Origin: Verrucomicrobia bacterium LW23 | Lineage (GTDB): Bacteria > Verrucomicrobiota > Verrucomicrobiia > Methylacidiphilales > UBA1321 | Assembly: GCA_003054695.1 (NCBI GenBank) | Contig: QAZA01000056.1 | Span: 310,001 to 374,000 of the forward strand | Direction of reading: 5' to 3' | Length of the DNA stretch: 64,000 bases | Shown here: piece after piece, positions 1 to 64,000 of the stretch | Numbering within the stretch: the stretch's first letter is position 1 | Layout of the letters: each line of letters opens with the position of its first letter | Position numbers and translations under genes: made by a program | Notes under the pieces: model-generated | What the model was told of the DNA's origin: nothing | The model's input: only the letters and a program-made list of their open reading frames with translations | The model's database searches: none

Positions 1-19
1 CAATCCTGAAAGGTAAATT

Positions 20-232
20 ATGTACTCAATTCCAGAACAAAAGCCTGTAGACGCATACGCTAAGGACGGATACATCCACATTAGACAAAATGAGGAAAAT
101 GATTATCCTTCCATAATTAAGGTTCTTCCTCAGAACTACCCTATCTTGTTAAAGATGCTCGAAAGAGCCTATAATGATATTGGAACTGAAAACGAATATA
201 TTACTGAGGAAAAAGAAGGAGATCAGGAATGA
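20..232 (+). CDS. small phage protein, unknown function
   Basis: This 70-residue acidic protein is not recognised. It is preceded by an AAAGG-type ribosome binding site and its end overlaps the next gene by 4 bases (ATGA), so the two are probably translationally coupled. Base composition is clearly more AT-rich than the late genes. It begins the visible part of the prophage replication block, and the genes before it are outside the window. Confidence 0.6.
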   Translation: MYSIPEQKPVDAYAKDGYIHIRQNEENDYPSIIKVLPQNYPILLKMLERAYNDIGTENEYITEEKEGDQE

Positions 233-1095
233 TCTATCGTGTTCGTGATTGGAACGACAATTTCGAGAATAATCGGACTCGCGATCTGAAACGACTCGAA
301 TGGCTTCCGGTGCCAAATAAACACGATGGAGACGGATATACAGAGCTGCTTGACCATCCTAATGGTCTTGCGCACTTTGGCGCTTGGGTGCTGATTCTGC
401 AGGTCGCATCCAAGTGTCAGGAACGCGGCACCTTGTTGCGGGATTCCCGCACCGGTCTGCGCCATGATGCGGCACCGTACGATGCCGCCAGTTTGGCGCG
501 CGTCACCCGAGCGCCACGCAAGATTTTTGAAGAAGCGTTGCCACGATTGATTTCGATCGGATGGCTGGAGGAAGTCCAGACATTAGCGGAGGGGGAAGCC
601 CTCAGCGAAGGCGATGCAACATCTTCAACATCAAGCGATTGCGAACTTAAGTATTCCGATGTCGCACCCGCATGCGGCATTCCCGCACCTTCCTGCGACA
701 TTCCCGCACCCCGTGGCGGAAAAGTGTCTATGGAAGGGAATGGAATGGAAAGACAGAGAGAGTGTGGGGGCGCGAGTGCGCCTGCGCTACCGCGAACAGT
801 CGAAGACGCGATTGCTGCCGCCGGAATTGCTGGCATACCTCGCGATTTCATCTCGACGGTCTGGCATCAGCACGAAGGCACAAGCTGGGTGGATGCCGTG
901 GGGAGGCCCATCACCAATTGGCTCGCTTACGTGACGGCACGCTGGAGCAAGGAGCGAAGCGCAGTAGCGGAGCGAGCGGCTAATCGCAGCAATGGAAGAA
1001 CCATCGGAATCGGCAGCCTGAAGCCGCAACACGCCCAGCCCAGCGAAGCACCGCCCGCCCCGAGCGCACCGCGTCGCAACAGGCAGGCATTCTGA
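229..1095 (+). CDS. phage replisome-organiser-like protein
   Basis: This 288-residue protein has an N-terminal region (about 1-110) with the pattern seen in phage proteins that precede a helicase loader: MIYRVRDW, WLPVPNK, DGDGYTELLDHPNG and a W-V-L-I-L-Q helix, then a winged-helix-like stretch. A Ser/Pro-rich linker (about 120-175) leads to a shorter C-terminal region. It has an AAGGAG site and overlaps the preceding gene by 4 bases. By position, just before an ATPase loader, it probably recognises the origin and recruits the helicase machinery, like lambda O or DnaD-type organisers. The function rests on context and recalled family resemblance. Confidence 0.6.
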   Translation: MIYRVRDWNDNFENNRTRDLKRLEWLPVPNKHDGDGYTELLDHPNGLAHFGAWVLILQVASKCQERGTLLRDSRTGLRHDAAPYDAASLARVTRAPRKIFEEALPRLISIGWLEEVQTLAEGEALSEGDATSSTSSDCELKYSDVAPACGIPAPSCDIPAPRGGKVSMEGNGMERQRECGGASAPALPRTVEDAIAAAGIAGIPRDFISTVWHQHEGTSWVDAVGRPITNWLAYVTARWSKERSAVAERAANRSNGRTIGIGSLKPQHAQPSEAPPAPSAPRRNRQAF

Positions 1096-1188
1096 TGCCT
1101 TCAGAGCTCTTCCCCAAAGGACAGAAAGCCGTATTGCGCGGCGTTGCATGGGCTCCGGCCCAGCCGCGCTGATCCGCTAGGCCGCTCA

Positions 1189-1247
1189 GTCCACGGCGAT
1201 CCACGCCAGTCCACGATTGTCCATTTTGTCCACGTTTCTTGTCCACG
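1189..1247 (+). repeat. iteron-like direct repeats, candidate phage origin
   Basis: The core TCCAC(G) recurs beginning at 1190, 1200, 1210, 1220 (as TCCAT), 1229 and 1242, mostly 9-10 bases apart, so the copies fall on one face of the helix. Several are preceded by TTG, giving TTGTCCACG, close to the DnaA box TTATCCACA. They fill the gap between the organiser-like gene and the helicase-loader gene, a usual place for a phage replication origin. The repeats are seen directly; origin function is inferred. Confidence 0.5.
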
Positions 1248-1273
1248 CACCCGCCCTGCTCAACTCCGCAACC

Positions 1274-2182
1274 ATGACGACCACAACCACTTCCACCGCC
1301 GGCACCTTCCACGACGTTCCCCGCCGCTTCTGGCCCAGCCTCGCCCACCCGCGCATAGCCTGGCCCAGCCGCCCCTTGGCGCTGGTGCACGGCCCGACCG
1401 GCACCGGCAAGACGCACGAAGTCTGCAACGCCGTGTACGCCCGACTGCGCGCCGCCGGCGGACACGCCCACTACGTCACGCACGCCGGCCTCACTACCGC
1501 CGTGCTGCGCGCCATCGACTCCGGCGACGGCAAAGCGGCCGTCGTCGACAAGTACCAGGCCACTCCCGTGCTGGTGCTCGACGAGTTTGCCGCCACCGCC
1601 AAAGACATGGCCGATGCCAGCTACAGCACCGCCCGCGACATCATCTTCCACCGCACCGCCAACCTCCTCCCCACCTTCATCGTCACCAACTGCACACTCC
1701 TCTGGCTGCGCGAGCACCTCGACCCCGCCTTCTACGCCCGCCTTACCTGCGATCACCGCGACGAAAGCGAAGAGATCGAAATCGCCACCCCGCCCGCCGC
1801 ACGCGGCTTCGGCCCCGCCTGGCAAGGCGACCGCCTGCCCGATCCCGACTGGATGCCCGGCTTGATGACGCTGCTCTCCGACGTTACGTGGAACGTCACG
1901 GGCGAACCTATGTCCATTCCCTTCATGGGTAAGTCCATGGCGTTCTCCGCTTCATACAGAGCAAAGATGCTTTGCGCAGGCGCATGGCAATGGCTGGAAG
2001 CCACAAAGCCGGCGCAGCTTTCCGTATTGCAAGAGCTCTATCTGTTGGAAGAATGCGAGTTTAATAAAATATTTATTGACGCGGCGTCCGCAACTACGAA
2101 GCGTCGTAGTTCATGCCCATCACTGATGACATCGCCAACTCAAAACACGCAAGCTATCAACACCATCCTGTCGACGATATAG
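1274..2182 (+). CDS. DnaC-like helicase loader ATPase
   Basis: This AAA+ type ATPase of about 302 residues has Walker A GPTGTGKT near residue 45 and Walker B VLVLDEF near residue 102, followed by an FIVTNCT sensor-1-like segment. This is the arrangement of DnaC/IstB-type loaders that place the replicative helicase at an origin. The ATG at 1274 was chosen because an earlier in-frame TTG (1217) would put repeat DNA into the coding sequence and adds residues without recognisable domain character. No phage helicase gene follows, so it presumably loads the host DnaB. Its 3' end overlaps the next gene by about 70 bases. Confidence 0.75.
   Translation: MTTTTTSTAGTFHDVPRRFWPSLAHPRIAWPSRPLALVHGPTGTGKTHEVCNAVYARLRAAGGHAHYVTHAGLTTAVLRAIDSGDGKAAVVDKYQATPVLVLDEFAATAKDMADASYSTARDIIFHRTANLLPTFIVTNCTLLWLREHLDPAFYARLTCDHRDESEEIEIATPPAARGFGPAWQGDRLPDPDWMPGLMTLLSDVTWNVTGEPMSIPFMGKSMAFSASYRAKMLCAGAWQWLEATKPAQLSVLQELYLLEECEFNKIFIDAASATTKRRSSCPSLMTSPTQNTQAINTILSTI
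2092..2111 (+). promoter_or_regulatory. hairpin just before a start codon
   Basis: AACTACGA and TCGTAGTT form a perfect 8-bp stem with a 4-base AGCG loop, ending one base before the ATG at 2113 and lying inside the helicase-loader coding sequence. A hairpin in this place could hinder initiation at 2113 unless ribosomes translating the upstream gene open it. That would couple the two genes, but this is inferred. Confidence 0.4.
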
Positions 2183-2535
2183 AGCCCGAAGAGAAAGCGG
2201 AGAAGCCGGAAGAGAACAAGCGCTTTATCCAGGCGCTATCGCGCTTGCTGCATTACATCAATAGCCAAAGCGATCCGCGCCGCGCTGTTTACGAGATTTA
2301 CTTTGCTATTGGAAAAGATGTCGCGCTTGGCCTTACGGAAGTGGATATGGCGAAGCGCTATGGCATTAGCAAGCAGGCGTTCAGCCACGGCGTTGTGCAG
2401 TGTCGGAAGGCGCTGGGATTGCCTTCGCTGCAACGTAGCGAGGCGGCGTGCAGGAAGTTCGCGTTGACTCACGAGCGCCAGCATGGCCCTCGCACCTGCC
2501 CCGTCGTCGCCGAAACCGTCGCAATCGCAGCCTAA
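2113..2535 (+). CDS. phage helix-turn-helix protein
   Basis: This 140-residue protein has an acidic N-terminus and a central helix-turn-helix like those of sigma-factor region 4 or resolvases (MAKRYGISKQAFSHGV, about residues 78-95). It overlaps the helicase loader at its start and the next gene at its end (2483-2535), so it lies in the compressed early operon. A role as a DNA-binding regulator of early transcription or replication is plausible but not shown. No clear Shine-Dalgarno is seen; a hairpin precedes the start. Confidence 0.55.
   Translation: MPITDDIANSKHASYQHHPVDDIEPEEKAEKPEENKRFIQALSRLLHYINSQSDPRRAVYEIYFAIGKDVALGLTEVDMAKRYGISKQAFSHGVVQCRKALGLPSLQRSEAACRKFALTHERQHGPRTCPVVAETVAIAA
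2464..2472 (+). promoter_or_regulatory. start-associated motif TTGACTCAC
   Basis: Copy 1 lies exactly 10 nt before the ATG at 2483. It is embedded in the coding sequence of the preceding gene, so it is not merely intergenic filler. Confidence 0.5.
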
Positions 2536-3187
2536 CGCCCTGATGCTACCGCACGTTGACGCCAGCATGATCGGCATCGACTTCCCGGAGTCGATTACGG
2601 AAGAGCAGTTTCGCGAGGTGGGATCGCTGATCGCTGGCGTGCAGCGGTCCCTGCCCTGGTATTGGGGCGACTGGCTCGCCTTCGCCTCGCAGTCCGCCAC
2701 CCGCGCCGGCCGCAACGCGCGCATGCACATCGACGACGGCCCCGCCCTCTACCACCTGGCCGAGGAGTTGTCGCACCTGAGCTACCAGACGCTCCGCAAC
2801 TACAAGTCCGTGTGCGAGGCCATCCCGTTGTACCGGCGAAAGTACAGCCTGAGCTTCACCCACCACCAGATCGTCGCCAACATCCCCGACCCCGCCGAGC
2901 AAGACAACTGGCTCGACGAAGCGGAGAAGAAGGGCTGGAGCGTCAGCGAGCTGCGCATGGCCATCCGCCTCGCCTACCGCACCGAGGAGCCCACCGAAGG
3001 CCGCGACGACGGCTCCCGCCGCTCGCAGATTTTGAGGGAGATGGAGAGCCTCGCCGGCCTACTGAAGAAGGAGCGGGTTGAGGATTTGCCGCCGGCCACG
3101 CAAGATGTTTGGATCGAGCAACTTAAGCCGATCGCAGCGACGTATGAGACGCTTTGCGAGCTGAAATCAGATTTTGTGCAGAAATAA
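2483..3187 (+). CDS. LmbU/ParB-like phage DNA-binding protein
   Basis: This 234-residue protein contains the pattern W-Y-W-G-D-W-L-A-F, then SYQTLRNY, LSFTHHQIVA and SVSELRMAIR, which I recognise from LmbU-type or ParB-like helix-turn-helix proteins of phages and actinobacterial regulators. The core lies at about residues 40-165, with an acidic Arg-rich tail. It closes the replication block. A start-associated motif precedes it instead of a Shine-Dalgarno. A regulatory or partition-like DNA-binding role is likely; the target is unknown. Confidence 0.55.
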   Translation: MALAPAPSSPKPSQSQPNALMLPHVDASMIGIDFPESITEEQFREVGSLIAGVQRSLPWYWGDWLAFASQSATRAGRNARMHIDDGPALYHLAEELSHLSYQTLRNYKSVCEAIPLYRRKYSLSFTHHQIVANIPDPAEQDNWLDEAEKKGWSVSELRMAIRLAYRTEEPTEGRDDGSRRSQILREMESLAGLLKKERVEDLPPATQDVWIEQLKPIAATYETLCELKSDFVQK

Positions 3188-3260
3188 TTTTGTGCGATTT
3201 GCTCAAAATGCTGGCCATTCATGGAATGGGGAGCTACTCTAGAGGAGAAATTTTCTCCAC

Positions 3261-4646
3261 ATGCTCATTAACTTTCGTGTTAAAAATTTTCTCTCGTTTC
3301 GGGAGGAAGTTGAATTTACAGCTCTTGCCACAAAGGAGACAACCCATAGCAACAGGATCTTCAAGTCACAAAAATCTAAGGTACGAGTGCTTCCTATTTC
3401 AGCCTTCTTTGGCGGAAACGGTGCGGGCAAATCAAATCTTTTCAAAGCAGTTGCATTTGTTAAGCGGTTAATTATTCGAGGGACTTCAACTAACGACACC
3501 ATAGATTGCCGGCCCTTTAAACTTGATAGGCATGCTCCGCTACGATCTTCGGAGTTTGGATTGGACCTTCTTATTGAAGATGAACTGTATCGCTATGAGT
3601 TTGCTGTACACGCATCCGTAATTACTAGAGAATCCCTCTTTTTAATAGGCAAGAAGAATTTAGAGATTTTCTCGCGTGGCTACTTAAATGACAAGCAAGT
3701 CTGGGGCCCTAATAACTTTACAAATTGTCATTTCTCAGATAAGGAAGTGGGTTATTTACTACTGAAATCGAAGGAAGACACATTTAATAATCAGTTGTTT
3801 CTAAATTCCATTCATGGTAGACCAGGGCCAATACCTGATTTATTCAAACGCATTGGCACATGGTTTTCAGATCGATTGGAACTTCTTAGCCCTCAAGGGG
3901 AATACGGACCATTAGTTCACTATTTGGACGAAGCTAAATCTTTTAGCGAGTTCTGCTCTCAAGCTCTGGATAGAGCCGGCACTGGGATTACGGAACTGAA
4001 GAGCGATCCAACAGACTTTAAAGACTTAGGCTTACCTGAAAAGCTCAAGGAAGAAATATTGAGCCACCTAGAAGTGGTACTTAAAGATGAGCCGAGCGCA
4101 GAGATTTTGGTAACCGGCCCCAGAAGCCGTTTTAAGATACGAAAATCTAAAGGAAAAGATGTTGAGGTTTTCAGATTGCGAGCAATCCACAAAAGTGAGA
4201 GTGATGAGAATGTGCCTTTTGAGATTGACGATGAGTCGGATGGCACGCTTAGGTTGCTAGAGCTGCTACCAGCATTTTTTGAACTTTCAGCGTCAAAATG
4301 CGATAAAGTTTTTTTTATAGATGAGCTCGATCGAAGTCTGCATACTCATTTAACGAAGGAGCTGTTAGCAACATTTTTGGAAACTAGAACCGAAATATCT
4401 TGCGCTCAACTTCTTTTTACAACTCACGATCCCTTTCTTATGGATCAAGAGATGCTTAGACGAGATGAGATTTGGTTTATTGATAAGGTACAAAATGGCG
4501 GCAGTGTTCTCACCGCATTAAGTGATTTCAAAGGAGTTAGACTAGATCTTGATGTTCGAAAAGCCTATTTAGAGGGCCGGTTTAGCGGCATTCCAAATAT
4601 GCGACGTCTCCCAAGGAAGCAGGAGTTAATGGAGGCTCAAAAATGA
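3261..4646 (+). CDS. AbiLi/RloA-like AAA ATPase, defence cassette
   Basis: This 461-residue ABC/SMC-type ATPase has an N-terminal LINFRVKNFLSF strand pattern, Walker A GGNGAGKS at 51-58, Walker B VFFIDELD near 350 and an FTTHDP switch histidine. The layout fits AAA_21/OLD-type ATPases such as RloA and AbiLi, which work with an RloB partner in abortive infection. The next gene is that partner and overlaps by 4 bases. Composition is much more AT-rich than the flanking genes, a sign of separate acquisition. The cassette sits between the replication and packaging blocks, a usual cargo slot. AGGAG lies upstream. Anti-phage function is inferred from the family. Confidence 0.8.
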   Translation: MLINFRVKNFLSFREEVEFTALATKETTHSNRIFKSQKSKVRVLPISAFFGGNGAGKSNLFKAVAFVKRLIIRGTSTNDTIDCRPFKLDRHAPLRSSEFGLDLLIEDELYRYEFAVHASVITRESLFLIGKKNLEIFSRGYLNDKQVWGPNNFTNCHFSDKEVGYLLLKSKEDTFNNQLFLNSIHGRPGPIPDLFKRIGTWFSDRLELLSPQGEYGPLVHYLDEAKSFSEFCSQALDRAGTGITELKSDPTDFKDLGLPEKLKEEILSHLEVVLKDEPSAEILVTGPRSRFKIRKSKGKDVEVFRLRAIHKSESDENVPFEIDDESDGTLRLLELLPAFFELSASKCDKVFFIDELDRSLHTHLTKELLATFLETRTEISCAQLLFTTHDPFLMDQEMLRRDEIWFIDKVQNGGSVLTALSDFKGVRLDLDVRKAYLEGRFSGIPNMRRLPRKQELMEAQK

Positions 4647-5371
4647 CTCGTCGAAGTGGTAATATTCGCAAGTCAGAGTTTATTCCTCAAAAAGAAATTC
4701 ACATCATCGCAATGGAGGGGTGCGAAACCGAGTACATATATCTTGATGAGCTGAAGCAATATACTCGTGATAACGTTAAACTCGTACTGCTAAAAAACAT
4801 CAACCATAAAACCAAACCTACGGATGTACTGAGCAAAATCACGACGTACTTCAAGCACCACGAGAGAGAAGAAAGCGATAAGGCTTGGATTCTAATTGAT
4901 CGAGATGCTTGGACTGTAAAAGAGCTCAATAAAGTCTGTAAGGATGCAAAATTGCAAGATTGTAGGGTTTTGCTGACGAATCCTTGCGTTGAGCTTTGGT
5001 TTCATTATCACTTGGCTAACGAGCCTATAAATGATTTTTTTGACCGAGATGATTGCCAAGGTAAACTGTGTGCTATATTTCCGGGCTATACAAAGGCGAA
5101 ATACAATGTTAAGCTTATACTAGATAAGACTCTAAGCAAGGTTGCAAAAGCTGTGCGAATAGCTAAGTCGACCGATCTTCCAGGTAGCAGCGTACAACCT
5201 TGGCCTCAGCGGCAAACAACAAGAGTTTATCTACTAATTCAGGAAGTGCTACAATTGCCAGAGGATGTCCGAGAAGTAAAAAATCGAACTCAAAAGGAAA
5301 GAGGTAAGCTTGCTGCACTTGAGCGCGGAAGAAAGGCTTTGGAGCAAGCAGGAAACGAGTCTATAGTGTAG
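4643..5371 (+). CDS. RloB-like protein, defence cassette partner
   Basis: This 242-residue protein matches the RloB/AbiLii layout: an early acidic motif EGCETEYIYLDEL near residue 28, WILIDRDAW near 80, NPCVELWF near 113, and a basic C-terminal helix. The spaced acidic residues suggest a TOPRIM-like metal-binding nuclease fold. That fold assignment is inferred from the motif layout, not from structure. The start overlaps the ATPase stop (ATGA), which implies coupled translation and a complex of the two proteins. The gene is AT-rich and is followed by a hairpin that closes the cassette. Confidence 0.8.
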   Translation: MTRRSGNIRKSEFIPQKEIHIIAMEGCETEYIYLDELKQYTRDNVKLVLLKNINHKTKPTDVLSKITTYFKHHEREESDKAWILIDRDAWTVKELNKVCKDAKLQDCRVLLTNPCVELWFHYHLANEPINDFFDRDDCQGKLCAIFPGYTKAKYNVKLILDKTLSKVAKAVRIAKSTDLPGSSVQPWPQRQTTRVYLLIQEVLQLPEDVREVKNRTQKERGKLAALERGRKALEQAGNESIV

Positions 5372-5392
5372 CCTGATAAAATATATATCAGG
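5372..5392 (+). terminator. hairpin after defence cassette
   Basis: CCTGATA and TATCAGG form a perfect 7-bp stem with a 7-base AT-rich loop, starting at the stop codon of the RloB-like gene. A second small stem (AGGAA/TTCCT) and a T-rich stretch follow. It probably ends or attenuates transcription of the cassette. The rest of 5393-5561 has a T6 run near 5465 but no gene I can support. Confidence 0.5.
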
Positions 5393-5561
5393 TAAGGAAT
5401 CTTTTCCTGTAGTCCTTTCCCGCTAGGGTAAAGCGACCCTCCCTGTTTTCGCGTGAGAGGTGTGTTTTTTCACTTCCCACAAAATAAAGGGGAGGGCCGG
5501 CGGGTTTTCGCTCGGTGGCGGCGGGATTGATGGGGTGGAAATGGGTGGGGAATTTCCCATG

Positions 5562-5570
5562 TTGACTTCC
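5562..5570 (+). promoter_or_regulatory. start-associated motif TTGACTTCC
   Basis: Copy 2 lies exactly 10 nt before the ATG at 5581, in intergenic DNA at the start of the packaging block. Confidence 0.5.
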
Positions 5571-5580
5571 CACTTGCGGC

Positions 5581-5847
5581 ATGAGTGCTGCTATCGATTT
5601 GGCGAAGTATGAGGAGGTGCCTGTGACGCTGGTTATTGGCGGACGGGCGGTGGAAATGTTGGTGTTGGCGCGGGCGGTTCCTCGGAAGGAGCCGGACTAT
5701 ATCTTTGATGCGGCCGGCAACGCCATTGGCCAGCGGGTTGAGGTGCTGGGGCCGGACGGGTTGCTGGAACGGATGACGGAAGTGCATTACTGCCAGGCGA
5801 TTCCGGCGGCGGAGATTGCCAGGCGGCGGGCGGAGGCGGGGCGATGA
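5581..5847 (+). CDS. small phage protein, unknown function
   Basis: This 88-residue protein has a beta-rich N-terminus (VPVTLVIGGRAVEMLVLARAV) and an Arg/Ala-rich C-terminal helix. It overlaps the ParB-domain gene by 4 bases (ATGA) and is probably co-translated with it. It is the first gene of the packaging block. No family is recognised. Confidence 0.65.
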   Translation: MSAAIDLAKYEEVPVTLVIGGRAVEMLVLARAVPRKEPDYIFDAAGNAIGQRVEVLGPDGLLERMTEVHYCQAIPAAEIARRRAEAGR

Positions 5848-6500
5848 GTGGCGGCGGCGAGGCGACCGCGAAGGCGCTGGCGGATGGGGTGCAGGTGTGG
5901 TGTCAGCATGAGAGGCTGATGGCGGTGGAGGAGTTGCGGGCAAATCCTCGCAATCCGAATACGCATCCGGCGTCGCAGATTGAGCTGCTGGCGCGCAATA
6001 TTCAGCATTTTGGGTGGCGGCATCCTATTACGGTGTCGCGGCGGTCCGGGTGCATTGTGGCGGGGCATGGGCGGTTGATGGCGGCGCAGCATCTTGGGTT
6101 GAGGATTGTTCCTGTTGATACGCAGGACTTTGCGAGTGACAGCGACGAGTTGGCCGTGTTGGTGGCCGACAACCGGCTGGCGGAGATTTCCGTGGTCGAC
6201 AGCGCGCAGCTTTCGCAGCTTGTTGGGGAGCTTCAGGCCGAGGGGGTTGACGCGATTCTGGCCGGCTTTGACGCGCCGGCGCTGGAGGATTTGCTTGCGG
6301 GCGTTGGCGGCGGGGACGAGGAGGGCGATGGGGATGGAGAGGACGACGCAGAGGGCAAAGACGAGTGTATCTCGGTGGGCGACATCAGGTTCCGCGTGCC
6401 TCACGATACGTTCGACTCCTGGCGGCAGGATCTTGTGCGGCAGGCGGGTGGCGACGAGGACGCGCTTCAGAATGCGGTGCGGCGGCGGCTTCGCATTTAG
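5844..6500 (+). CDS. ParB/Srx-domain protein without methylase domain
   Basis: This 218-residue protein has a ParB N-terminal (sulfiredoxin-like) nuclease fold at about 22-145: LRANPRNPNTHP, GWRHPITVSRR, the GCIVAGHGRL signature and ADNRLAEIS. In many phages this module is fused to a DNA methylase. Here the methylase domain is missing and an acidic Gly/Asp/Glu linker (about 152-175) leads to a short region (SVGDIRFRVPHDTFDSW) found in non-fused phage relatives. A separate methyltransferase lies at 25833. Its place before the terminase genes suggests a role in DNA recognition for packaging or modification. Confidence 0.7.
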   Translation: MSGGGEATAKALADGVQVWCQHERLMAVEELRANPRNPNTHPASQIELLARNIQHFGWRHPITVSRRSGCIVAGHGRLMAAQHLGLRIVPVDTQDFASDSDELAVLVADNRLAEISVVDSAQLSQLVGELQAEGVDAILAGFDAPALEDLLAGVGGGDEEGDGDGEDDAEGKDECISVGDIRFRVPHDTFDSWRQDLVRQAGGDEDALQNAVRRRLRI

Positions 6501-6565
6501 GCGCGTGGCTTCCCATTCGCGTTTCAGACGCGATTGATCTTTACACTTTATCGACTCATCTCACT

Positions 6566-7240
6566 ATGAAAGAACTACTTGCAGAGGACGCGGAGAAGAT
6601 TCTCGACGCCGACTTTGCCAACCTCATCAAGAAGGTGAAGGCCGGCAAGCCGCTTACCGTGGCGGAGCGGGCGCGCGTGGAGTCGCGGGCGGCGGGCAGC
6701 ACGGACAGCACGGCATACGCGAAGAACGTTGTCGACCTGGCTGCGTTGCTGGGCGTGACTCGGCGCACTATCCATAGCTGGCGCAAGCTGCCTGGGGCGC
6801 CGCGTCCGCAGGCGAACGGCTCGTGGTCCATGGCGGATTGGCGCGAGTTTATCCGGGCGCATGGGCTCAAGGCGCGGGGCGCGGTCGGCGCCAGCGGCAA
6901 CGAGGAGGCGCTGAAGGCGCGCAAGTTGCTGGCGGAAGTGGAGGATCGCGAGTTGCGCGTGGCCATCCGCCGCAGCGAGTACGTGCGGATTGCCGAGGTG
7001 CGGGCGGACTGGACAATGCGGATCGGCCGCGCGATTGCGGTGCTGCGCTCCAAGTTTGAGAACGAGCTACCGCCCGTGCTTTCCGGTCTGGACGCGGCCG
7101 GCATCCAGAAGCGTTGCCGCCTCGCTATCGACGAAGTGCTGAAGGCGCTGCATGAGGATCCGTCCGCCGCAGCGGCCGGCGCCAGCTCCGCCGCCACGGC
7201 TGCGCATCCCTCCGCAGCCTCCGCCCTCGCCGCCGCCTGA
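6566..7240 (+). CDS. terminase small subunit (Nu1-like)
   Basis: This 224-residue protein has a winged-helix pattern VVDLAALLGVTRRTIHSWRKLPGAP (about 50-75), as in Nu1/gpNu1-type small terminases that bind the packaging site. A helical middle and an Ala/Ser-rich C-terminus follow. The ATG at 6566 was preferred over an upstream in-frame ATG (6365) that would overlap the ParB-domain gene by 136 bases and adds low-complexity sequence. The stop codon directly abuts the motif and start of the large subunit. Confidence 0.7.
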   Translation: MKELLAEDAEKILDADFANLIKKVKAGKPLTVAERARVESRAAGSTDSTAYAKNVVDLAALLGVTRRTIHSWRKLPGAPRPQANGSWSMADWREFIRAHGLKARGAVGASGNEEALKARKLLAEVEDRELRVAIRRSEYVRIAEVRADWTMRIGRAIAVLRSKFENELPPVLSGLDAAGIQKRCRLAIDEVLKALHEDPSAAAAGASSAATAAHPSAASALAAA

Positions 7241-7249
7241 TTGACTTCC
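7241..7249 (+). promoter_or_regulatory. start-associated motif TTGACTTCC
   Basis: Copy 3 begins on the base after the small-terminase stop and lies 12 nt before the ATG at 7262. Its own TTG is in frame and could serve as a start, adding 7 residues. Confidence 0.45.
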
Positions 7250-7261
7250 GCGAGCCAACGG

Positions 7262-9127
7262 ATGATCGCGACGACGCCGACGACGGGACAACGCGAAGCC
7301 CAGCATGGACAGCGATATGACACGCTCGGCCGCATCTGGCGCCAGGCGTGGCAGCCGCCGGACCGGCGCGCCATCCACGAGTGGGCGGAGGAGAACATCA
7401 AGGCCATCCCGTACTCGCCCAACCCCGGCGCGTTCCTGCTGGAGAACTCGCCGCACTTGCGGGAAGTCTTTGACGCCGTGCTGGATCCGTCCGTGCGGCT
7501 CGTCTCCATCTCCGCCGCTATTCAGTCCGCCAAGACGGTCGGCATGGAGATCGCAATATCGCACATCATCGCCAACGAGCCCGGCCCGGCGCTCTGGCTG
7601 TCGCAAACCGACGACGAGGCGAAGGACCAGAGCGAAGGGCGCCTGCAAAAGCTGTTTGACGCGTGCCCGGCCGTGGCGCGGCTGATGCCCACCGGCAAGG
7701 ATCGGCACAAGCGGCGCAACTCCACCATTAACTTCCTCAACGGCATGACGTTGTGGATTCTCGGCGCCAACAACAAAACCAACCTGCAGCGCCGCTCCAT
7801 CCGCTGGCTTATTGGCGACGAAACGTGGTGTTGGCCGCCCGGCCACATGGCGGAGGCCGAGGCGCGCGTGACCGCGTTCGGCTGGCTGGGCAAGTGCGTC
7901 TTTATGTCGCAGGGCGGCGAGGAAGACGACGACACCGACCGCAAGCACAAGACGACCGACCAGCGCGAGTGGACCTTCGCGTGCCCGGAGTGCGGCCACC
8001 GCCAGCCCTTCCGCTGGGAGAACGTGGAGTGGACGAAGGACTGCAAGGACGAAAACGAGCAGTACGACTTCCCTAAAATCATCGCGTCCAGCGCCTTACG
8101 TTGCGAGAACGCCGCGTGCAACGCCTACCTGGAGGACACCGACGCCATTCGCCGGCGCCTCGCCGCAACCGGCCGTTTCGTCGCGCAAAATCCCACCGCC
8201 GCGCGGGAGAACGTCGGCTTTCACTGGAACGCCCTGGCCACGATGAGCTGGGGCAAGCTGGCCGAGATGTACCTGCGCGCCAAAACCGCCGCGCGCAAGG
8301 GCGACACCACCGAGCTTAAGAAGTTCTACCAGAAGCGTTTAGCGCTGCCCTGGAAAGACTACCTCGAAGACTTCAAGATCGAAATCGTGCGCAGCGGCTA
8401 CCGCATGGGCGAGCTGTGGGACGACGAAGCCGCCCTCGACCGCGCCGGCCGCATCATCGCCGCCCCGCTCCCGCCGCCGCCGCCGGCCGAGGGAGGCGCC
8501 GCCGCCGCGCCGCGCGTGCCGGTGCGCGTGCTCACCGTCGACGTGCAGATGGACCACTTCTATTGTGTGGTGCGCTCGTGGTCCGCCGCCGGCGCCTCGC
8601 GCAAGCTGTGGGCCGAGCGCCTCAACGTGTGGGAGGACATCGACCGCGTGCAAAAGCGCTTCGGCATCCACGCCGGCCTCGTGTTCGTCGACGCCAACTA
8701 CAACTCCTTCGAAACCTACCGCCAATGCAGCCTGCGCGGCTGGACCGCCCTGATCGGCGACCCGCGCCCCACCTTCCCGCACCGCATCCCCGCCGGCAAC
8801 GGCCAGGCCGCCCGCACCGTCGAGCGCTTCTACAGCTCCTGCAACCGCATCAGCGTCGAACGCCGCACCTGCCGCATGCACCGCTTCTCCAACCTCAACG
8901 TCAAAGACTGCCTCGCCAGACTGCGCCGAGGCGGCGCCTGGGAGATCCCCGACGACGCTCCGGAGGACTACGTGGCCTCGCTGGATTCCGAGTGGCGAGT
9001 GAAGGATAAGGGCAAGTGGATTTGGAAGCAGATTGGGAATAGGCCGAATCACTTCTTCGACTGCGAAGTTATGCAGACGGCGGCGGCGTTGATGATGAAG
9101 GTGGTGGGGAGCGAAATGGCAAATTAA
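7262..9127 (+). CDS. terminase large subunit, GpA family
   Basis: The packaging motor is about 621 residues, close to lambda gpA (641). Recognisable GpA features are SISAAIQSAKT (Walker-A-like, near residue 82), WLSQTDDEAKD, LIGDETWCWP, a Cys-rich zinc-like segment (CPECGHRQPF, then CENAACNAYL) near 240-285, and a C-terminal nuclease half with VDVQMDHFYCVV and VFVDANYNSF metal-ligand candidates. It translocates DNA into the prohead and cuts concatemers together with the upstream small subunit. The ATG at 7262 is favoured because the start-associated motif precedes it; TTG at 7241 is the alternative. Confidence 0.9.
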   Translation: MIATTPTTGQREAQHGQRYDTLGRIWRQAWQPPDRRAIHEWAEENIKAIPYSPNPGAFLLENSPHLREVFDAVLDPSVRLVSISAAIQSAKTVGMEIAISHIIANEPGPALWLSQTDDEAKDQSEGRLQKLFDACPAVARLMPTGKDRHKRRNSTINFLNGMTLWILGANNKTNLQRRSIRWLIGDETWCWPPGHMAEAEARVTAFGWLGKCVFMSQGGEEDDDTDRKHKTTDQREWTFACPECGHRQPFRWENVEWTKDCKDENEQYDFPKIIASSALRCENAACNAYLEDTDAIRRRLAATGRFVAQNPTAARENVGFHWNALATMSWGKLAEMYLRAKTAARKGDTTELKKFYQKRLALPWKDYLEDFKIEIVRSGYRMGELWDDEAALDRAGRIIAAPLPPPPPAEGGAAAAPRVPVRVLTVDVQMDHFYCVVRSWSAAGASRKLWAERLNVWEDIDRVQKRFGIHAGLVFVDANYNSFETYRQCSLRGWTALIGDPRPTFPHRIPAGNGQAARTVERFYSSCNRISVERRTCRMHRFSNLNVKDCLARLRRGGAWEIPDDAPEDYVASLDSEWRVKDKGKWIWKQIGNRPNHFFDCEVMQTAAALMMKVVGSEMAN

Positions 9128-9164
9128 GATTGATTGCGTTCACAATAATTGCTATTTGTTTCCC

Positions 9165-10052
9165 ATGGAAACTTGGAATAAATCTCGTATCGATCAGATG
9201 ATTCTCGACAAAGTCGAAGAGAACTTAAACCTCGACTACAAAGCGGCAAATGCATTAGATAGAGGTGAGTCCAAGAAAAAGGAGATCGTCAAAGATGTTT
9301 CATCGTTCGCAAACTCTGCCGGGGGTGTTATTATTTATGGCGTTTCGGAGAATCAAGATTCAGACAAGAGGCATTTTGCAGAACGCATTGATCCAGTCCA
9401 AAGGGAGCAATTCTCGAAGGAAGCATTAGATCAAGTTATTCAAACTATTCAACCGAGAATAAATGGTGTAAGAATTCATGTCGTTAGCATATCAGAAACT
9501 CAATGTTGTTATGTTGTCGATATTCCTAAGTCTGAAACTGCGCACATGGCGAGAGATGGTCGATATTATAAGAGGCATGAATTCACGGCGATAGCCATGG
9601 AGGAGTATGAGGTGCGCGACGTTTATAATAGACGAACTCACCCGAAAATTGAGGCATCTTTTCACATCTTCAGAGATAGCTTTAGGGGTAGAATTATATT
9701 CAAAATAAAAAACACTAGCAAAGTAATCGCAAAGAATGGTGTAATTATTTTAGAGGTTCCATCAACGCTAGTATCTCCCATTACGATCGATGGAGTTGAT
9801 ACTATTGTACATGATGATGACAATCGACATTATTGGTATCTAGAACTTCCATTCGAGAATCTTTATCCCGGTCTTGAGAAGACTTTGTTTCGAAATTTTG
9901 ACTATGTGGAACGTATTAGTATTAATGGACCGAGAGGCGCTAACGTTGAATCACGAGAGTTTCTGAAAATTCAAATATTTGCCGACGAAATGCCGTTTAT
10001 TTCAAAGGAAGTTCCTGTGTTAAACTTAACCTCCAGCTGGATTAATATATAG
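9165..10052 (+). CDS. AlbA_2 (Schlafen-like) domain cargo protein
   Basis: This protein of about 295 residues has an N-terminal AlbA_2 / divergent AAA_4 domain at about 10-145: LDYKAAN, EIVKDVSSFANSAGGVIIYGVSE, and a late RYYKRHEFTAIAM strand. The C-terminal half is an all-beta domain I do not recognise. It interrupts the otherwise universal terminase-to-joining-protein order and is strongly AT-rich, so it looks like a moron gene acquired separately. AlbA_2 domains occur in nucleic-acid-binding and anti-phage proteins; a defence or host-modifying role is plausible but unproven. An in-frame TTG at 9156 is a possible alternative start. Confidence 0.7.
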   Translation: METWNKSRIDQMILDKVEENLNLDYKAANALDRGESKKKEIVKDVSSFANSAGGVIIYGVSENQDSDKRHFAERIDPVQREQFSKEALDQVIQTIQPRINGVRIHVVSISETQCCYVVDIPKSETAHMARDGRYYKRHEFTAIAMEEYEVRDVYNRRTHPKIEASFHIFRDSFRGRIIFKIKNTSKVIAKNGVIILEVPSTLVSPITIDGVDTIVHDDDNRHYWYLELPFENLYPGLEKTLFRNFDYVERISINGPRGANVESREFLKIQIFADEMPFISKEVPVLNLTSSWINI

Positions 10053-10068
10053 CGAGCAAGTCTGCAAA

Positions 10069-10077
10069 TTGACTTGG
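10069..10077 (+). promoter_or_regulatory. start-associated motif TTGACTTGG
   Basis: Copy 4 lies exactly 10 nt before the ATG at 10088, between the AT-rich cargo gene and the joining-protein gene. The last two bases differ from the usual CC or CN. Confidence 0.45.
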
Positions 10078-10087
10078 TGAAAGTTCT

Positions 10088-10351
10088 ATGCCAGCTCAAG
10101 GGCTCTTTTCTAACGGATTCACACTTACTGAGATTCTCCAAATCCAGCAGCAAGCCAAGAAGATGCTGCTGGAGGGCAAGACCGTGATGTCGTGGACGGA
10201 CACTGGCACGACGACTACGAAGCAATTTCCGATGACGGTGCGGGAGGTGCTGGAGGAGTGTGCTTATGCGTTGCGCAAGTTGCAGCCGGCGGCGTATCCG
10301 TCTGCGCTGGTGGCGGCGTCGACGTCCGTATGCGGTTACCTCCCGAAATAG
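10088..10351 (+). CDS. gpW-like head-tail joining protein
   Basis: This 87-residue protein matches the small phage proteins found between large terminase and portal: an N-terminal helix LTEILQIQQQAKKMLLEGKTVMSW, a central TKQFPMTVREVLEEC segment and a C-terminal ALRKLQPAAYP. The length and place fit gpW, which seals the portal vertex and joins head to tail. The function is assigned by position and length; sequence resemblance to lambda gpW itself is weak. Confidence 0.55.
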   Translation: MPAQGLFSNGFTLTEILQIQQQAKKMLLEGKTVMSWTDTGTTTTKQFPMTVREVLEECAYALRKLQPAAYPSALVAASTSVCGYLPK

Positions 10352-10357
10352 AATCGC

Positions 10358-10379
10358 CATCTACCGTTGTCGGTAGATG
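10358..10379 (+). promoter_or_regulatory. 9-bp hairpin between joiner and portal genes
   Basis: CATCTACCG and CGGTAGATG form a perfect 9-bp stem around a TTGT loop, beginning 7 bases after the joining-protein stop. No T-run follows, so it may be a processing or stability element rather than a terminator. Confidence 0.5.
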
Positions 10380-10391
10380 CTTCTCACCCGT

Positions 10392-10409
10392 TGTACTTGC
10401 GAAAGTACA
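10392..10409. promoter_or_regulatory. TGTAC palindrome, operator-like
   Basis: TGTACTTGCGAAAGTACA is an 18-bp near-palindrome with perfect outer halves (TGTACTT/AAGTACA). It has the same length and half-site as the palindromes at 26611 and 26661, which makes a shared dimeric DNA-binding protein plausible. It lies about 40 bases before the portal start. Confidence 0.45.
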
Positions 10410-10450
10410 TCAGCTTCTCCCACCCGGCCCTTACCTTTTCCCTCCCTCTC

Positions 10451-11938
10451 ATGACCTGGAAGCAAGCAATGCACTCGTGGTTTCCGACGTTTACGCCGCG
10501 TGCGTGGGGGTGGGGCTCAGCGTATGAGAGTGCGAATCACTCGGCGCGGCGGGGGCAGGTGCCGGGGGCGGGGCCGGGGGATGCTCGGCGCGACTTGACG
10601 CCGGGGGTGCGGTCGGAGCTGGTGCGGCGGTCGCGGTATCTGATGAAGAACTCCGGGTTTGCGCGGGAGCTGGTGGGAAGCATGGCGATTTACTCGGTGG
10701 GCGACGGATTGCGCGTGCAGGCGCAGTCGGGGGACGCGGGGTGGAACGCGCAGGCGGTGCGGTATTTCAAGCGGTGGTCGGCGCGGTGCGAGGTGACGCG
10801 TCGGTTTTCGTTTGAGGAGTGCCAGGCGTTGATTTGCCGGGGCATCGATACGGACGGCGAGTATTTTGTGCACAAGACGCGCGACGCGGCCGGGTTGCCG
10901 TCGCTGCAACTGCTTGAGGCGCATCGGATTGGCGGTAGCGGCTCGGTGCTGGGCGCGGCCGGAGTTGATGACGGCACCGTGGACGGCATCGGCTTTGATG
11001 AGCACGGCGCGCCGGCATTTTACCGCGTGGTGGAGGACGACGGGACGACGCGCGACTTGCCGGCGGAGAGCGTGATTCACGTGTTTGAGCCGGAGAGCGC
11101 CAGCGCGGTGCGCAACGCGCCGTCGCTTCAGCATAGCATCAATCACATCCTCGACGAGATGGAACTGCTTGCGCTGGAGAAACATGCGGTGAAGGATCAT
11201 GCCGACAAGAGTTTCCTGCTCAAGACGCACCGCGAGCTGCTGAAGGAAGACGGCGACTTCTCCGTACCGCAAGCGGGCGGCGCCGGCGATCCAGGCGTGC
11301 CGAGCGATCCCTCTGCGCTGCAACGCATTACGGGCGGCAAGTGGATCTCGCTGCAACCGGAGGAGGACGCCACGCCGTTCGTCTCCGCCCGCCCGTCGCC
11401 CACCTTCACCGGCTTCCTGCGCCACATCCGCCAGGACGGCAGCATGGGCGTGCTGCCCTACGAGTTTGCCGCCGACACGCGCGAGATCACCGGCGCGGGC
11501 ATCCGGCTTGTAGTGGCGAAGGCGGATCGGCGATTTTCATTCCGGCAAATGATTCTGATTCAACGGCTTATCAAGCAGGTGTGGGCGTATGTCATCGGCG
11601 ACGCAATCGACGCCGGCGAGCTGGAGCCGGTGGAAGGCTGGCATCGCATCGCCTGCGTTTGCCCGCGCCGCGTGACGGTCGACGCCGGCCGCGAAGCCCA
11701 GCAAAACCGCGCCGACGTGGAAGTGGGGCTGAAGCCGATCTCCGACCACTACGAGGAGAACGGCGCCGACTTTGGCGAGGAGCTCGAGCGGCGCGGCGCC
11801 GACGCCCGCCTCATCCTCGACACGGCCGAAAAGTACCGCGTCCCGGTGGACATGCTGTGGCGTCCCTCGGGCGGCGGTGTCGACCTGGCGGCGATTGCCG
11901 AGGCGGCGGCGGGCGGCGCGGCCGGCGGCGGCGACTGA
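10451..11938 (+). CDS. portal protein, lambda family
   Basis: This 495-residue protein is close to the length of lambda gpB (533). Recognisable features are DLTPGVRSELVRRSRYLMKNSGFARELVGSM in two consecutive segments near the N-terminus, GIDTDGEYF, IHVFEPESASAVRNAPSL, and PLPYEFA-like GVLPYEFAADTREITGAGIRLVV. The portal forms the dodecameric ring through which DNA enters and leaves and on which terminase docks. The ATG at 10451 avoids extending into the palindromic leader; a pyrimidine-rich stretch, not a Shine-Dalgarno, precedes it. The C-terminus is Ala/Gly-rich. Confidence 0.85.
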   Translation: MTWKQAMHSWFPTFTPRAWGWGSAYESANHSARRGQVPGAGPGDARRDLTPGVRSELVRRSRYLMKNSGFARELVGSMAIYSVGDGLRVQAQSGDAGWNAQAVRYFKRWSARCEVTRRFSFEECQALICRGIDTDGEYFVHKTRDAAGLPSLQLLEAHRIGGSGSVLGAAGVDDGTVDGIGFDEHGAPAFYRVVEDDGTTRDLPAESVIHVFEPESASAVRNAPSLQHSINHILDEMELLALEKHAVKDHADKSFLLKTHRELLKEDGDFSVPQAGGAGDPGVPSDPSALQRITGGKWISLQPEEDATPFVSARPSPTFTGFLRHIRQDGSMGVLPYEFAADTREITGAGIRLVVAKADRRFSFRQMILIQRLIKQVWAYVIGDAIDAGELEPVEGWHRIACVCPRRVTVDAGREAQQNRADVEVGLKPISDHYEENGADFGEELERRGADARLILDTAEKYRVPVDMLWRPSGGGVDLAAIAEAAAGGAAGGGD

Positions 11939-11948
11939 TGACGCCCCG

Positions 11949-11957
11949 TTGACTCCG
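11949..11957 (+). promoter_or_regulatory. start-associated motif TTGACTCCG
   Basis: Copy 5 lies exactly 10 nt before the GTG at 11968. The spacing selects this GTG over an out-of-frame ATG at 11964. Confidence 0.5.
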
Positions 11958-11967
11958 ACGCCGATGC

Positions 11968-13287
11968 GTGAAGCACCGCGCCATCTTCGACCGTCAACCC
12001 TGGCTGATTACGCCGGAAGCGCTGCAAGCCATTGCGGCGTTTTCCGCCTGGGACGAATGGGACGAAGAGACGGCCGGCGATACGCAAGCGCCTCTGTACG
12101 AGGTAGTTGACGGCGTGGCTGTGTTCCCGATCGTCGGCGCCCTGGCGCGCACGGCGTCGTGGTGGGCGGACGCATCGATGGAGGACATCGGCGCCGCAGT
12201 AAAGGAAGCCGCCGGGCGGGCGGACGTACGCGCAATCCTGCTCGATATCGACTCGCCCGGCGGCACGGTTAACGGCACGCCAGAGCTGGCGCAAATCATC
12301 GCCGACGCCACGCGCCTCAAGTACGTCTACGCGTTCACGGCCGGGCAAATGTGCTCGGCGGCGTACTGGCTGGCCTCGCAATGCGACGCTATTTATATGA
12401 CGCCCAGCGCGCGCGTCGGTTCCATCGGCGTCATCCTTTCCGTGCTCGATTGGTCGGAGATGTACAAGAGCTGGGGCATCCGCGTCGAAGTCTTTGCGGC
12501 CGGCAAGTACAAGAGCGCCGGCGCGCCCGGCACGTCCCTTACCGACGAGCAGCGCGCGCACCTGCAGGGCGATATCGACGAGATTGCCGCCGAGTTTGAC
12601 GCGGCGGTGCTGGCGCGCGGCCGGCAAATTCCCGCCGAAGCGCTGGAAGGCCAGACGTTTTCCGGGCGCGGCGCTCAGGAACGCAACCTTGCTGTGGTGG
12701 TGAAGGATCGCGCCGAAGTGCTGGAGCGCCTGGGCGTGCTGGGCGCGCGACCGGCGATTGACTCGAACGCCAAGGCAATGACGATCGAAGCACAACTGAA
12801 GGCCGCAAACGATAAGCTTGCGGAAATTGCCGCGAAGGAAGCCGCCGAAGAGAAGGAAAAAGACGAGCCGGAAGAGAAAGACAAGGAAGCGGCCGAGGAC
12901 GGCGAGGAGAAGAAAGATGGCGAAGACGGGGCCGACGAGGAGGACGACGAAGTGGACGCGAAGGCCAAGTCCAGGATTGCGGCACTTTCCAGCGAGAACG
13001 CGCTTCTCAAGTCGCAGGTCGCCGGCCTCTCCGACGTAAACGCCAAGCTCGTCGCCGCTTACAACAAGCTGGAGGCGAGGGACAAGGATCTTTCCGCCCG
13101 TGCCAATCGCGAAGCCGCCCGCATTGTCGCCGAGACCGGCACCAGCACGCCGGCGCGCGTCTCCGCCCGGAGCGTGGGAGGCCGGGACATCGAGGCGCTG
13201 CGCGCCGAGTTCAAGGCCATCAAGGATCCGAAGGCGCAGTCGGCTTTTCTGGCGCGGCTCACTCCGGACCAATTTGCCGCGCTGTAG
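11968..13287 (+). CDS. S49-family prohead protease with scaffold-like tail
   Basis: This 439-residue protein has an N-terminal ClpP-fold/SppA-like S49 peptidase (about 45-265). It shows DIDSPGGTV, the nucleophile Ser130 in GQMCSAAYW, and a likely Lys182 general base in KYKSAGAP. The C-terminal 170 residues begin with a very acidic Glu/Asp/Lys coiled stretch (about 275-325) and continue as helices, the arrangement of lambda gpC/Nu3, where protease and scaffold share one gene. It processes and shapes the prohead. The start is GTG, fixed by the upstream motif. The capsid gene follows after a candidate RNA. Confidence 0.85.
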   Translation: MKHRAIFDRQPWLITPEALQAIAAFSAWDEWDEETAGDTQAPLYEVVDGVAVFPIVGALARTASWWADASMEDIGAAVKEAAGRADVRAILLDIDSPGGTVNGTPELAQIIADATRLKYVYAFTAGQMCSAAYWLASQCDAIYMTPSARVGSIGVILSVLDWSEMYKSWGIRVEVFAAGKYKSAGAPGTSLTDEQRAHLQGDIDEIAAEFDAAVLARGRQIPAEALEGQTFSGRGAQERNLAVVVKDRAEVLERLGVLGARPAIDSNAKAMTIEAQLKAANDKLAEIAAKEAAEEKEKDEPEEKDKEAAEDGEEKKDGEDGADEEDDEVDAKAKSRIAALSSENALLKSQVAGLSDVNAKLVAAYNKLEARDKDLSARANREAARIVAETGTSTPARVSARSVGGRDIEALRAEFKAIKDPKAQSAFLARLTPDQFAAL

Positions 13288-13336
13288 CGCCAACTCTCCC
13301 GTCTCCATTCTGCAAGCAGCTTAATCCCAACCATTT

Positions 13337-13403
13337 GCCGGGTACTGATGATGTTCGCGCGATACGTGCGAAGTGGGTTCGATGCCCGCCCCGGCCCTTT
13401 TTT
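13337..13403 (+). ncRNA. candidate structured RNA with tRNA-like T-arm
   Basis: An outer stem GCCGGG/CCCGGC (13337-13342 with 13390-13395) encloses two hairpins. One is TTCGCGC/GTGCGAA (7 bp, loop GATAC, 13354-13372). The other is GTGGG/CCCGC with loop TTCGATG (13373-13389), which matches a tRNA T-arm in stem length and in the TTCRA core. Six Ts follow (13398-13403). It looks like a D-arm-less tRNA-like fold or an elaborate terminator between protease and capsid genes. There is no anticodon-like loop, so a working tRNA is unlikely. Confidence 0.4.
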
Positions 13404-13445
13404 CCACTGACAGCTGACAGGCAAGCAAAGCCAGCCTAAACCATT

Positions 13446-14342
13446 ATGCCCAATACACTTACCAATCTGCGCGACGTAAAGGTGGCGCAGCGGGCGCTGA
13501 AGGCGTTCGTCAAGAAGCTCGGCCCCGTGTCGCGCTTCTCCACCAACTTTTCGGCCGAGGCGGCGGAGCGCAACGCCACCGTTAACGTCCCGCTCATCGG
13601 CTCCGCGCCGGCCTCGCAAGACTTCGCCGGCGACTACCTGGTGAATATCGACCGCACCGCCGACGCGCGGACCGTGCCTCTCGACCGGCACAAGTTCCAG
13701 ACGGTGCACATGACGGCGACCGAGTACAACTCGACGTCGGTCGATATCATGGGCGACCTGGTGGAAGCCGCCGTGCGCCGCCTGGCGGAGGACGTGTACG
13801 TCGACATCCTCGGCGTGGTGAAGGCCAGCGTTTACGGCACCGCGATTCCCGCGCTGGCCGCGTCCGCCATGACTTACGCCAAGATGGTCGACGTGCGCGC
13901 CGCGTGCAACGCCGATGCCGTGAAGATGCCCGAAGACGGGCGTGGACTGTGGATCGACGACACGTACTACTCGAACTTGCTGGTGGACGACGTGGTTGCC
14001 AAAAGCCCGGATGTCACGATCTCTGGCGGCACGGTGCGCGAGGCCAAGATCAAGCAGATTGCCGGCTTCGATGTTTTCCCGTCGATCGTCATCCCCGAGA
14101 ACGGCGAAAAGCTCAAGGGCTTTGCGGCGGTTCCCTCGGCCATCGCCATCTGCAACCGCTACATGGTGCCGGTCGCGGACTATCAGGAAGCCGGCGCGGT
14201 TACCGACCCGGAAACCGGCCTGACGTTCGGCTACCTCCGCCACTCCGAGACGCGCAGCAACCGCGTATTCGTCACGGTCGAGTGCCTCTACGGCCGCACC
14301 CACGGCATTCCCGAAGGCCTGCTTCGTATCGTCCGGCCCTAA
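13446..14342 (+). CDS. major capsid protein
   Basis: This 298-residue protein follows protease/scaffold and precedes a strong terminator, as expected for the most heavily expressed head gene. Its pattern (an N-terminal helix, VNVPLIGSAPASQDF, an insertion-type beta region, DGRGLWIDDTYYSNLL, FPSIVIPENGEKLKGFAAVPSAIAI) fits HK97-fold coat proteins of the P22-like type. No Shine-Dalgarno is evident. Assembly role: building block of the icosahedral shell. Confidence 0.8.
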   Translation: MPNTLTNLRDVKVAQRALKAFVKKLGPVSRFSTNFSAEAAERNATVNVPLIGSAPASQDFAGDYLVNIDRTADARTVPLDRHKFQTVHMTATEYNSTSVDIMGDLVEAAVRRLAEDVYVDILGVVKASVYGTAIPALAASAMTYAKMVDVRAACNADAVKMPEDGRGLWIDDTYYSNLLVDDVVAKSPDVTISGGTVREAKIKQIAGFDVFPSIVIPENGEKLKGFAAVPSAIAICNRYMVPVADYQEAGAVTDPETGLTFGYLRHSETRSNRVFVTVECLYGRTHGIPEGLLRIVRP

Positions 14343-14349
14343 GACGGCC

Positions 14350-14400
14350 GCGCCGCCGGGCATCGCAGCGCAGTTCCGCCCGGCGGCGCTTTAACTTTTC
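14350..14400 (+). terminator. strong terminator after capsid gene
   Basis: GCGCCGCCGGGC (14350-14361) pairs perfectly with GCCCGGCGGCGC (14378-14389) around a 16-base loop, followed by a T-rich tract. This 12-bp GC stem starts 8 bases after the capsid stop and likely reduces readthrough into connector genes, keeping coat protein in excess. Confidence 0.8.
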
Positions 14401-14462
14401 GCCCCCGCCCCGCTCTCTCACTCCCGCCAGCGTCCCTCCCTACCTCTTTCCCCTTCCACCGC

Positions 14463-15005
14463 ATGCCTCCCATCGCCCCTTTCGCTCTCAACGGCAGCAC
14501 CGGCACCACGCTTTCGTGGCTCGCCCACCTTCCGCGCGACACTCGCCAGCGCCATCGCGCGCAGTATCTCAACGCCACGTCGGACCTCGCCGCGTCCGCC
14601 GTTACTTTCTACGGAGCCGGCGCGCCCGTGCTGGTGACGTCGGAGTCGGCGTCCGGGCAGGCGGTTGTCAACGTGCCCGGCACCGGCAACTTCGCCCCGT
14701 CGGATATCGTGCTTGTCTATGACGACAGCGCCAGGACGTTTTACCGCCACACCGTTTCTAGCGTGACTGCGGACACGGTAACTCTCAGCGCCAATCTTTC
14801 CGCCACGCTCGTCGCCGGCGACATGCTCATCAAGCGAGGCTCGGTGTTGGGCGCCATTCCTGTCGGCGCGACGACTAAGGAAGTGAACGCCAGTGGCTCC
14901 GGCTTTTTCTGCGGCGAAACCGGCCGTGCCCTGTGGGCGGAGCTGACCGGAACGTCTGCCTGCAAAATCAACGCTCTGGCCGGCGACTTTGTGCAGGGCG
15001 ACTAA
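14463..15005 (+). CDS. phage structural protein, unknown (possible decoration)
   Basis: This 180-residue protein is rich in Ala, Ser, Thr and Val with repeating beta strands (VVNVPGTGNFAPSDIVLVYDD, then TVTLSANLSATLVAGDMLIKRG). It follows the capsid gene and terminator, where decoration or head-stabilising proteins are often encoded. The leader is pyrimidine-rich and lacks a Shine-Dalgarno. I do not recognise a family. Confidence 0.6.
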   Translation: MPPIAPFALNGSTGTTLSWLAHLPRDTRQRHRAQYLNATSDLAASAVTFYGAGAPVLVTSESASGQAVVNVPGTGNFAPSDIVLVYDDSARTFYRHTVSSVTADTVTLSANLSATLVAGDMLIKRGSVLGAIPVGATTKEVNASGSGFFCGETGRALWAELTGTSACKINALAGDFVQGD

Positions 15006-15024
15006 CCTCCGACAACCCACACAA

Positions 15025-15052
15025 TAGAGGGTGTCCACTTGAACCGACACCC
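15025..15052 (+). promoter_or_regulatory. inverted repeat before a connector-region gene
   Basis: AGGGTGTC and GACACCCT can pair as an 8-bp stem around a 10-base loop about 20 bases before the ATG at 15072. There is no T-run, so a terminator role is not supported; it could shape the leader of the next gene. Confidence 0.35.
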
Positions 15053-15061
15053 TGTCACTCC
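15053..15061 (+). promoter_or_regulatory. degenerate start-associated motif TGTCACTCC
   Basis: The second half (ACTCC) matches the prophage motif and it lies exactly 10 nt before the ATG at 15072, but the first half is altered. It is counted only as a weak twelfth copy. Confidence 0.3.
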
Positions 15062-15071
15062 TTCCGACGCC

Positions 15072-15623
15072 ATGTTCTACCTCATCGTTTCCATCGTTAC
15101 CCTCGCCGCCGGCGCCATCCTTTGGCAGCTTTACCGTGACGCCACACGCAATCATCGGCTCCACCCGACGCCGTTCGTCCCGACCTACTCGCCCCCGACC
15201 TACGTGCCGCGTTATGAATTCGACGTCGCGGACGTGCGGCGCGCCTGCGAGAGCAAGAACCGTAGGCGCCCGTGCCGTGGTGGCGACGACGATGCCGGCC
15301 CCGCCGCCGCCTCGACGTTTCCGTTCCCCGGCACGCCGCCGATCACGTTTGCCGTCCCGCACGTCTCGCCGGACGCACCGCAAGTTGTCACGCTCTCGCT
15401 TGCCGACTTGCCGGTGCACACGCATGGCGCCTCCCGCTACGCGTCGGAGCCCGCACACGCGCTGGGAGCGTGTAGCGGCTCCAGTGCTGGGGCGAGTGCG
15501 GGCAGTGGCGGCGGTGCGATGGAGGGGACGGCGGTGGCGTTGACCTCCGCACCGGAGCCCGATTTCCTCGCGTGTTCTACGGCCTACGATGGCTCGACCG
15601 CCTCGTGCGAGTCTTGCCAATAA
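15072..15623 (+). CDS. single-TM phage protein, unknown function
   Basis: This 183-residue protein starts with a hydrophobic helix (MFYLIVSIVTLAAGAILW) that should span the membrane. Pro/Tyr-rich, basic, and finally Ser/Gly-rich low-complexity stretches follow, with five or more Cys. A DLPVHTHGAS stretch echoes the histidine motif of tail collars, probably by chance. A longer TTG start at 15039 is possible. A membrane protein here among connector genes is unusual, and no function can be assigned. Confidence 0.5.
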   Translation: MFYLIVSIVTLAAGAILWQLYRDATRNHRLHPTPFVPTYSPPTYVPRYEFDVADVRRACESKNRRRPCRGGDDDAGPAAASTFPFPGTPPITFAVPHVSPDAPQVVTLSLADLPVHTHGASRYASEPAHALGACSGSSAGASAGSGGGAMEGTAVALTSAPEPDFLACSTAYDGSTASCESCQ

Positions 15624-15628
15624 GCGCC

Positions 15629-15940
15629 ATGTCCCTTCGAGACGAAAAAGCAGCTGACCTCGCCGAAATCCTCACCGACATCGGCGAGGCTGTGCTGTAT
15701 AAAGGGCAGCCGGTTTCCGCCCTGGTTACCACGCCGGCTATGGCGCTGGCGCTTGATATCGGCGGCATCGGCGAGGCATGCGATTTTGTGGTGAAGGTTG
15801 CCCGCACCGCCGTCGCATTTGATCCGCCGGCCATTGGCGACCGTATTGAATTTCAGGGCGACACGTTTCGCATCATCCGCATCGGCGATCGCGCGGGATA
15901 CTCGGCCCTTGTGCTCTCCGTAAAGCTGCCGTTTGAGTAG
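15629..15940 (+). CDS. head-tail connector-like protein
   Basis: This 103-residue protein ends with a small beta-barrel signature (VAFDPPAIGDRIEFQGDTFRI and GYSALVLSVKLPF) resembling head-completion or head-tail attachment proteins of the lambda FII type, where such D-x-I-x-x-x-G-x-x-Y/F-R-I strands recur. The place between head and tail genes agrees. The ATG at 15629 follows the previous stop by 5 bases. Role inferred from fold-like pattern and context. Confidence 0.55.
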   Translation: MSLRDEKAADLAEILTDIGEAVLYKGQPVSALVTTPAMALALDIGGIGEACDFVVKVARTAVAFDPPAIGDRIEFQGDTFRIIRIGDRAGYSALVLSVKLPFE

Positions 15941-15950
15941 AGACATCGCG

Positions 15951-15991
15951 TGTCCCTGGGACATTGATTGTCCCTCACTACAGCAGGGACA
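15951..15991. promoter_or_regulatory. TGTCCC/GGGACA half-site cluster
   Basis: Four half-sites lie in a row: TGTCCC at 15951, GGGACA at 15958, TGTCCC at 15969 and GGGACA at 15986. The first two make a 13-bp palindrome, the last two a 7-bp stem with a 9-base loop. The cluster fills the 75-base gap between two connector genes and could be an operator or an RNA hairpin pair. Confidence 0.45.
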
Positions 15992-16015
15992 TTGCATGTC
16001 TCTCATCATTTGCAA

Positions 16016-16774
16016 ATGTCTGATTCCCTGGAATTTCGCCTCGACACTCGCGCTTTTGAGAAGGCCCTTTTGGCTCTCTATGGCGCGACGTGGCGCGATC
16101 TTTCCGAGCTGCTGAAGGAGATGGCGAAGGGCTTCATCAAGCAGGTGGTGCTTATCACGCCGCCGGGCGGCGGAGGGGTGACCGGTCCGGCGGCGCGCCG
16201 GCGCGGTGCGGCGCATGTGGCGACGGACGTGAACCGCGTGTTTCGGGAGTTGCGCCATGAGAAATGGCACTCGCCGGAGATAAAGAAGGCTATCCGCGAG
16301 CGCGACCTGGCGAGGCTGCGGGAGATCGTGCCGCACATTCCGGAATTTGCCGGCATGCAGGTGGAGCTGGAGCCGAATCCGGCCTACCACCGCGCCGCAC
16401 GGAACTCGCGCGGCGTTGTACCGCAGGGCACGCGGCAGCGAGTGCTGGTGCTGGACGGCCTCAAGAAATACATCAAGGACGAGCAGGCGCGCGTCGGCAA
16501 GCTGGCGTCGGGCTGGAATGCGGCGGCGGAGAAGCTGGGAGTGAACCTGCCCGCCTGGGTAACGCGCCACGGCGCCGGGCGTGGCTCCATTGTGCTGGAG
16601 CTTCGAGAGCCGAGTCTGACCATCCGTATTACCAACGCCGTGCGTTACGCGCAGCACATCAGCGACTTACAGCGCCGCATCCAATGGGCCCTCGACCGCC
16701 AGGCATCCGGCACGGACAAGCGTGTCGCGAAGATCCTGGAAGCCGCCGCCCGCAAAGCATCCCTCAAAGCATAA
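16016..16774 (+). CDS. minor tail / tail-completion protein
   Basis: This 252-residue basic protein has an N-terminal helical region that begins SLEFRLDTRAFEKALLALY, the usual opening of HK97-gp10-type or minor tail proteins, then a long middle and a helical C-terminus (YAQHISDLQRRIQWALDRQ). The ATG at 16016 follows the half-site cluster; an in-frame ATG at 15968 lies inside that cluster. It is placed between the connector and tail-tube genes, consistent with neck or tail-terminator assembly. Confidence 0.55.
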   Translation: MSDSLEFRLDTRAFEKALLALYGATWRDLSELLKEMAKGFIKQVVLITPPGGGGVTGPAARRRGAAHVATDVNRVFRELRHEKWHSPEIKKAIRERDLARLREIVPHIPEFAGMQVELEPNPAYHRAARNSRGVVPQGTRQRVLVLDGLKKYIKDEQARVGKLASGWNAAAEKLGVNLPAWVTRHGAGRGSIVLELREPSLTIRITNAVRYAQHISDLQRRIQWALDRQASGTDKRVAKILEAAARKASLKA

Positions 16775-16776
16775 GC

Positions 16777-17280
16777 ATGACCACTCCCGCCCCTTCAGCC
16801 GACATTCTTTTCCAGTTCGAGGAGTACATCGAATCGTGCCTGAAAGCCGTGTTTCAGCAGCGCGGCTTCCCCAACGTCTACACGATGAGCACCGACCACG
16901 ACACGCGCATGGTCGAGCCGCGCCTGTGCATCGCGGCCGTCGCGGCGGACTCCGAGCAGGAAGACAGCTTTCTCCACCCGGCCGGCATCGAGTACTACTC
17001 CACCGCCGCTGTCGACGTCGACCTGGTAACCGTCACCAGCCGGCGCAACCAGCCGCACCTGCGCAAAATCAAAGGCGAGATCCGCGAAATCATGCAGCGC
17101 GTCCCCTTCATCGCCCGCGCCAAGCCGGAGCTGTTGCCCTACCATAATATAGTGCGGTGCGTGAGCCAGAAGCCGACGCACGACGCCGATCCCGAGCTCG
17201 AACGCGACACGGTGATGATGCCGTATCAGCTGATTGTGCAGATTCGGCCGGAAGCCTGGCCGGCGCAGTTGCCGGCGTAG
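16777..17280 (+). CDS. tail-terminator/completion-like protein
   Basis: This 167-residue protein begins just 2 bases after the previous stop. Mixed alpha/beta pattern: an N-terminal helix IESCLKAVFQQRGFPNVY, strands around LCIAAVAADSEQED and AAVDVDLVTVTSRR, and a C-terminal strand DTVMMPYQLIVQIRP. Length, order and alternating strands resemble tail-terminator (gpU-like) proteins. There is no decisive motif, so the call is positional. Confidence 0.5.
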   Translation: MTTPAPSADILFQFEEYIESCLKAVFQQRGFPNVYTMSTDHDTRMVEPRLCIAAVAADSEQEDSFLHPAGIEYYSTAAVDVDLVTVTSRRNQPHLRKIKGEIREIMQRVPFIARAKPELLPYHNIVRCVSQKPTHDADPELERDTVMMPYQLIVQIRPEAWPAQLPA

Positions 17281-17292
17281 CCGCCGCATTGG

Positions 17293-17301
17293 TTGACTCC
17301 G
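17293..17301 (+). promoter_or_regulatory. start-associated motif TTGACTCCG
   Basis: Copy 6 lies 11 nt before the ATG at 17313. A purine stretch GGTGGGA follows it, so here a conventional ribosome binding site could coexist. Confidence 0.45.
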
Positions 17302-17312
17302 GCCGGTGGGAA

Positions 17313-17834
17313 ATGAGTTCTGTTTCCTTCAATTTTCCTGGCATCACGCTCGGCTCTCCGGCCGTTCCCAGCGGCGACGGCGTAAGCGGCAAGATCAATG
17401 TTGACCTCGCCCTGGCCACTTTCGGTTTTTCGGCTGGCGATGGTGTTGGCCAAATCAACCGGACGTTCCGCAAAACTTACTCTCTCACCGGCACAGCCTC
17501 CGAAGTCATCGACCTTTTCGACTTTGGCGGTGTAGAAGATGCGCTTGGCCGCACCTACGAGTTGGCGCTGGTCAAAGGCGTTGTCGTGCAGGTTCGCTCG
17601 ACTGAACCCACGGCAACCATCGTGCTTGGCGCGGAAGGCAGCGCGGCTACGTGGCAGGGGATCAATGGCAGCGATACAGTGAAGATTGCCGACGTACAGG
17701 CCGGCGTGCCGTATCTCTGGTTTAACCGCTCCGGCAAGGCTGTCACTGCCAGCTCAGACCACTTGCTGAAGATCGCCGGCACTCACGCTTCAGCCGTCGT
17801 CAATGTCGACGTCCTTATTCTCGGCTCGCAGTAA
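17313..17834 (+). CDS. tail structural protein, unknown
   Basis: This 173-residue, beta-rich protein (FNFPGITLGSPAVPSG, TYSLTGTASEVIDLFDFGG, VVVQVRSTEPTATIVLG) is low in charged residues, as in virion proteins. The ATG at 17313 was chosen over longer in-frame starts because the longer versions overlap the preceding gene and add Arg/Ala-rich shadow sequence. It precedes the tail-tube-like gene and could be a tail or decoration component. Confidence 0.6.
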   Translation: MSSVSFNFPGITLGSPAVPSGDGVSGKINVDLALATFGFSAGDGVGQINRTFRKTYSLTGTASEVIDLFDFGGVEDALGRTYELALVKGVVVQVRSTEPTATIVLGAEGSAATWQGINGSDTVKIADVQAGVPYLWFNRSGKAVTASSDHLLKIAGTHASAVVNVDVLILGSQ

Positions 17835-17868
17835 TTCACAACACTTTTAACTTTAGGGATTTACATCT

Positions 17869-18231
17869 ATGGCACTTAAGAATGACGGCTCGCTGAACTA
17901 TGGTTCCATGGTTCTCGAGTTTACCGGTCCGGCTGGCACCGCAAGCTATGTCGCTGATAATGTCAAAATCAACCGGCCCACGTTCAAAATCGAGTCTCGC
18001 GACCATCTCAACCGGCCGGACGGCAAGGTTGTCGACGATGACTTTGTGACCGGCACGGCCACCCTCAAGTGGGGCAACGCGCGTGCCCCGCAGAACGGCG
18101 ACGAGACGACAATCGAGCTCGATTCCGCGATCGGCGAGGAGGTGTTTTATATTACCAACGTCGGCCTGCAGCTGGAGAAAGCCGGGTTGAAGATGGTCGA
18201 AGTTGCGATCGATAAGAAGTACAACACCTAA
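17869..18231 (+). CDS. tail tube-like protein
   Basis: This 120-residue protein, MALKNDGSLNYGSMVLEF onward, has the strand-rich architecture expected of tail-tube or baseplate-hub-type beta-barrels and is followed by a chaperone-like gene and the tape measure, the usual neighbour order. It is short for a lambda gpV relative (246). TAGGGA lies upstream as a weak ribosome site. Assignment rests mainly on gene order. Confidence 0.45.
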   Translation: MALKNDGSLNYGSMVLEFTGPAGTASYVADNVKINRPTFKIESRDHLNRPDGKVVDDDFVTGTATLKWGNARAPQNGDETTIELDSAIGEEVFYITNVGLQLEKAGLKMVEVAIDKKYNT

Positions 18232-18240
18232 AGAATAGCA

Positions 18241-18924
18241 ATGTCGTATCGTCTCTCCGATTCGGCTGGATATAAGGAAGCCGTCGCGCGCGAGCTGACT
18301 TTGCGCGAGACGGCTTTCCTGTGCGACGACCGCACCACGCTCGCCAACGGCATTCGCGTCCGTCTCTTCACGCCCATGCACATGTTGCGGGCGCTTTATG
18401 CGGAGTCGCCGTTCGTGCTGGGCGGGGAGGTGCGGGGCGAGGAGTTGCTGCAATTCCTGTGGATCATCCGCGACACGGCCGCGTGGGGCGACGGCGACGA
18501 CGACCGCCAGCGCTTTATTGGCGCGCATCTCCATCTGTTGCAACCGCAGGCGTTTATGGAGGCGTTCAACGCTGTCCATCAATACCTGGAGGAAACCTTC
18601 ATGGACCGCCCGCCGTCTGCCTCGGCCGATGCCAGTACCGCCGGCGAGCACACGGCCTTCTACTCCAACGTGGCGGAGCTGGTCGATATCTTCGGCCACC
18701 AGTACGGATGGACCGAGCGGTACGTTCTCGGCCTGCCGTACGTGCGGCTTTACCAGTATTTGCGATGCATCATTTCGCGCACGTCCCTTGAGGAGGTGAG
18801 CTTCATCAACCGGTTCTCCGACCTGGCGGCGGTGGCGTGGACCAACGCGCTCAACCAGCAACAGCAGGCGCAGCAGAGCCTGCCGGCCACGCCCGCGCCG
18901 CCGGCCCCGCAGCCTCAGCAGTAA
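18241..18924 (+). CDS. tail assembly chaperone-like protein
   Basis: This 227-residue helical protein lies directly before the tape-measure gene, where lambda G/GT-type chaperones are encoded. It contains LRETAFLCDDRTTLANGIRVRLFTP, FLWIIRDTAAWGDGDDDRQRF and a Gln/Pro-rich tail (QQQQAQQ, then PAPPAPQPQQ). I saw no obvious slippery sequence for a frameshifted extension. The role is inferred from place and helical composition. Confidence 0.5.
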   Translation: MSYRLSDSAGYKEAVARELTLRETAFLCDDRTTLANGIRVRLFTPMHMLRALYAESPFVLGGEVRGEELLQFLWIIRDTAAWGDGDDDRQRFIGAHLHLLQPQAFMEAFNAVHQYLEETFMDRPPSASADASTAGEHTAFYSNVAELVDIFGHQYGWTERYVLGLPYVRLYQYLRCIISRTSLEEVSFINRFSDLAAVAWTNALNQQQQAQQSLPATPAPPAPQPQQ

Positions 18925-18948
18925 CTTTCACCGCGTCTTTCGCCTCCT

Positions 18949-20790
18949 ATGTCCGCCATCTCCGCACTCCTCGGCCTCAACATTACCGACTTCAAAAAGG
19001 GCATCGCCCTGGCGAAGAACGAAGCCAAAGACCTCGGCTCTACCATCGAGAAGTCGATGCTCAACATGGCCGGCATCGGTGGGCTGGCGGAGATGGTCAC
19101 CAGCGCATTTGAGCTGACCACGGAGCTGGGCAACGTTGCGCTAAAACTCAATGCCACCGGGCAGGGATTGTCCCAGCTGCGCGAGCTGGCGCGCCAAAAC
19201 GGCATGGGCTTTGACGAGATGGGCGAAGGGCTGGAGGAGTTTGCCAGCAAGATTGCCGAGGCGGTTGCCGGCAACACAGACCTCCTCGACGTGTTTGCAA
19301 AGGTCGGCATCTCGCAAAAGGACCTGGCCAACATGAAGACGGACGAGATCTTCAAGCGGCTGAAGGCGTCCGCTATCGACACCACTGACGCCATGGCGCT
19401 GTTCGGCGAGAGCGGCATCAAGCTCTATCCCATCTTGCAAAGTTTGGAGAGCGCGCCAATGCCGAAAGGCATCGACCAGGAGTCAATCGACTCCGTGATG
19501 GAGCTGCAGCAGGGCTTCGCCCATCTCAGCGACACGATTTCCACCGGCCTGGCTGACGCGTTTGTGACGGTAAAGCCGTATGTCGCCACGTTCTTTCACG
19601 GCGTTAAGGGCTTTGCCGATCAGGCGGTAATTTCCATCACCACGCTTGGTATCGCGTTGTACGAGAGCATCTTCGGCACGTCGGAGCGGGCGGTGAAGGC
19701 GATGCAGGAAGGGCACAAGCTGCTGGAAGAGTCGCAGCGCAAGACGTCCGAAAGCATGTCGCGCGCCTGGAGCGGCGAGAAGTCGCCCGAGGAGAAGCAG
19801 GCGGCGAAAAAGAAGGAAGACGACAACAAGGCCCAGCGCGCCATGGCTGCCGAGGCTGCTGTTGCGAAGAAAAAGCAGGAGATTGCTGATAAGGAAGCAA
19901 AGGCGAAGGAGGATCTGCTTACCGATGAACAAAAGCTGGAAGCTATAGAGAAACGTCGCGCGGATGCGTATGATCAATACATGAAGGCTCGCGAAGCCGC
20001 CGGCGGCAAGGATACCGCGCAGACGCTATCCTATTACGAAAAGATGAAGCAGGCCGAGTGGGATGCGGACAAGATACGCACCAACGTAGCCAAAAAGCAG
20101 AAGGAAGCGCAGGACAAAAAGCAGGAAGAATTCCTGAAAGGACTGGAACGCGTTGAACAGAAAGAGCGCGACATTGCGGAGCAGGAGCGCCAGGCGGAGC
20201 TCGACAAGATGTCGGCTGCGGATGCCCTGAAGGCCATGCAGGTGGAGTTCAACCAGCTGATTGCCGAGGAGAACGCCCTGCGCGGCGCCGGCAACGATCA
20301 GGAAATCGCCGCCATGGAAAAGCGCGTGGAGATGGAAGCCCGGATCTCGGAGCAAATGCGCAAAGTGCAGGAGGAAGAGAAGGAGCACATGGAGAAGATT
20401 GCGAAGGCAAGCGAGGACGTTGCCAAACAGAAAAAGGCAATAGCCGAGGAAGGCAGGATGACCTACAGCGCGCAGGACATTGCCAATAGCGGCGGGCAAG
20501 CCGGCTTTGAAGCAAAGCGCATGCTTAAATATGAAGCCGAGGCGCGCAATAATGTAGGTACGCAGTTTGGTGCGCGGGCGGCGGAGCGAGCGCGGGCGCT
20601 ACGTCAAAAGCTGATGGATAAAGGACTTATTGATGATCCTAAACGCGCCATGAAGGAAGCCCTGGAGAAGTCCGAAAAGGAGCTCGCCACGATCGCCGCC
20701 AACACGGCCGGCATGTTCGCCGTAAAGCCGGGCGGCGGAGCCGGCAAGGCAAGCGCCGGGCGCGGCGCAGCGGCGGGGCTGATGGGGTGA
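18949..20790 (+). CDS. tape measure protein
   Basis: This 613-residue protein starts with SALLGLNITDFKKGIALAKNEAKDLGSTIEKS, a tape-measure opening. A hydrophobic central region (about 200-235, FVTVKPYVATFFHGVKGF) and a very long Lys/Glu/Ala coiled coil (about 270-510) follow. Tape measures fix tail length in proportion to their own length; this one is short, implying a modest siphovirus tail. The C-terminus is Gly/Ala-rich. A pyrimidine-rich leader precedes the ATG. Confidence 0.75.
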   Translation: MSAISALLGLNITDFKKGIALAKNEAKDLGSTIEKSMLNMAGIGGLAEMVTSAFELTTELGNVALKLNATGQGLSQLRELARQNGMGFDEMGEGLEEFASKIAEAVAGNTDLLDVFAKVGISQKDLANMKTDEIFKRLKASAIDTTDAMALFGESGIKLYPILQSLESAPMPKGIDQESIDSVMELQQGFAHLSDTISTGLADAFVTVKPYVATFFHGVKGFADQAVISITTLGIALYESIFGTSERAVKAMQEGHKLLEESQRKTSESMSRAWSGEKSPEEKQAAKKKEDDNKAQRAMAAEAAVAKKKQEIADKEAKAKEDLLTDEQKLEAIEKRRADAYDQYMKAREAAGGKDTAQTLSYYEKMKQAEWDADKIRTNVAKKQKEAQDKKQEEFLKGLERVEQKERDIAEQERQAELDKMSAADALKAMQVEFNQLIAEENALRGAGNDQEIAAMEKRVEMEARISEQMRKVQEEEKEHMEKIAKASEDVAKQKKAIAEEGRMTYSAQDIANSGGQAGFEAKRMLKYEAEARNNVGTQFGARAAERARALRQKLMDKGLIDDPKRAMKEALEKSEKELATIAANTAGMFAVKPGGGAGKASAGRGAAAGLMG

Positions 20791-20841
20791 CGCGGCGGTC
20801 GGCGCGCACCCGCTCCTCAGCCGGCCGAGCGTTGGCGGCGA

Positions 20842-20850
20842 TTGACTTCC
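20842..20850 (+). promoter_or_regulatory. start-associated motif TTGACTTCC
   Basis: Copy 7 lies 13 nt before the ATG at 20864, the longest spacing in the set, in the 73-base gap after the tape measure. Confidence 0.45.
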
Positions 20851-20863
20851 GCCCCACAGCGTC

Positions 20864-21790
20864 ATGCCGCGATACGATGGAGACTTCACCCAACCCCGGC
20901 CGCAGGGGATGCTGCTCACGGAATATCCCTTCGAGGATTATCCCGAGGCGACGATTATTCGGCAGATTTACCTGCAGCGATTCGATTCGTACGTGCGCCC
21001 CGGCTTCACCAGCACGCACCCGACGCGAACGGACCACTACTTTTGCAGCGACTCCCCGCTGGAGGACGCCGGCCTTGGCGTCGGCCGCTTCACCCGCACC
21101 TGGGCGAAGATTCCGCCGCAGCGCATTGAATACGGCAAGAAAATCTGGCAACTGCCTGAGGCGGTGGGCGGCGGCTCGCAGCGGCCGGAGCGCACCAACT
21201 GGCAGAACGTGACGTGGGAGAGCAATCCGACCGCCTCGACCACTCGCTTTACGCCGGCCGGCGACTTCCTGCCCGGCGATCAGGTTGTCATCGGCACCAA
21301 GCGCTTCCGCGCGTTCGCGTCGAGCTGGAACATCGGCAACGGCCTGCCCACGGTGGGAAATGCGCTGTTCTATCCGCCGGACGAGGGCAAAGGCTGCACG
21401 GTTACCGCCGTTGCGGACGGTATGATTACTGTCGACGCTTTGTTTGAAGGCCCCCAGTACGTCGGACAGCCGTCGCTATCGATAAAACGCGCCAGTACCA
21501 GCAAAACGCGTATCTCACCGATTGTAGCAAGTCGCACTATTTATGACTACTTCCTTCTGAACATAAGCCCGGGAATTACCACGCCGGATGACATTGAAAA
21601 GGAAGACGCGTTTGATCCTTCGTTAGAGTTTATGCGGAACGGACAGTTCGACGTAGCCGGATTCTATAATCTTGTTCTGCTTGGCAACTACATCAACGCC
21701 GAAGTCGATACGGTGGAGCGCTGGATGGGGCAAATCTATGAACGCATCCGCATTCAGGTAAAGCCCGGAAACTACAAGCGCAATACATGA
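20864..21790 (+). CDS. distal tail / tail-tip protein, unknown
   Basis: This 308-residue protein is rich in aromatic residues and strands (TEYPFEDYPEATIIRQIYLQRFDSYVRPGF), typical of distal tail or baseplate components encoded after the tape measure. No family is recognised. Its stop overlaps the next start by 4 bases. From about 21480 on, codon use drifts toward lower GC, continuing into the next three small genes. Confidence 0.6.
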   Translation: MPRYDGDFTQPRPQGMLLTEYPFEDYPEATIIRQIYLQRFDSYVRPGFTSTHPTRTDHYFCSDSPLEDAGLGVGRFTRTWAKIPPQRIEYGKKIWQLPEAVGGGSQRPERTNWQNVTWESNPTASTTRFTPAGDFLPGDQVVIGTKRFRAFASSWNIGNGLPTVGNALFYPPDEGKGCTVTAVADGMITVDALFEGPQYVGQPSLSIKRASTSKTRISPIVASRTIYDYFLLNISPGITTPDDIEKEDAFDPSLEFMRNGQFDVAGFYNLVLLGNYINAEVDTVERWMGQIYERIRIQVKPGNYKRNT

Positions 21791-22128
21791 GCAAAGGCAA
21801 TAAAGGCACTGGCGGTAAGATCAAGCGTTTTGTTGCCGGCGACACTGAGCGCACGCCTATGCATGAAGAGGCAATCAACGAAATCGTTGATGAACTCAAC
21901 ATGTGGCGCAACGCCAAAGTCATCAACGGCCGTGGCCAGTTTGTGTTTGCCAGCGATGAAGTGGCGCTTGATCTCAACCCCGACACCGAAGGCACCGAGG
22001 AAACGTCCACAGGCGAAGCCGGAACAGCGCCCGAGCCGCCGCCCGGCTACGAACATATCACCATTACCTATTGCCCAGGTGAAGGCATGGACCCTGTTAC
22101 GCGTACGGTACTTGCATTGATTGAATAG
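21787..22128 (+). CDS. small tail-region protein, unknown
   Basis: This 113-residue protein has a basic N-terminus (MSKGNKGTGGKIKRF), a helical middle (EEAINEIVDELNMWRNA) and an acidic Glu/Thr/Pro linker. The ATGA overlap with the previous gene suggests coupled translation. No recognised domain. Confidence 0.6.
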   Translation: MSKGNKGTGGKIKRFVAGDTERTPMHEEAINEIVDELNMWRNAKVINGRGQFVFASDEVALDLNPDTEGTEETSTGEAGTAPEPPPGYEHITITYCPGEGMDPVTRTVLALIE

Positions 22129-22136
22129 ACATCGCC

Positions 22137-22580
22137 ATGCCCAACTATCTCATGCAGCCGGCATCTATGGTTCCAGAAGATTGGCCGTGCAAATGCGAAT
22201 CAGTCTGCGCGTGCCCGCCGCACGTCTCTGGCGTCGGCTTCTTTGTGGAAACGGCCGACTCATTTCTTTCTTACAGCAGCTTCCTTACATATGTTCCTCC
22301 CGATCCGCCAACTGAAGAAGATCCCGGAGAATGTAACGCAGGAACGGGGCGGTATCATGATCACGTGGCCAATTTCGATACTGGCGACGAACAGTTCGCC
22401 ATTCAACTGCGTTGCTGTAACGGTAGCGCTATATTGCGCGTTTCTTACTTTTATTTAGGCGATCATATCGTTGATTTTGAATCTCATGGCCATATTAGCG
22501 AAATAACAACGTCGTGCACATCGGAAAGCCTGGAGTTTGGAGTTCTCGGATCATCGCTTTACGTCCATATATACTGGTAA
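22137..22580 (+). CDS. Cys-rich tail-region protein, unknown
   Basis: This 147-residue protein has about nine Cys, several in CKCESVCAC and RCCNG clusters, and many aromatic residues. This is unusual for a cytoplasmically assembled virion protein and suggests metal binding or late disulfide formation. The codon use is less GC-rich than the tail genes around it. It lies between the distal tail and fibre genes, so it may be a tail-tip adaptor. Confidence 0.55.
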   Translation: MPNYLMQPASMVPEDWPCKCESVCACPPHVSGVGFFVETADSFLSYSSFLTYVPPDPPTEEDPGECNAGTGRYHDHVANFDTGDEQFAIQLRCCNGSAILRVSYFYLGDHIVDFESHGHISEITTSCTSESLEFGVLGSSLYVHIYW

Positions 22581-22583
22581 TTT

Positions 22584-22844
22584 ATGAATGGTGTTTGCGA
22601 TACACTAACCTATTGCGCTATATGCATTCGCGGGGGGATACATCGCCGCACACTGCTTGAAACAAAAGGCATTGCTGAGCGTGATCGCGCAAGTTTTGAT
22701 GTTTGCCCGAAGGGATACACACATGTTCGGCTTCCGTCTAAGGAAGCAAAGGCGTTTGCGAAAAAGATGATTCACTATAAAAATCGCAACTATCCGTGCT
22801 GCGATAAGCGACGCCAGATGGTTGACTCCGACCGCACGGCGTGA
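22584..22844 (+). CDS. small Cys/Lys-rich protein, unknown
   Basis: This 86-residue basic protein has Cys pairs at CAIC and CC and ends KMIHYKNRNYPCCDKRRQM. It starts 4 bases after the preceding gene, which is also Cys-rich, and the pair may form one functional unit. Its end contains the start-associated motif of the next gene and overlaps that gene's GTG start by 4 bases. Confidence 0.5.
   Translation: MNGVCDTLTYCAICIRGGIHRRTLLETKGIAERDRASFDVCPKGYTHVRLPSKEAKAFAKKMIHYKNRNYPCCDKRRQMVDSDRTA
22822..22830 (+). promoter_or_regulatory. start-associated motif TTGACTCCG
   Basis: Copy 8 lies exactly 10 nt before the GTG at 22841 and wholly inside the coding end of the previous gene. It resolves the start as GTG. 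Confidence 0.5.
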
Positions 22845-23224
22845 AGCTGTATATCGATCGCTCATCAGCGGAGCTGCTGACCACCGAAGTGCGCGTGAAG
22901 CTTGGCACGCGCATCCGCCTGGATGTCGTCTTTACCGAGGGCGGCCGGCCCGTCGCGCTGGAGGCCGGCGCAACGGGGCGCCTCGCCGCCAAGTCGGCAT
23001 TCATCGACGCCACTTATTCGCTCGACGCGCCGACCTGGACGCCTGGCGCTTCTGCCGGCGCCTACACGTTTGCCGTAAACGTCGACGACGCAGGCCTCAT
23101 CGCCCGGTTTACCGACCAGCCCGAGCTGGCTTTCATCGCGGAGATCGAGTGGCGCGAAGGCGGCTGTATCTACAAGACGCCGACTTTTCGGCTCATCGTC
23201 CAGAACCGCGTCATCACGGAGTAA
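22841..23224 (+). CDS. tail accessory protein, paralog of fibre N-terminus
   Basis: This 127-residue beta-rich protein has the pattern MKLYIDRSSAELLTTEVRVKLG, RIRLDVVF, then a strand-rich repeat ending FRLIVQNRVITE. The first ~135 residues of the next protein have the same plan ([25 protein letters not shown]), so the two look like diverged copies of one adaptor domain, perhaps the unit that docks the fibre onto the tail tip. Confidence 0.6.
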   Translation: MKLYIDRSSAELLTTEVRVKLGTRIRLDVVFTEGGRPVALEAGATGRLAAKSAFIDATYSLDAPTWTPGASAGAYTFAVNVDDAGLIARFTDQPELAFIAEIEWREGGCIYKTPTFRLIVQNRVITE

Positions 23225-23248
23225 CGTCCGCTGCCGCCCGCTCCCATC

Positions 23249-24712
23249 ATGCAAATTCACGTCGACAAAACCAACGCCCTCAACGTCGCGCCGAACCGGC
23301 TGGAAGCCAAACGCCAGGCGTGGCTTTTGCTGGACGTCGTGTTCCACGCCGGCGCCCCCGAGGCGCCCGTGCTGCTCGACCCTGGCGCGGCCGTTAAGCT
23401 CGGCGTCAAGGCGCGATTCGATACCGACCAATTCCTGGCGTTCTCGTCAACGCCCTCGATCGATACCGCCGGCATGCGTTACCGCTTCGCCCTCCCGCTC
23501 GACGGCGCCGAGCTGGGCGCACTCTTCGCCAGCGGGGTGCCTCACGTCGATACCCACCTGGAAGTACACGTCAACGAGCTGGGCACGCCCGTCAAAACCG
23601 GTCCAATCGCCCTCCGCATTCACAACGCCGTTATCCTCGGCTTCGAGAGCCACCCCACGCCTATCGACGTCATCCAAGGCCCGCAGGGCGAGCCCGGCCC
23701 GCCCGGTGCGGACGGGGAGGATGGCGCGCCCGGAGCCGCCGGCCCGGCCGGCCCGCAGGGCGAGCCCGGCCCGCCCGGTGCGGACGGGGAGGATGGCGCG
23801 CCCGGCGCCACCGGCCCGGCCGGTCCGCAAGGCGAACCCGGTCCGCCCGGCGCGGACGGGGAGGACGGAGCGCCCGGCGCCACCGGCCCGGCCGGCCCGC
23901 AAGGCGAACCCGGCCCGCCCGGCGCGGATGGGGAGGACGGCGCGCCCGGAGCCACCGGCCCGGCCGGCCCGCAAGGCGAACCCGGTCCGCCCGGCCCGCC
24001 CGGCCCGCCCGGTGCGGACGGGGAGGATGGTGCGCCCGGCGCCACCGGCCCGGCCGGTCCGCAGGGCGAGCCCGGTCCGCCCGGAGCGGACGGGGAGGAC
24101 GGTGCGCCCGGCGCCACCGGCCCGGCTGGCGCGGATGCCACCGGCCAAACTGGCGACGTTCTAGCGACGATCCGCGCGACCGCGCCGGCCGGCTACGTCA
24201 TGGCAAGCGGTCGCACCATCAGCGATGGAAGCGGCGGCGGAACGGAGCGAGCCCATGCGGATTGCGCAGCACTTTTTGCGCTGCTTTGGGCGGATTGGAC
24301 CAACGCGACAGCGCCAATCTATTCAAGCGCGGGTGGTGCCAGCACGCGCGGCGCCTCCGCTAACGCTGACTGGATTGCCCATAAACGCATCTCGCTGCCA
24401 GACCTGCGCGGCCGCGTTCCCGTCGGCAAAGATGACATGGGCGGCGCGCCCGCCAATCGCATGACGGCGGGCGGCGCCGGCCTCACTGGCACAACGCTTG
24501 GTGCGGGCGGTGGCGCGCAAACGCATGTGCTTACGGTGGCGCAACTTGCCTCGCACCCGCACACCACGGGGCGAGTGGACCCCGGCGCAGGATTTGCCAG
24601 CGGCTCAACCTTTACGTGGACGGCCCCCGTAAACACAGGGAGCGCCGGCGGTGACCAGGCCCACACCAACACGCAACCTTCGCTTATCCTCAACTACATC
24701 ATACGGTTATGA
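23249..24712 (+). CDS. receptor-binding tail fibre, collagen-like repeats and collar
   Basis: This 487-residue protein has three parts. Residues 1-143 form an adaptor domain related to the upstream protein. Residues about 144-294 are Gly-X-Y collagen-like repeats ([25 protein letters not shown]) that would form a trimeric stalk. Residues about 300-487 are a collar/tip domain with [17 protein letters not shown], a Gly-rich [16 protein letters not shown], and the closing [12 protein letters not shown] typical of microcystin-dependent and phage collar proteins. It probably binds the host receptor. The repeat DNA invites copy-number change. Confidence 0.8.
23678..24131 (+). repeat. tandem repeats encoding collagen-like stalk
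   Basis: About six near-identical GC-rich units, most 72 bases (24 residues), encode the Gly-X-Y stalk of the fibre. Units differ mainly by synonymous changes, and one is lengthened by two extra GPP triplets near 23995. This is a protein-level repeat, not a CRISPR array. Confidence 0.9.
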
Positions 24713-25278
24713 CGTTTCGACAATCTGAAGGCATTGTCTGGATCGAGGATGTCGCCTACACGGAAGCCTCTGTGCGGCAACGCTACGACGTTTCGTTGCC
24801 CGCTGGTATGGTGCACCGTAGCTATGGAGTGATCGCGCCCGGCGTTGAGGAATGGAGCGATGGCCGCAATGCCTATCCGCAGGCCGCACCGTCGCTTCCA
24901 TACGCCGACATCCTGGCGGATATCGCCCATTTCGAGCCGATTAACCCGCCTGAGCCCGAACCGCCCGAAGTCGACCCGATCGAGGAAGCGCGGTTGGAAG
25001 CCATCCGCCTGGCGCGCGCCGCCGTAGCCGCCGCCGGCATAACCGTGGCCAGCGACGTCGGCCCGCTGCAGCTGTGGTGCAGAGGGGAAAGCGACTACCT
25101 GAACTACGGCGTGCTGCTGGGGCAATTGCGATCCGCCGCAGACCTCGAGCTGCCCGACCGCCCTTATCGCATCAGCACCATGCAAGGCGGCGTCGATCTC
25201 CCCGACCGCGCGTCGCTGATTGTGGCGCTTACGCTCTACACCGAGCAGGCGCAACTGCTTTACGAAGCCATTATCTGA
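24709..25278 (+). CDS. tail fibre assembly-like protein
   Basis: This 189-residue protein overlaps the fibre gene by 4 bases (ATGA). Central [30 protein letters not shown] and the C-terminal helical segment resemble the DUF4376-type proteins that accompany phage fibres, in which a Pro/Glu linker precedes a helical module. It likely helps fold or attach the fibre. Confidence 0.6.
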
Positions 25279-25308
25279 CGTCCGACCAGTCGCAATCGGT
25301 TCGCCCGG

Positions 25309-25317
25309 TTGACTCCC
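25309..25317 (+). promoter_or_regulatory. start-associated motif TTGACTCCC
   Basis: Copy 9 lies 11 nt before the ATG at 25329, at the beginning of the lysis block. Confidence 0.45.
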
Positions 25318-25328
25318 TACCTTCGCTC

Positions 25329-25556
25329 ATGCCTCCCAAGATTCCCGAATCCAACATCTTCCTCCGCGTGCTCGACCGCTACGGCATGCCGGCTGCCTTC
25401 CTGGCCGTCACGCTTTTCGCACTCCACCTGGTCTACGGCGACGTCCGTGCGCAGAACGAGCGAGTACTCGCCGCGTTTGTCCGCCAGGCTGAGGTAAGCC
25501 AAAAGGTTGCCGCCTCACTCGACGCACTCACCGCCGAGATCCGGGGACGGAAATGA
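25329..25556 (+). CDS. single-TM lysis protein (i-spanin- or holin-like)
   Basis: This 75-residue protein has one membrane helix (GMPAAFLAVTLFALHLVYG, about 18-36) followed by a helical, charged tail (RAQNERVLAAFVRQAEVSQKV). Its end overlaps a tiny lipoprotein gene by 4 bases. A short TM protein overlapping a lipoprotein gene matches spanin pairs such as Rz/Rz1, though the periplasmic coiled coil is short. It could instead be a holin. Confidence 0.55.
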   Translation: MPPKIPESNIFLRVLDRYGMPAAFLAVTLFALHLVYGDVRAQNERVLAAFVRQAEVSQKVAASLDALTAEIRGRK

Positions 25557-25720
25557 TCCGCGCCGCCGTGGTTGCCGTGCTCATCGCCTGCCTTTGTTCC
25601 TCATGCGCCACCCTTTCGGAAGCCGAGCGTCGGCGCGTTCGTGCCATCGCGATCGAAGCGGCTGGCGTTGCCGTGCGAGTTGCAGCTGCTGCGGCGGCGG
25701 GCGCGGTGCTTTCTCGCTGA
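25553..25720 (+). CDS. small lipoprotein (o-spanin candidate)
   Basis: This 55-residue protein has a signal peptide and lipobox: MIRAAVVAVLIACLCSSC, with Cys at 13, 15 and 18 (LCSSC the likely processing site). The mature part is a short helical Arg/Ala-rich peptide. The ATG overlaps the stop of the TM protein gene. Outer-membrane lipoprotein spanins have this size and layout, so disruption of the outer membrane at lysis is a reasonable inference. Confidence 0.55.
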   Translation: MIRAAVVAVLIACLCSSCATLSEAERRRVRAIAIEAAGVAVRVAAAAAAGAVLSR

Positions 25721-25813
25721 CGAGGGCATGCCCTGGCGATGCGGAGCGATTCGCCGCGATACGGAGCGCATCAAAGATTATCGATGTGAATAAGTAAGAT
25801 ATCCAACCTTTCT

Positions 25814-25822
25814 TTGACTCCA
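25814..25822 (+). promoter_or_regulatory. start-associated motif TTGACTCCA
   Basis: Copy 10 lies exactly 10 nt before the ATG at 25833. The 25721-25813 gap before it holds no gene I can support. Confidence 0.5.
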
Positions 25823-25832
25823 CTCCGGTGGC

Positions 25833-26609
25833 ATGACATTGCCATCTCCGTTTTGGGGCGACACCACAACCACGCTTTATCAAGGCGACTCGCTCCGCAT
25901 CCTGCAAGCCCTTCCCACCGCCAGCGTCGACGCCGTGGTGACCGACCCGCCGTACAGCTCCGGCGGCATGACGATGAGCGCCCGCCAGGCGCCAACCTCC
26001 AGCAAGTACGTGCTGACCGGCACCAAAGTGCAGCGCCCGGAGTTTTGCGGCGACAACCGCGACCAGCGCAGCTTTACCCTGTGGGCAAGCCTGTGGCTGG
26101 CCGAGTGCCTGCGCGTCACGCGCCCCGGCGGCGTGCTGCTCTCGTTCATCGACTGGCGCCAGCTGCCGAGCATGACCGACGCCGTACAGGTGGGCGGCTG
26201 GATCTGGCGCGGCATCGTGCCCTGGGACAAAACCGAAGGAGTGCGCCCGCAAATGGGCTTTTTCCGCGCGCAGTGCGAATACGTCCTCACCGCCAGCAAC
26301 GGCCCCATGGGCGACCAGGCCCGCACCCGCCGCGTCTGCATGCCCGGCTGCTTCCGCGAAAGCGTGCACTCCCGCGAAAAGCTGCACATCACCGGCAAGC
26401 CCGTCGAGCTGATGAAACGCCTGCTCGACATCCTCCCGTCCGGCTCCACCGTGCTCGATCCCTTCGCCGGATCCGGCACCACTCTCGTCGCCGCCCGCGC
26501 CATGGGAATGCACAGCATCGGCGTCGAAATGAGCGACGAGTACGCCTCCATCGCCCGCGACCGGCTTGCCGGCACGGCCCCCACCACCGCAGCCGCAGCG
26601 CAAGTCTGA
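25833..26609 (+). CDS. DNA N4-cytosine/N6-adenine methyltransferase
   Basis: This 258-residue protein is a DNA methylase of the N6/N4 type (PF01555-like): the catalytic VTDPPYSSGG (DPPY at 38-41) comes first and the SAM-binding DPFAGSGTT lies near 210. This order marks the beta class. It has no fused ParB domain, whereas a lone ParB-domain protein sits at 5844, so the two may act together as a split version of the usual fusion. The target sequence is unknown and no restriction partner is nearby, so it probably protects phage DNA or marks it for regulation. Confidence 0.85.
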   Translation: MTLPSPFWGDTTTTLYQGDSLRILQALPTASVDAVVTDPPYSSGGMTMSARQAPTSSKYVLTGTKVQRPEFCGDNRDQRSFTLWASLWLAECLRVTRPGGVLLSFIDWRQLPSMTDAVQVGGWIWRGIVPWDKTEGVRPQMGFFRAQCEYVLTASNGPMGDQARTRRVCMPGCFRESVHSREKLHITGKPVELMKRLLDILPSGSTVLDPFAGSGTTLVAARAMGMHSIGVEMSDEYASIARDRLAGTAPTTAAAAQV

Positions 26610-26610
26610 C

Positions 26611-26678
26611 GTACCGCCGCAAGTACATCGCCGCTGGCGGAAAGCCGCCTTGCCATCGCATGTACCTACGTAGGTACA
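26611..26678. promoter_or_regulatory. paired TGTAC-type palindromes, operator-like
   Basis: A perfect 18-bp palindrome TGTACCTACGTAGGTACA lies at 26661-26678 and a degenerate copy CGTACCGCCGCAAGTACA at 26611-26628. Between them is a small stem GGCGG/CCGCC. The half-site matches that at 10392. They lie between the methylase and holin-like genes, where a repressor or antiterminator could control the lysis genes. Confidence 0.5.
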
Positions 26679-26698
26679 AGCGACGGCCCGCGAGGCAA

Positions 26699-26707
26699 TT
26701 GACTCCG
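26699..26707 (+). promoter_or_regulatory. start-associated motif TTGACTCCG
   Basis: Copy 11 lies exactly 10 nt before the ATG at 26718, just after the perfect palindrome. Confidence 0.5.
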
Positions 26708-26717
26708 GCGCCGGTGC

Positions 26718-26933
26718 ATGTTCATCAAAGCTCTCTCCTACGTCGGCAAAGCGGCCGCGTTTGTCGCCGGCCTGTCCGTCTACGCCGACGTCCTGCCCGC
26801 CAGGTACGCCGGTGCCGCCACCCTCGTCTTCATGGCCGCGTCCCTCGTCAAGGATACCGTCAACCGCGCCGGCGACATCGCCGACAACGGCAAGGAAGAC
26901 GGCTCGTTTTCGGTGGATCAGGAGGTGAAGTAA
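26718..26933 (+). CDS. holin-like membrane protein
   Basis: This 71-residue protein has two hydrophobic stretches (AAAFVAGLSVYADVLP and YAGAATLVFMAASLV) and a charged C-terminal tail (DNGKEDGSFSVDQEVK), the layout of small class II-type phage holins that permeabilise the inner membrane. The endolysin lies two genes on. The stop overlaps the next start (TAATG). Confidence 0.55.
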   Translation: MFIKALSYVGKAAAFVAGLSVYADVLPARYAGAATLVFMAASLVKDTVNRAGDIADNGKEDGSFSVDQEVK

Positions 26934-27526
26934 TGGGCGACCTTACGATTCCCATCAACCCGGATCTAACCGTCGATTCCCGCGTGATCGCGCAGCATTG
27001 CGATGTCGACCACCGCAGCGCGTACCGCCTGCTGACCGAGCACAAGGCCCTCATCGAAAGCCAGTTAGGACTGGTGCGATTTGAAATCGCATCAGTGAAA
27101 CGCGAGGGCGAGCGAGGAGAGAAACACGCCAAATTCGCGCTTCTCACCGAACCGCAAGCAACCGCCCTCATTACGCTTTTCCGCAACTCGGAGCCCGTGC
27201 TGCGCTTCAAGGTTGCGCTCTCCCGCGCCTTCCACCAGATGCGCGCCCGCCTGCAAGCCATGCAGCTCACGCGCACCGACTTCGCGCACATGGTTCTGGA
27301 ACTGGATCGCGAGCTAAAGCAGGCGCAAAGCGTTCTCGACCAGATTCTTCCGCAGCACGCCTACGGCTCGCTCACCAAAGCCGGCACGCCCCGCACGGGA
27401 ATCCGCCGCGCCGCATTCGTCGCCGCTCCCCACCGCCGCGCCGATGCCGCGCAAACCCATGCCACCCAACTATCTATGCAGCTGGAATCCAGCACCGAAA
27501 AGGAGAACGCCAAATGGATACGCTAA
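26933..27526 (+). CDS. Rha-type phage regulatory protein
   Basis: This 197-residue protein begins LTIPINPDLTVDSRVIAQHCDVDHRSAYRLLTEH and continues FALLTEPQATALITLFRNSEPVLRFKVALSRAF, the signature of the phage Rha family (Phage_pRha), found in many prophages and shown in P22-like phages to impair growth in hosts lacking IHF. The strong AGGAGGTG site just upstream is unusual for this prophage, which mostly lacks such sites. The end overlaps the endolysin gene by 13 bases. Confidence 0.75.
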   Translation: MGDLTIPINPDLTVDSRVIAQHCDVDHRSAYRLLTEHKALIESQLGLVRFEIASVKREGERGEKHAKFALLTEPQATALITLFRNSEPVLRFKVALSRAFHQMRARLQAMQLTRTDFAHMVLELDRELKQAQSVLDQILPQHAYGSLTKAGTPRTGIRRAAFVAAPHRRADAAQTHATQLSMQLESSTEKENAKWIR

Positions 27527-28260
27527 CGCCCCGCCAACGCGACCTCACCGTGCGCGCCGCCCAAACCTACCTGCGCGGCCTCGGCGTCAACCTCGGCACC
27601 ACCGGCCCCAACCGCGACGGCATCGACGGCGACCCCGGCCCCAAAACGCTCGCCGCCCTCGAAAGCTGGGGCGACCGCACCTTCCCCGTTGCCCCCACCA
27701 AACCGGCCGGCACCGACCTCACGCCCGCCATGCGCGCCTGGTACCGCAACCTGTGGGACACGATGCGCATCGGCACCGCCCCGGCCATCACCTCCGCCGT
27801 CGCCCGCATAACGCGCGGCCGTACCCAATACGCCGCCATCGAAGCGAAGACGGGAGTCCCCTGGCGCGTCGTCGGCATCCTCCACTACATGGAATGCAAC
27901 TGCGACTTCGCCAAACACCTCCACAACGGCGACAGCCTCCGCGCCCGCACCGTCCAAGTCCCCAAAGGCCGCCCCCTCAAAGGCACCCCGCCCTTCACCT
28001 GGGAAGCCTCCGCCCTAGACGCCCTCGACCACGACGGCTTCCTGAACCAATCCGACTGGACCACTGAAGCCACCCTCTACCGCCTCGAAAAATACAACGG
28101 CTGGGGCTACTTCCGCCACACCAACATCCTCTCTCCGTACCTCTGGAGCATGAGCAACCACTATACGCGCGGCAAGTACGTGGCGGACGGGAAGTTTGAT
28201 GCCAGCGCAATAAGTCAGCAAGTCGGCGCGGCTGTATTGCTTGCCGTGCTCGCCTCTTAG
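27514..28260 (+). CDS. endolysin, lysozyme-family with peptidoglycan-binding domain
   Basis: This 248-residue protein has an N-terminal peptidoglycan-binding module (about 1-65, LTVRAAQTYLRGLGVNLG, GDPGPKTLAALE). Its catalytic domain resembles COG5526-type lysozymes: ILHYMECNCDFAKHLHNGDSL, PPFTWEASALDAL, EATLYRLEKYNGWGYF and SPYLWSMSNHYTRGKYVADG. The ME near residue 129 may include the catalytic Glu. There is no signal peptide, so a holin should release it. The AGGAG site is well placed. Confidence 0.75.
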   Translation: MDTLTPRQRDLTVRAAQTYLRGLGVNLGTTGPNRDGIDGDPGPKTLAALESWGDRTFPVAPTKPAGTDLTPAMRAWYRNLWDTMRIGTAPAITSAVARITRGRTQYAAIEAKTGVPWRVVGILHYMECNCDFAKHLHNGDSLRARTVQVPKGRPLKGTPPFTWEASALDALDHDGFLNQSDWTTEATLYRLEKYNGWGYFRHTNILSPYLWSMSNHYTRGKYVADGKFDASAISQQVGAAVLLAVLAS

Positions 28261-28271
28261 TTCTGGTTTCA

Positions 28272-28300
28272 TTGTTGCGGAGCAAATACGCTCGCAACAA
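28272..28300. promoter_or_regulatory. hairpin after endolysin gene
   Basis: TTGTTGCG and CGCAACAA form an 8-bp stem with a further AGC/GCT pairing inside. It lies 11 bases after the endolysin stop and ends on the first base of the next candidate ATG. Without a T-run it may be a weak terminator or an operator. Confidence 0.4.
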
Positions 28301-28626
28301 TGAGATCATCCTTTACAGCCAAGCAGCGCCGCGATCAGGATATGCCGCTTACATATGCCGATTTGGCGGAACTTGCCGGACTTAGCCGCTCAACAATTTA
28401 CCGATGGGCAAAGCTACCGGGTTTTCCAGTCCGGCAAGGGTATGTTTTTTGGACAGATTTCCGCGCTTGGTTCGCAAAAGGCGACAATGGACCAGCGCCA
28501 CGAAAGAAACGGAAGTCGGCCGAAGAAATTAGGATTGATTCGAGACCTTTGCCACCGCCACCGGTCGATATGTCAAATCTACCTCCAAAGGCAGCAAAAC
28601 TTTGGGCAATGATTCGAAACATGTAG
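28300..28626 (+). CDS. AlpA/excisionase-like HTH protein
   Basis: This 108-residue protein has an N-terminal winged-helix pattern, LTYADLAELAGLSRSTIYRWAKLPGFPVRQG, then VFWTDFRAWFA, as in AlpA or excisionase-type proteins, and a basic Pro-rich tail. An in-frame ATG at 28342 starts exactly at the domain and avoids the hairpin. It is the last gene before tRNA-Ser, a usual place for a recombination directionality factor, but no intact integrase is in view. Confidence 0.6.
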   Translation: MRSSFTAKQRRDQDMPLTYADLAELAGLSRSTIYRWAKLPGFPVRQGYVFWTDFRAWFAKGDNGPAPRKKRKSAEEIRIDSRPLPPPPVDMSNLPPKAAKLWAMIRNM

Positions 28627-28738
28627 TGCCTCTTCGCGTCTTTACGCGCGACGAAACACGGCGAAATTTTACTAAGAAATTTACTGAGAGGGATTTTTGA
28701 GGCTTTGCAAGTTGTTGAATGCGAACTGCTTACAAAAG

Positions 28739-28825
28739 CGGACAGGGTGGGATTTGAACCCACGGAAGCTTTTAGACTTCGTTCGATTTCGAGTCGAGTG
28801 CCTTAAACCACTCAGCCACCTGTCC
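28739..28825 (-). tRNA. tRNA-Ser (anticodon CGA), likely phage attachment site
   Basis: The reverse complement folds as a class II tRNA: acceptor GGACAGG/CCTGTCC, D-arm GCTGAGTGGTTTAAGGC, anticodon loop CTCGAAA (anticodon CGA, reading UCG), a long serine-type variable arm, T-arm with TGGGTTCAAATCCCA, and discriminator G. CCA is not encoded. The anticodon stem has one apparent C-A mismatch at its base. The 3' end faces the prophage, so phage recombination into this 3' end is the likely integration event; the second att copy would be beyond the left edge. Confidence 0.9.
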
Positions 28826-28947
28826 AGTGTTGACTATCAAGGACTTGTGAGGAATTTTTTCGGGGCCTTTTGACTTTTATACGGTCTGGTTCTACGTTCG
28901 GTCGTGAAAACGAACGATGACGCCAATTCCGTTTGGAGTCCAACCCC

Positions 28948-28964
28948 TGTACAGTTCCTGTACA
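28948..28964. promoter_or_regulatory. TGTACAG inverted repeat
   Basis: TGTACAG and CTGTACA are perfect 7-bp inverted repeats with a 3-base spacer, at the front of the decayed integrase reading frame. It may be a former operator or recombinase site, or simply part of that coding sequence. Confidence 0.35.
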
Positions 28965-29890
28965 AGTATCAGAACGGTGGATAATATGTAAGGACCTATG
29001 ACCGTGGCAAGGAAAAATGGACAAGTCTTCGAACAAAGTTACTCTCCATTGCAAAAAACCGCATGAAAGAGCACGTGGATGCCTCCGAGCGCCACTAAGC
29101 CGCCGGGAGTGTCCTGAATGAGGTTGCCGAAGGCAAATACACCTTCGGCGATGCCACCGCCGGATCGCCGCTTAGCGCTTGTGATTCGCCCGCTCCGAGG
29201 TCCGTCCGAAGCAAATGAATTCCGGGAATCCGGCCTCAAACTGGTTCTACGCACCTGGCCGACCGTAGAAATCCTGAATGCCCGCCGCATCACCTCCACG
29301 ATGGTGGAAGGCTGGCTCGTCGATTTCAAAGCCTACGCCGCCCCCACGTTCCCTACGGAGCCAAATGAGCCGCAAGAAAAAGCACCGGCGCCAGCGTAAC
29401 CACCATCAAATGCGCCCTGGACGCCGTAAGACGGGTTCTGGATTAGTCGTAAGCGCCGGACACCTCTACGCCAATCCCGCCCGGAACACGGCCGTAAACG
29501 AGATCGCACGCAGAATGCTCGAAACCGCCCGCGGCGAGAAAGCCGAAAAGGGCTCCGCTGTCCTTCCCACCCGCGATCAATTCCTCCAGATGGTCACCGC
29601 CATCCGCACCTACAACGTAGCCACCTGCAGGGCCGCTGCTGACCACGTCCAGTTCATCGCCTTCTGCGGCGCCCGCGAGACCGAAGCTGCCAACGGGCTC
29701 TGGTCCGACATCGACTTCCACCGCGGCACCGTTCACCTGCGCGTCATCAAAACGGAGAATCCAGGTACGTCCCCATGATGGCCGAGCTACGCCCACTGCT
29801 GGGACGGAAGAATGCAGAACGCGATACCTACTCCCCTGATTTACCCGTGCTGGAGGTTATTCATCGTGTGATTTGGCAGCGTAGATGTGC
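28958..29890 (+). pseudogene. decayed tyrosine integrase
   Basis: Reading through several frames gives an ordered integrase: a start-like YKYQNGG and TYDRGKEKWTSLRTKLLSIAK segment, then VAEGKYTFGDA, LRTWPTVEILNARRIT, VEGWLVDFKAYAAPT, then TTIKCALDAVRRVLD, SAGHLYANPARN, EIARRML, PTRDQFLQM, AADHVQFIAFCGARETEAANGLWSDIDFHRG in adjoining pieces, and PMMAELRPLL. Several frameshifts and in-frame stops (for example after VRRVLD) break it, and the C-terminal catalytic R-H-x-x-R/Y part is gone. It lies on the far side of tRNA-Ser from the prophage, so it may be the remnant of an older element that used the same tRNA. Confidence 0.75.
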
Positions 29891-29897
29891 GCGGGTA

Positions 29898-30650
29898 TTA
29901 GCGAAACCCGCCCGAGACTGTGAGGATGTCCCCTGTCACCCAGGCTGAAGCCTGCGAGGCCAGAAACAGCGCGACGGGGCTTAAATCGGACGGGTGCCCG
30001 GGGCGCTTCTCCAGGGGAGTCGCGGCGATGAGTCGGGCTTCCTGCTCACTGCCTTTGACGCCGGCTGCCCGAGCTCCTTCGGTGTCAAAATAGCCGGGCA
30101 TGATGCAGTTTACCCGGATTTTGCGCTCCGCCAGTTCGAGAGCCAGGACCTTCGTGATGGCGTTTACCGCGGCCTTGGATGCCGAGTAAACGGCACTGGC
30201 GGGGGAGTTGCCCATAGCGGCAAGGGAGCTGATGTTGATAATGCTTCCGCCGGATGGGTTGAACTTCGCGACGGCGGCCCTGGTCACCGTGAGCAGCCCA
30301 AGCACATTCGGAGTGAAAATGTGGTGGAAGTGCGCCTCGTCAATGTCGTGCAGCATTTTGAATTCGTAAACGGCGGCATTGTTCACGAGGACATCGATCG
30401 GGCCAAAGGCCGCTACCGTTCCTGCAACCATCGCCTCAATGTCCTTGCTTTGGACGAGGTTTCCCTGTACCGCAATGGCCTGACCGCCTGCTGCCTTGAT
30501 TTCAGCCGCGACACGCTCCGCGCCTTCGCGATCGTTTGCAAAGCCGACGGCGACCCGCGCGCCTGCCTGGCCAAAGGTCATTGCGATGCCTGCACCGATC
30601 CCTTTTGATGCGCCGGTTATCAGGGCTACTTTGTTTTCCAGTTCCTTCAT
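29898..30650 (-). CDS. SDR-family oxidoreductase
   Basis: This protein of about 250 residues is a classical short-chain dehydrogenase: TGASKGIG cofactor loop near residue 12, NNAA near 88, Ser in NISS and the YSASK catalytic pair near 153-157, and a C-terminal TVSGGFR. It reduces or oxidises an unknown carbonyl substrate with NAD(P)H. The ATG at 30650 was preferred to an in-frame TTG at 30674. It follows the SnoaL-like gene in the same direction with a 26-base gap, and both diverge from a LysR gene that probably controls them. Confidence 0.9.
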   Translation of the reverse strand: MKELENKVALITGASKGIGAGIAMTFGQAGARVAVGFANDREGAERVAAEIKAAGGQAIAVQGNLVQSKDIEAMVAGTVAAFGPIDVLVNNAAVYEFKMLHDIDEAHFHHIFTPNVLGLLTVTRAAVAKFNPSGGSIINISSLAAMGNSPASAVYSASKAAVNAITKVLALELAERKIRVNCIMPGYFDTEGARAAGVKGSEQEARLIAATPLEKRPGHPSDLSPVALFLASQASAWVTGDILTVSGGFR

Positions 30651-30676
30651 ATTTTTGTTTCCGTAGTTGGCCAACT

Positions 30677-31012
30677 TTAGTGAACCGCGAGCTCGGCAAT
30701 TTTTTCGTCGCGCAGGGAAAACTCGAAATCGAGCTCTACCGGACTTCCGGGGAATTGACCGGCGACGCTCACTGCCACCGCCAGCACGTCTCCCTTTTGC
30801 TCAGCGCCGAGCACGCTTGCGCGAGGCTGGTACTCTTTGCTTGAGTGCGAAACCCAGTTTCTGATTTCGTCGGTGCCAACGTGAGTTTTCCCTTCGTCGC
30901 GGACGATCGCTTCGGGCGTAAAACAGGCCGCCGCGGCTTCTGCATCAAAGCGGTTGGTTGCCTCGAAGTATCGATGAACTGCTTCCGGTAAAGTCGTGGT
31001 GGTTGTCTTCAT
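30677..31012 (-). CDS. SnoaL/NTF2-like protein
   Basis: This 111-residue protein has the NTF2-like cone fold pattern: AVHRYFEATNRFDAEAAAACFTPEAIVRDEG, IRNWVSHSS and a run of strands ending VELDFEFSLRDEKIAEL. Such proteins are small-molecule isomerases or binding proteins. The ATG at 31012 was chosen because upstream residues extend across the presumed LysR operator into the regulator. It is probably co-transcribed with the SDR gene. Confidence 0.8.
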   Translation of the reverse strand: MKTTTTTLPEAVHRYFEATNRFDAEAAAACFTPEAIVRDEGKTHVGTDEIRNWVSHSSKEYQPRASVLGAEQKGDVLAVAVSVAGQFPGSPVELDFEFSLRDEKIAELAVH

Positions 31013-31070
31013 TGAGTTAAAGAGTACCTCACCCCAGGTAGCCACCTCCAATGCCGTGTTTTTGGGCTTG

Positions 31071-31089
31071 CTCATACTTTTTGTATGAG
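31071..31089. promoter_or_regulatory. LysR-type operator candidate
   Basis: CTCATAC and GTATGAG are perfect 7-bp inverted repeats around five Ts, in the 90-base divergent region between the SnoaL-like gene and the LysR gene and 13 bases before the regulator's ATG. Dyads of this kind with a T...A core are usual LysR binding sites, allowing control of both directions. Confidence 0.6.
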
Positions 31090-31102
31090 AAAGCTTAAGG
31101 CA

Positions 31103-32017
31103 ATGGAACTGCGCCACCTTCGTTACTTCATCGCCGTGGCAAAGCACGGGTCCTTCAATCGCGCCGCGCAGACTCTGCACCTTACGCAGCCTGCGCTAAG
31201 CAGGCAGGTGAAGGACCTGGAGGAAGAGCTTTCCGTGCCGCTTCTGGTGCGCGGGAAAAACGCGGTGACGCTGACAGCCGCCGGCGATTCCTTTTACGAA
31301 GAAGCGCGAGAGATTCTTGCCCGCGTAGACTTGGCCGTTCAGCGCGTACGCAGCGAACCTCGCGCCGAGGTTTTGCGCGTCGGCTACGCGCCCTCGGTCA
31401 CCGCAGGCATTCTTCCCCATGCGCTGCAAAGATTTCACGCGGAGCATCCGCGCGTCCGCGTCGAGCTGGCGGACCTTTTTCCTCAAGACATGGCCGGCAA
31501 GGCCAGAGATGGGGAGCTGGACGTCGTCATTACGCTGGAGATTCCCGGTGCGACCGTCCCCCATTTTCACTGGGAGGAACTCTATAAAATTCAGATCGTC
31601 CTGGTGATGCCGGCGGGCCACTCCCTCGCCACATTGAAGCGCGTACCGCCGCGCAGCCTTCGTGACGTTCCATTGGTCGGCCTGGCTCCGGAGAGTTTTC
31701 CCGAATACGTGCCGCACATTAAAAAGATTCTGAAGCCCTTTGGCATCAGGCCTCATTTTGTGGCGCTGGAACGGGACGGCGTCTCCACCATGTTCGCGAG
31801 CATCGAGGCTTTCAACGCCCCCGCCATTTTAGCGGAAAGCGCCGTGAGTTTCATGCCACGGTCCCTTGTTTGTCGCCCCTTTTTTCCGGCGTTTGATCCT
31901 GTAATCGCGAAAATCGGATGGTCCAAGAACAACCCCAAAACGCACGTAAGTGCGTTCGCCAAGCATTTGAAGAAAGCTGCCCAAGGCAAAGTGCATGATA
32001 CGCCTGGCGCAGCTTAA
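31103..32017 (+). CDS. LysR-family transcriptional regulator
   Basis: This 304-residue protein begins MELRHLRYFIAVAKHGSF and has the full winged HTH (AAQTLHLTQPALSRQVKDLE, about 18-37), then two effector-domain lobes from about residue 90 (VLRVGYAPSVTAGILPHAL). Length is standard for the family. The start at 31103 fits the family N-terminus better than an ATG 18 bases upstream. Divergent orientation with the SDR/SnoaL pair and the intervening dyad point to local regulation. Confidence 0.9.
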   Translation: MELRHLRYFIAVAKHGSFNRAAQTLHLTQPALSRQVKDLEEELSVPLLVRGKNAVTLTAAGDSFYEEAREILARVDLAVQRVRSEPRAEVLRVGYAPSVTAGILPHALQRFHAEHPRVRVELADLFPQDMAGKARDGELDVVITLEIPGATVPHFHWEELYKIQIVLVMPAGHSLATLKRVPPRSLRDVPLVGLAPESFPEYVPHIKKILKPFGIRPHFVALERDGVSTMFASIEAFNAPAILAESAVSFMPRSLVCRPFFPAFDPVIAKIGWSKNNPKTHVSAFAKHLKKAAQGKVHDTPGAA

Positions 32018-32576
32018 ACCCATGTGTAAGACCAATTGGTCTAAATTGGCGATTCACTGGAACAGGAGGGATAGATGCGGTTTGACCAGCGGCCTGCCCA
32101 GCAAGTTTCTTTCCCCGTTGCATACGTTGCGTTTCTGCTCGCAGGGGATGTGGCGTGAAAATCTGTTCCTTGTGCGACTACATCCACCCGTGGAGCCAAA
32201 GTACTTGGCGGATTTTGACGCAACGGCCGCGCCCGCGCTCACATCCTGATGCGAGTGAGGGCGCGATGTTGCTTTCGTCAAATGCGATGCGTTTGAATTT
32301 TTGCATGTGGCAAGATGAACCCAAACTATGTAAAGGGCAGGGTATTGCCAAAAGTGTTGGAGTGGCAACGATGGAACGCGGTACGCGGTTACGTATTGCT
32401 TTTGCCTGAGGGTTGCAGATAAAGAAAAGGAGGAACCCCGGCTTCTGGCAAAGCGGCGTGCTATGCACAGAGGGCGGGATTCCTCCCTTCTGAACAATGT
32501 GGCGACGATCTTGCGGGTGAATCTGCCGTTATGGCAGAAGGACCTTGCGACGGTTGCCGGGTAAGGAGCCAGGAGT
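32018..32576. other. gene-poor spacer with imperfect palindrome
   Basis: No coding sequence can be supported. Near 32427-32492 an AAGGAGGAACCCCG arm pairs imperfectly with CGGGATTCCTCCCTT across about 35 bases, forming a long hairpin that could end transcription from the LysR side. The rest looks like undirected spacer. Confidence 0.4.
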
Positions 32577-32675
32577 TTACTTCTTGGCTTTGGTGGTCTT
32601 TTTAGCAGGAGCGGCCGGGGCGGCAGCGGCCTTGGGAGCGGCTTTGGCGGCGGTCTTCTTTTTGGCGGCGGGCAT
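32577..32675 (-). CDS. tiny Lys/Ala-rich histone H1-like protein
   Basis: This 32-residue protein consists almost only of Ala, Lys, Pro and Thr (MPAAKKKTAAKAAPKAAAA, then PAAPAKKTTKAKK), like the C-terminal tails of bacterial histone H1-like proteins. A strong AAGGGGG ribosome site stands about 10 bases before the ATG, which supports expression. It is far shorter than typical Hc1/H1-like proteins, so it may be a minimal nucleoid-binding peptide. DNA binding is inferred from composition. Confidence 0.65.
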   Translation of the reverse strand: MPAAKKKTAAKAAPKAAAAPAAPAKKTTKAKK

Positions 32676-33009
32676 GGATCGTCACCCCCTTCCGTTCAGG
32701 ATGATATGAACAGGATAATCTGACGTCGGACGGATTCGCAATCGAACCTCGAACGTTCAGTAAAAATGGGTAAAACCAGCGTTGGTGCCAACCGTAACTT
32801 TAACACTTTCGCAGCTACAACAAATCTGCGGCGTGGCGCAAGCTACGATATATGAGGTATTGATATGTTAGTTCTTGCCTTTGGTCAATACGCAAAGTGC
32901 CATTTTTGCGAAAAAAGAGCTGCTTTTGGCTAAATCAATAGCGTTGTTTTGGTAAAACAACGCTCCAGGCCGGTTTAAAGGGCTTTTTGGTGATGGCAAC
33001 GCATCTGCA
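32676..33009. other. AT-rich intergenic region with terminator-like hairpin
   Basis: This holds the promoter region of the tiny Lys-rich gene and the 3' flank of the giant kinase gene. A perfect 11-bp stem AGCGTTGTTTT/AAAACAACGCT with a 3-base loop lies at 32940-32964, about 45 bases after the kinase stop on its strand, and probably ends that transcript. No gene is seen. Confidence 0.5.
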
Positions 33010-36000
33010 CTACGGCGCGTTCTCGCCCGGTTTGCGGGGGAAGATCGCCTCCGGCTGGCCACCGGGCAGTGGCGCTGTGGGGCTGACACCGGGCATCATG
33101 GGGAGCAGGGGGTTGGAGCTGGGCTCGCTGGCTGTCTCCGTATCGGCGGCGGCGGGCTCGGGTGCGGGGGATGCGGTTTGCGGCTCGGAGGCGCCCTGAG
33201 CGCGGCCGGGCGAGCTTTGCCGGTGTGGCGGAGCGCCTGGGGTGGGAGCCTCGGACGGAAGCATGGGCCGTGGCGCAGTCGCAGGTGCCATCGGTGCGGA
33301 GGAGGGGACAGCGCCCGATGCGGCATCGCCGCCGGGCATGGCGCCGGCCGTGGGTGGCGCGTCGGGAGACGGCTCACCCGGCACGCCGCCGGCGGAGGGC
33401 GCTGCGGCGGGCGTGGCGGGGCGGTTATCCCACTCGATAAGGAAGGGTCTCTTCGCTTCGCGCGGCTCGCGCAGAAACTCCAGGCTCCAGCCCAGGCCTT
33501 TGCTCCAGTAGGTGTAGCCTTCGCGCCCCATGCTGTCGCTCAGCACTTCGGCGGGGAAGCGGTGGAACATCTCGTTGCCGGTGGCGTCCTCCACGTTACG
33601 GGGGCCGCCGGTGGCGGAGGCGCGGGTAATGCTGCCGTCGCGCACGGTGTAGCCGATCCACGGCTCCAGCGAGCGCGCGCCGATGTTGTCCAGGAAGTTG
33701 TTCTTCTCTTCGGAGTCGATCTCCACCAGCCGCGCGCCCACTTTCTCGGCAAACGCTTTGGCTTCAGGCCACGTCATGGCTTTGGGCACAAACAGGCAGC
33801 GTGTGCGCAGGAAGGGGGTGGCCAGCTCGCGCAGGCGGCCCAGCTCGTTGCGGCGGATGGCCAGCAGCACCTCCACGTTGCGGCTCAGGCGTGCCAGCGA
33901 GCGCTTGCGCTCCAGCTCCAACCCTTTGTCGCCGGGCTTGATGGCGCCGGCCTCCGCCCAGGCTTTCATCGCGCTTTCCAGCTCGGCGTCGGGTATCCCG
34001 TCGCTGTCAAAGCCAAAGTAGTCGGGCGGACTGTGGAGGAAGGGCTCCAGCGTGGTAAGCGGGCAGGCGAAGGCGTTGATGCGGCGCAGGCGTTCGTCGT
34101 ACTTCATCTTCGCGTCGGCGGGCGGGGCCAGCGGGGCGAGGGAGGTGACAGGGTTGTGGGAGATATCGAGGGTTTGCAGCGCCATGCCGTGCAGCGGGCC
34201 TAAGTCGCTGATGCGGTTGCCTTTAAGGTTGAGCGAGCGGATGTGCAGGCCCTGCAGAGGCTTGATGCTCTCAATCTTGCAGTACTGCGCCAGCAGGCGG
34301 TTGAGATTCATGGTGGCCAGCGGCGCCAGGTCCTTCACCTGGGTGTAGCCCATCGTCAGGATCTCCACTTTCGTCCCCGCCAGCGGCGAGAGGTCCGACA
34401 GCGGGTTCCAGCTCAGGTCCAGCGTGGTGATGGGCTTTCCGGCCAGCGGCTCCAGGGAGGTGACCTGGTTGTTGGAGAAATCGGCCCGCACCAGGGGCGC
34501 GTTGCGCAGGGCGGAGAGGCTGCTGATCTTGTTGTCCCGCATCACTATACTCATCAGCGGCACGCGTTCGAGCGCGGAGATCGACTCGATGGAGTTGGCG
34601 CTGATGTCCAGGATTTGCAGCTTCGCATTCTCCAGCTCGTTGATGCCCGAGAGGCCCAGGGCGGAGACGTCGAGCGCCGCCAGGTCCTCCGTCTTGGCCA
34701 GGTAGCGCAGCAGATCGCCGGCGGCGCCGGTGGGCAGCGGGCCGTCGCGCTCCTGCAGCAGCGTCAGCGCCACGCGGCTGGTCGGGTCGAGCTCGCGCAC
34801 TTGTTTAAGGTAGCGGAAGCCGTTTTCGTACTCGCGCAGGTTAAAGGCGCGTATCGCCTCCAGCTCCAGAAAGCGCGCGCGGAAGGCTTTGGTGGGGGCT
34901 GTCCGCCCTTCGCCGCTGCCGGCCAGCTCGCGCAGCGTTTCGATCAGCTTGTCGTCGTGCGGGTACCAGCGGTTGGCGATGGCAAAGGCGCGAAGGATAG
35001 CCTCCTCGCTTACCGCTTCGCCGTGAAAATCCATGGCGATGTTGCGGTAGGACTGGATGGCGTCGTAGATCAGCCGCATGCGCGTGGATTCATCCCACGT
35101 GGCACGGAACGCGGCGTCCATCAGCGCGTCGCCGGCAATCAGCGGGCTGGACTTTTTGGGCAGCGTGAGGCGGTAAGCCTTGATCCCCAGCACGCGTGTT
35201 TTCAGGCGCGAGCGGCTGCGGAAACCGATGCGCTCCAGGTCCAGGCCCAGCAGAGGAGTTACATCCTCCAGCACCACCGTCTCCTTGTCGTTGACGTAAA
35301 GGCGCACCACGTTGTCGCGGCGCTCCATAATCAGCGAGTAGGTGGTGTTGGGCTGCACCTTGTAGAGGGAGTTGAAAAGCTCGTCCGGCGGCTGCTGGCT
35401 GTCGTTGCGGGAGATAATGGCCATGTTGCCCAGCATGTAACCGAACGACGTGGAGTAGCCGGGCGGCATGGAGGTGCCGGTGGTAAGGCTCTCCATGCGG
35501 CTGTTGATGAAGAGGTCGAAGTTATCCATGTAGCTGCCGGGCGGCGCGCCGTCGGTCTCAAAGCGCACGTCCACCATCACGCGGGAGTCGCGCGGCAGAC
35601 GCACGTTTTTCAGCCACACGTTTTGCGAGCCGTACTCCAGCAACAGGCCTTTGCTGTCCATCACCACCGGCATTTTCCAGGGCTGCAGTTGCGAGTCGAC
35701 AAACTCGAAGTCCTCGCGGTTCACCTCCGGGCTGGTGAAGTCGGCGGCGTACACCTCCACCCAGTCGCCCCACATCTCCATGTAGTTTTTGAACATGTAG
35801 CCGCCGACAACCGCCAGCGTGATGAACAGGGCTGTGCACAGCGCCACAATGGTGCGGTGCTTGGCGATGAACTTGCTGGCGCGATAGGCGAGGGTAATGC
35901 GGCGCCCGGCGATCGGGTCGCCCTCGCGATAGCGCTTGAGATCCTCGGCCAGCTGCATCACGCTGGCGTAACGCATTTTGGCGGAGGGGCTTAGCGCTTT

Positions 36001-38505
36001 GAGGACGATCGTCTCCAGGTCGGGCTCAATATGCCGGTTGACGCGGCGCGGCGCGGGCGGCTCGTGCTCCTGCAGCGTGTTGGCGTCCGTAAGGATGTTG
36101 CCGGTGGACTGGAAGTGTTTCCGGCCCGTGATCATCTGGTAGAGGATGGCGCCGATGCTGTAGACGTCCGCGCGCTCGTTGACGTCCTTGCTGCTGGTGG
36201 CCTGCTCGGGCGCCATGTAGTCCAGCGTGCCGACGACCTGGCCGCTGAGGGAGAGCGACACCTCGGTCTTGCCGGTCTCCAGCTTGGCCAGGCCAAAGTC
36301 CATCACCACGGGATCGCCTTCGGGGCGGATCATGATGTTGCCGGGCTTGAGATCGCGGTGCAAAATGCCGTGCTCGTGCGCGCGTTGAATGCCGTCGCAC
36401 ACCTGCGAGACGATGCTGAGCGTTTGCTGCACGGGCAGCACGTAGTAATTTTGCCCGGGCGCGTCCGTGGTATGCACGGGGGTGAGGCCGGAGCCGAACG
36501 CGGCGGCGGTGGAGCTCTGCACCTCTTTAACAAGGATGGACATGTCGGTGCCGCCGGCGGCCGTGCGGCTCATGCTGCTGCCGGAGCTGCTGCCGGCCTT
36601 GTGCTTGAGGATATCTGCAAGCGACACGCCGGGAATGAGTTCCATCGCCAGGTAGGGCACGCGGTTCACCTCGCCCACCTCGTAAATGCGCACAATGTTG
36701 CGGTGGGAGAGCTTGCTCATCACCTCCGCCTCGCGCTTAAAGCGGCGAATCTGGCTCTCCGTGGCGGATTCGCCCGCAAGCAAAATCTTGATGGCCAGCG
36801 GGTTGCCAAAGGAGTCCCGCGCGCGCCACACCTCGCCCATGCCGCCGCGGCCCAGAAGGCTTACCAGGCGGTACTTGCCAAAAATGCGCTCCGTGTTCTC
36901 GATGCTGACCACCTCCGGACGCAGCACCTTTACGTTGGTTTCCGCGTTCTTGGGGCGCTCCACGCTGATGACCGGGATGAACCGCGCCACGCCCTTGACC
37001 TTGAGCTGGTAAAGGTAGCTGAACCGGAACATCGGGTGCGCGTCGGTGCCGGAGACGCCCGGGCCGATGACGACGATCTTGCCCTTCTGGTCGTCCGGCA
37101 GCGGCAGCACGCCTTCGGTCTTGCCGCCGACGGCCTCCAGCGGGACGTCGATCAGCGTACGGCTTTCGCGCGACTCCCAGCCTTCGGGCAAATTCTCCAG
37201 CACGGATTGCAGCGTGGCCTCGGTCAGCAAAATTTCCTGCCCGCGCGCGGCGCTGCACAGGCGGCTGGCCAGATTGACGCTGGCGCCCAGCACGGTGTAG
37301 CTTTGGCGCACCGTGCTGCCCATGCTGCCGACAACCATGTCGCCCGTGTTAACGCCCACGCCGGCCTCGGGCATGATCTTGCCCATCTCGCGATATTTCT
37401 CCTGCAGCTCGCGCATGCGGTCGATCTGGTCGCATGCCGTCTTGATGGCGCGCAGCGCGTGATCCTTGTGGTAAGGCGGCGCGCCGAAGAGAGCCATCAT
37501 TTCGTCGCCGACAATCTTGTCCACCCACGAGTCGTTTTGCTTGACGGCCGTGCTCACCTCTTCCAGGTAGGCGTTGAGCGTGTTGCGCACCTCCTCGGGA
37601 GTCTGCGTCTCGCTGATGGCCGTAAAGCCGCGTAAGTCGGTGAAGGAGACGGACATGTAGCGGCGCTCGGGGAAGCGGAAGGTGCGCTGCTCCTCCTCGG
37701 TCATCCGCACAAAGTCGGCGCCGGAGAACTTTTGCGCGTAGGTGCGCAGCCGCTCGTGCTCGGAGATATCGTGCAGCAGAATGTCGACGTGGCCGTCGCG
37801 GCTGCTCACCTTGATCTCGAACTCGCGCCCCACGTCGTCGCGCGCCTTCTGCACGCTGTAGGTGGAGTCGCTGGGCAGGGAGAACGCGTCGAGCATCTCC
37901 TTGTTAAAGAAGCGGCGCAGGACGGAAAGCTCCTGCCGCACCACCTGATCCTTGGGCGTGTGCAGGTAGCGCGCCATGCTTGTATTGATGTAATCAATAC
38001 GCTTGTCCGGCCCCACGCGCAGGATCAGCGTCTCCAGCCCCTCGATGGACGAGTGGATGCTGCTGCCCGCCTTGTTTTTCTCCCCCGCGGCGGCAGCGGT
38101 GCCAGAAGGCGGAGTATCCGCAGTGGAAGCCGCACCGCTGCCCACGGAGGAGGGCGAGGCCGAGAGCGTGGACGCCATGGCGCTGCGTGTCTCCTCCAGC
38201 TGCGCCTGCAACTCGCGATTGGCCGCGCGCAGACGCGCCAGCTCCAGCTCCGCGCTGTCCTCGCTGGCGATGGAAGGCACGGCAAAGCCGTCCTGCGACT
38301 CCGCAGAGACGCCGGAATCGGACGTGGACAAGCCGCCGCCGTGAGACGCCGCGCCGGCATTGGAGTTGGGGAGAGGTCGATCGGAAGACATGGTCGTCGG
38401 ACAGGAACCCGTGGATCGGGCAGGCGCCGCACCGGCATTCTCCCCGCGAGGAGGAGATGCGTCCCGCCGGTCGGCCTTATCCTGATCTGGTATGCAGTGT
38501 AGCAT
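33010..38505 (-). CDS. giant PAS-cyclase-kinase-TM-LRR-lectin signalling protein
   Basis: This 1831-residue protein has a Ser/Ala-rich N-terminus, a short coiled coil (about 83-110) and a PAS-like region (154-255). Next is a class III nucleotide cyclase (about 283-455) with metal Asp290 and Asp334 (KIVGDE) and Asn411/Arg415. A Hanks-type kinase (about 543-862) has GRGGMG, Lys573, HRD 716-718 and DFG 736-738, and carries a ~55-residue Ser-rich insert. One membrane helix follows (about 885-905). Outside come a LamG-like beta region, SDS22-type leucine-rich repeats (about 1240-1470), a C-type-lectin-like domain (WPEAKAFAEKVGARLVEID, WIGYT) and a Pro/Ala-rich tail. All visible catalytic residues are intact. 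It could link surface binding to both phosphorylation and cyclic nucleotide output. Confidence 0.85.
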   Translation of the reverse strand: MLHCIPDQDKADRRDASPPRGENAGAAPARSTGSCPTTMSSDRPLPNSNAGAASHGGGLSTSDSGVSAESQDGFAVPSIASEDSAELELARLRAANRELQAQLEETRSAMASTLSASPSSVGSGAASTADTPPSGTAAAAGEKNKAGSSIHSSIEGLETLILRVGPDKRIDYINTSMARYLHTPKDQVVRQELSVLRRFFNKEMLDAFSLPSDSTYSVQKARDDVGREFEIKVSSRDGHVDILLHDISEHERLRTYAQKFSGADFVRMTEEEQRTFRFPERRYMSVSFTDLRGFTAISETQTPEEVRNTLNAYLEEVSTAVKQNDSWVDKIVGDEMMALFGAPPYHKDHALRAIKTACDQIDRMRELQEKYREMGKIMPEAGVGVNTGDMVVGSMGSTVRQSYTVLGASVNLASRLCSAARGQEILLTEATLQSVLENLPEGWESRESRTLIDVPLEAVGGKTEGVLPLPDDQKGKIVVIGPGVSGTDAHPMFRFSYLYQLKVKGVARFIPVISVERPKNAETNVKVLRPEVVSIENTERIFGKYRLVSLLGRGGMGEVWRARDSFGNPLAIKILLAGESATESQIRRFKREAEVMSKLSHRNIVRIYEVGEVNRVPYLAMELIPGVSLADILKHKAGSSSGSSMSRTAAGGTDMSILVKEVQSSTAAAFGSGLTPVHTTDAPGQNYYVLPVQQTLSIVSQVCDGIQRAHEHGILHRDLKPGNIMIRPEGDPVVMDFGLAKLETGKTEVSLSLSGQVVGTLDYMAPEQATSSKDVNERADVYSIGAILYQMITGRKHFQSTGNILTDANTLQEHEPPAPRRVNRHIEPDLETIVLKALSPSAKMRYASVMQLAEDLKRYREGDPIAGRRITLAYRASKFIAKHRTIVALCTALFITLAVVGGYMFKNYMEMWGDWVEVYAADFTSPEVNREDFEFVDSQLQPWKMPVVMDSKGLLLEYGSQNVWLKNVRLPRDSRVMVDVRFETDGAPPGSYMDNFDLFINSRMESLTTGTSMPPGYSTSFGYMLGNMAIISRNDSQQPPDELFNSLYKVQPNTTYSLIMERRDNVVRLYVNDKETVVLEDVTPLLGLDLERIGFRSRSRLKTRVLGIKAYRLTLPKKSSPLIAGDALMDAAFRATWDESTRMRLIYDAIQSYRNIAMDFHGEAVSEEAILRAFAIANRWYPHDDKLIETLRELAGSGEGRTAPTKAFRARFLELEAIRAFNLREYENGFRYLKQVRELDPTSRVALTLLQERDGPLPTGAAGDLLRYLAKTEDLAALDVSALGLSGINELENAKLQILDISANSIESISALERVPLMSIVMRDNKISSLSALRNAPLVRADFSNNQVTSLEPLAGKPITTLDLSWNPLSDLSPLAGTKVEILTMGYTQVKDLAPLATMNLNRLLAQYCKIESIKPLQGLHIRSLNLKGNRISDLGPLHGMALQTLDISHNPVTSLAPLAPPADAKMKYDERLRRINAFACPLTTLEPFLHSPPDYFGFDSDGIPDAELESAMKAWAEAGAIKPGDKGLELERKRSLARLSRNVEVLLAIRRNELGRLRELATPFLRTRCLFVPKAMTWPEAKAFAEKVGARLVEIDSEEKNNFLDNIGARSLEPWIGYTVRDGSITRASATGGPRNVEDATGNEMFHRFPAEVLSDSMGREGYTYWSKGLGWSLEFLREPREAKRPFLIEWDNRPATPAAAPSAGGVPGEPSPDAPPTAGAMPGGDAASGAVPSSAPMAPATAPRPMLPSEAPTPGAPPHRQSSPGRAQGASEPQTASPAPEPAAADTETASEPSSNPLLPMMPGVSPTAPLPGGQPEAIFPRKPGENAP

Positions 38506-39362
38506 GAAAGCCCCCTAAAGGACAAACTGACTTTCCTGTTTCCGCTCAATTCCGGTTCGCGGATGAAACGCGCGGAGCTTCAGCCCTTGCAAACTTTAGG
38601 CGCGCAATCATTCATATGGATGAATGAGGGCAGCCTGAGCGCAACCTTACATGAACAGGCACAATTGAGGTATAGACATCGTAGGTGCTCCGAAGCGACG
38701 GAAGAGGGACCGCAAATGAGGCGTTGGTGGAGCGAGCCCGCGGGAACCACTGAGAGGGTTACGTTCGGGTGCAGACAGGCCAACGAGGGAACGCCCTGTT
38801 CCAAGATATCAACGGGTAAGGTAGCCCGCCTGGAAACATTCCCCGGCGCGCCCGTTGCGAATCCGCCCGTTAAAATCTGATTCCCACGTCGCTTCGCCTG
38901 TTCGCATGGCAATACGATGACGGATTTTCACGCTACGGTCGCAACGGCGGATACGCAACATGCGCAACGCCAGAATGTTAGAGCAAGCCCCACTAGAACT
39001 CCCGAACTCATGAGAGAGCCTTGGGCTGTCACGCGGGGACTGTATACATCCGTAACTAAGCCGCTCAGGTGTCCTGTATCAGTGATTCTTCGTAGAATAA
39101 AAAGCGCGGCCTTCAGCGGTGCACTTCACAAACATGATGAGAAGGATTTATAATACAGGATATCAGTGATCCTTCCCGTAATTTCACACGCAATACGGTA
39201 TCAATAATTGTACGAACTATTGGTGACTCTGGACGCTAGTGCCCTGTCATCATTACACCTGCGGATAATAAGATGGAGAATAAGGGTCGAGGCACCGCCG
39301 CGCGCGGGAGTGACTCAGTAGCGCGGAATGCTCGAATTGCTCCATAACCAAACCAAGCGCTC
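38506..39362. other. 857-base gene-free leader region upstream of the giant kinase
   Basis: No convincing gene is seen; open frames here lack codon bias. It has several short pairings (for example AACGGG/CCCGTT around 38813-38860) and a direct repeat TATCAGTGATYCTTC at 39077-39091 and 39161-39175, the second within a GAAGGAT/ATCCTTC dyad. It may hold the kinase promoter and regulatory sites, or an unrecognised RNA. Confidence 0.4.
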
Positions 39363-41570
39363 TTACTCCCCGCGCGAGAGGAGGTAGACGCGTTGTTTGC
39401 CAAAGTTTTTGGGCAGGTTCATCTCTCCAACATATTCGCACGCAAAGCCTTGTGCTGCGTCCTCGGCAAAGGCAAGGGCGGCGAACGACTCGCTGGCGTA
39501 AACCTGGCCCTCGGCGGCAATCGGCTCAATGCGTGCGGCGCGGCTGACGTGCGAGCCCACATAGTTCAGGCGTCCCGTTATCGGGTCGACAAACCGGTAA
39601 ACCGGCCCGGCGTGCAGGCCGATGCGGATGCGCAGCCGGGCGGAAAGGCCCAGCTCTTCCGCGTTTACCTGCTTCATAAAGTCGGCGAGATCCAGCGCGA
39701 GAATTCCCGCCTCCCGCACGCTGGAGAACGCAAAGTAAAAGGCGTCGCCCCACGTGTTCTTCACCTCCGGGTGTTGCCCCGTGCGCTCCAGCATGCGCGC
39801 TACGCCGCCCACATAGTGCGTCATAAACAGGCCCACGTCGTGGTCGGAGAGCTTGCTGTACCCTACAATATCCGCAAACAGCAGCGCCTTAAGCGCGTGC
39901 GTCCACGTCGACGCCACGTTTACCTGGGCCGGCGCGGATGACGGGGCGGAGTGTGAAGCGGACGCGATAACTGCCGTGCCCGCGCCGGAAAAGGTTGTGC
40001 TGGAACCAGGTGCGGCCCTACCGGCATCCAGCGTAGCGCCAGGGACGGCGATTTCCGGGTTAGGCGCGGGTTTGGATGATTCGGCGACGGCGGACGTGCA
40101 GGCCGTAATCTTATCCTGTTGCGCGGCAGGTGCTTCCAGGCCAAAATCTCTTGCGGTGGGCTGCACGTAGGTGGCGCTCAGCACGGCGCTTTTCAGTCGT
40201 GCCAGGCCCTGCAATATCAGGTAGGAGTAATCCTCGCGTCCGCCCTGGGAGGTTTCCTCCGGTTGATGGGCGTAGCTTACGCGCGTGGCTTTATGCAGCA
40301 GGTGCTGCCAGCGCGCCTCCCAGCCCGCGGCCTTCTCTGCCGGGTCGTCGTCGCCGCCGCGTACCAGCAGGGGCGGCAGCGCACCGTGGCGCGGCTCCGG
40401 GCCGGGGAAGACCAGGTGCACTTCTCCGTCCTTCTCCAGCACGCACTCCAAAAACACAATGTCCCGCCAGTCGCCGCCGGCGGAGAAGCCGACGCGCACT
40501 TTCTCCCGCGCGAGGTAATCGCGCACTTTATCGGCAAAGGCGGCCTCGGTTTCGGGCGCCGGCCACGCCGGGTTGCCGCGCATGGCGGTGCCGGAGAACA
40601 TGGCGATGCGGCACGGCGGAAAGCAGTCGCGGAGGATTTTGATGTCGTGGCCTAGGTGCTCCAGCAGCGTCTCCGCCTGGCGGCGCGAGGAGCCGAGCGA
40701 GCCCCAGTCCAGGCGCGCCAGCTCGGCCGCCTCGCGGTACAAGTCCACCGCCTGGGGCAAATCGCCGCGGATGAGGGTGGCCTCCGCGCGGGTGGCGGCC
40801 AGCCAGTAGTTGATTCCTCCGCGGGCCTGCTCGTCGTCGCACAGCTGCAGTACGCGCGCGGCCAGGGCGGCGGCCTCCTCGCGGCGCCCTAGCAGCACGG
40901 CGCACGTGGCGGCGTTAATGGCCGGGTAGTACTCCTGCGAGGAATCGAACGCGCGCTGATAGTAGTGCAGGGCCTCCGTCATGGCCGCGTTGCGCTCCTG
41001 CACGTTTTTGCCCACGCGCGCCATATCCTTAAACGTGCGCGCCAGCATGGAGACAGTCTCCACGTCGTCGTGCCCTTCGTTCAGCAGCTCCATCAGAAGC
41101 GTGCGGCCGGCGCGCGGGGCACCGCTGCGAGCCAGGGCCAGAGCCTGCAACTGGCGCAGGCGCTTATGCGTGGGGTTGATCTTCCGCCCGGCGGCCACCA
41201 CGTCGTGCGCAAAAAAGGGTTCGCCAGCGCCCAGAAGTCTCTCGCCCAAAAGCACATGCACCGATTCGTCGGACTGCCAGCCCGCGTGGGTGCGCTGGTC
41301 CCACATATCGCGTATCTCGCCCAGCGACAACTTCTTGCGGCGAAGCTTGTCGATCAGTTCCGCTTCCGCCGGGGAGATTCGCTGCGCGTCCGCAACCGGC
41401 GCGGGTGCCGGGGGGGACGTCGCACTTTCCGGTGGGAGAATGCGATAGCCTTTGCTGAGAATCTCCGCCATCGCTCTCTCCAGCAGGCGCGCCGTATCTT
41501 CGCTGCTGCCCTGCGCCACGTGCAGGGAGAGCTCGCGAATGAGTGCGGAGATTTCGGGGGGCAGGTTCAT
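39363..41570 (-). CDS. TRAFs-binding/TPR protein with class III cyclase domain
   Basis: This 735-residue protein has an N-terminal helical region and then a TPR-like TRAFs-binding (DUF4071-type) region, about 95-320 (LRKKLSLGEIRDMWDQRTHAG, YYPAINAATCAVLLGR, YWLAATRAEATLIRGD). A middle alpha/beta domain contains RIAMFSGTAMRG. The C-terminal cyclase (about 560-725) has metal ligands in LFADIVGYS and NTWGDAFYF. The usual transition-state Asn is Ser (GSHVSRAARI) while Arg remains, so activity may be altered. The ATG at 41570 starts the helical domain. Together with the kinase-cyclase next door it suggests a cyclic-nucleotide signalling locus. Confidence 0.8.
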   Translation of the reverse strand: MNLPPEISALIRELSLHVAQGSSEDTARLLERAMAEILSKGYRILPPESATSPPAPAPVADAQRISPAEAELIDKLRRKKLSLGEIRDMWDQRTHAGWQSDESVHVLLGERLLGAGEPFFAHDVVAAGRKINPTHKRLRQLQALALARSGAPRAGRTLLMELLNEGHDDVETVSMLARTFKDMARVGKNVQERNAAMTEALHYYQRAFDSSQEYYPAINAATCAVLLGRREEAAALAARVLQLCDDEQARGGINYWLAATRAEATLIRGDLPQAVDLYREAAELARLDWGSLGSSRRQAETLLEHLGHDIKILRDCFPPCRIAMFSGTAMRGNPAWPAPETEAAFADKVRDYLAREKVRVGFSAGGDWRDIVFLECVLEKDGEVHLVFPGPEPRHGALPPLLVRGGDDDPAEKAAGWEARWQHLLHKATRVSYAHQPEETSQGGREDYSYLILQGLARLKSAVLSATYVQPTARDFGLEAPAAQQDKITACTSAVAESSKPAPNPEIAVPGATLDAGRAAPGSSTTFSGAGTAVIASASHSAPSSAPAQVNVASTWTHALKALLFADIVGYSKLSDHDVGLFMTHYVGGVARMLERTGQHPEVKNTWGDAFYFAFSSVREAGILALDLADFMKQVNAEELGLSARLRIRIGLHAGPVYRFVDPITGRLNYVGSHVSRAARIEPIAAEGQVYASESFAALAFAEDAAQGFACEYVGEMNLPKNFGKQRVYLLSRGE

Positions 41571-41821
41571 GCGATAAAAAGGACGCAGGCGAGGGGAAAC
41601 CCTCCTCACTGTAGTCGCTGGCGGAGGATGCGTACAGAGCGGAATTGTGGCGATCTTTTGACGCGGCAGGCAGGCCGGCGGAAGATTATTCATCGGCCAA
41701 GCCATTTAGCACGTAAAGAAGCCGTCAGGCGTCAGACGATCGGCCCCTTGCTCCTTGCGAGACTCCGCACCGGTAAGGCGAGGAAAAAGTTTGTATACAA
41801 CCCCAGGCAACGGGCCCTACA

Positions 41822-43099
41822 ATGGCGGATGGCTCCTTGCCGAAGCCGTGGATGGACGTGAACGAAGCATGCGACATGAAAGTGACTGGAGTGACAGGTA
41901 GCAACAAGCCAATGGACGGCGTCGATCCCCGAGAACCGGTGCGCCATCTCTACGTCCACGTGCCCTTCTGCGCCAAAGTTTGCCCGTACTGCGCCTTCCA
42001 CGTGCACCGCGGGGGGCGGGCGGAGCAATCGCGCTTTGTGGATGCGCTGTTGCGCGAGTGGGAGGCGGCGCAGGCGCTCTACGACTGCGCGTTTGAGACT
42101 GTGTACCTGGGTGGCGGTACGCCTTCCATCCTTGGCGCTGAAGACTTTACGCGTATGGCGAACGCTTTGCATGCGGGCGTTGCCACGGGCGGCGATCGCG
42201 AATGGACCCCCGAGATAACGCTGGAGGTCAACCCCGCCACCGTTACGCCGGCCAAAGCGGCCGCATGGCGCCGGGGCGGTGTCAACCGCATCAGCCTGGG
42301 CGCGCAATCGTTCGATCCCGCGTGGCTGAAGCTGCTGGGGCGTCAGCACAAGCCGGAGGATATTGTCGAATCCGTGCAACAGCTGCGGGCGGAAGGCTTT
42401 GCGAATATCGGCATTGACCTGATGTTTGCCCTGCCGTCGCAACCCGTCAGTGTGTGGCGCGACACCCTGGCCGCCGCCGTGGCCTGCGGGCCGGATCACC
42501 TTTCTGCGTATGCCCTTACGTACGAAGAGGATACGCCATTTCTTGAGAAGCTGAAGCGTGGCGAGTGGACGCGCAACGACGAGCGAGAGGCCGAAATGTT
42601 CTCCATGACCGTCGACTTCCTGGCCGGCCACGGCTTATACGCGTACGAGATCTCCAACTTTGCCCGCCCCGGTCGGGAGAGTCGCCACAACCGCGCCTAC
42701 TGGCTTGGCCGCGACTACCTGGGCCTGGGCCCGAGCGCCGTCAGCACGCTGCAGGGACGCCGCTGGCGCAATGCGCCGGATACGCAAGCGTATGTGGAGG
42801 CGTTACTTACATTGCCCGGCGATGGGAAGGGACTTGCCCCGCGCGTGGACGAAGAAGTGGTGACCGAGGAGATACGCCAGCGCGAGCGCATCATGTTCGG
42901 CCTGAGGATGCGCGAAGGCGTTGCGCTGGAGGACCTTGCGACGCTGGCCGCCTTCGGGAGCGACAGCCCAGTGGCTCACGTGCAGGCTTCTACGGAAAAC
43001 ATTGTGCGCGAGGGACTTGCCGTGCGCGAGGAGGGGAGACTTCGCCTTACACCGCGCGGCCGCCTCGTTGCGGACTCCATCGCGGAGCTTTTTGTGTAG
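41822..43099 (+). CDS. hemW: HemW-like radical SAM protein
   Basis: This protein of up to 425 residues has the HemW radical-SAM pattern CAKVCPYCAF (CxxxCxxC), YLGGGTPS, LEVNPATV, GVNRISLGAQSFDP, LMFALPSQ, YAYEISNFARPG and SRHNRAYW. HemW proteins bind heme and a 4Fe-4S cluster and are thought to insert heme into respiratory enzymes, and were long mis-annotated as coproporphyrinogen oxidases. The start is uncertain: ATGs at 41822, 41852, 41876 and 41912 are all in frame, and the conserved part begins near 41930. Confidence 0.85.
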   Translation: MADGSLPKPWMDVNEACDMKVTGVTGSNKPMDGVDPREPVRHLYVHVPFCAKVCPYCAFHVHRGGRAEQSRFVDALLREWEAAQALYDCAFETVYLGGGTPSILGAEDFTRMANALHAGVATGGDREWTPEITLEVNPATVTPAKAAAWRRGGVNRISLGAQSFDPAWLKLLGRQHKPEDIVESVQQLRAEGFANIGIDLMFALPSQPVSVWRDTLAAAVACGPDHLSAYALTYEEDTPFLEKLKRGEWTRNDEREAEMFSMTVDFLAGHGLYAYEISNFARPGRESRHNRAYWLGRDYLGLGPSAVSTLQGRRWRNAPDTQAYVEALLTLPGDGKGLAPRVDEEVVTEEIRQRERIMFGLRMREGVALEDLATLAAFGSDSPVAHVQASTENIVREGLAVREEGRLRLTPRGRLVADSIAELFV

Positions 43100-43197
43100 C
43101 GGGCTACTGCCGAAGTGCGCAGTTACACGCTAACGTTTTGCTATCGAATGACTTGCGTGGTGCGTCAGACCGTGCGCTACGCGCCGCAACCGGGGGC

Positions 43198-44013
43198 TTA
43201 CATCTTGTCGTTGGCAACCTTTTTGCCGGTGCCGACACCCGTGGTGCCTGCGTCGCTGGGCTGGGTCTGCGTCTTGGGGAGCATCAGCTTGAGGCTGGAG
43301 CCGCTCTTGTTGGAAACCTGATTTTTAAGGGCGCGCATAATCAGCGCGTGCTCGCCGTACTTCAGCCACGGGCCGTCGGGCACCGCGGTTTCGTCCACAA
43401 AGCGCCAGTCGCAGCGGTCCAGGCCTTTCATGCCCAGGTAGTCGCGCACGGCGGGGGAGACGTCGAGGCCGGCGCCGGAGTGCTCCGTGGTGGGGCGGGA
43501 GTTGCCGAAGACGTAGTCGGCGTGATCGTAGCGGAACGGGCCGACATCTTCCCACTGGGCGTAGGCAACCTTGCCGGTGGAGCGCATGCGAATCTGCACC
43601 CACTTGCCTTTGCACTGGCTGACATAGCGCTCGCCCTCGCGTGGGGTGCGGTACCACGGTATGTAGCGGCGGGCCAGTTCGGGGTACTTGACGTCGTTAA
43701 AGGGCAGCGCGCAGTAAAAGGGGTTAAGCGTGGCGGCAAAATTTTTGGGGAGCAGGCCGCTGCGCTTTTCGGGATTATCCTCTCCACCGTAGTTTTGCGT
43801 CCAGCTTCCGTCCCAGGCGCTCTTGTAATTGGTGGTGCTGTTGTAACCGCTGCTGCCCTGCCCGATCCAGAAGGTGGTGGTGACAATATCCAGCTTCCAG
43901 GGGAACGTCTGCGTGCGTCTCGCTTTACTCTCACCACTATCGGGCGCCGCTCCAACAAGGGTTGCCCCCAGTACTACAAGGCCGGCCAGTGAGAGAAGCG
44001 TAGATTTGAACAT
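43198..44013 (-). CDS. secreted double-psi-barrel-like protein
   Basis: This 271-residue protein has a clear signal peptide (LLSLAGLVVLGATLVGAA). A large domain contains NPFYCALPFNDV, PWYRTPREGERYVSQCKGKWVQI, YAQWEDVGPFRYDHADYVFG and GLDVSPAVRDYLG, a pattern I associate with secreted double-psi beta-barrel (RlpA/expansin-like) proteins of this group. Two Cys may form a disulfide. The tail is Thr/Gly/Lys-rich. It is probably periplasmic or cell-wall associated; the substrate is unknown. Confidence 0.6.
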   Translation of the reverse strand: MFKSTLLSLAGLVVLGATLVGAAPDSGESKARRTQTFPWKLDIVTTTFWIGQGSSGYNSTTNYKSAWDGSWTQNYGGEDNPEKRSGLLPKNFAATLNPFYCALPFNDVKYPELARRYIPWYRTPREGERYVSQCKGKWVQIRMRSTGKVAYAQWEDVGPFRYDHADYVFGNSRPTTEHSGAGLDVSPAVRDYLGMKGLDRCDWRFVDETAVPDGPWLKYGEHALIMRALKNQVSNKSGSSLKLMLPKTQTQPSDAGTTGVGTGKKVANDKM

Positions 44014-44383
44014 AGCGGTAAGGTCGGGTTAATTGCGGGACGGTTCGGTGAGGCTAGGGCAGACGGTTGTGTGGTGTCAACCCTTTCGTGCCATGGAACT
44101 GCATTTTTTCGACCTTTTCTAACGACTTTAATGTTAAAGCTATCGCGTCGTTATTACGCGCTGAGCCGTAAAATCGTGCCGCTTTTGATGTGGCGCAAAC
44201 TATCCGATCCCATTCATCCGAGCCATTTCATGCCGTCATGTCACATTTGCATGGCGTTTGGCTTGCGCATGGCGGCTCCCTCGGGACGGGGTGGCTCGCC
44301 ATGCGCGTCTGGTGTAAAAAAAGCCTGTTCTTGTGCGAAATCATCACCATTATAGTGCGGCACATTTTCGCCTTCCCATCCCC

Positions 44384-47611
<3,228 letters not shown>

Positions 47612-47633
47612 AGCTTAAGTTGCGTTATGGAAA

Positions 47634-47675
47634 CCAGGGAGCACGCGCCGTGCATTTGCGGTGCGTGCTTCCTGG
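47634..47675 (+). terminator. hairpin after carB
   Basis: CCAGGGAGCACGC and GCGTGCTTCCTGG pair over 13 bp with one mismatch and a 16-base loop, 23 bases after the carB stop. It argues that translation of the next gene starts at 47699 rather than at an ATG (47627) inside or before the stem. The T-run is weak. Confidence 0.55.
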
Positions 47676-47698
47676 GCTTCTGCAATACTGCAATAGCA

Positions 47699-48379
47699 AT
47701 GGCTACACACCCTGCATACACCCACGGGCGCGCTGTGAGATGCGCCTACATCTTCGCACTTGCCCTGCTGTGCGTGTGCGGACTTGCTGTCCCCATCACC
47801 GTTGCCACCATCCACGCCGCCCCGGGCGAGGGCGACTATGTCACCCCGGAAACGCTTGCCATGGAGCTCACTATCGGCGGATCGCTCAGCCCCGTGATGC
47901 AGCGCTTCGAACTGTTTAAGCTGGGCAATAAAACGCGCCTCGAAGGGCTGGACGACCACCCCGTCGCCATTATCATGTCGCCCGATGAGCAGAAATTGTA
48001 CATGCTCAGCCTCAAAAACAAAATCTTCGTCGAGCACCCCTACCGCCCCGGCTTCGCCGCGATGCACGGCGTCGCCACCGCCGGCGTCACGTGGGTAAAG
48101 AAGGGGAGCGAAGTGGTGAATGGCGAACCCTGCACCAGCTACCTGGCCACCGGCATCCCCGCCAACAGCGGCAAGCCGGAACCCACCGTAACGCTCCTTG
48201 TCAGCGACAAAACGAAACTCCCCTTCCAAACCCGCACCGAGACCGTGCTGCCCAACGGCACCCAAGCCACCTCCTTCTGCAACTTCAAACCGCTGGACAA
48301 AAGGCCGGACGAAGCCATGTTCCGCATCCCCGCCGACTTCAAACCAACCGAAGCGCCCCGCCCTTTGAAAACGCGTTAG
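47699..48379 (+). CDS. secreted DUF4412-like protein
   Basis: This protein of about 226 residues has a signal peptide (AYIFALALLCVCGLAV) and a beta-rich mature part (VMQRFELFKLGNKTRLEGL, VAIIMSPDEQKLYMLSLKNKIFVEH, EPCTSYLATG, ILLVSDKTKLPFQTRTE-like strands) resembling DUF4412 / LolA-like periplasmic proteins. The second protein at 49227 has the same plan. Function is unknown; such proteins may bind lipids or lipoproteins. Confidence 0.65.
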   Translation: MATHPAYTHGRAVRCAYIFALALLCVCGLAVPITVATIHAAPGEGDYVTPETLAMELTIGGSLSPVMQRFELFKLGNKTRLEGLDDHPVAIIMSPDEQKLYMLSLKNKIFVEHPYRPGFAAMHGVATAGVTWVKKGSEVVNGEPCTSYLATGIPANSGKPEPTVTLLVSDKTKLPFQTRTETVLPNGTQATSFCNFKPLDKRPDEAMFRIPADFKPTEAPRPLKTR

Positions 48380-48393
48380 CTGCTGTCTTAGGT

Positions 48394-48541
48394 GCTGTCG
48401 ACATTCACCCTCTAAGAGTTAGTGAAACGCCAACTCCCCTTTCCCCCGTAGAGTACGCTACGGGGGACGAGATACGGAAAGGGCCAATCAAGGCGTTTGC
48501 TCAACTGACCACAGATGACGAGGGAAATGAATGTCGACAGC
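48394..48541. repeat. palindromic element A (GTCGAC-bounded)
   Basis: A 148-base element is bounded by GCTGTCGACATTC and its exact inverse GAATGTCGACAGC. Inside are nested complementary arms: AAACGCC/GGCGTTT, CCCTTTCC/GGAAAGGG and CCCCGTAG/CTACGGGG, so the whole can fold into one long hairpin. No gene is inside. It looks like a small non-coding mobile or regulatory palindrome. Confidence 0.7.
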
Positions 48542-48585
48542 CTATTCTCCTAAGCCAGAAATACGTATCATTAGCCTGCTACCCC

Positions 48586-48715
48586 TTCCGTTCCGCCCCT
48601 TTGTGTCTTCGTGTCTTTGTGGTTAAATAATCCCCATTCCCATTTTCGCAGAGAAGCAGAGGGGAGGGGGAACATTAACCACAAAGACACAAAGACACAA
48701 AGGGGCGGAACGGAA
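48586..48715. repeat. palindromic element C, 41-bp arms
   Basis: Arms of 41 bases (48586-48626 and 48675-48715) pair with one mismatch around a 48-base loop. They carry the ACACAAAG-type core. The similarity continues outward, more loosely, to the GTCGACAGCC at 48534-48543 and GGCTGTCGAC at 48750-48759, so this element is framed by the same boundary motif in the opposite sense as its neighbours A and B. Confidence 0.75.
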
Positions 48716-48749
48716 CTTATGATGCTTACTTCTGATTCAGGACAGTAGA

Positions 48750-48903
48750 GGCTGTCGACATTTCGGCGGTCTGCGGTTCCCTTTGGCGATCTTTCCGTCC
48801 TTGGCGTCAAAAATCTGTTGGATTGTATGGCGAGGGGATTTTTAACGCCAAGGACGGAAAGATCGCCAAGACTGAGAAGGGAATAGTTCGAATGTCGACA
48901 GCC
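48750..48903. repeat. palindromic element B (GTCGAC-bounded)
   Basis: A 154-base element is bounded by GGCTGTCGACATT and AATGTCGACAGCC. Inner arms of 33 bases (48783-48815 and 48837-48869) pair with one mismatch around a 21-base loop. Its sequence differs from A and C except at the boundaries. From 48904 to 49226 nothing else is recognised. Confidence 0.75.
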
Positions 48904-49226
48904 TCTGGAGCATCTTCCAGATAGCTTGTCGCGAATTTGCCAGGCTCCGAGAACGGCGGAGCCGTTCCATACCACAGCTCGGGGTTGCCCGGCGCACTCT
49001 GATGCGAGGACTACGCCGGGTAGATCGGAACCAGGAACCCCCACGCTACGCGTTCTTCCGTCGGACCCTTCGCGCTCGTTCCTCGCGCGTGCGTTGTTCA
49101 GAGCCACCGAGAGTGCCTCGCACATGCACTAAACGAGCGCGAGTGGATCGCGCGCTTGCTTGCTTGCGTCTTTGCGTTGCCTGTGATATCAGCAAGTTGC
49201 AATAGCAGCAGCATCTTGCAAACGGT

Positions 49227-49952
49227 ATGTCCTCAGCATTACATCCAGCTTCCTCGCGACATCTCGCCTTCCCCTGCCCACGCACAGCGCTCAGTCTCCG
49301 CCTCCTCGGCCTGGTTCTTCTCCAGGCCGTTGCGCTTTGCCTTGGCGGGGTGAGCCCGGTCCTCGCCCAAAACCCCGCCCAGGCTCCGGCTCCGGCCGCG
49401 GAAGCCGCCCCCGCTCAGGAGGCGCCCGTGGCCTACCCCCGGCAATACGCCGCCGAGCAGGCCATTACGTTTACGCTGGCCGACGGCACCACAAAGTCCG
49501 ACAAGACAACAACTTACTTCTCAGGCGAGGACCTGCGCATCGATAACAGCACGCAGACCATGCTCTTCCTCGGCAGCCAGCAAAAAGCGTACAAAATTGT
49601 GCACGCCAACAAGGAGTACGGTGAGATGGGTTTCTCCCCGGAGGTCATCGCGCGCATCAACACCTTCCCCGCGGACGCCACGTGGGAGAAGCTGGGCACC
49701 GCCACCGTTGCCGGCAAAAAGTGCGACCACTACCTGATGACCTCCGCGCAGTTCAAAACCATGTACTCGCGCGCCGAAATCTGGGTCGATCCCGCCACCC
49801 GCTGGCCTGTCAAGACACTGCTCACCCCCAACGTGCAGGAGCCCGTCAAGTCGCTCGGCACCATCATCAGCATACGGCAGGGCCCGCAACCTGCCGCCCT
49901 GTTTACCGTGCCGCAGGGGTACGAGGCGGTCGATATCCGCTTCCTCAAGTAG
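49227..49952 (+). CDS. secreted DUF4412-like protein, paralog
   Basis: This 241-residue protein has a basic N-terminus and signal peptide (LRLLGLVLLQAVALCLGGVSPVLAQ), an Ala/Pro linker, and a beta-rich domain (QAITFTLADGTT, TYFSGEDLRIDNSTQTMLFLG, KKCDHYLMTSAQFKTMYSRAEIWVDP, VPQGYEAVDIRFLK). Layout resembles the protein at 47699, so both may be periplasmic DUF4412-type proteins. Both genes have a TGCAATAGCA string shortly before the start. Confidence 0.65.
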   Translation: MSSALHPASSRHLAFPCPRTALSLRLLGLVLLQAVALCLGGVSPVLAQNPAQAPAPAAEAAPAQEAPVAYPRQYAAEQAITFTLADGTTKSDKTTTYFSGEDLRIDNSTQTMLFLGSQQKAYKIVHANKEYGEMGFSPEVIARINTFPADATWEKLGTATVAGKKCDHYLMTSAQFKTMYSRAEIWVDPATRWPVKTLLTPNVQEPVKSLGTIISIRQGPQPAALFTVPQGYEAVDIRFLK

Positions 49953-50377
49953 CGCCGGGGCGCACGCGTAAAGTTATCGCGCTGTTGAGTTTGGGACAGC
50001 GCCGAGGCGGTGGCGAAGCGCCGTGCCACCTAAAGCAAAGTTTCGCGCAATCGCGATGCTTTTGAGTGGACGCGAACGAGCGGCACGGTTACAGATAGAG
50101 ACGATGCGATTGCCATCGTCGACCCAACTAGCAGGAAACAGCGACTGCAAACAGGTGTGCACAACTCGCGCCGCATTTTTGCGCTGGCAACCCGGCAGAT
50201 ATTTCCCTACAACCCCACCGTGCCGGAGAGACTTTTCGCCTAATATAACCCGATCATTTAACTCGGCTTAGGAGATACCCTATGAGTTCGCTTGCTCACT
50301 ACCGGGCAATCCCTGTATCTTATATGAAATCCTGAGGCCCCGCACGTACCCACCAACCACTTAACATCGCCCGTCCC
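49953..50377. other. intergenic region upstream of comB
   Basis: No large gene is seen in these 425 bases. The only item of note is a possible short leader frame at 50282, listed separately. The stretch 49970-50220 has average GC and no marked repeat. Confidence 0.4.
50282..50335 (+). CDS. possible 17-residue leader peptide before comB
   Basis: MSSLAHYRAIPVSYMKS is preceded by TTAGGAGA at good spacing, better than the site of comB itself, which starts 43 bases later at TTG. It may regulate comB by coupling or attenuation. There is no homology to draw on and short frames occur by chance. Confidence 0.3.
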   Translation: MSSLAHYRAIPVSYMKS

Positions 50378-51118
50378 TTGCCCACGCTCAACCTCATCTA
50401 CACCCCCGGACAGCTCCGCAACACCGACCCGACCAGCTTTGCCGACGCCACCTGCGTCGTCATTGACGTGCTGCGCGCCACCTCCGTCATCATCGCGGGG
50501 CTGGCGGCCGGGGCGGCGGCGTTTCACCCGGTGCGCACCATTGAGGACGCCCAGGCCACCCACGCCGAGCACCCCACGTGGCTGCTGGCCGGCGAGCGCG
50601 ACGGCGTGGCCCGCCCGGGCTTTCACCTCGGCAACTCCCCGCGCGAGTACACCGGCGAGCGCGTGGCCGGCCGGCACATCATCCACACCACCACCAACGG
50701 CACTGTGGCCCTGCGCGGCTGCGCTCAGGCGCGACGCGTCATCGCCGCGGCGTTTTTCAACTTGAGTGCTGTGATTGAAGAACTTGCGGTTGCGGCCGGC
50801 GATGACTCCCCGCTCTACATCATTTGCTCCGGCACAGGCAAAACGTTCTCGCACGAGGACGCCATTGTCGCCGGCGCCATCGCCAACGAGCTCGACCCCG
50901 GCCACCCCGTCGCGTGCATCTACCGCTCCGTTGCGCACGATTTGCCCCGCTACTTCCGCACCACCCACAACGCCCGCAGCCTGGTGCGCCTGAACATGGA
51001 GGCCGATATCGACTTCTGCCTTCGCCGCGACATCTGGCCCATCCTCCCCACCCTGCAGCGCGACGGCTCCATCGTTATCGGCCAGCCCCTGGCCGCCGCC
51101 CCCCGCGTGGCGGCGTAG
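50378..51118 (+). CDS. comB: 2-phosphosulfolactate phosphatase (ComB-like)
   Basis: This 246-residue protein shows the ComB pattern: ATCVVIDVLRATSVI near residue 25, AGERDGVARPGFHLGNSPREY, HTTTNGTVAL and YIICSGTGKTFSHEDAIVAGAI. ComB removes phosphate from 2-phospho-3-sulfolactate, known in coenzyme M synthesis and sulfolactate metabolism. No other pathway genes are near. The start appears to be TTG at 50378, before the first conserved strand. Confidence 0.8.
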   Translation: MPTLNLIYTPGQLRNTDPTSFADATCVVIDVLRATSVIIAGLAAGAAAFHPVRTIEDAQATHAEHPTWLLAGERDGVARPGFHLGNSPREYTGERVAGRHIIHTTTNGTVALRGCAQARRVIAAAFFNLSAVIEELAVAAGDDSPLYIICSGTGKTFSHEDAIVAGAIANELDPGHPVACIYRSVAHDLPRYFRTTHNARSLVRLNMEADIDFCLRRDIWPILPTLQRDGSIVIGQPLAAAPRVAA

Positions 51119-51172
51119 GTGGGGGAGAAGTTGGGCGGGATAATAAGCCTTGCTAATCTATACTCGCTACTC

Positions 51173-52363
51173 CTATTCCTCAACCTCATCCTTGAGCGCG
51201 TGGCTCGCCTTCACGTCCGCGTCGCCGTTCCAAATGCGAAGCTGCGTCCACGGCCGCGCGGGCTCGGTCCAGAGTTTGTTGTCCGCCGGCAGGCCCAGGT
51301 GCAGCAGGCCCATCGCGCAGAGGTAAAGGCTACCGGTGGAAATATAGCCCTCCGCCATCCCCGGTTGGTAGCCCACGGCGCCCGGACGCAGCCATCCATC
51401 CGCGTCAAACGTGCCGGGTGCCGTAATGGTTCGACGCATCACCGCCGTAAGCGCGCATCGCACCGCCGCTGGCTCTGTCTCCGCCGGAAGTTGCTGCATC
51501 AGAGCAAGTTGCGACAGATGCTGGAATGCCCCGAAGCGGTACGTGCTCGACCGGCCGAGATGGGGAAACGTCCCCTCCGGCGAGATCATTTGCTCCTGAA
51601 CCGCCGCGTAGCGACGGGCCCGCGCCAGAACCTTAGCGTACCCGCTACCCAGCGCGTGGCCTTTAAGTCTCAGCGTATCAACAACATCCAGGAGCATGGG
51701 CTGGATGACAAAGCTGTTGTAATAGTCCCAGTGAAACGGCGCACCGTCCCCGTAAGCACCATCGCCCTTGTACCACTCCATGTGCCGGCGGACCGCATAC
51801 TCCATCGGCGCATCCAGCGCTTCGCCCGTGCAGTGATAGAGGGCGGCCTCCATCATCGCGCTGAAAAGCAGCCAGTTATTCTCGCCGGGCTTCTGATCGC
51901 GCGTCGCGCGCAGCGCGGCGGCCAGGTTGGACTGCGCCTCCGTCGACAGCCCGCGCCACAGCGAAGGCGCGCGAAGCAGTGCGTGGCCGAGAAACGCGGC
52001 GTCCACCAGGCGCTGGGCGCCATTAGTAAAGTTCATGTAGTCCGGCGCGGCCGGATCAACCGCATGAGTAATGCTTATCAACGCCAGGTCCAGGTACTTC
52101 GTCCGAAGCGCGCCCTCGCCCGACGCATCCCCGCCTAATTCGAGCCACGGTGCCATGCCCGCGATCAGCCGCCCCAGCGCCTCCAGGTGGGACCACGAAG
52201 CGCGTTCTGGCGCCACCGGCATGGTGGCGCGCAACTTGTTCTGGCTAAGTGCGTTAAGGACGGGGTCGGCTATCTTGCGCAGCACTTTGATCGCGTAGGC
52301 GCGATCTTCTGCGCCGGTGGTGCTCGGGAGCGCGAAGGTCGGAGTTGTCTGGGCGGTAATCAT
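51173..52363 (-). CDS. DUF2264-domain protein
   Basis: This 396-residue helical protein has the DUF2264 pattern: WSHLEALGRLIAGMAPWLEL, NNWLLFSAMMEAALY, YKGDGAYGDGAPFHWDYYNSFVIQPML, GTFPHLGRSSTYRFGAFQHLSQLAL and GLPADNKLWTEPARPWT. It probably adopts an (alpha/alpha)6 toroid, like many glycan lyases and hydrolases. Function is unknown, though relatives lie in polysaccharide loci. The ATG at 52363 avoids an Arg/Pro-rich upstream stretch. Confidence 0.85.
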   Translation of the reverse strand: MITAQTTPTFALPSTTGAEDRAYAIKVLRKIADPVLNALSQNKLRATMPVAPERASWSHLEALGRLIAGMAPWLELGGDASGEGALRTKYLDLALISITHAVDPAAPDYMNFTNGAQRLVDAAFLGHALLRAPSLWRGLSTEAQSNLAAALRATRDQKPGENNWLLFSAMMEAALYHCTGEALDAPMEYAVRRHMEWYKGDGAYGDGAPFHWDYYNSFVIQPMLLDVVDTLRLKGHALGSGYAKVLARARRYAAVQEQMISPEGTFPHLGRSSTYRFGAFQHLSQLALMQQLPAETEPAAVRCALTAVMRRTITAPGTFDADGWLRPGAVGYQPGMAEGYISTGSLYLCAMGLLHLGLPADNKLWTEPARPWTQLRIWNGDADVKASHALKDEVEE

Positions 52364-52409
52364 GGCGATGGACTCGGCACAGCAAAGCGCAAGAGCGCAG
52401 CTTTGTCCA

Positions 52410-52871
52410 TCACGTATCCGAAGGCGGCGCGGCCGACTCCGCTGGAGGCACTGGCACTGGTACGGACGCGGGTGCAGGCGCTGTGGCGCCCGGCGGCATC
52501 TGCATGCCGGGGCGGCCGATGACGGGGCCATCTTTGGGTACTTCGAACTTCACTTTGCCGCCCCAGGAGATGATTTTTGCCTTGGTGCCGGCGCTTTCGG
52601 CCTGGGCAATCTTCCCGTCGCGCACGTACGCCAGCGAGAGGCTGGTCCAGCCCATTTGGTCGTTCGGGTTAATCTCGCACGCCTTTAGGCCGGCCTCGAT
52701 TGCCTCCGGGTAGCGGCCCAGTTTCATCTGCGCCATGCCCAGCGCGTGCCAGCCATCGTAAAAGCCAGGGTCGAGCGCCACGCTTTCGGAGTAGCAGCGC
52801 ACCGCCTCCTCCAGCTCGCCAATGGCCAGCGCCATGTTGCCGTCATCAAAAAGGTCGTCCCGGGTAGACAT
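52410..52871 (-). CDS. TPR protein
   Basis: This 153-residue protein has two to three tetratricopeptide repeats: LGELEEAVRCYSESVALDPGFYDGWHALG, MKLGRYPEAIEAGLKACEINPNDQ and AYVRDGKIAQAESAG segments, then a Pro/Ala-rich tail. TPRs mediate protein contacts. It lies between DUF2264 and the SPFH genes on the same strand and is likely in their operon. Confidence 0.8.
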   Translation of the reverse strand: MSTRDDLFDDGNMALAIGELEEAVRCYSESVALDPGFYDGWHALGMAQMKLGRYPEAIEAGLKACEINPNDQMGWTSLSLAYVRDGKIAQAESAGTKAKIISWGGKVKFEVPKDGPVIGRPGMQMPPGATAPAPASVPVPVPPAESAAPPSDT

Positions 52872-52925
52872 GGCATTAATATAGCGCGGCCGGCCGGTGG
52901 TGTGCAATGCGCGCGTTCTCGCGCA

Positions 52926-53969
52926 TCAGCCCTGGTAGGGGGGAGGCATGTGCAGGTTGTCCGGCAGTTGCGGGGGCGGTGGTGTCTGCGCTACGTGTTG
53001 CCGCGCAGATTGTTGGGACGCGTTGCCGGATTTCTTCTGCAACACAGGCGGGCCGGAGGCGAGCGAGCTGCCGGCGATGAGCTGCGAGGTGATCGAGACC
53101 GGCTCGGGGCCGTCGCGGTTAATCAGCACGATATCGGAGTGATTCTCCACAAGCTTTTGCGTCTCAAGGATATCGAACAGCGCGGCGAGAATCTCCGGGT
53201 CCTTGGAGATACGCTGCAGCGCCGCGCCGACAATCTGCGGGCGCATCGCCGCCGCTTTGGCGAAGGCGGAGGCGGCCTGGCGATCGGCCGTGCTGGTCAT
53301 CAGGTTCACCTGATTGGCGCCGTGCTGGCGGATGGCCGAGGTGACCTGGCGCAGGCGATTAACCACTTTTTCTTCAATCTGCCGGATCATCCCGCCATCG
53401 CGAAAATGCACTTTGCGTATATACACAGAGCCAAGCTTGTAACCCCACTCGTGCGATTTTTCGGAGACTTCATCGCGAACCGTCTGGCTCATCGAATGTC
53501 TATTCTCCAGCATCTCGGAGAGCTTGAGATTGCTAAGGCAGCGCACAGTGGCATTACTTACATTCGCCTGAAGCGAGCCGCGCGGATCGGTATTGCGAAA
53601 GAGGTACGCAACGGGATCACTCACATACATCTCGTACCAGATACCAATACCCATAGGCGCACCTTCCTCCGAGTTGACGGGCTGGGAGCGGAGGTACTGT
53701 TGATCCAGCCGCAGGTCGATGGTGTTGGTGCTGCCGAAAAAGCTGATGATGAAGGCTTTAAGCCCAAGCACAAACGGCAGGAAATGAAAGCCCGGCTCAT
53801 CGATGACAGCCTCCACCTTGCCGAATAACGTATAGACAACGCACTGACGCTCCTGCACCACGACATAGAGACCGAAAAGCTCTACAAAGAAGAGGAAAAC
53901 AGGGACGGCGATAAACGAGCCAAAGAAGGTTATGCCCGCAACTATGCAAAACGTAAGGAAAGCATCCAT
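52926..53969 (-). CDS. SPFH/Band 7 protein
   Basis: This 347-residue membrane protein has an N-terminal hydrophobic region (FCIVAGITFFGSFIAVPVFLFFVELFGLYVV), the SPFH start (VVQERQCVVYTLFGKVEAVIDEPGFHFLP), a long coiled segment (RQAASAFAKAAAMRPQIV) and a Pro/Gln-rich tail. It follows a second SPFH gene by 15 bases. Such pairs form large membrane-associated assemblies (HflK/C, flotillin-type) that organise membrane domains or restrain proteases. Confidence 0.85.
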   Translation of the reverse strand: MDAFLTFCIVAGITFFGSFIAVPVFLFFVELFGLYVVVQERQCVVYTLFGKVEAVIDEPGFHFLPFVLGLKAFIISFFGSTNTIDLRLDQQYLRSQPVNSEEGAPMGIGIWYEMYVSDPVAYLFRNTDPRGSLQANVSNATVRCLSNLKLSEMLENRHSMSQTVRDEVSEKSHEWGYKLGSVYIRKVHFRDGGMIRQIEEKVVNRLRQVTSAIRQHGANQVNLMTSTADRQAASAFAKAAAMRPQIVGAALQRISKDPEILAALFDILETQKLVENHSDIVLINRDGPEPVSITSQLIAGSSLASGPPVLQKKSGNASQQSARQHVAQTPPPPQLPDNLHMPPPYQG

Positions 53970-53984
53970 AGTAATTTCCAGGTT

Positions 53985-55070
53985 CTACTTTTGTTGCTCA
54001 ATAATCACTCGTTTGGCGTTTGCATAAAGGCCGAGCTTTACGTTACGCACATAGGCTTCTACAGCGCCGCTGCCGCCGTTGCGCTTCAGGTCTTCAAGTT
54101 GCTGGGCAAGCCAGTTGAGGGGCTCGACTTCGGACTCGGCCTTGAGCGTTTCGATCTCCACCGCGCGCTTGGATTGCACGATTTTCTGGTCAGCGGAGGC
54201 CTGGGCCAGGCTTACCTCGCTGGAAACCTGGTTATAAGCTGTGTTAATTGCGGCGAGCGCGCTTTCCACGTCCCCTGGCGGGTCAATGCCGGTGATGAGC
54301 GCGGCGTCGAGCGTGATGCCGTAGCGGGCGGCGGAGGAGGCGCATTCGCGCTCGATGATCTGGTTAAGGTCGCGCAGGTTTTTGCGTAAATCGTTGATGC
54401 TGATGCCTTCAACGCCGGCGGCCTTGGCTTGCAGCTCGTGCAGTGCTTCGTCGGCGGTGGGCGGCGTGTGGTCGATTTCGCCATCGACCGGTGGCGGAGG
54501 GGGGACGCCGGGGAGGGCGGGCGCCTCTTTGGGAGGGTGCGGCACGTCGAAGTTGGCGATGCGCTCGCGGAGCACGGAGATGAAATAGCCCATGACGTGC
54601 GCGATTGGATTCTTTACTCCAAAGGCGTAGGCGTATAAGTTACGCTCATTAACGAGGAACCGCAGTTGCCCGGTCATGCCGGTGTTGAGCTGATCCTTAG
54701 TGACGGCTTCGAGGAGCGTGCCGCCGTGGTTCACCCGCGAGTTTTCGGGGTCGTACGCGATGTTGACGGTGTTGACCGAGATGGGGATCTTGACGACAGA
54801 CTGCCACGGCAGCTTCCAGTAGGGGCCGCCAGGCGGTTTGACTTTTATTTGCGGCCAGCAGTAGCGGTCGCGCTCGTCCGCGTCAAGTGTTTGGGAGACA
54901 GGATCTTCCAGCGTGGTGCGCCCGGCAATGCGCTCGGCTTTGCCCCAGGTTGTAATGACGGCGCGCTCGTTTTGCTCCACGGTGTAGAAGCCGAAGACGC
55001 CGTACCGCACAAAGAAGTAGGCGAGGAACCCGGCGACGAAGCCGAGCAATCCAGCGATGAGAATATCCAT
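53985..55070 (-). CDS. SPFH/Band 7 protein, partner
   Basis: This 361-residue protein has one N-terminal membrane helix (ILIAGLLGFVAGFLAYFF), the SPFH domain (GFYTVEQNERAVITTWGKAER) and coiled-coil region (SSEVSLAQASADQKIVQSKRAVEIETLKAESEVEP split across the helix). A Pro-rich insert PHPPKEAPALPGVPPPPPVD lies near residue 190. It precedes the other SPFH gene and probably forms a hetero-oligomer with it. Confidence 0.85.
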   Translation of the reverse strand: MDILIAGLLGFVAGFLAYFFVRYGVFGFYTVEQNERAVITTWGKAERIAGRTTLEDPVSQTLDADERDRYCWPQIKVKPPGGPYWKLPWQSVVKIPISVNTVNIAYDPENSRVNHGGTLLEAVTKDQLNTGMTGQLRFLVNERNLYAYAFGVKNPIAHVMGYFISVLRERIANFDVPHPPKEAPALPGVPPPPPVDGEIDHTPPTADEALHELQAKAAGVEGISINDLRKNLRDLNQIIERECASSAARYGITLDAALITGIDPPGDVESALAAINTAYNQVSSEVSLAQASADQKIVQSKRAVEIETLKAESEVEPLNWLAQQLEDLKRNGGSGAVEAYVRNVKLGLYANAKRVIIEQQK

Positions 55071-55205
55071 AAGTAATCCTTATCCGATAAGTGTTCCTTA
55101 TGCGAGAGCCTCAAGCTCCCGCTTCCCCGTCCTTGCTCTCTTTCTCCTCCCCAGCGACGGCGCCCGAAGCGCCGTCAGCCACAGGGGTCCAGCGCCCCGC
55201 GCTGG

Positions 55206-56798
55206 TTAGGAGTAGACGCGCCAGTTGACGTTGGGGAAGATGTTGTCGCGCCACTCGCAATTGCCGAGGAAGTACTCGTCGATGGAGTTGGCTTTCAGCT
55301 GCTCGTAAAGGCGGGTAAAGCGCAGCACATGGTCCTTGGTGCGTTTAACGGCGTAGGGGACCATGGTGCCGGTTTTCATGATGAAGGCCCAGTCCGAGGA
55401 TTGGGCGAGGAGCAGTTCGCGGGCGCACTGTTTGAGGGCGCGCTCATGCAGGCTGCCGTTTTCGACGCCGTGGAACTGGCGGGCCAGTTCGGTCATGCGC
55501 TGGGCGGCTTTGTGCAGGTGGGGGTAGATCCACGCGTTGGAGGGCTCCAGCCACACTTCCCAGTAACCGGCGTTGCCCCAGCTACTTGCGCTGGGGGTGG
55601 CCACCTGTTGGGTGGGGAACTTCTCCAGGTACTCGTAGGGGGTGATGGTTTTGAAGGTGTGCTGGTCGTAATGCACCTTGCGCAGCAGGAAGTTGAGGAA
55701 GTCCGGTCCCTCAAACCACCAGTGGCCAAAAAGCTCTGCGTCGTAAGGACTTACGACGATGGGCGGGATACCCATGGTGCCGTAGAGATGCTCGATTTGC
55801 TTCTCACGGTTATACATGAAGTTGCCGGCGTGCGAGGCGGCGCGCTCCATGGCGATGGGGCGATTGTAGTATTCCTTATACTGCGTGGGGCCGGTAATGC
55901 GGTGGTACTTAAGGCCGGTAAACTTGCGCATACCGTTGGACTGGATGTACTTGCGGATGTAGTCGAAATCCAGATCGTAGCCAACGTCGCGGTAGAAGTC
56001 GCGGTAGTGGGGATCGCCCGGGTAACCTTCGATGGCGCTCCACACCTGTTTGCTGCTTTCGAGATCGCGGCCGAACGCGGCGGGGCCGCTGGGGGTGTAG
56101 ATGGGGGCGAAGATGCCGAAGCGGCTGCGGGGCTCGCTGAACATGACGCCGTGGCTGTCCAGGATAAACCAGCGTATCTCGGCCTCCTGCAAGTACTTAT
56201 CCACGCCGGGCACGTAGGCGCACTCCGGCAGCCATATACCGCGCGGGGGGCGACCGAAGCACTCGATGTAGTGATCCTTGGCCAGAAGTATCTGTGCGCG
56301 AATGGCTTCCGGGTACTCGGTCATCAGCGGCAGGTAGCCGTGCGTGGCGCCGCAGGTGATGACTTCGAGCTTGCCGGCGTCCTGAAACTTCTTGAACGCG
56401 GTGATGAGGTTGCGGCCGTACTTGTTGACGAAGACCTCTTTGCAGTTCTCCAGCCGCTCCATATAAAAGCGGGCCAGGTCGTTAAACGGCTTGTCGAAGC
56501 GTGTGCGGTCCAACTCTTTGCGGCACAGCTCCAGCAGTTTATCCAGCTCGCGGATGTAGCGGTTTTGCAGCAGCGGGTCCATCAGCATGGAGCACAGCGG
56601 CGGCGTAACGGACATAGTCAGGCGGAAGTCGACGCCGTCGTTGATGAGCCCATCCATCATGTTGATGAGCGGGATGTACGTCTCGGTAATGGCCTCGTAA
56701 AGCCAGTCTTCTTCCAGGAATTCCTCGTATTCCGGATGGCGGACGAACGGGAGGTGCGCGTGCAGGATCAGCGCCAGGTAGCCCTTCGGAGATGACAT
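55206..56798 (-). CDS. GH57/DUF1957 glycan branching-type enzyme
   Basis: This 530-residue protein has GH57 motifs: ALILHAHLPFVRH near the start, CGATHGYLP, the nucleophile Glu192 in IWLPECAY, Asp353 in SPYDAELFGHWW as acid/base, and a C-terminal DUF1957-type helical part (SSDWAFIMKTGTMVPYA). Such proteins are 1,4-alpha-glucan branching enzymes or amylases in glycogen synthesis. Length and both catalytic residues are as expected. Confidence 0.85.
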   Translation of the reverse strand: MSSPKGYLALILHAHLPFVRHPEYEEFLEEDWLYEAITETYIPLINMMDGLINDGVDFRLTMSVTPPLCSMLMDPLLQNRYIRELDKLLELCRKELDRTRFDKPFNDLARFYMERLENCKEVFVNKYGRNLITAFKKFQDAGKLEVITCGATHGYLPLMTEYPEAIRAQILLAKDHYIECFGRPPRGIWLPECAYVPGVDKYLQEAEIRWFILDSHGVMFSEPRSRFGIFAPIYTPSGPAAFGRDLESSKQVWSAIEGYPGDPHYRDFYRDVGYDLDFDYIRKYIQSNGMRKFTGLKYHRITGPTQYKEYYNRPIAMERAASHAGNFMYNREKQIEHLYGTMGIPPIVVSPYDAELFGHWWFEGPDFLNFLLRKVHYDQHTFKTITPYEYLEKFPTQQVATPSASSWGNAGYWEVWLEPSNAWIYPHLHKAAQRMTELARQFHGVENGSLHERALKQCARELLLAQSSDWAFIMKTGTMVPYAVKRTKDHVLRFTRLYEQLKANSIDEYFLGNCEWRDNIFPNVNWRVYS

Positions 56799-57070
56799 GG
56801 TATTAGGTGGGGAGGGGAGAGGGGGCGGGGGTTAGCGATGGAGACGGCAGGCGTTGGAACCGGCGTGCGCGCTGGAGTAAGGCACGCGCGCGGCCGGGTG
56901 AGGAGGCGGCGCCCTGCGAGAAGGGAGGAGCCGCGCTGGATGGAGTGTCCGCCCTAAGCATGCACAGTAATGTGCGCGAGCAAAAGGGAAAAAGGATGCT
57001 GCGCGAGAGAGATTTGCGTGATCGATCGTCCACCGCGCGTGGCGTGCCCTTGTGAGGTTAGCTGCAATCG

Positions 57071-57928
57071 CTAATCCAGCACAACTTTGTCGATAGCGCC
57101 GACGCGGACGCCGAGGAAGCGGCGGGCGAGGGTGGCGAACTGCGTGGGTAAATCGCTGACGTGCAGGCGGATGCGGCCGGTGTGGATGTCTTCGGCGGGG
57201 CGAAGGAGGTTGTCGGTCTCCAGGCGGCGGGCCAGGTCGCGGGCCATGTTGTCGGCGGAGTCGACGAGGGTGACGTCTTCGCCCATGATGCTGCCGATGA
57301 CGCCTTTGGCCAGGGGGTAGTGGGTGCAGGCCAGCACAAGGCTGTCGCAGCGGGCGGCCTGGATGGGGCTAAGGTATTCGGCCAGAACGAGATGGGTGGC
57401 GGCGTGGGTCAGCCAGTCTTCCTCAATCAGCGGCACCAGCAGGGGGGTGGGGATGGCGGTGAGTTGCACGTCCGGGCGGCGGGCAAGCAGGGCTTTCTGG
57501 TAGGCGCCGCTCTGGATGGTGCCGTAGGTGCCGATGATGCCGACGCGCCCGTTGCGGGTGGCGGAGAGGGCGGCCTCCACGCCGGGCACGACGACGCCCA
57601 TAACCGGGACGCTGAGGCTGGCGCGCAGGCTGCTGAGCGCGTGCGCGGTGGCCGTGTTGCACGCAACTACCACAGCTTTAACGCCTTGCGAGATGAGGAA
57701 GCGGGAGATTTGCAGGCTGTACTGGATGATCATCTCCGGCGATTTGTTGCCGTAAGGCACACGACCGGTATCGCCAAAGTAGATGATATCCTCCCTGGGC
57801 AACAGCCTGTGCACGGCGGACACTACGGTCAGCCCCCCCACGCCGCTGTCGAAGATGCCGATGGACTGGCGCTGCTTGTCGGGGGAGGGGAGTGGAGCCG
57901 AAGGAGAGGGGGAGCCGGAGGAGTGCAT
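57071..57928 (-). CDS. murI: glutamate racemase
   Basis: This protein of about 285 residues has the MurI pattern: IGIFDSGVGGLTV, YFGDTGRVPYGNKSPEMI, catalytic Cys in VVACNTATA and the second Cys in LVLACTHYPLA. It makes D-glutamate for peptidoglycan. The ATG at 57928 is preferred; a 9-residue longer form (57955) is possible. The gene upstream on this strand is on the far side of a palindrome. Confidence 0.95.
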   Translation of the reverse strand: MHSSGSPSPSAPLPSPDKQRQSIGIFDSGVGGLTVVSAVHRLLPREDIIYFGDTGRVPYGNKSPEMIIQYSLQISRFLISQGVKAVVVACNTATAHALSSLRASLSVPVMGVVVPGVEAALSATRNGRVGIIGTYGTIQSGAYQKALLARRPDVQLTAIPTPLLVPLIEEDWLTHAATHLVLAEYLSPIQAARCDSLVLACTHYPLAKGVIGSIMGEDVTLVDSADNMARDLARRLETDNLLRPAEDIHTGRIRLHVSDLPTQFATLARRFLGVRVGAIDKVVLD

Positions 57929-58004
57929 TGCAGGGCGAATCGCGGATGCTAGCACCTTGCCGGCGCGGTGAGAAGCACAGATTGGCGTCCTTTATCCCAC
58001 ATCG

Positions 58005-58100
58005 CTTTGCGTCTTTGTGCCCAGATGGTGAAATTCCCTGCCCCCTTGATTTAGGGCGCGCAGAGGGGATTTTTCACCACCAGGGCACCAAGTCACAAAG
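58005..58100. repeat. imperfect palindrome D
   Basis: Left arm CTTTGCGTCTTTGTGCCC onward (58005-58039) pairs imperfectly with a right arm ending AGTCACAAAG (58064-58100), extending through GGTGAAA/TTTCACC. It shares the CACAAAG-type core with element C. It lies between murI and the Gfo/Idh gene. Confidence 0.6.
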
Positions 58101-58147
58101 GGGGGGACTGAGAGGGTAAATGTCTCACTGCTGCTCGTGGGCCTGCC

Positions 58148-59464
58148 CTAATGTGTCGCAGCTGTTGCGGGGGATGGAGCTGCGGAGGAAGATTCCGAAG
58201 GCGCGACGGAAGCGGTGGGGGCGGAGGAAGCAGGAGCGGCGGGGGCGTGGCTGAGGGGGCCGTAGTTGTGCGTGGTGGGTGCGCCGTTTCCGTTGCCGTT
58301 GGCTCCATTGCCATGGCCGTTGCCATTGCTGTGGTGGTGGTGCTGCTGTTGATGGTGGTTATTGTGGCGCTCCTTCTTAGCCGTGGCAAAGCTGCCGCCG
58401 ATGCAGTGGTAGAACGGATCGCCTGGCTTTACGTCGCCGCGCTTGACGACGGTGCCCGTGCTGGCGGCCTTGTAGAGGCAGGAGATAAACTCCAGCGTAC
58501 GGCGCGCTTCCACGCCGCTGACGAGGGGGCGCTGATTGCGCTCCAGGCAGTCCAGCACTTCCCGCAGCTGGGTGCCGTGGCTGCTGCAATGGTCCTCGGT
58601 CAGCGCGTCCCACTCGTGGGCTATTTCCGTCTGCACGTCGTGGCCCAGGGGGGCGGCGTGCACGGTCCAGTCGCGGTTTTTGTGGGCGTAGACGTGGCGC
58701 AGCTCCACCGTGGCTTTCTGGAAGTCCAGGCGAAGATAGCTTTCCTCACGTGGGGAGAGGATGCTGTTGATGATCGACGCCATGCAGCCGTTCTCCATGC
58801 GCACAATGGCCATGGAGACGTCTTCCACCTCAATCCGCCGGTCCAGCGTGGCAATCTGCGCGGAGACTTCGGACCACTCGCCCAGGATATACAGGAAATG
58901 ATCCATGGCGTGGATGCCGTGGCCCATCGTGGGCCCGCCCAGCTCGGCGTCCCAGCGGCCGCGCCACGGTACGTCGTAGTAGCTGTGGCTGCGATACCAC
59001 GTCGTCTGGCAAATGCCCACCAGGGCGCGCCCCAGTTTGCCGGTGGAGAAAAGCTTCTTTAAGTGCTTGCTGGAGGACCCGTAGCGCCACTGGAACACGC
59101 TGCTGCAGTAGTTGCCGGTGCGCTTTTCCGCCTCGGAGATACGGTCGAACTCCTCCAGCGATCCGCACAGCGGCTTCTCGCACAGCACCCAGGCGCCGGC
59201 CTCCATGGCCTGGATGGCCAGGGCCGCATGGGTGCTGGGGGGCGTGCAAATGTGGACGATATCGGGCTCCACCTCGGCCAGCATTTTGGCGACGTCGGTG
59301 TAGGCGCCGGGGATGTGGTGTTTGGCCGCGAAGTCGCTGACACGCTTCTGGTCGACATCTACCGCAGCCATCACTTCGGTTCGCCCCGGGTTTTGCTTGT
59401 GGGCGACCATGTGCGCCCAGGAGATTCCACCGGTACCGATGATGGCTGCTTTAATCTTGCTCAT
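58148..59464 (-). CDS. Gfo/Idh/MocA-family oxidoreductase with His/Asn-rich tail
   Basis: This 438-residue protein has an N-terminal Rossmann domain (AAIIGTGGISWAHM), VHICTPPSTHAALAIQAMEAG and the family CEKPL motif, and a C-terminal substrate-binding half. Residues after about 365 form a low-complexity tail (HNNHHQQQHHHHSN, GNGHGNGANGNGNG, then Ala/Ser/Pro-rich), unusual for the family and possibly metal-binding. It oxidises or reduces a sugar-like substrate with NAD(P). The ATG at 59464 matches the family start. Confidence 0.9.
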   Translation of the reverse strand: MSKIKAAIIGTGGISWAHMVAHKQNPGRTEVMAAVDVDQKRVSDFAAKHHIPGAYTDVAKMLAEVEPDIVHICTPPSTHAALAIQAMEAGAWVLCEKPLCGSLEEFDRISEAEKRTGNYCSSVFQWRYGSSSKHLKKLFSTGKLGRALVGICQTTWYRSHSYYDVPWRGRWDAELGGPTMGHGIHAMDHFLYILGEWSEVSAQIATLDRRIEVEDVSMAIVRMENGCMASIINSILSPREESYLRLDFQKATVELRHVYAHKNRDWTVHAAPLGHDVQTEIAHEWDALTEDHCSSHGTQLREVLDCLERNQRPLVSGVEARRTLEFISCLYKAASTGTVVKRGDVKPGDPFYHCIGGSFATAKKERHNNHHQQQHHHHSNGNGHGNGANGNGNGAPTTHNYGPLSHAPAAPASSAPTASVAPSESSSAAPSPATAATH

Positions 59465-59866
59465 GTGTGATGGGGAGGGGAGGTGTGTGGGAGAGATCGG
59501 CTTGTCAGGGCGTGAGGTCAAGCGCAAAAAGCGCAGGGGCGCCATGGCCGCGTGGATATCGGCCGTGGGCGCACGCGTCGGGCAGGCTGTCGTGGCTACG
59601 CTACATGTGTGCGGAAGTGCGGCACCGCCGGGGGCGATGCGCACCACTTTCTTTTAGTTGTGTAATGCTTTATTGTAGCAATTGTGACGGGGAGGTGCAA
59701 GGCAAAGCGACAATCCTGTGTCGCCGCGCCACACGCCCCCCTGTCCATCACCCGATAAGACGCACCAACGCAACATGTTTTCACCAAAAGGTTAACGGAA
59801 AATGCGGATTTGCCACGTGCCCCGCCGCAGCGTAAGGATGAAGGTCCTACCCTCTTTCGTATCGTC

Positions 59867-60301
59867 ATGTCCACACCCTCTCTTTATATCAGCCGCAGCG
59901 AGTCCTTTACCCTGCGCACCAATGGCAAAGGCACCTACCCTGTTACCGACCGCGTCGCCGAACTCGTCCGCGCCTCCGGCGTAACGGAGGGTGTCGCCAC
60001 GGTCTTTATCGCCCACACCAGCGCCAGCCTGGTGATTTACGAGAACGCCGACCGCACGGCGCGCGAGGATCTCCACGACTATTTTGAGGAGCTTGTGCCC
60101 GAGGATCGCCCCTACATCCACGACGCCGAAGGCTCGGACGATAGCACCAGCCACCTGCGCATGGCTCTCACCCGCACGTCGGAGGTCATCCCCATAGCCC
60201 GCGGTCGCCTCTGCCTGGGCACGTGGCAAGGCCTCTTCGTCTTCGAGCACCGCCGCGCGCCGCACTCGCGTGTTATTTGGGTCAACGTGAGCGGGGTTTG
60301 A
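59867..60301 (+). CDS. YjbQ-family (secondary thiamine-phosphate synthase-like) protein
   Basis: This 144-residue protein has the UPF0047/YjbQ pattern: GVATVFIAHTSASLVIYENAD, HDYFEELVPEDRPYIHDAEG, SHLRMALTRTSEVIPI, and LGTWQGLFVFEHR. The family forms a small beta-barrel trimer; some members have weak thiamine-phosphate synthase activity. The ATG at 59867 fits. The gene is monocistronic by its surroundings. Confidence 0.9.
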   Translation: MSTPSLYISRSESFTLRTNGKGTYPVTDRVAELVRASGVTEGVATVFIAHTSASLVIYENADRTAREDLHDYFEELVPEDRPYIHDAEGSDDSTSHLRMALTRTSEVIPIARGRLCLGTWQGLFVFEHRRAPHSRVIWVNVSGV

Positions 60302-60763
60302 AGGCGGGAGCGATGCGTTTGGTTTTTCGCGCAAAGGACGCACAGGGCGCGAAGGACGCAAAGGGGGGAGTATATATACAGGACTCTTTTCCCTCCGCTC
60401 TATCCCCACTTAGGGGCTTCGTCCCCCTTAGCGCGAAACTATCCCCTCCGTTTCAGAGGGGGAATATTTCGCGCTAAGGGGGACGAAGCCGCTAAGTGGG
60501 GATAAAGGAGAGGGGAGAGTGAGGGAAAGGAAGCGGTCTGCTTAGGTTGTGGTATATTCCCTGTTGAAGTCCCCTTCCGCGCCAAACTGGCACGCGGGAG
60601 TGTGTCATTATGGCGCGGTGAGGCGCGTGGATTTCAGGTTTCCGCTATGCCAAAACGGCTCAAATCGGGGGGGGATTGATTTCTCGCGAATTTAAAGCGC
60701 TGCGCATCAATCATTTGCCGAACTTGCAGGAAATGTGGCCCTTTTCCTGCGAGGTTAGGATGT
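60302..60763. other. intergenic region upstream of dnaK with palindrome E
   Basis: This holds palindrome E, AAGGACGC-type short repeats at 60330-60366 and the dnaK leader. I looked for a CIRCE heat-shock operator (TTAGCACTC-N9-GAGTGCTAA) and saw none, so dnaK may use a heat-shock sigma factor or another repressor. Confidence 0.45.
60401..60504. repeat. palindromic element E, 38-bp arms
   Basis: Arms at 60401-60438 and 60467-60504 pair with one mismatch; the loop itself forms a smaller CCCCTC/GAGGGG hairpin. Looser complementarity extends outward. It has no coding content and lies between yjbQ and dnaK. Confidence 0.75.
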
Positions 60764-62764
60764 ATGGCAAAGATTCTTGGCATCGACTTGGGCACGACAA
60801 ACTCGTGCATGGCGGTGATGGAGGGTGGCGAACCGCTCGTTCTGGAAAATTCCGAAGGCGCCCGCACGACGCCCTCCGTCGTTGCCTTCTCCCGCAGCGG
60901 GGAGCGACTGGTGGGGCAGGCCGCCAAGCGGCAGGCTATCACCAACCCCAAAAACACCATTTTCTCGGTAAAGCGCTTTATCGGCCGCAAATACGCGGAG
61001 ATCAAGAATGAGCTCGGCCGCGTCCCCTACCATGTGGTAGAGGCCCCCAACGGCGACGCCCATATTCAGGTGGAGGTAGGCGGCGAAAAGAAGACCTACT
61101 CCCCGGAGGAGATCTCCTCGTTCATCCTGGCCAAGCTGAAGGCGGACGCCGAAGCAAAGCTGGGCGAAACCATTACCGAAGCGGTCATCACCGTGCCCGC
61201 GTACTTTAACGATACGCAGCGCCAGGCGACAAAGGACGCCGGCCGCATCGCGGGCCTGGAAGTGCGCCGCATCATCAACGAGCCCACGGCCGCCTCGCTG
61301 GCCTACGGCCTGGACAAGAAGAAGGACGAAAAGATCGCCGTGTACGACCTCGGCGGCGGCACGTTCGACATCTCCGTGCTGGAAATCGGCGACGGCGTGT
61401 TTGAAGTGAAGGCCACCAACGGTGACACCCACCTGGGCGGCGACGACTGGGACAACGCGGTTATCGACTGGCTGCTGGCCGAGTTCAAGGCCGAAAACAA
61501 CATCGACCTGAGCAAACAGGCCGACGCGCTGCAGCGCCTGAAGGAAGAGGCCGAAAAAGCGAAAATCGCCCTCTCCTCCAGCCAAAGCTACGACATCAGC
61601 CTGCCGTTCATCACGGCCGACAACACCGGCCCCAAGCACATCCAGAAGACGCTGACCCGCGCCAAGCTGGAGCAGCTGACCGACCCGCTCTTCGAGCGCA
61701 CCATCACCCCCGTCAAGGCGTGCCTTAAGGACGCCGGCCTCTCCACCAGCGATATCCACGAACTCGTGCTCGTCGGCGGCATGACCCGCATGCCCCGCGT
61801 TATCGAGACGGCGCGCAAGCTCGTGAGCAAGGAGCCCCACAAGGGCGTGAACCCGGACGAAGTCGTCGCCATCGGCGCCTCCATCCAGGGCGGCGTGCTG
61901 CAGGGCGACGTGAAGGACGTGCTGCTGCTGGACGTGACCCCGCTCACCCTCGCCATCGAAACGGCGGGCGGCGTGGCCACCCCGATGATTGCGCGCAACA
62001 CCACCATCCCGACCAAGAAGCAGCAGGTGTTCTCCACCTACAGCGACAACCAGCCGGGCGTGGAAATCAAGGTACTGCAGGGCGAGCGCCCCATGTCGCG
62101 CGACAACAAGCGCCTGGGCACGTTCCACCTCAACGACATCCCGCCCGCCCCGCGCGGCGTGCCGCAGATCGAAGTCACTTTTGACATCGACGTCAACGGC
62201 ATCCTGCACGTGACGGCGAAGGACCTGGGCACCGGCAAGGAGCAGAAGATCTCCATCACCGGCTCCTCCGGCCTGAGCAAGGACGAAATCGAGCGCATGC
62301 GCCAGGAAGCCGAAAGCCACGCCGAAGAGGACCGCAAGGCCCGCGAATCCGTGGAAATCCGCAACCAGGCCGACAGCTCCGCCTACAGCGCCGAGAAGCT
62401 GCTGAAGGATCTGGCCGACAAGATCGACGACGCGAAGAAGAAGGAAGTCGAGAGCGAGATCAAGAAAGTGCGCGACGCCCTGGCCGGCACCGACACCGAC
62501 GCAATTAAGAGCGCCTCGGAGTCGCTGACCGCGAAGCTCCAGGCCATCTCGCAAGAGCTCTACAGCAAAGTCGGCGGCGACGCAGCAGGCGCCGGCCCCG
62601 GCGGTCCCGGAGCTGAAGGCTTCCCCGGCGGATTCCCCGGCGCAGGCTTCCCCGGCGCGGGTGCCGGAGCTGGCCCGCAAGGCGGCGCGTCCTCTTCCCC
62701 CAAGGGCGGCAACGACAATGTTGTTGATGCCGACTTTGAGGTGGTGGATAAGGATAAGAAGTAA
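60764..62764 (+). CDS. dnaK: Hsp70 chaperone DnaK
   Basis: This 666-residue protein is slightly longer than E. coli DnaK (638). Motifs: [62 protein letters not shown] in the ATPase, then substrate-binding domain ([18 protein letters not shown]) and a Gly/Pro/Phe-rich C-terminal linker before [14 protein letters not shown]. It refolds proteins with DnaJ and GrpE, which are not adjacent. groES lies downstream after an inserted gene. Confidence 0.98.
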
Positions 62765-62779
62765 GGCCGATTCTCTTAC

Positions 62780-62821
62780 ATATGTACACATGGTGCACTG
62801 ATGTGTGCCGTGTGTACATAT
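62780..62821. promoter_or_regulatory. 11-bp inverted repeat after dnaK
   Basis: ATATGTACACA and TGTGTACATAT are perfect inverted repeats with a 20-base spacer that itself contains a smaller dyad. It begins 16 bases after the dnaK stop and just before the AT-rich gene. It may be the dnaK terminator stem or the operator of the inserted gene. Confidence 0.5.
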
Positions 62822-62855
62822 TGCCAACCCCTACGGATGCTTACAGAGTAGAGTG

Positions 62856-63725
62856 ATGAAGAATCTAAAGGGCAAGAAATACGCTTTCACAAGGCATAGT
62901 TTAAATCGCTTAACCGAAGGGGAGCGAAAGGTCCTATATATCTTTCCTCTTATTCAAAATCGATCTCATCTATATTTGAGTCAAATTATAGGCTGCTATA
63001 ATACGGCATTGGATCAGAATAAATCATCACTCGAACGTGAAATTGCTGAATCTTGTGCGCTGGAATTTACAATTTTGCTGGCAGGAGAAATTTACGAAGG
63101 GCTTCAGCAAGTTAAGAAAATATTTAATAACAGGGTGTCTCAAAGCATAGGTGATTTACCTGAGGAAATTGAAGAAATTAAAGACGATTTAAACGATACA
63201 AACAAAGACATTAAAATTATCCAATACATACGAGACAATATTTCGCATCATCGATCTCTGAAAGATCTTCCCTCGGCCCTCGACCAAATCGATCTTAACC
63301 AACACCAGACATTCTATAGGTCAGATCCCAGTTCAAATTATAAAAATAAGTTTTTTTACAATTTTGCGGCGAAAGCCCAAGAGGAAACGATTGTCTTGGG
63401 AGTGCGTCAAGTGATTCATTCTGAAGCAATGAAGCTTACTGAGGCCGCTAATAGAGCTAAGCCAGTAACTCTTGAGCAGGAAATGAAGATTGAGGATCTA
63501 AGAACTGAAGCTGAAAAATTGACAGCCGAAGCGCGCTCGATTGATTTGAAAAAAATATCAGAGAAGGTGCAGGAAATTTTTAGATTACTTTCGAGATACA
63601 TGGATTTCATTATCTTCACTCTTTGCGCGAAGCTTAATCTTGATAGACAAGATGTTTTACTGAGCAATGTGCCTTCGAGTAGTGAGCTTACGAGCAATTA
63701 CTTCTTCTACAGTAGAGAAGATTGA
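62856..63725 (+). CDS. AT-rich orphan protein with HEPN-like motif
   Basis: This 289-residue helical protein is strikingly AT-rich compared with dnaK and groES on either side, so it looks recently acquired. [11 protein letters not shown] (about 118-128) contains R-x4-H, the signature of HEPN RNases and HEPN-like toxins, and the region around it is helical as expected. The C-terminal half is helical with a possible hydrophobic segment ([17 protein letters not shown]). No partner antitoxin is seen. A nuclease role is inferred only from the motif. Confidence 0.6.
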
Positions 63726-63792
63726 TTACACTTTCCAAAGTTCAGACACTGAACACCTAACCCAAACCACAAACCCAAACACCATACCTACC

Positions 63793-64000
63793 ATGGCTGA
63801 TCCCAACGTACGCCCCCTGGGCGATCGCGTCCTTATCAAGGCGCTGGAAGAGAAGGAAGTCGTCCGCGGCGGCATTATCATTCCTGATTCCGCTAAGGAA
63901 AAACCCCAGGAAGCCCGCGTCGTCGCGCTCGGCTCCGGCAAGCGTGATGAGAAGGGCGAGAAGATCCCTTTTGAAGTCAAGGCCGGCGACCGCGTCCTCA
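63793..64000 (+). CDS. groES: GroES co-chaperonin (partial, runs off the window)
   Basis: The first 69 residues are present: [42 protein letters not shown] and VKAGDRVL are the GroES barrel and mobile-loop motifs. It caps the GroEL folding chamber. The gene continues past 64000, and groEL presumably follows. The ATG lies 67 bases after the AT-rich gene. Confidence 0.95.

Follow-up and report, generated by a model that had tools for sequence, protein, structure and literature searches.

The window is the whole stretch of 64,000 nucleotides that was analysed, contig C56:310001-374000 of the 6.6-Mb genome of Verrucomicrobia bacterium LW23, which is assembled in 56 contigs. An array of short repeated elements, designated A, C and B in order from left to right, lies here in an intergenic gap between two ORFs of the forward strand (Table 1). 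The flanking genes were called paralogous in the preliminary description; they do share some likeness, which is weak (29% over 69 aa, E=3e-7). The same description noted four copies of a GTCGAC boundary motif in alternating sense. These copies are borne out at 48393-48404 (-), 48531-48542 (+), 48750-48761 (-) and 48892-48903 (+), and their number is far above chance, as 0.23 copies per window are expected at 1 mismatch and four copies are never reached in shuffled sequence. The array extends rightwards past B, where at least two more repeat families are found. Elsewhere in the window, positions 60395-60517 hold a further member of the CCCCACTTAGCGGCTT palindrome family.

Table 1. Positions of the array elements, their junctions and the flanking ORFs in the window.
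Feature	Position	Strand	Remarks
Upstream flanking ORF, 250 aa	47627..48379	+	No Pfam or NCBIfam match
TA target dinucleotide, left of A	48388..48389		Left flank CTTAGGTGCTGTCGACATT; alignment with family pattern YTA + GAGGCTGTCGACATT
Element A, GTCGAC-family MITE, about 153 bp	48390..48542		Ends partly decayed, GGTGCTGTCGACATT ... AATGTCGACAGCC
Left TIR of A	48391..48405	-
Right TIR of A	48530..48542	+	Terminal TC absent before TA 48543-48544
Element C, separate palindromic MITE family	48543..48747		Ends CTAGTSTCCTRARTCAGAARTA; arms 48586-48626 / 48675-48715 (41 bp)
TA at C/B junction	48746..48747		In C copies lacking B, unrelated DNA follows this TA
Element B, GTCGAC-family MITE, 158 bp	48748..48905		Complete 15-bp TIRs GAGGCTGTCGACATT ... 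AATGTCGACAGCCTC
Inner 33-bp hairpin of B	48783-48815 / 48837-48869
TG right of B	48906..48907		Read as a decayed TA duplication; paralogous L075 site has a single TA, B absent
Third repeat family, start (GAGCATTTTCCAGATAGC...), adjoining B	48908..48967
Further genome repeat, same intergenic gap	49040..49150
Downstream flanking ORF, 241 aa	49227..49952	+	DUF4412 (PF14371)

The three elements differ in symmetry. The term near-perfect palindrome, used at the outset for all three, is apt for B (33-bp arms, 97%) and C (41-bp arms, 98%). By contrast, the palindromy of A is moderate, with good pairing only at the ends and in small inner hairpins. The fold z-scores are -8.3 for A, -9.0 for B and -14.6 for C.

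The GTCGAC family was surveyed by pattern searches and in fetched stretches of the genome (the L-numbered loci). The motif AATGTCGACAGC has 112 exact copies in the host genome (56+56 in 6.6 Mb), while the reversed-pattern control has 0. A genome-wide search for the motif with its inverse copies, as the preliminary description had proposed, thus yields 112 copies and 37 two-ended elements, and the view that the motif occurs nowhere else and the region is a simple duplication clearly fails. The two-ended elements are 101-305 bp in length, too small by far to encode a transposase. By content they form five classes of 16, 14, 3, 2 and 2 elements, with essentially the ends alone in common, and these unrelated contents behind one TIR account for the shared ends and different contents seen in the window. 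Element A has two further copies with both ends, L041 and L049 (149 bp), and 10 further copies of B were aligned. A and B are members of one MITE family defined by the 15-bp TIR GAGGCTGTCGACATT. Its elements are short, multi-copy and non-coding, and they have TIRs, a target duplication and a TIR in common with an IS. When up to 1 mismatch to the 15-mer AATGTCGACAGCCTC is allowed, the host genome has 138 ends and each of 59 relatives 0-2; thus, the expansion of the GTCGAC family is specific to this lineage. Plasmid-borne copies are absent from PLSDB.

The extent of the TIR and the target site can be read from the flanks. Outwards of AATGTCGACAGCC, the bases at 133 distinct ends are T (117), C (114), T (102) and A (97), followed by R (G or A, 113). 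The fixed TC is part of the element and the TA is the duplicated target, hence the TIR of 15 bp. The target is YTAR, most often CTAG, a tetramer that is rare in the host genome, at 0.27 per kb over 400 kb sampled. The same dinucleotide is present on both sides in 19 of the 38 elements with both flanks (TA/TA in 17 of the 38), while in the other half of the two-ended copies the flanking dinucleotides are decayed or mismatched. A 4-bp (CTAG) duplication was considered and rejected: the left and right 4-mers agree in 7 of 38 elements only, and the C that precedes the TA is fixed, in contrast to the variable base that follows, a pattern that a TA duplication with a 15-bp TIR fits better. At outer position 8, four bases past the A of the TA, 75 of the 133 GTCGAC-family ends carry a C, which suggests an extended target of the form GNNYTARNNC.

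Element C stands apart. All three elements had been thought to share the GTCGAC boundary, which is so for A and B but not for C, whose stand-alone copies begin CTAGTCTCC..., end ...GGACACTAG and have no GTCGAC. These copies start CTAGTCTCCTAAGTCAGAAATA and end TTCTGATTCAGGACACTAG within unrelated flanks (e.g., contigs C50:323493 and C2:24407). C represents a second family of MITEs, with ends distinct from those of the GTCGAC family, and its GTCGAC borders in the window are supplied by its neighbours, A with its right end and B with its left end. Within the phylum, the inner CACAAAGACACAAAG module of C is found, besides its own genome, in only one of 195, and a literature search on NHKDTKTQR, the peptide encoded by this module, gave no match. 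In two copies of C (L047 1472-1675 and L058 1502-1663), the hairpin loop is in the reverse orientation with respect to the outer ends, as though arm-to-arm recombination had turned it around. Another copy (L185 ~2046-2189, contig C45:382 kb) has its left arm turned into about 10 GTGGCTTC units.

The ends of the GTCGAC family are also those of a transposon. An IS5-family transposase gene is directly bounded by AATGTCGACAGCCTCTAG at contigs C10 and C41. In the C10 copy (283200-283887), the gene product ends YDKLASSFLSFVLIAASMLWLK; the C41 protein, represented by the C-terminal half only, matches NF033580 (IS5 family) at 124.2 bits (cut-off 110) and also PF01609. The assembly holds no complete IS copy or intact transposase, as the C10 copy includes a run of Ns and the C41 copy is disrupted. 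The latter (L062 1900-2700), judged by eye from its translation, is apparently interrupted by an rve (integrase-type) transposase-like ORF. Nine right ends of this IS are found, mostly breaking contigs. Matches of IS end to contig end at C11, C13, C18, C22, C23, C25, C39 and C45 span 58-63 bases at 100% identity, as is expected where assembly stops at an element that is repeated and was recently active. None of the 37 two-ended MITEs has contents similar to the IS interior. Because the MITE TIR is that of an IS5-family IS in the same genome, a likely mobiliser can be named. The preliminary description had advised a search for a trans-acting transposase; the same-TIR IS, the TA duplications and the empty-site parallels described below support one, which would mobilise the MITEs in trans.

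The nearest database relatives of the transposase fragment share 41-43% identity over residues 6-128, and related ISs of Caulobacterales, about 845 bp long, end TGAATGTCGATTCGNCCTAG, a related TIR at CTAG. IS427-group elements of Paracoccus are 832-865 bp in length, with IRs of 13-21 bp and mostly a 2-bp DR (PMC3281130). Like this group of the IS5 family, the partner IS has a 15-bp TIR, a 2-bp TA duplication and an IS5-family transposase. Members of the group measure ~830-865 bp and have two overlapping ORFs with a frameshift; the one copy of the partner IS that has both ends, at C10, includes the run of Ns. Judged from its sequence, it probably works as the IS427 group does and is termed IS427-group-like, a group assignment based on incomplete copies.

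Evidence for insertion comes from sites that lack single elements. The joined flanks of B match L075 (contig C20) over 81 bp, ungapped, across a single TA with B absent; at this TA, a C-type end and the following repeat (GAGCATTTTCCAGATAGC) meet. This "empty site" is paralogous and could instead be an independently formed junction. At L120 (contig C50:258.1 kb), a B-type element is interrupted by a 252-bp GTCGAC MITE that is flanked by duplicated TT; the empty version of the site is supplied by many B copies. All of these empty-site comparisons are paralogous; the relatives belong to other genera, in which the flanking protein is 26-36% identical. The suggestion in the preliminary description that such boxes insert beside each other finds support in the common TIR, the TA duplications, the empty-site parallels and the same-TIR IS.

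The locus is very probably a nested MITE array, in which A and B were moved by the resident IS5-family (IS427-group-like) transposase and inserted at TA beside C. The copies, the TIR, the TA flanks, the same-TIR IS and the empty-site parallels are seen in the sequence, and from them the mobilisation in trans, the order of insertion and target regeneration as the cause of clustering are inferred. The IS5-family transposase would move A and B in trans and would insert them at YTAR, often CTAG, with duplication of the TA. C belongs to a different MITE family, whose own ends lie at CTAG. A would have entered at, or next to, the terminal TA on the left of C, and B at the one on the right, where a further repeat starts. 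The TIR starts GAG and ends CTC beside the TA, so that YTAG and CTAR are recreated at the borders. Each insertion would be bordered by YTAG at one end and by CTAR at the opposite end, both again preferred targets, and the array could grow side by side.

Other origins of the array can be weighed against insertion at TA. Site-specific recombination of the tyrosine or serine type, acting at GTCGAC to swap the contents of cassettes with shared borders, would suit the common borders around five unrelated content classes. The junctions, however, lie at TA outside the 15-bp repeat and not within the motif, a 2-bp target duplication is present, exactly these ends occur on an IS5 transposase gene, and C itself lacks GTCGAC; a mechanism recombining at GTCGAC, one of two proposed from the window, is not supported and has hardly any probability. 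Simple duplication of one element was rejected, as the contents are unrelated and C is of another family. The array might also have spread mainly by segmental duplication or ectopic recombination, with A-C-B or C-B blocks copied as units. A second C-B pair (contig C45:327701-328057, 96% identity) and a remnant of the A/C junction with the start of B (contig C45:381.6-382.4 kb) indicate that pieces of the array were also copied, or formed repeatedly. As the main route, block copying is unlikely, since the majority of A-, B- and C-type copies are solitary, in unrelated surroundings and in many cases with TA flanks of their own, and the empty-site parallels are single-element steps.

The hairpins could alternatively be conserved RNA or DNA regulatory structures (terminators, mRNA stabilisers) that are retained for function, as their folds are very stable (z of -8 to -15) and their position is intergenic. 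Against this, the copies that bear them decay independently of one another. Across 11 B copies, the hairpin pairs are retained in 92% of cells, and 3 paired changes are found compared to 1.7 in shuffles, a level reached by 104 of 500 shuffles; this weak covariation leaves an RNA role unsupported. The hairpins have no match in Rfam, and their retention for function is a quite improbable explanation. A regulatory role is reported for other MITEs (PMC3733652), and by analogy one is possible for the GTCGAC MITEs, while no result here requires it.

The nested MITE array is a known kind of arrangement to which this family is new; no earlier record of this particular GTCGAC MITE family was found. Bacterial MITEs moved by a resident IS (PMC10969869; RUP, NEMIS, Nezha and Chunjie) are likewise short, TIR-bounded and multi-copy, with a target duplication and a same-TIR IS. 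By comparison, the GTCGAC family has a different TIR and five unrelated interiors, and it often adjoins other MITE families. REP/REPIN elements, palindromes of 20-40 bp tagged GTAG or CGTC at one end and associated with a RAYT transposase (PMC3733652), are likewise intergenic palindromic repeats. The GTCGAC MITEs are far longer (101-305 bp), with a TIR and TA duplication, and have a DDE instead of a RAYT tyrosine transposase; thus, REP/REPIN identity is ruled out by size, TIR and transposase.

The GTCGAC ends are frequently found next to other repeats. Of 136 ends, 20 adjoin a terminus that belongs to a different repeat family; the contact is precisely at the TA in nearly all of them and within 1-2 bases in the rest. 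Termini of other families with TA make up ~29 of 1,475 YTAR sites (~2%) in a 464-kb sample. Abutment is thus roughly 7x the simple expectation, a rough figure, as the families were partly recognised from these same flanks and some arrays are copies. Several MITE families of this genome may, as a tentative reading, land preferentially on one another's TA/CTAG termini by way of a target-regenerating TIR. At least five other palindromic families (TAGACCAATTCGCACAG, CCCCACTTAGCGGCTTTGT, CCGAGAACCTCGAAGAGGTT, GTGCATCGGCAAGGATC and GAGCATTTTCCAGATAGC) are noted in the contig C45:1-400000 sample (L166-L185) and the window, and repeat stretches in all cover ~6.6 kb of 464 kb. An IS5 gene at L064 was considered as the partner of the GAGCATTTTCC family and set aside, as a matching end was not found.

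The partner IS explains many of the contig breaks of the draft assembly. The locus is a clean case in which a bacterial genome combines one IS end with several unrelated interiors, and it also displays MITE-in-MITE stacking at TA. If MITE families do land on one another's termini, intergenic gaps would be growing hubs in which different families are stacked end to end, and target regeneration, if true, would offer a simple reason for the clusters of palindromes in intergenic DNA.
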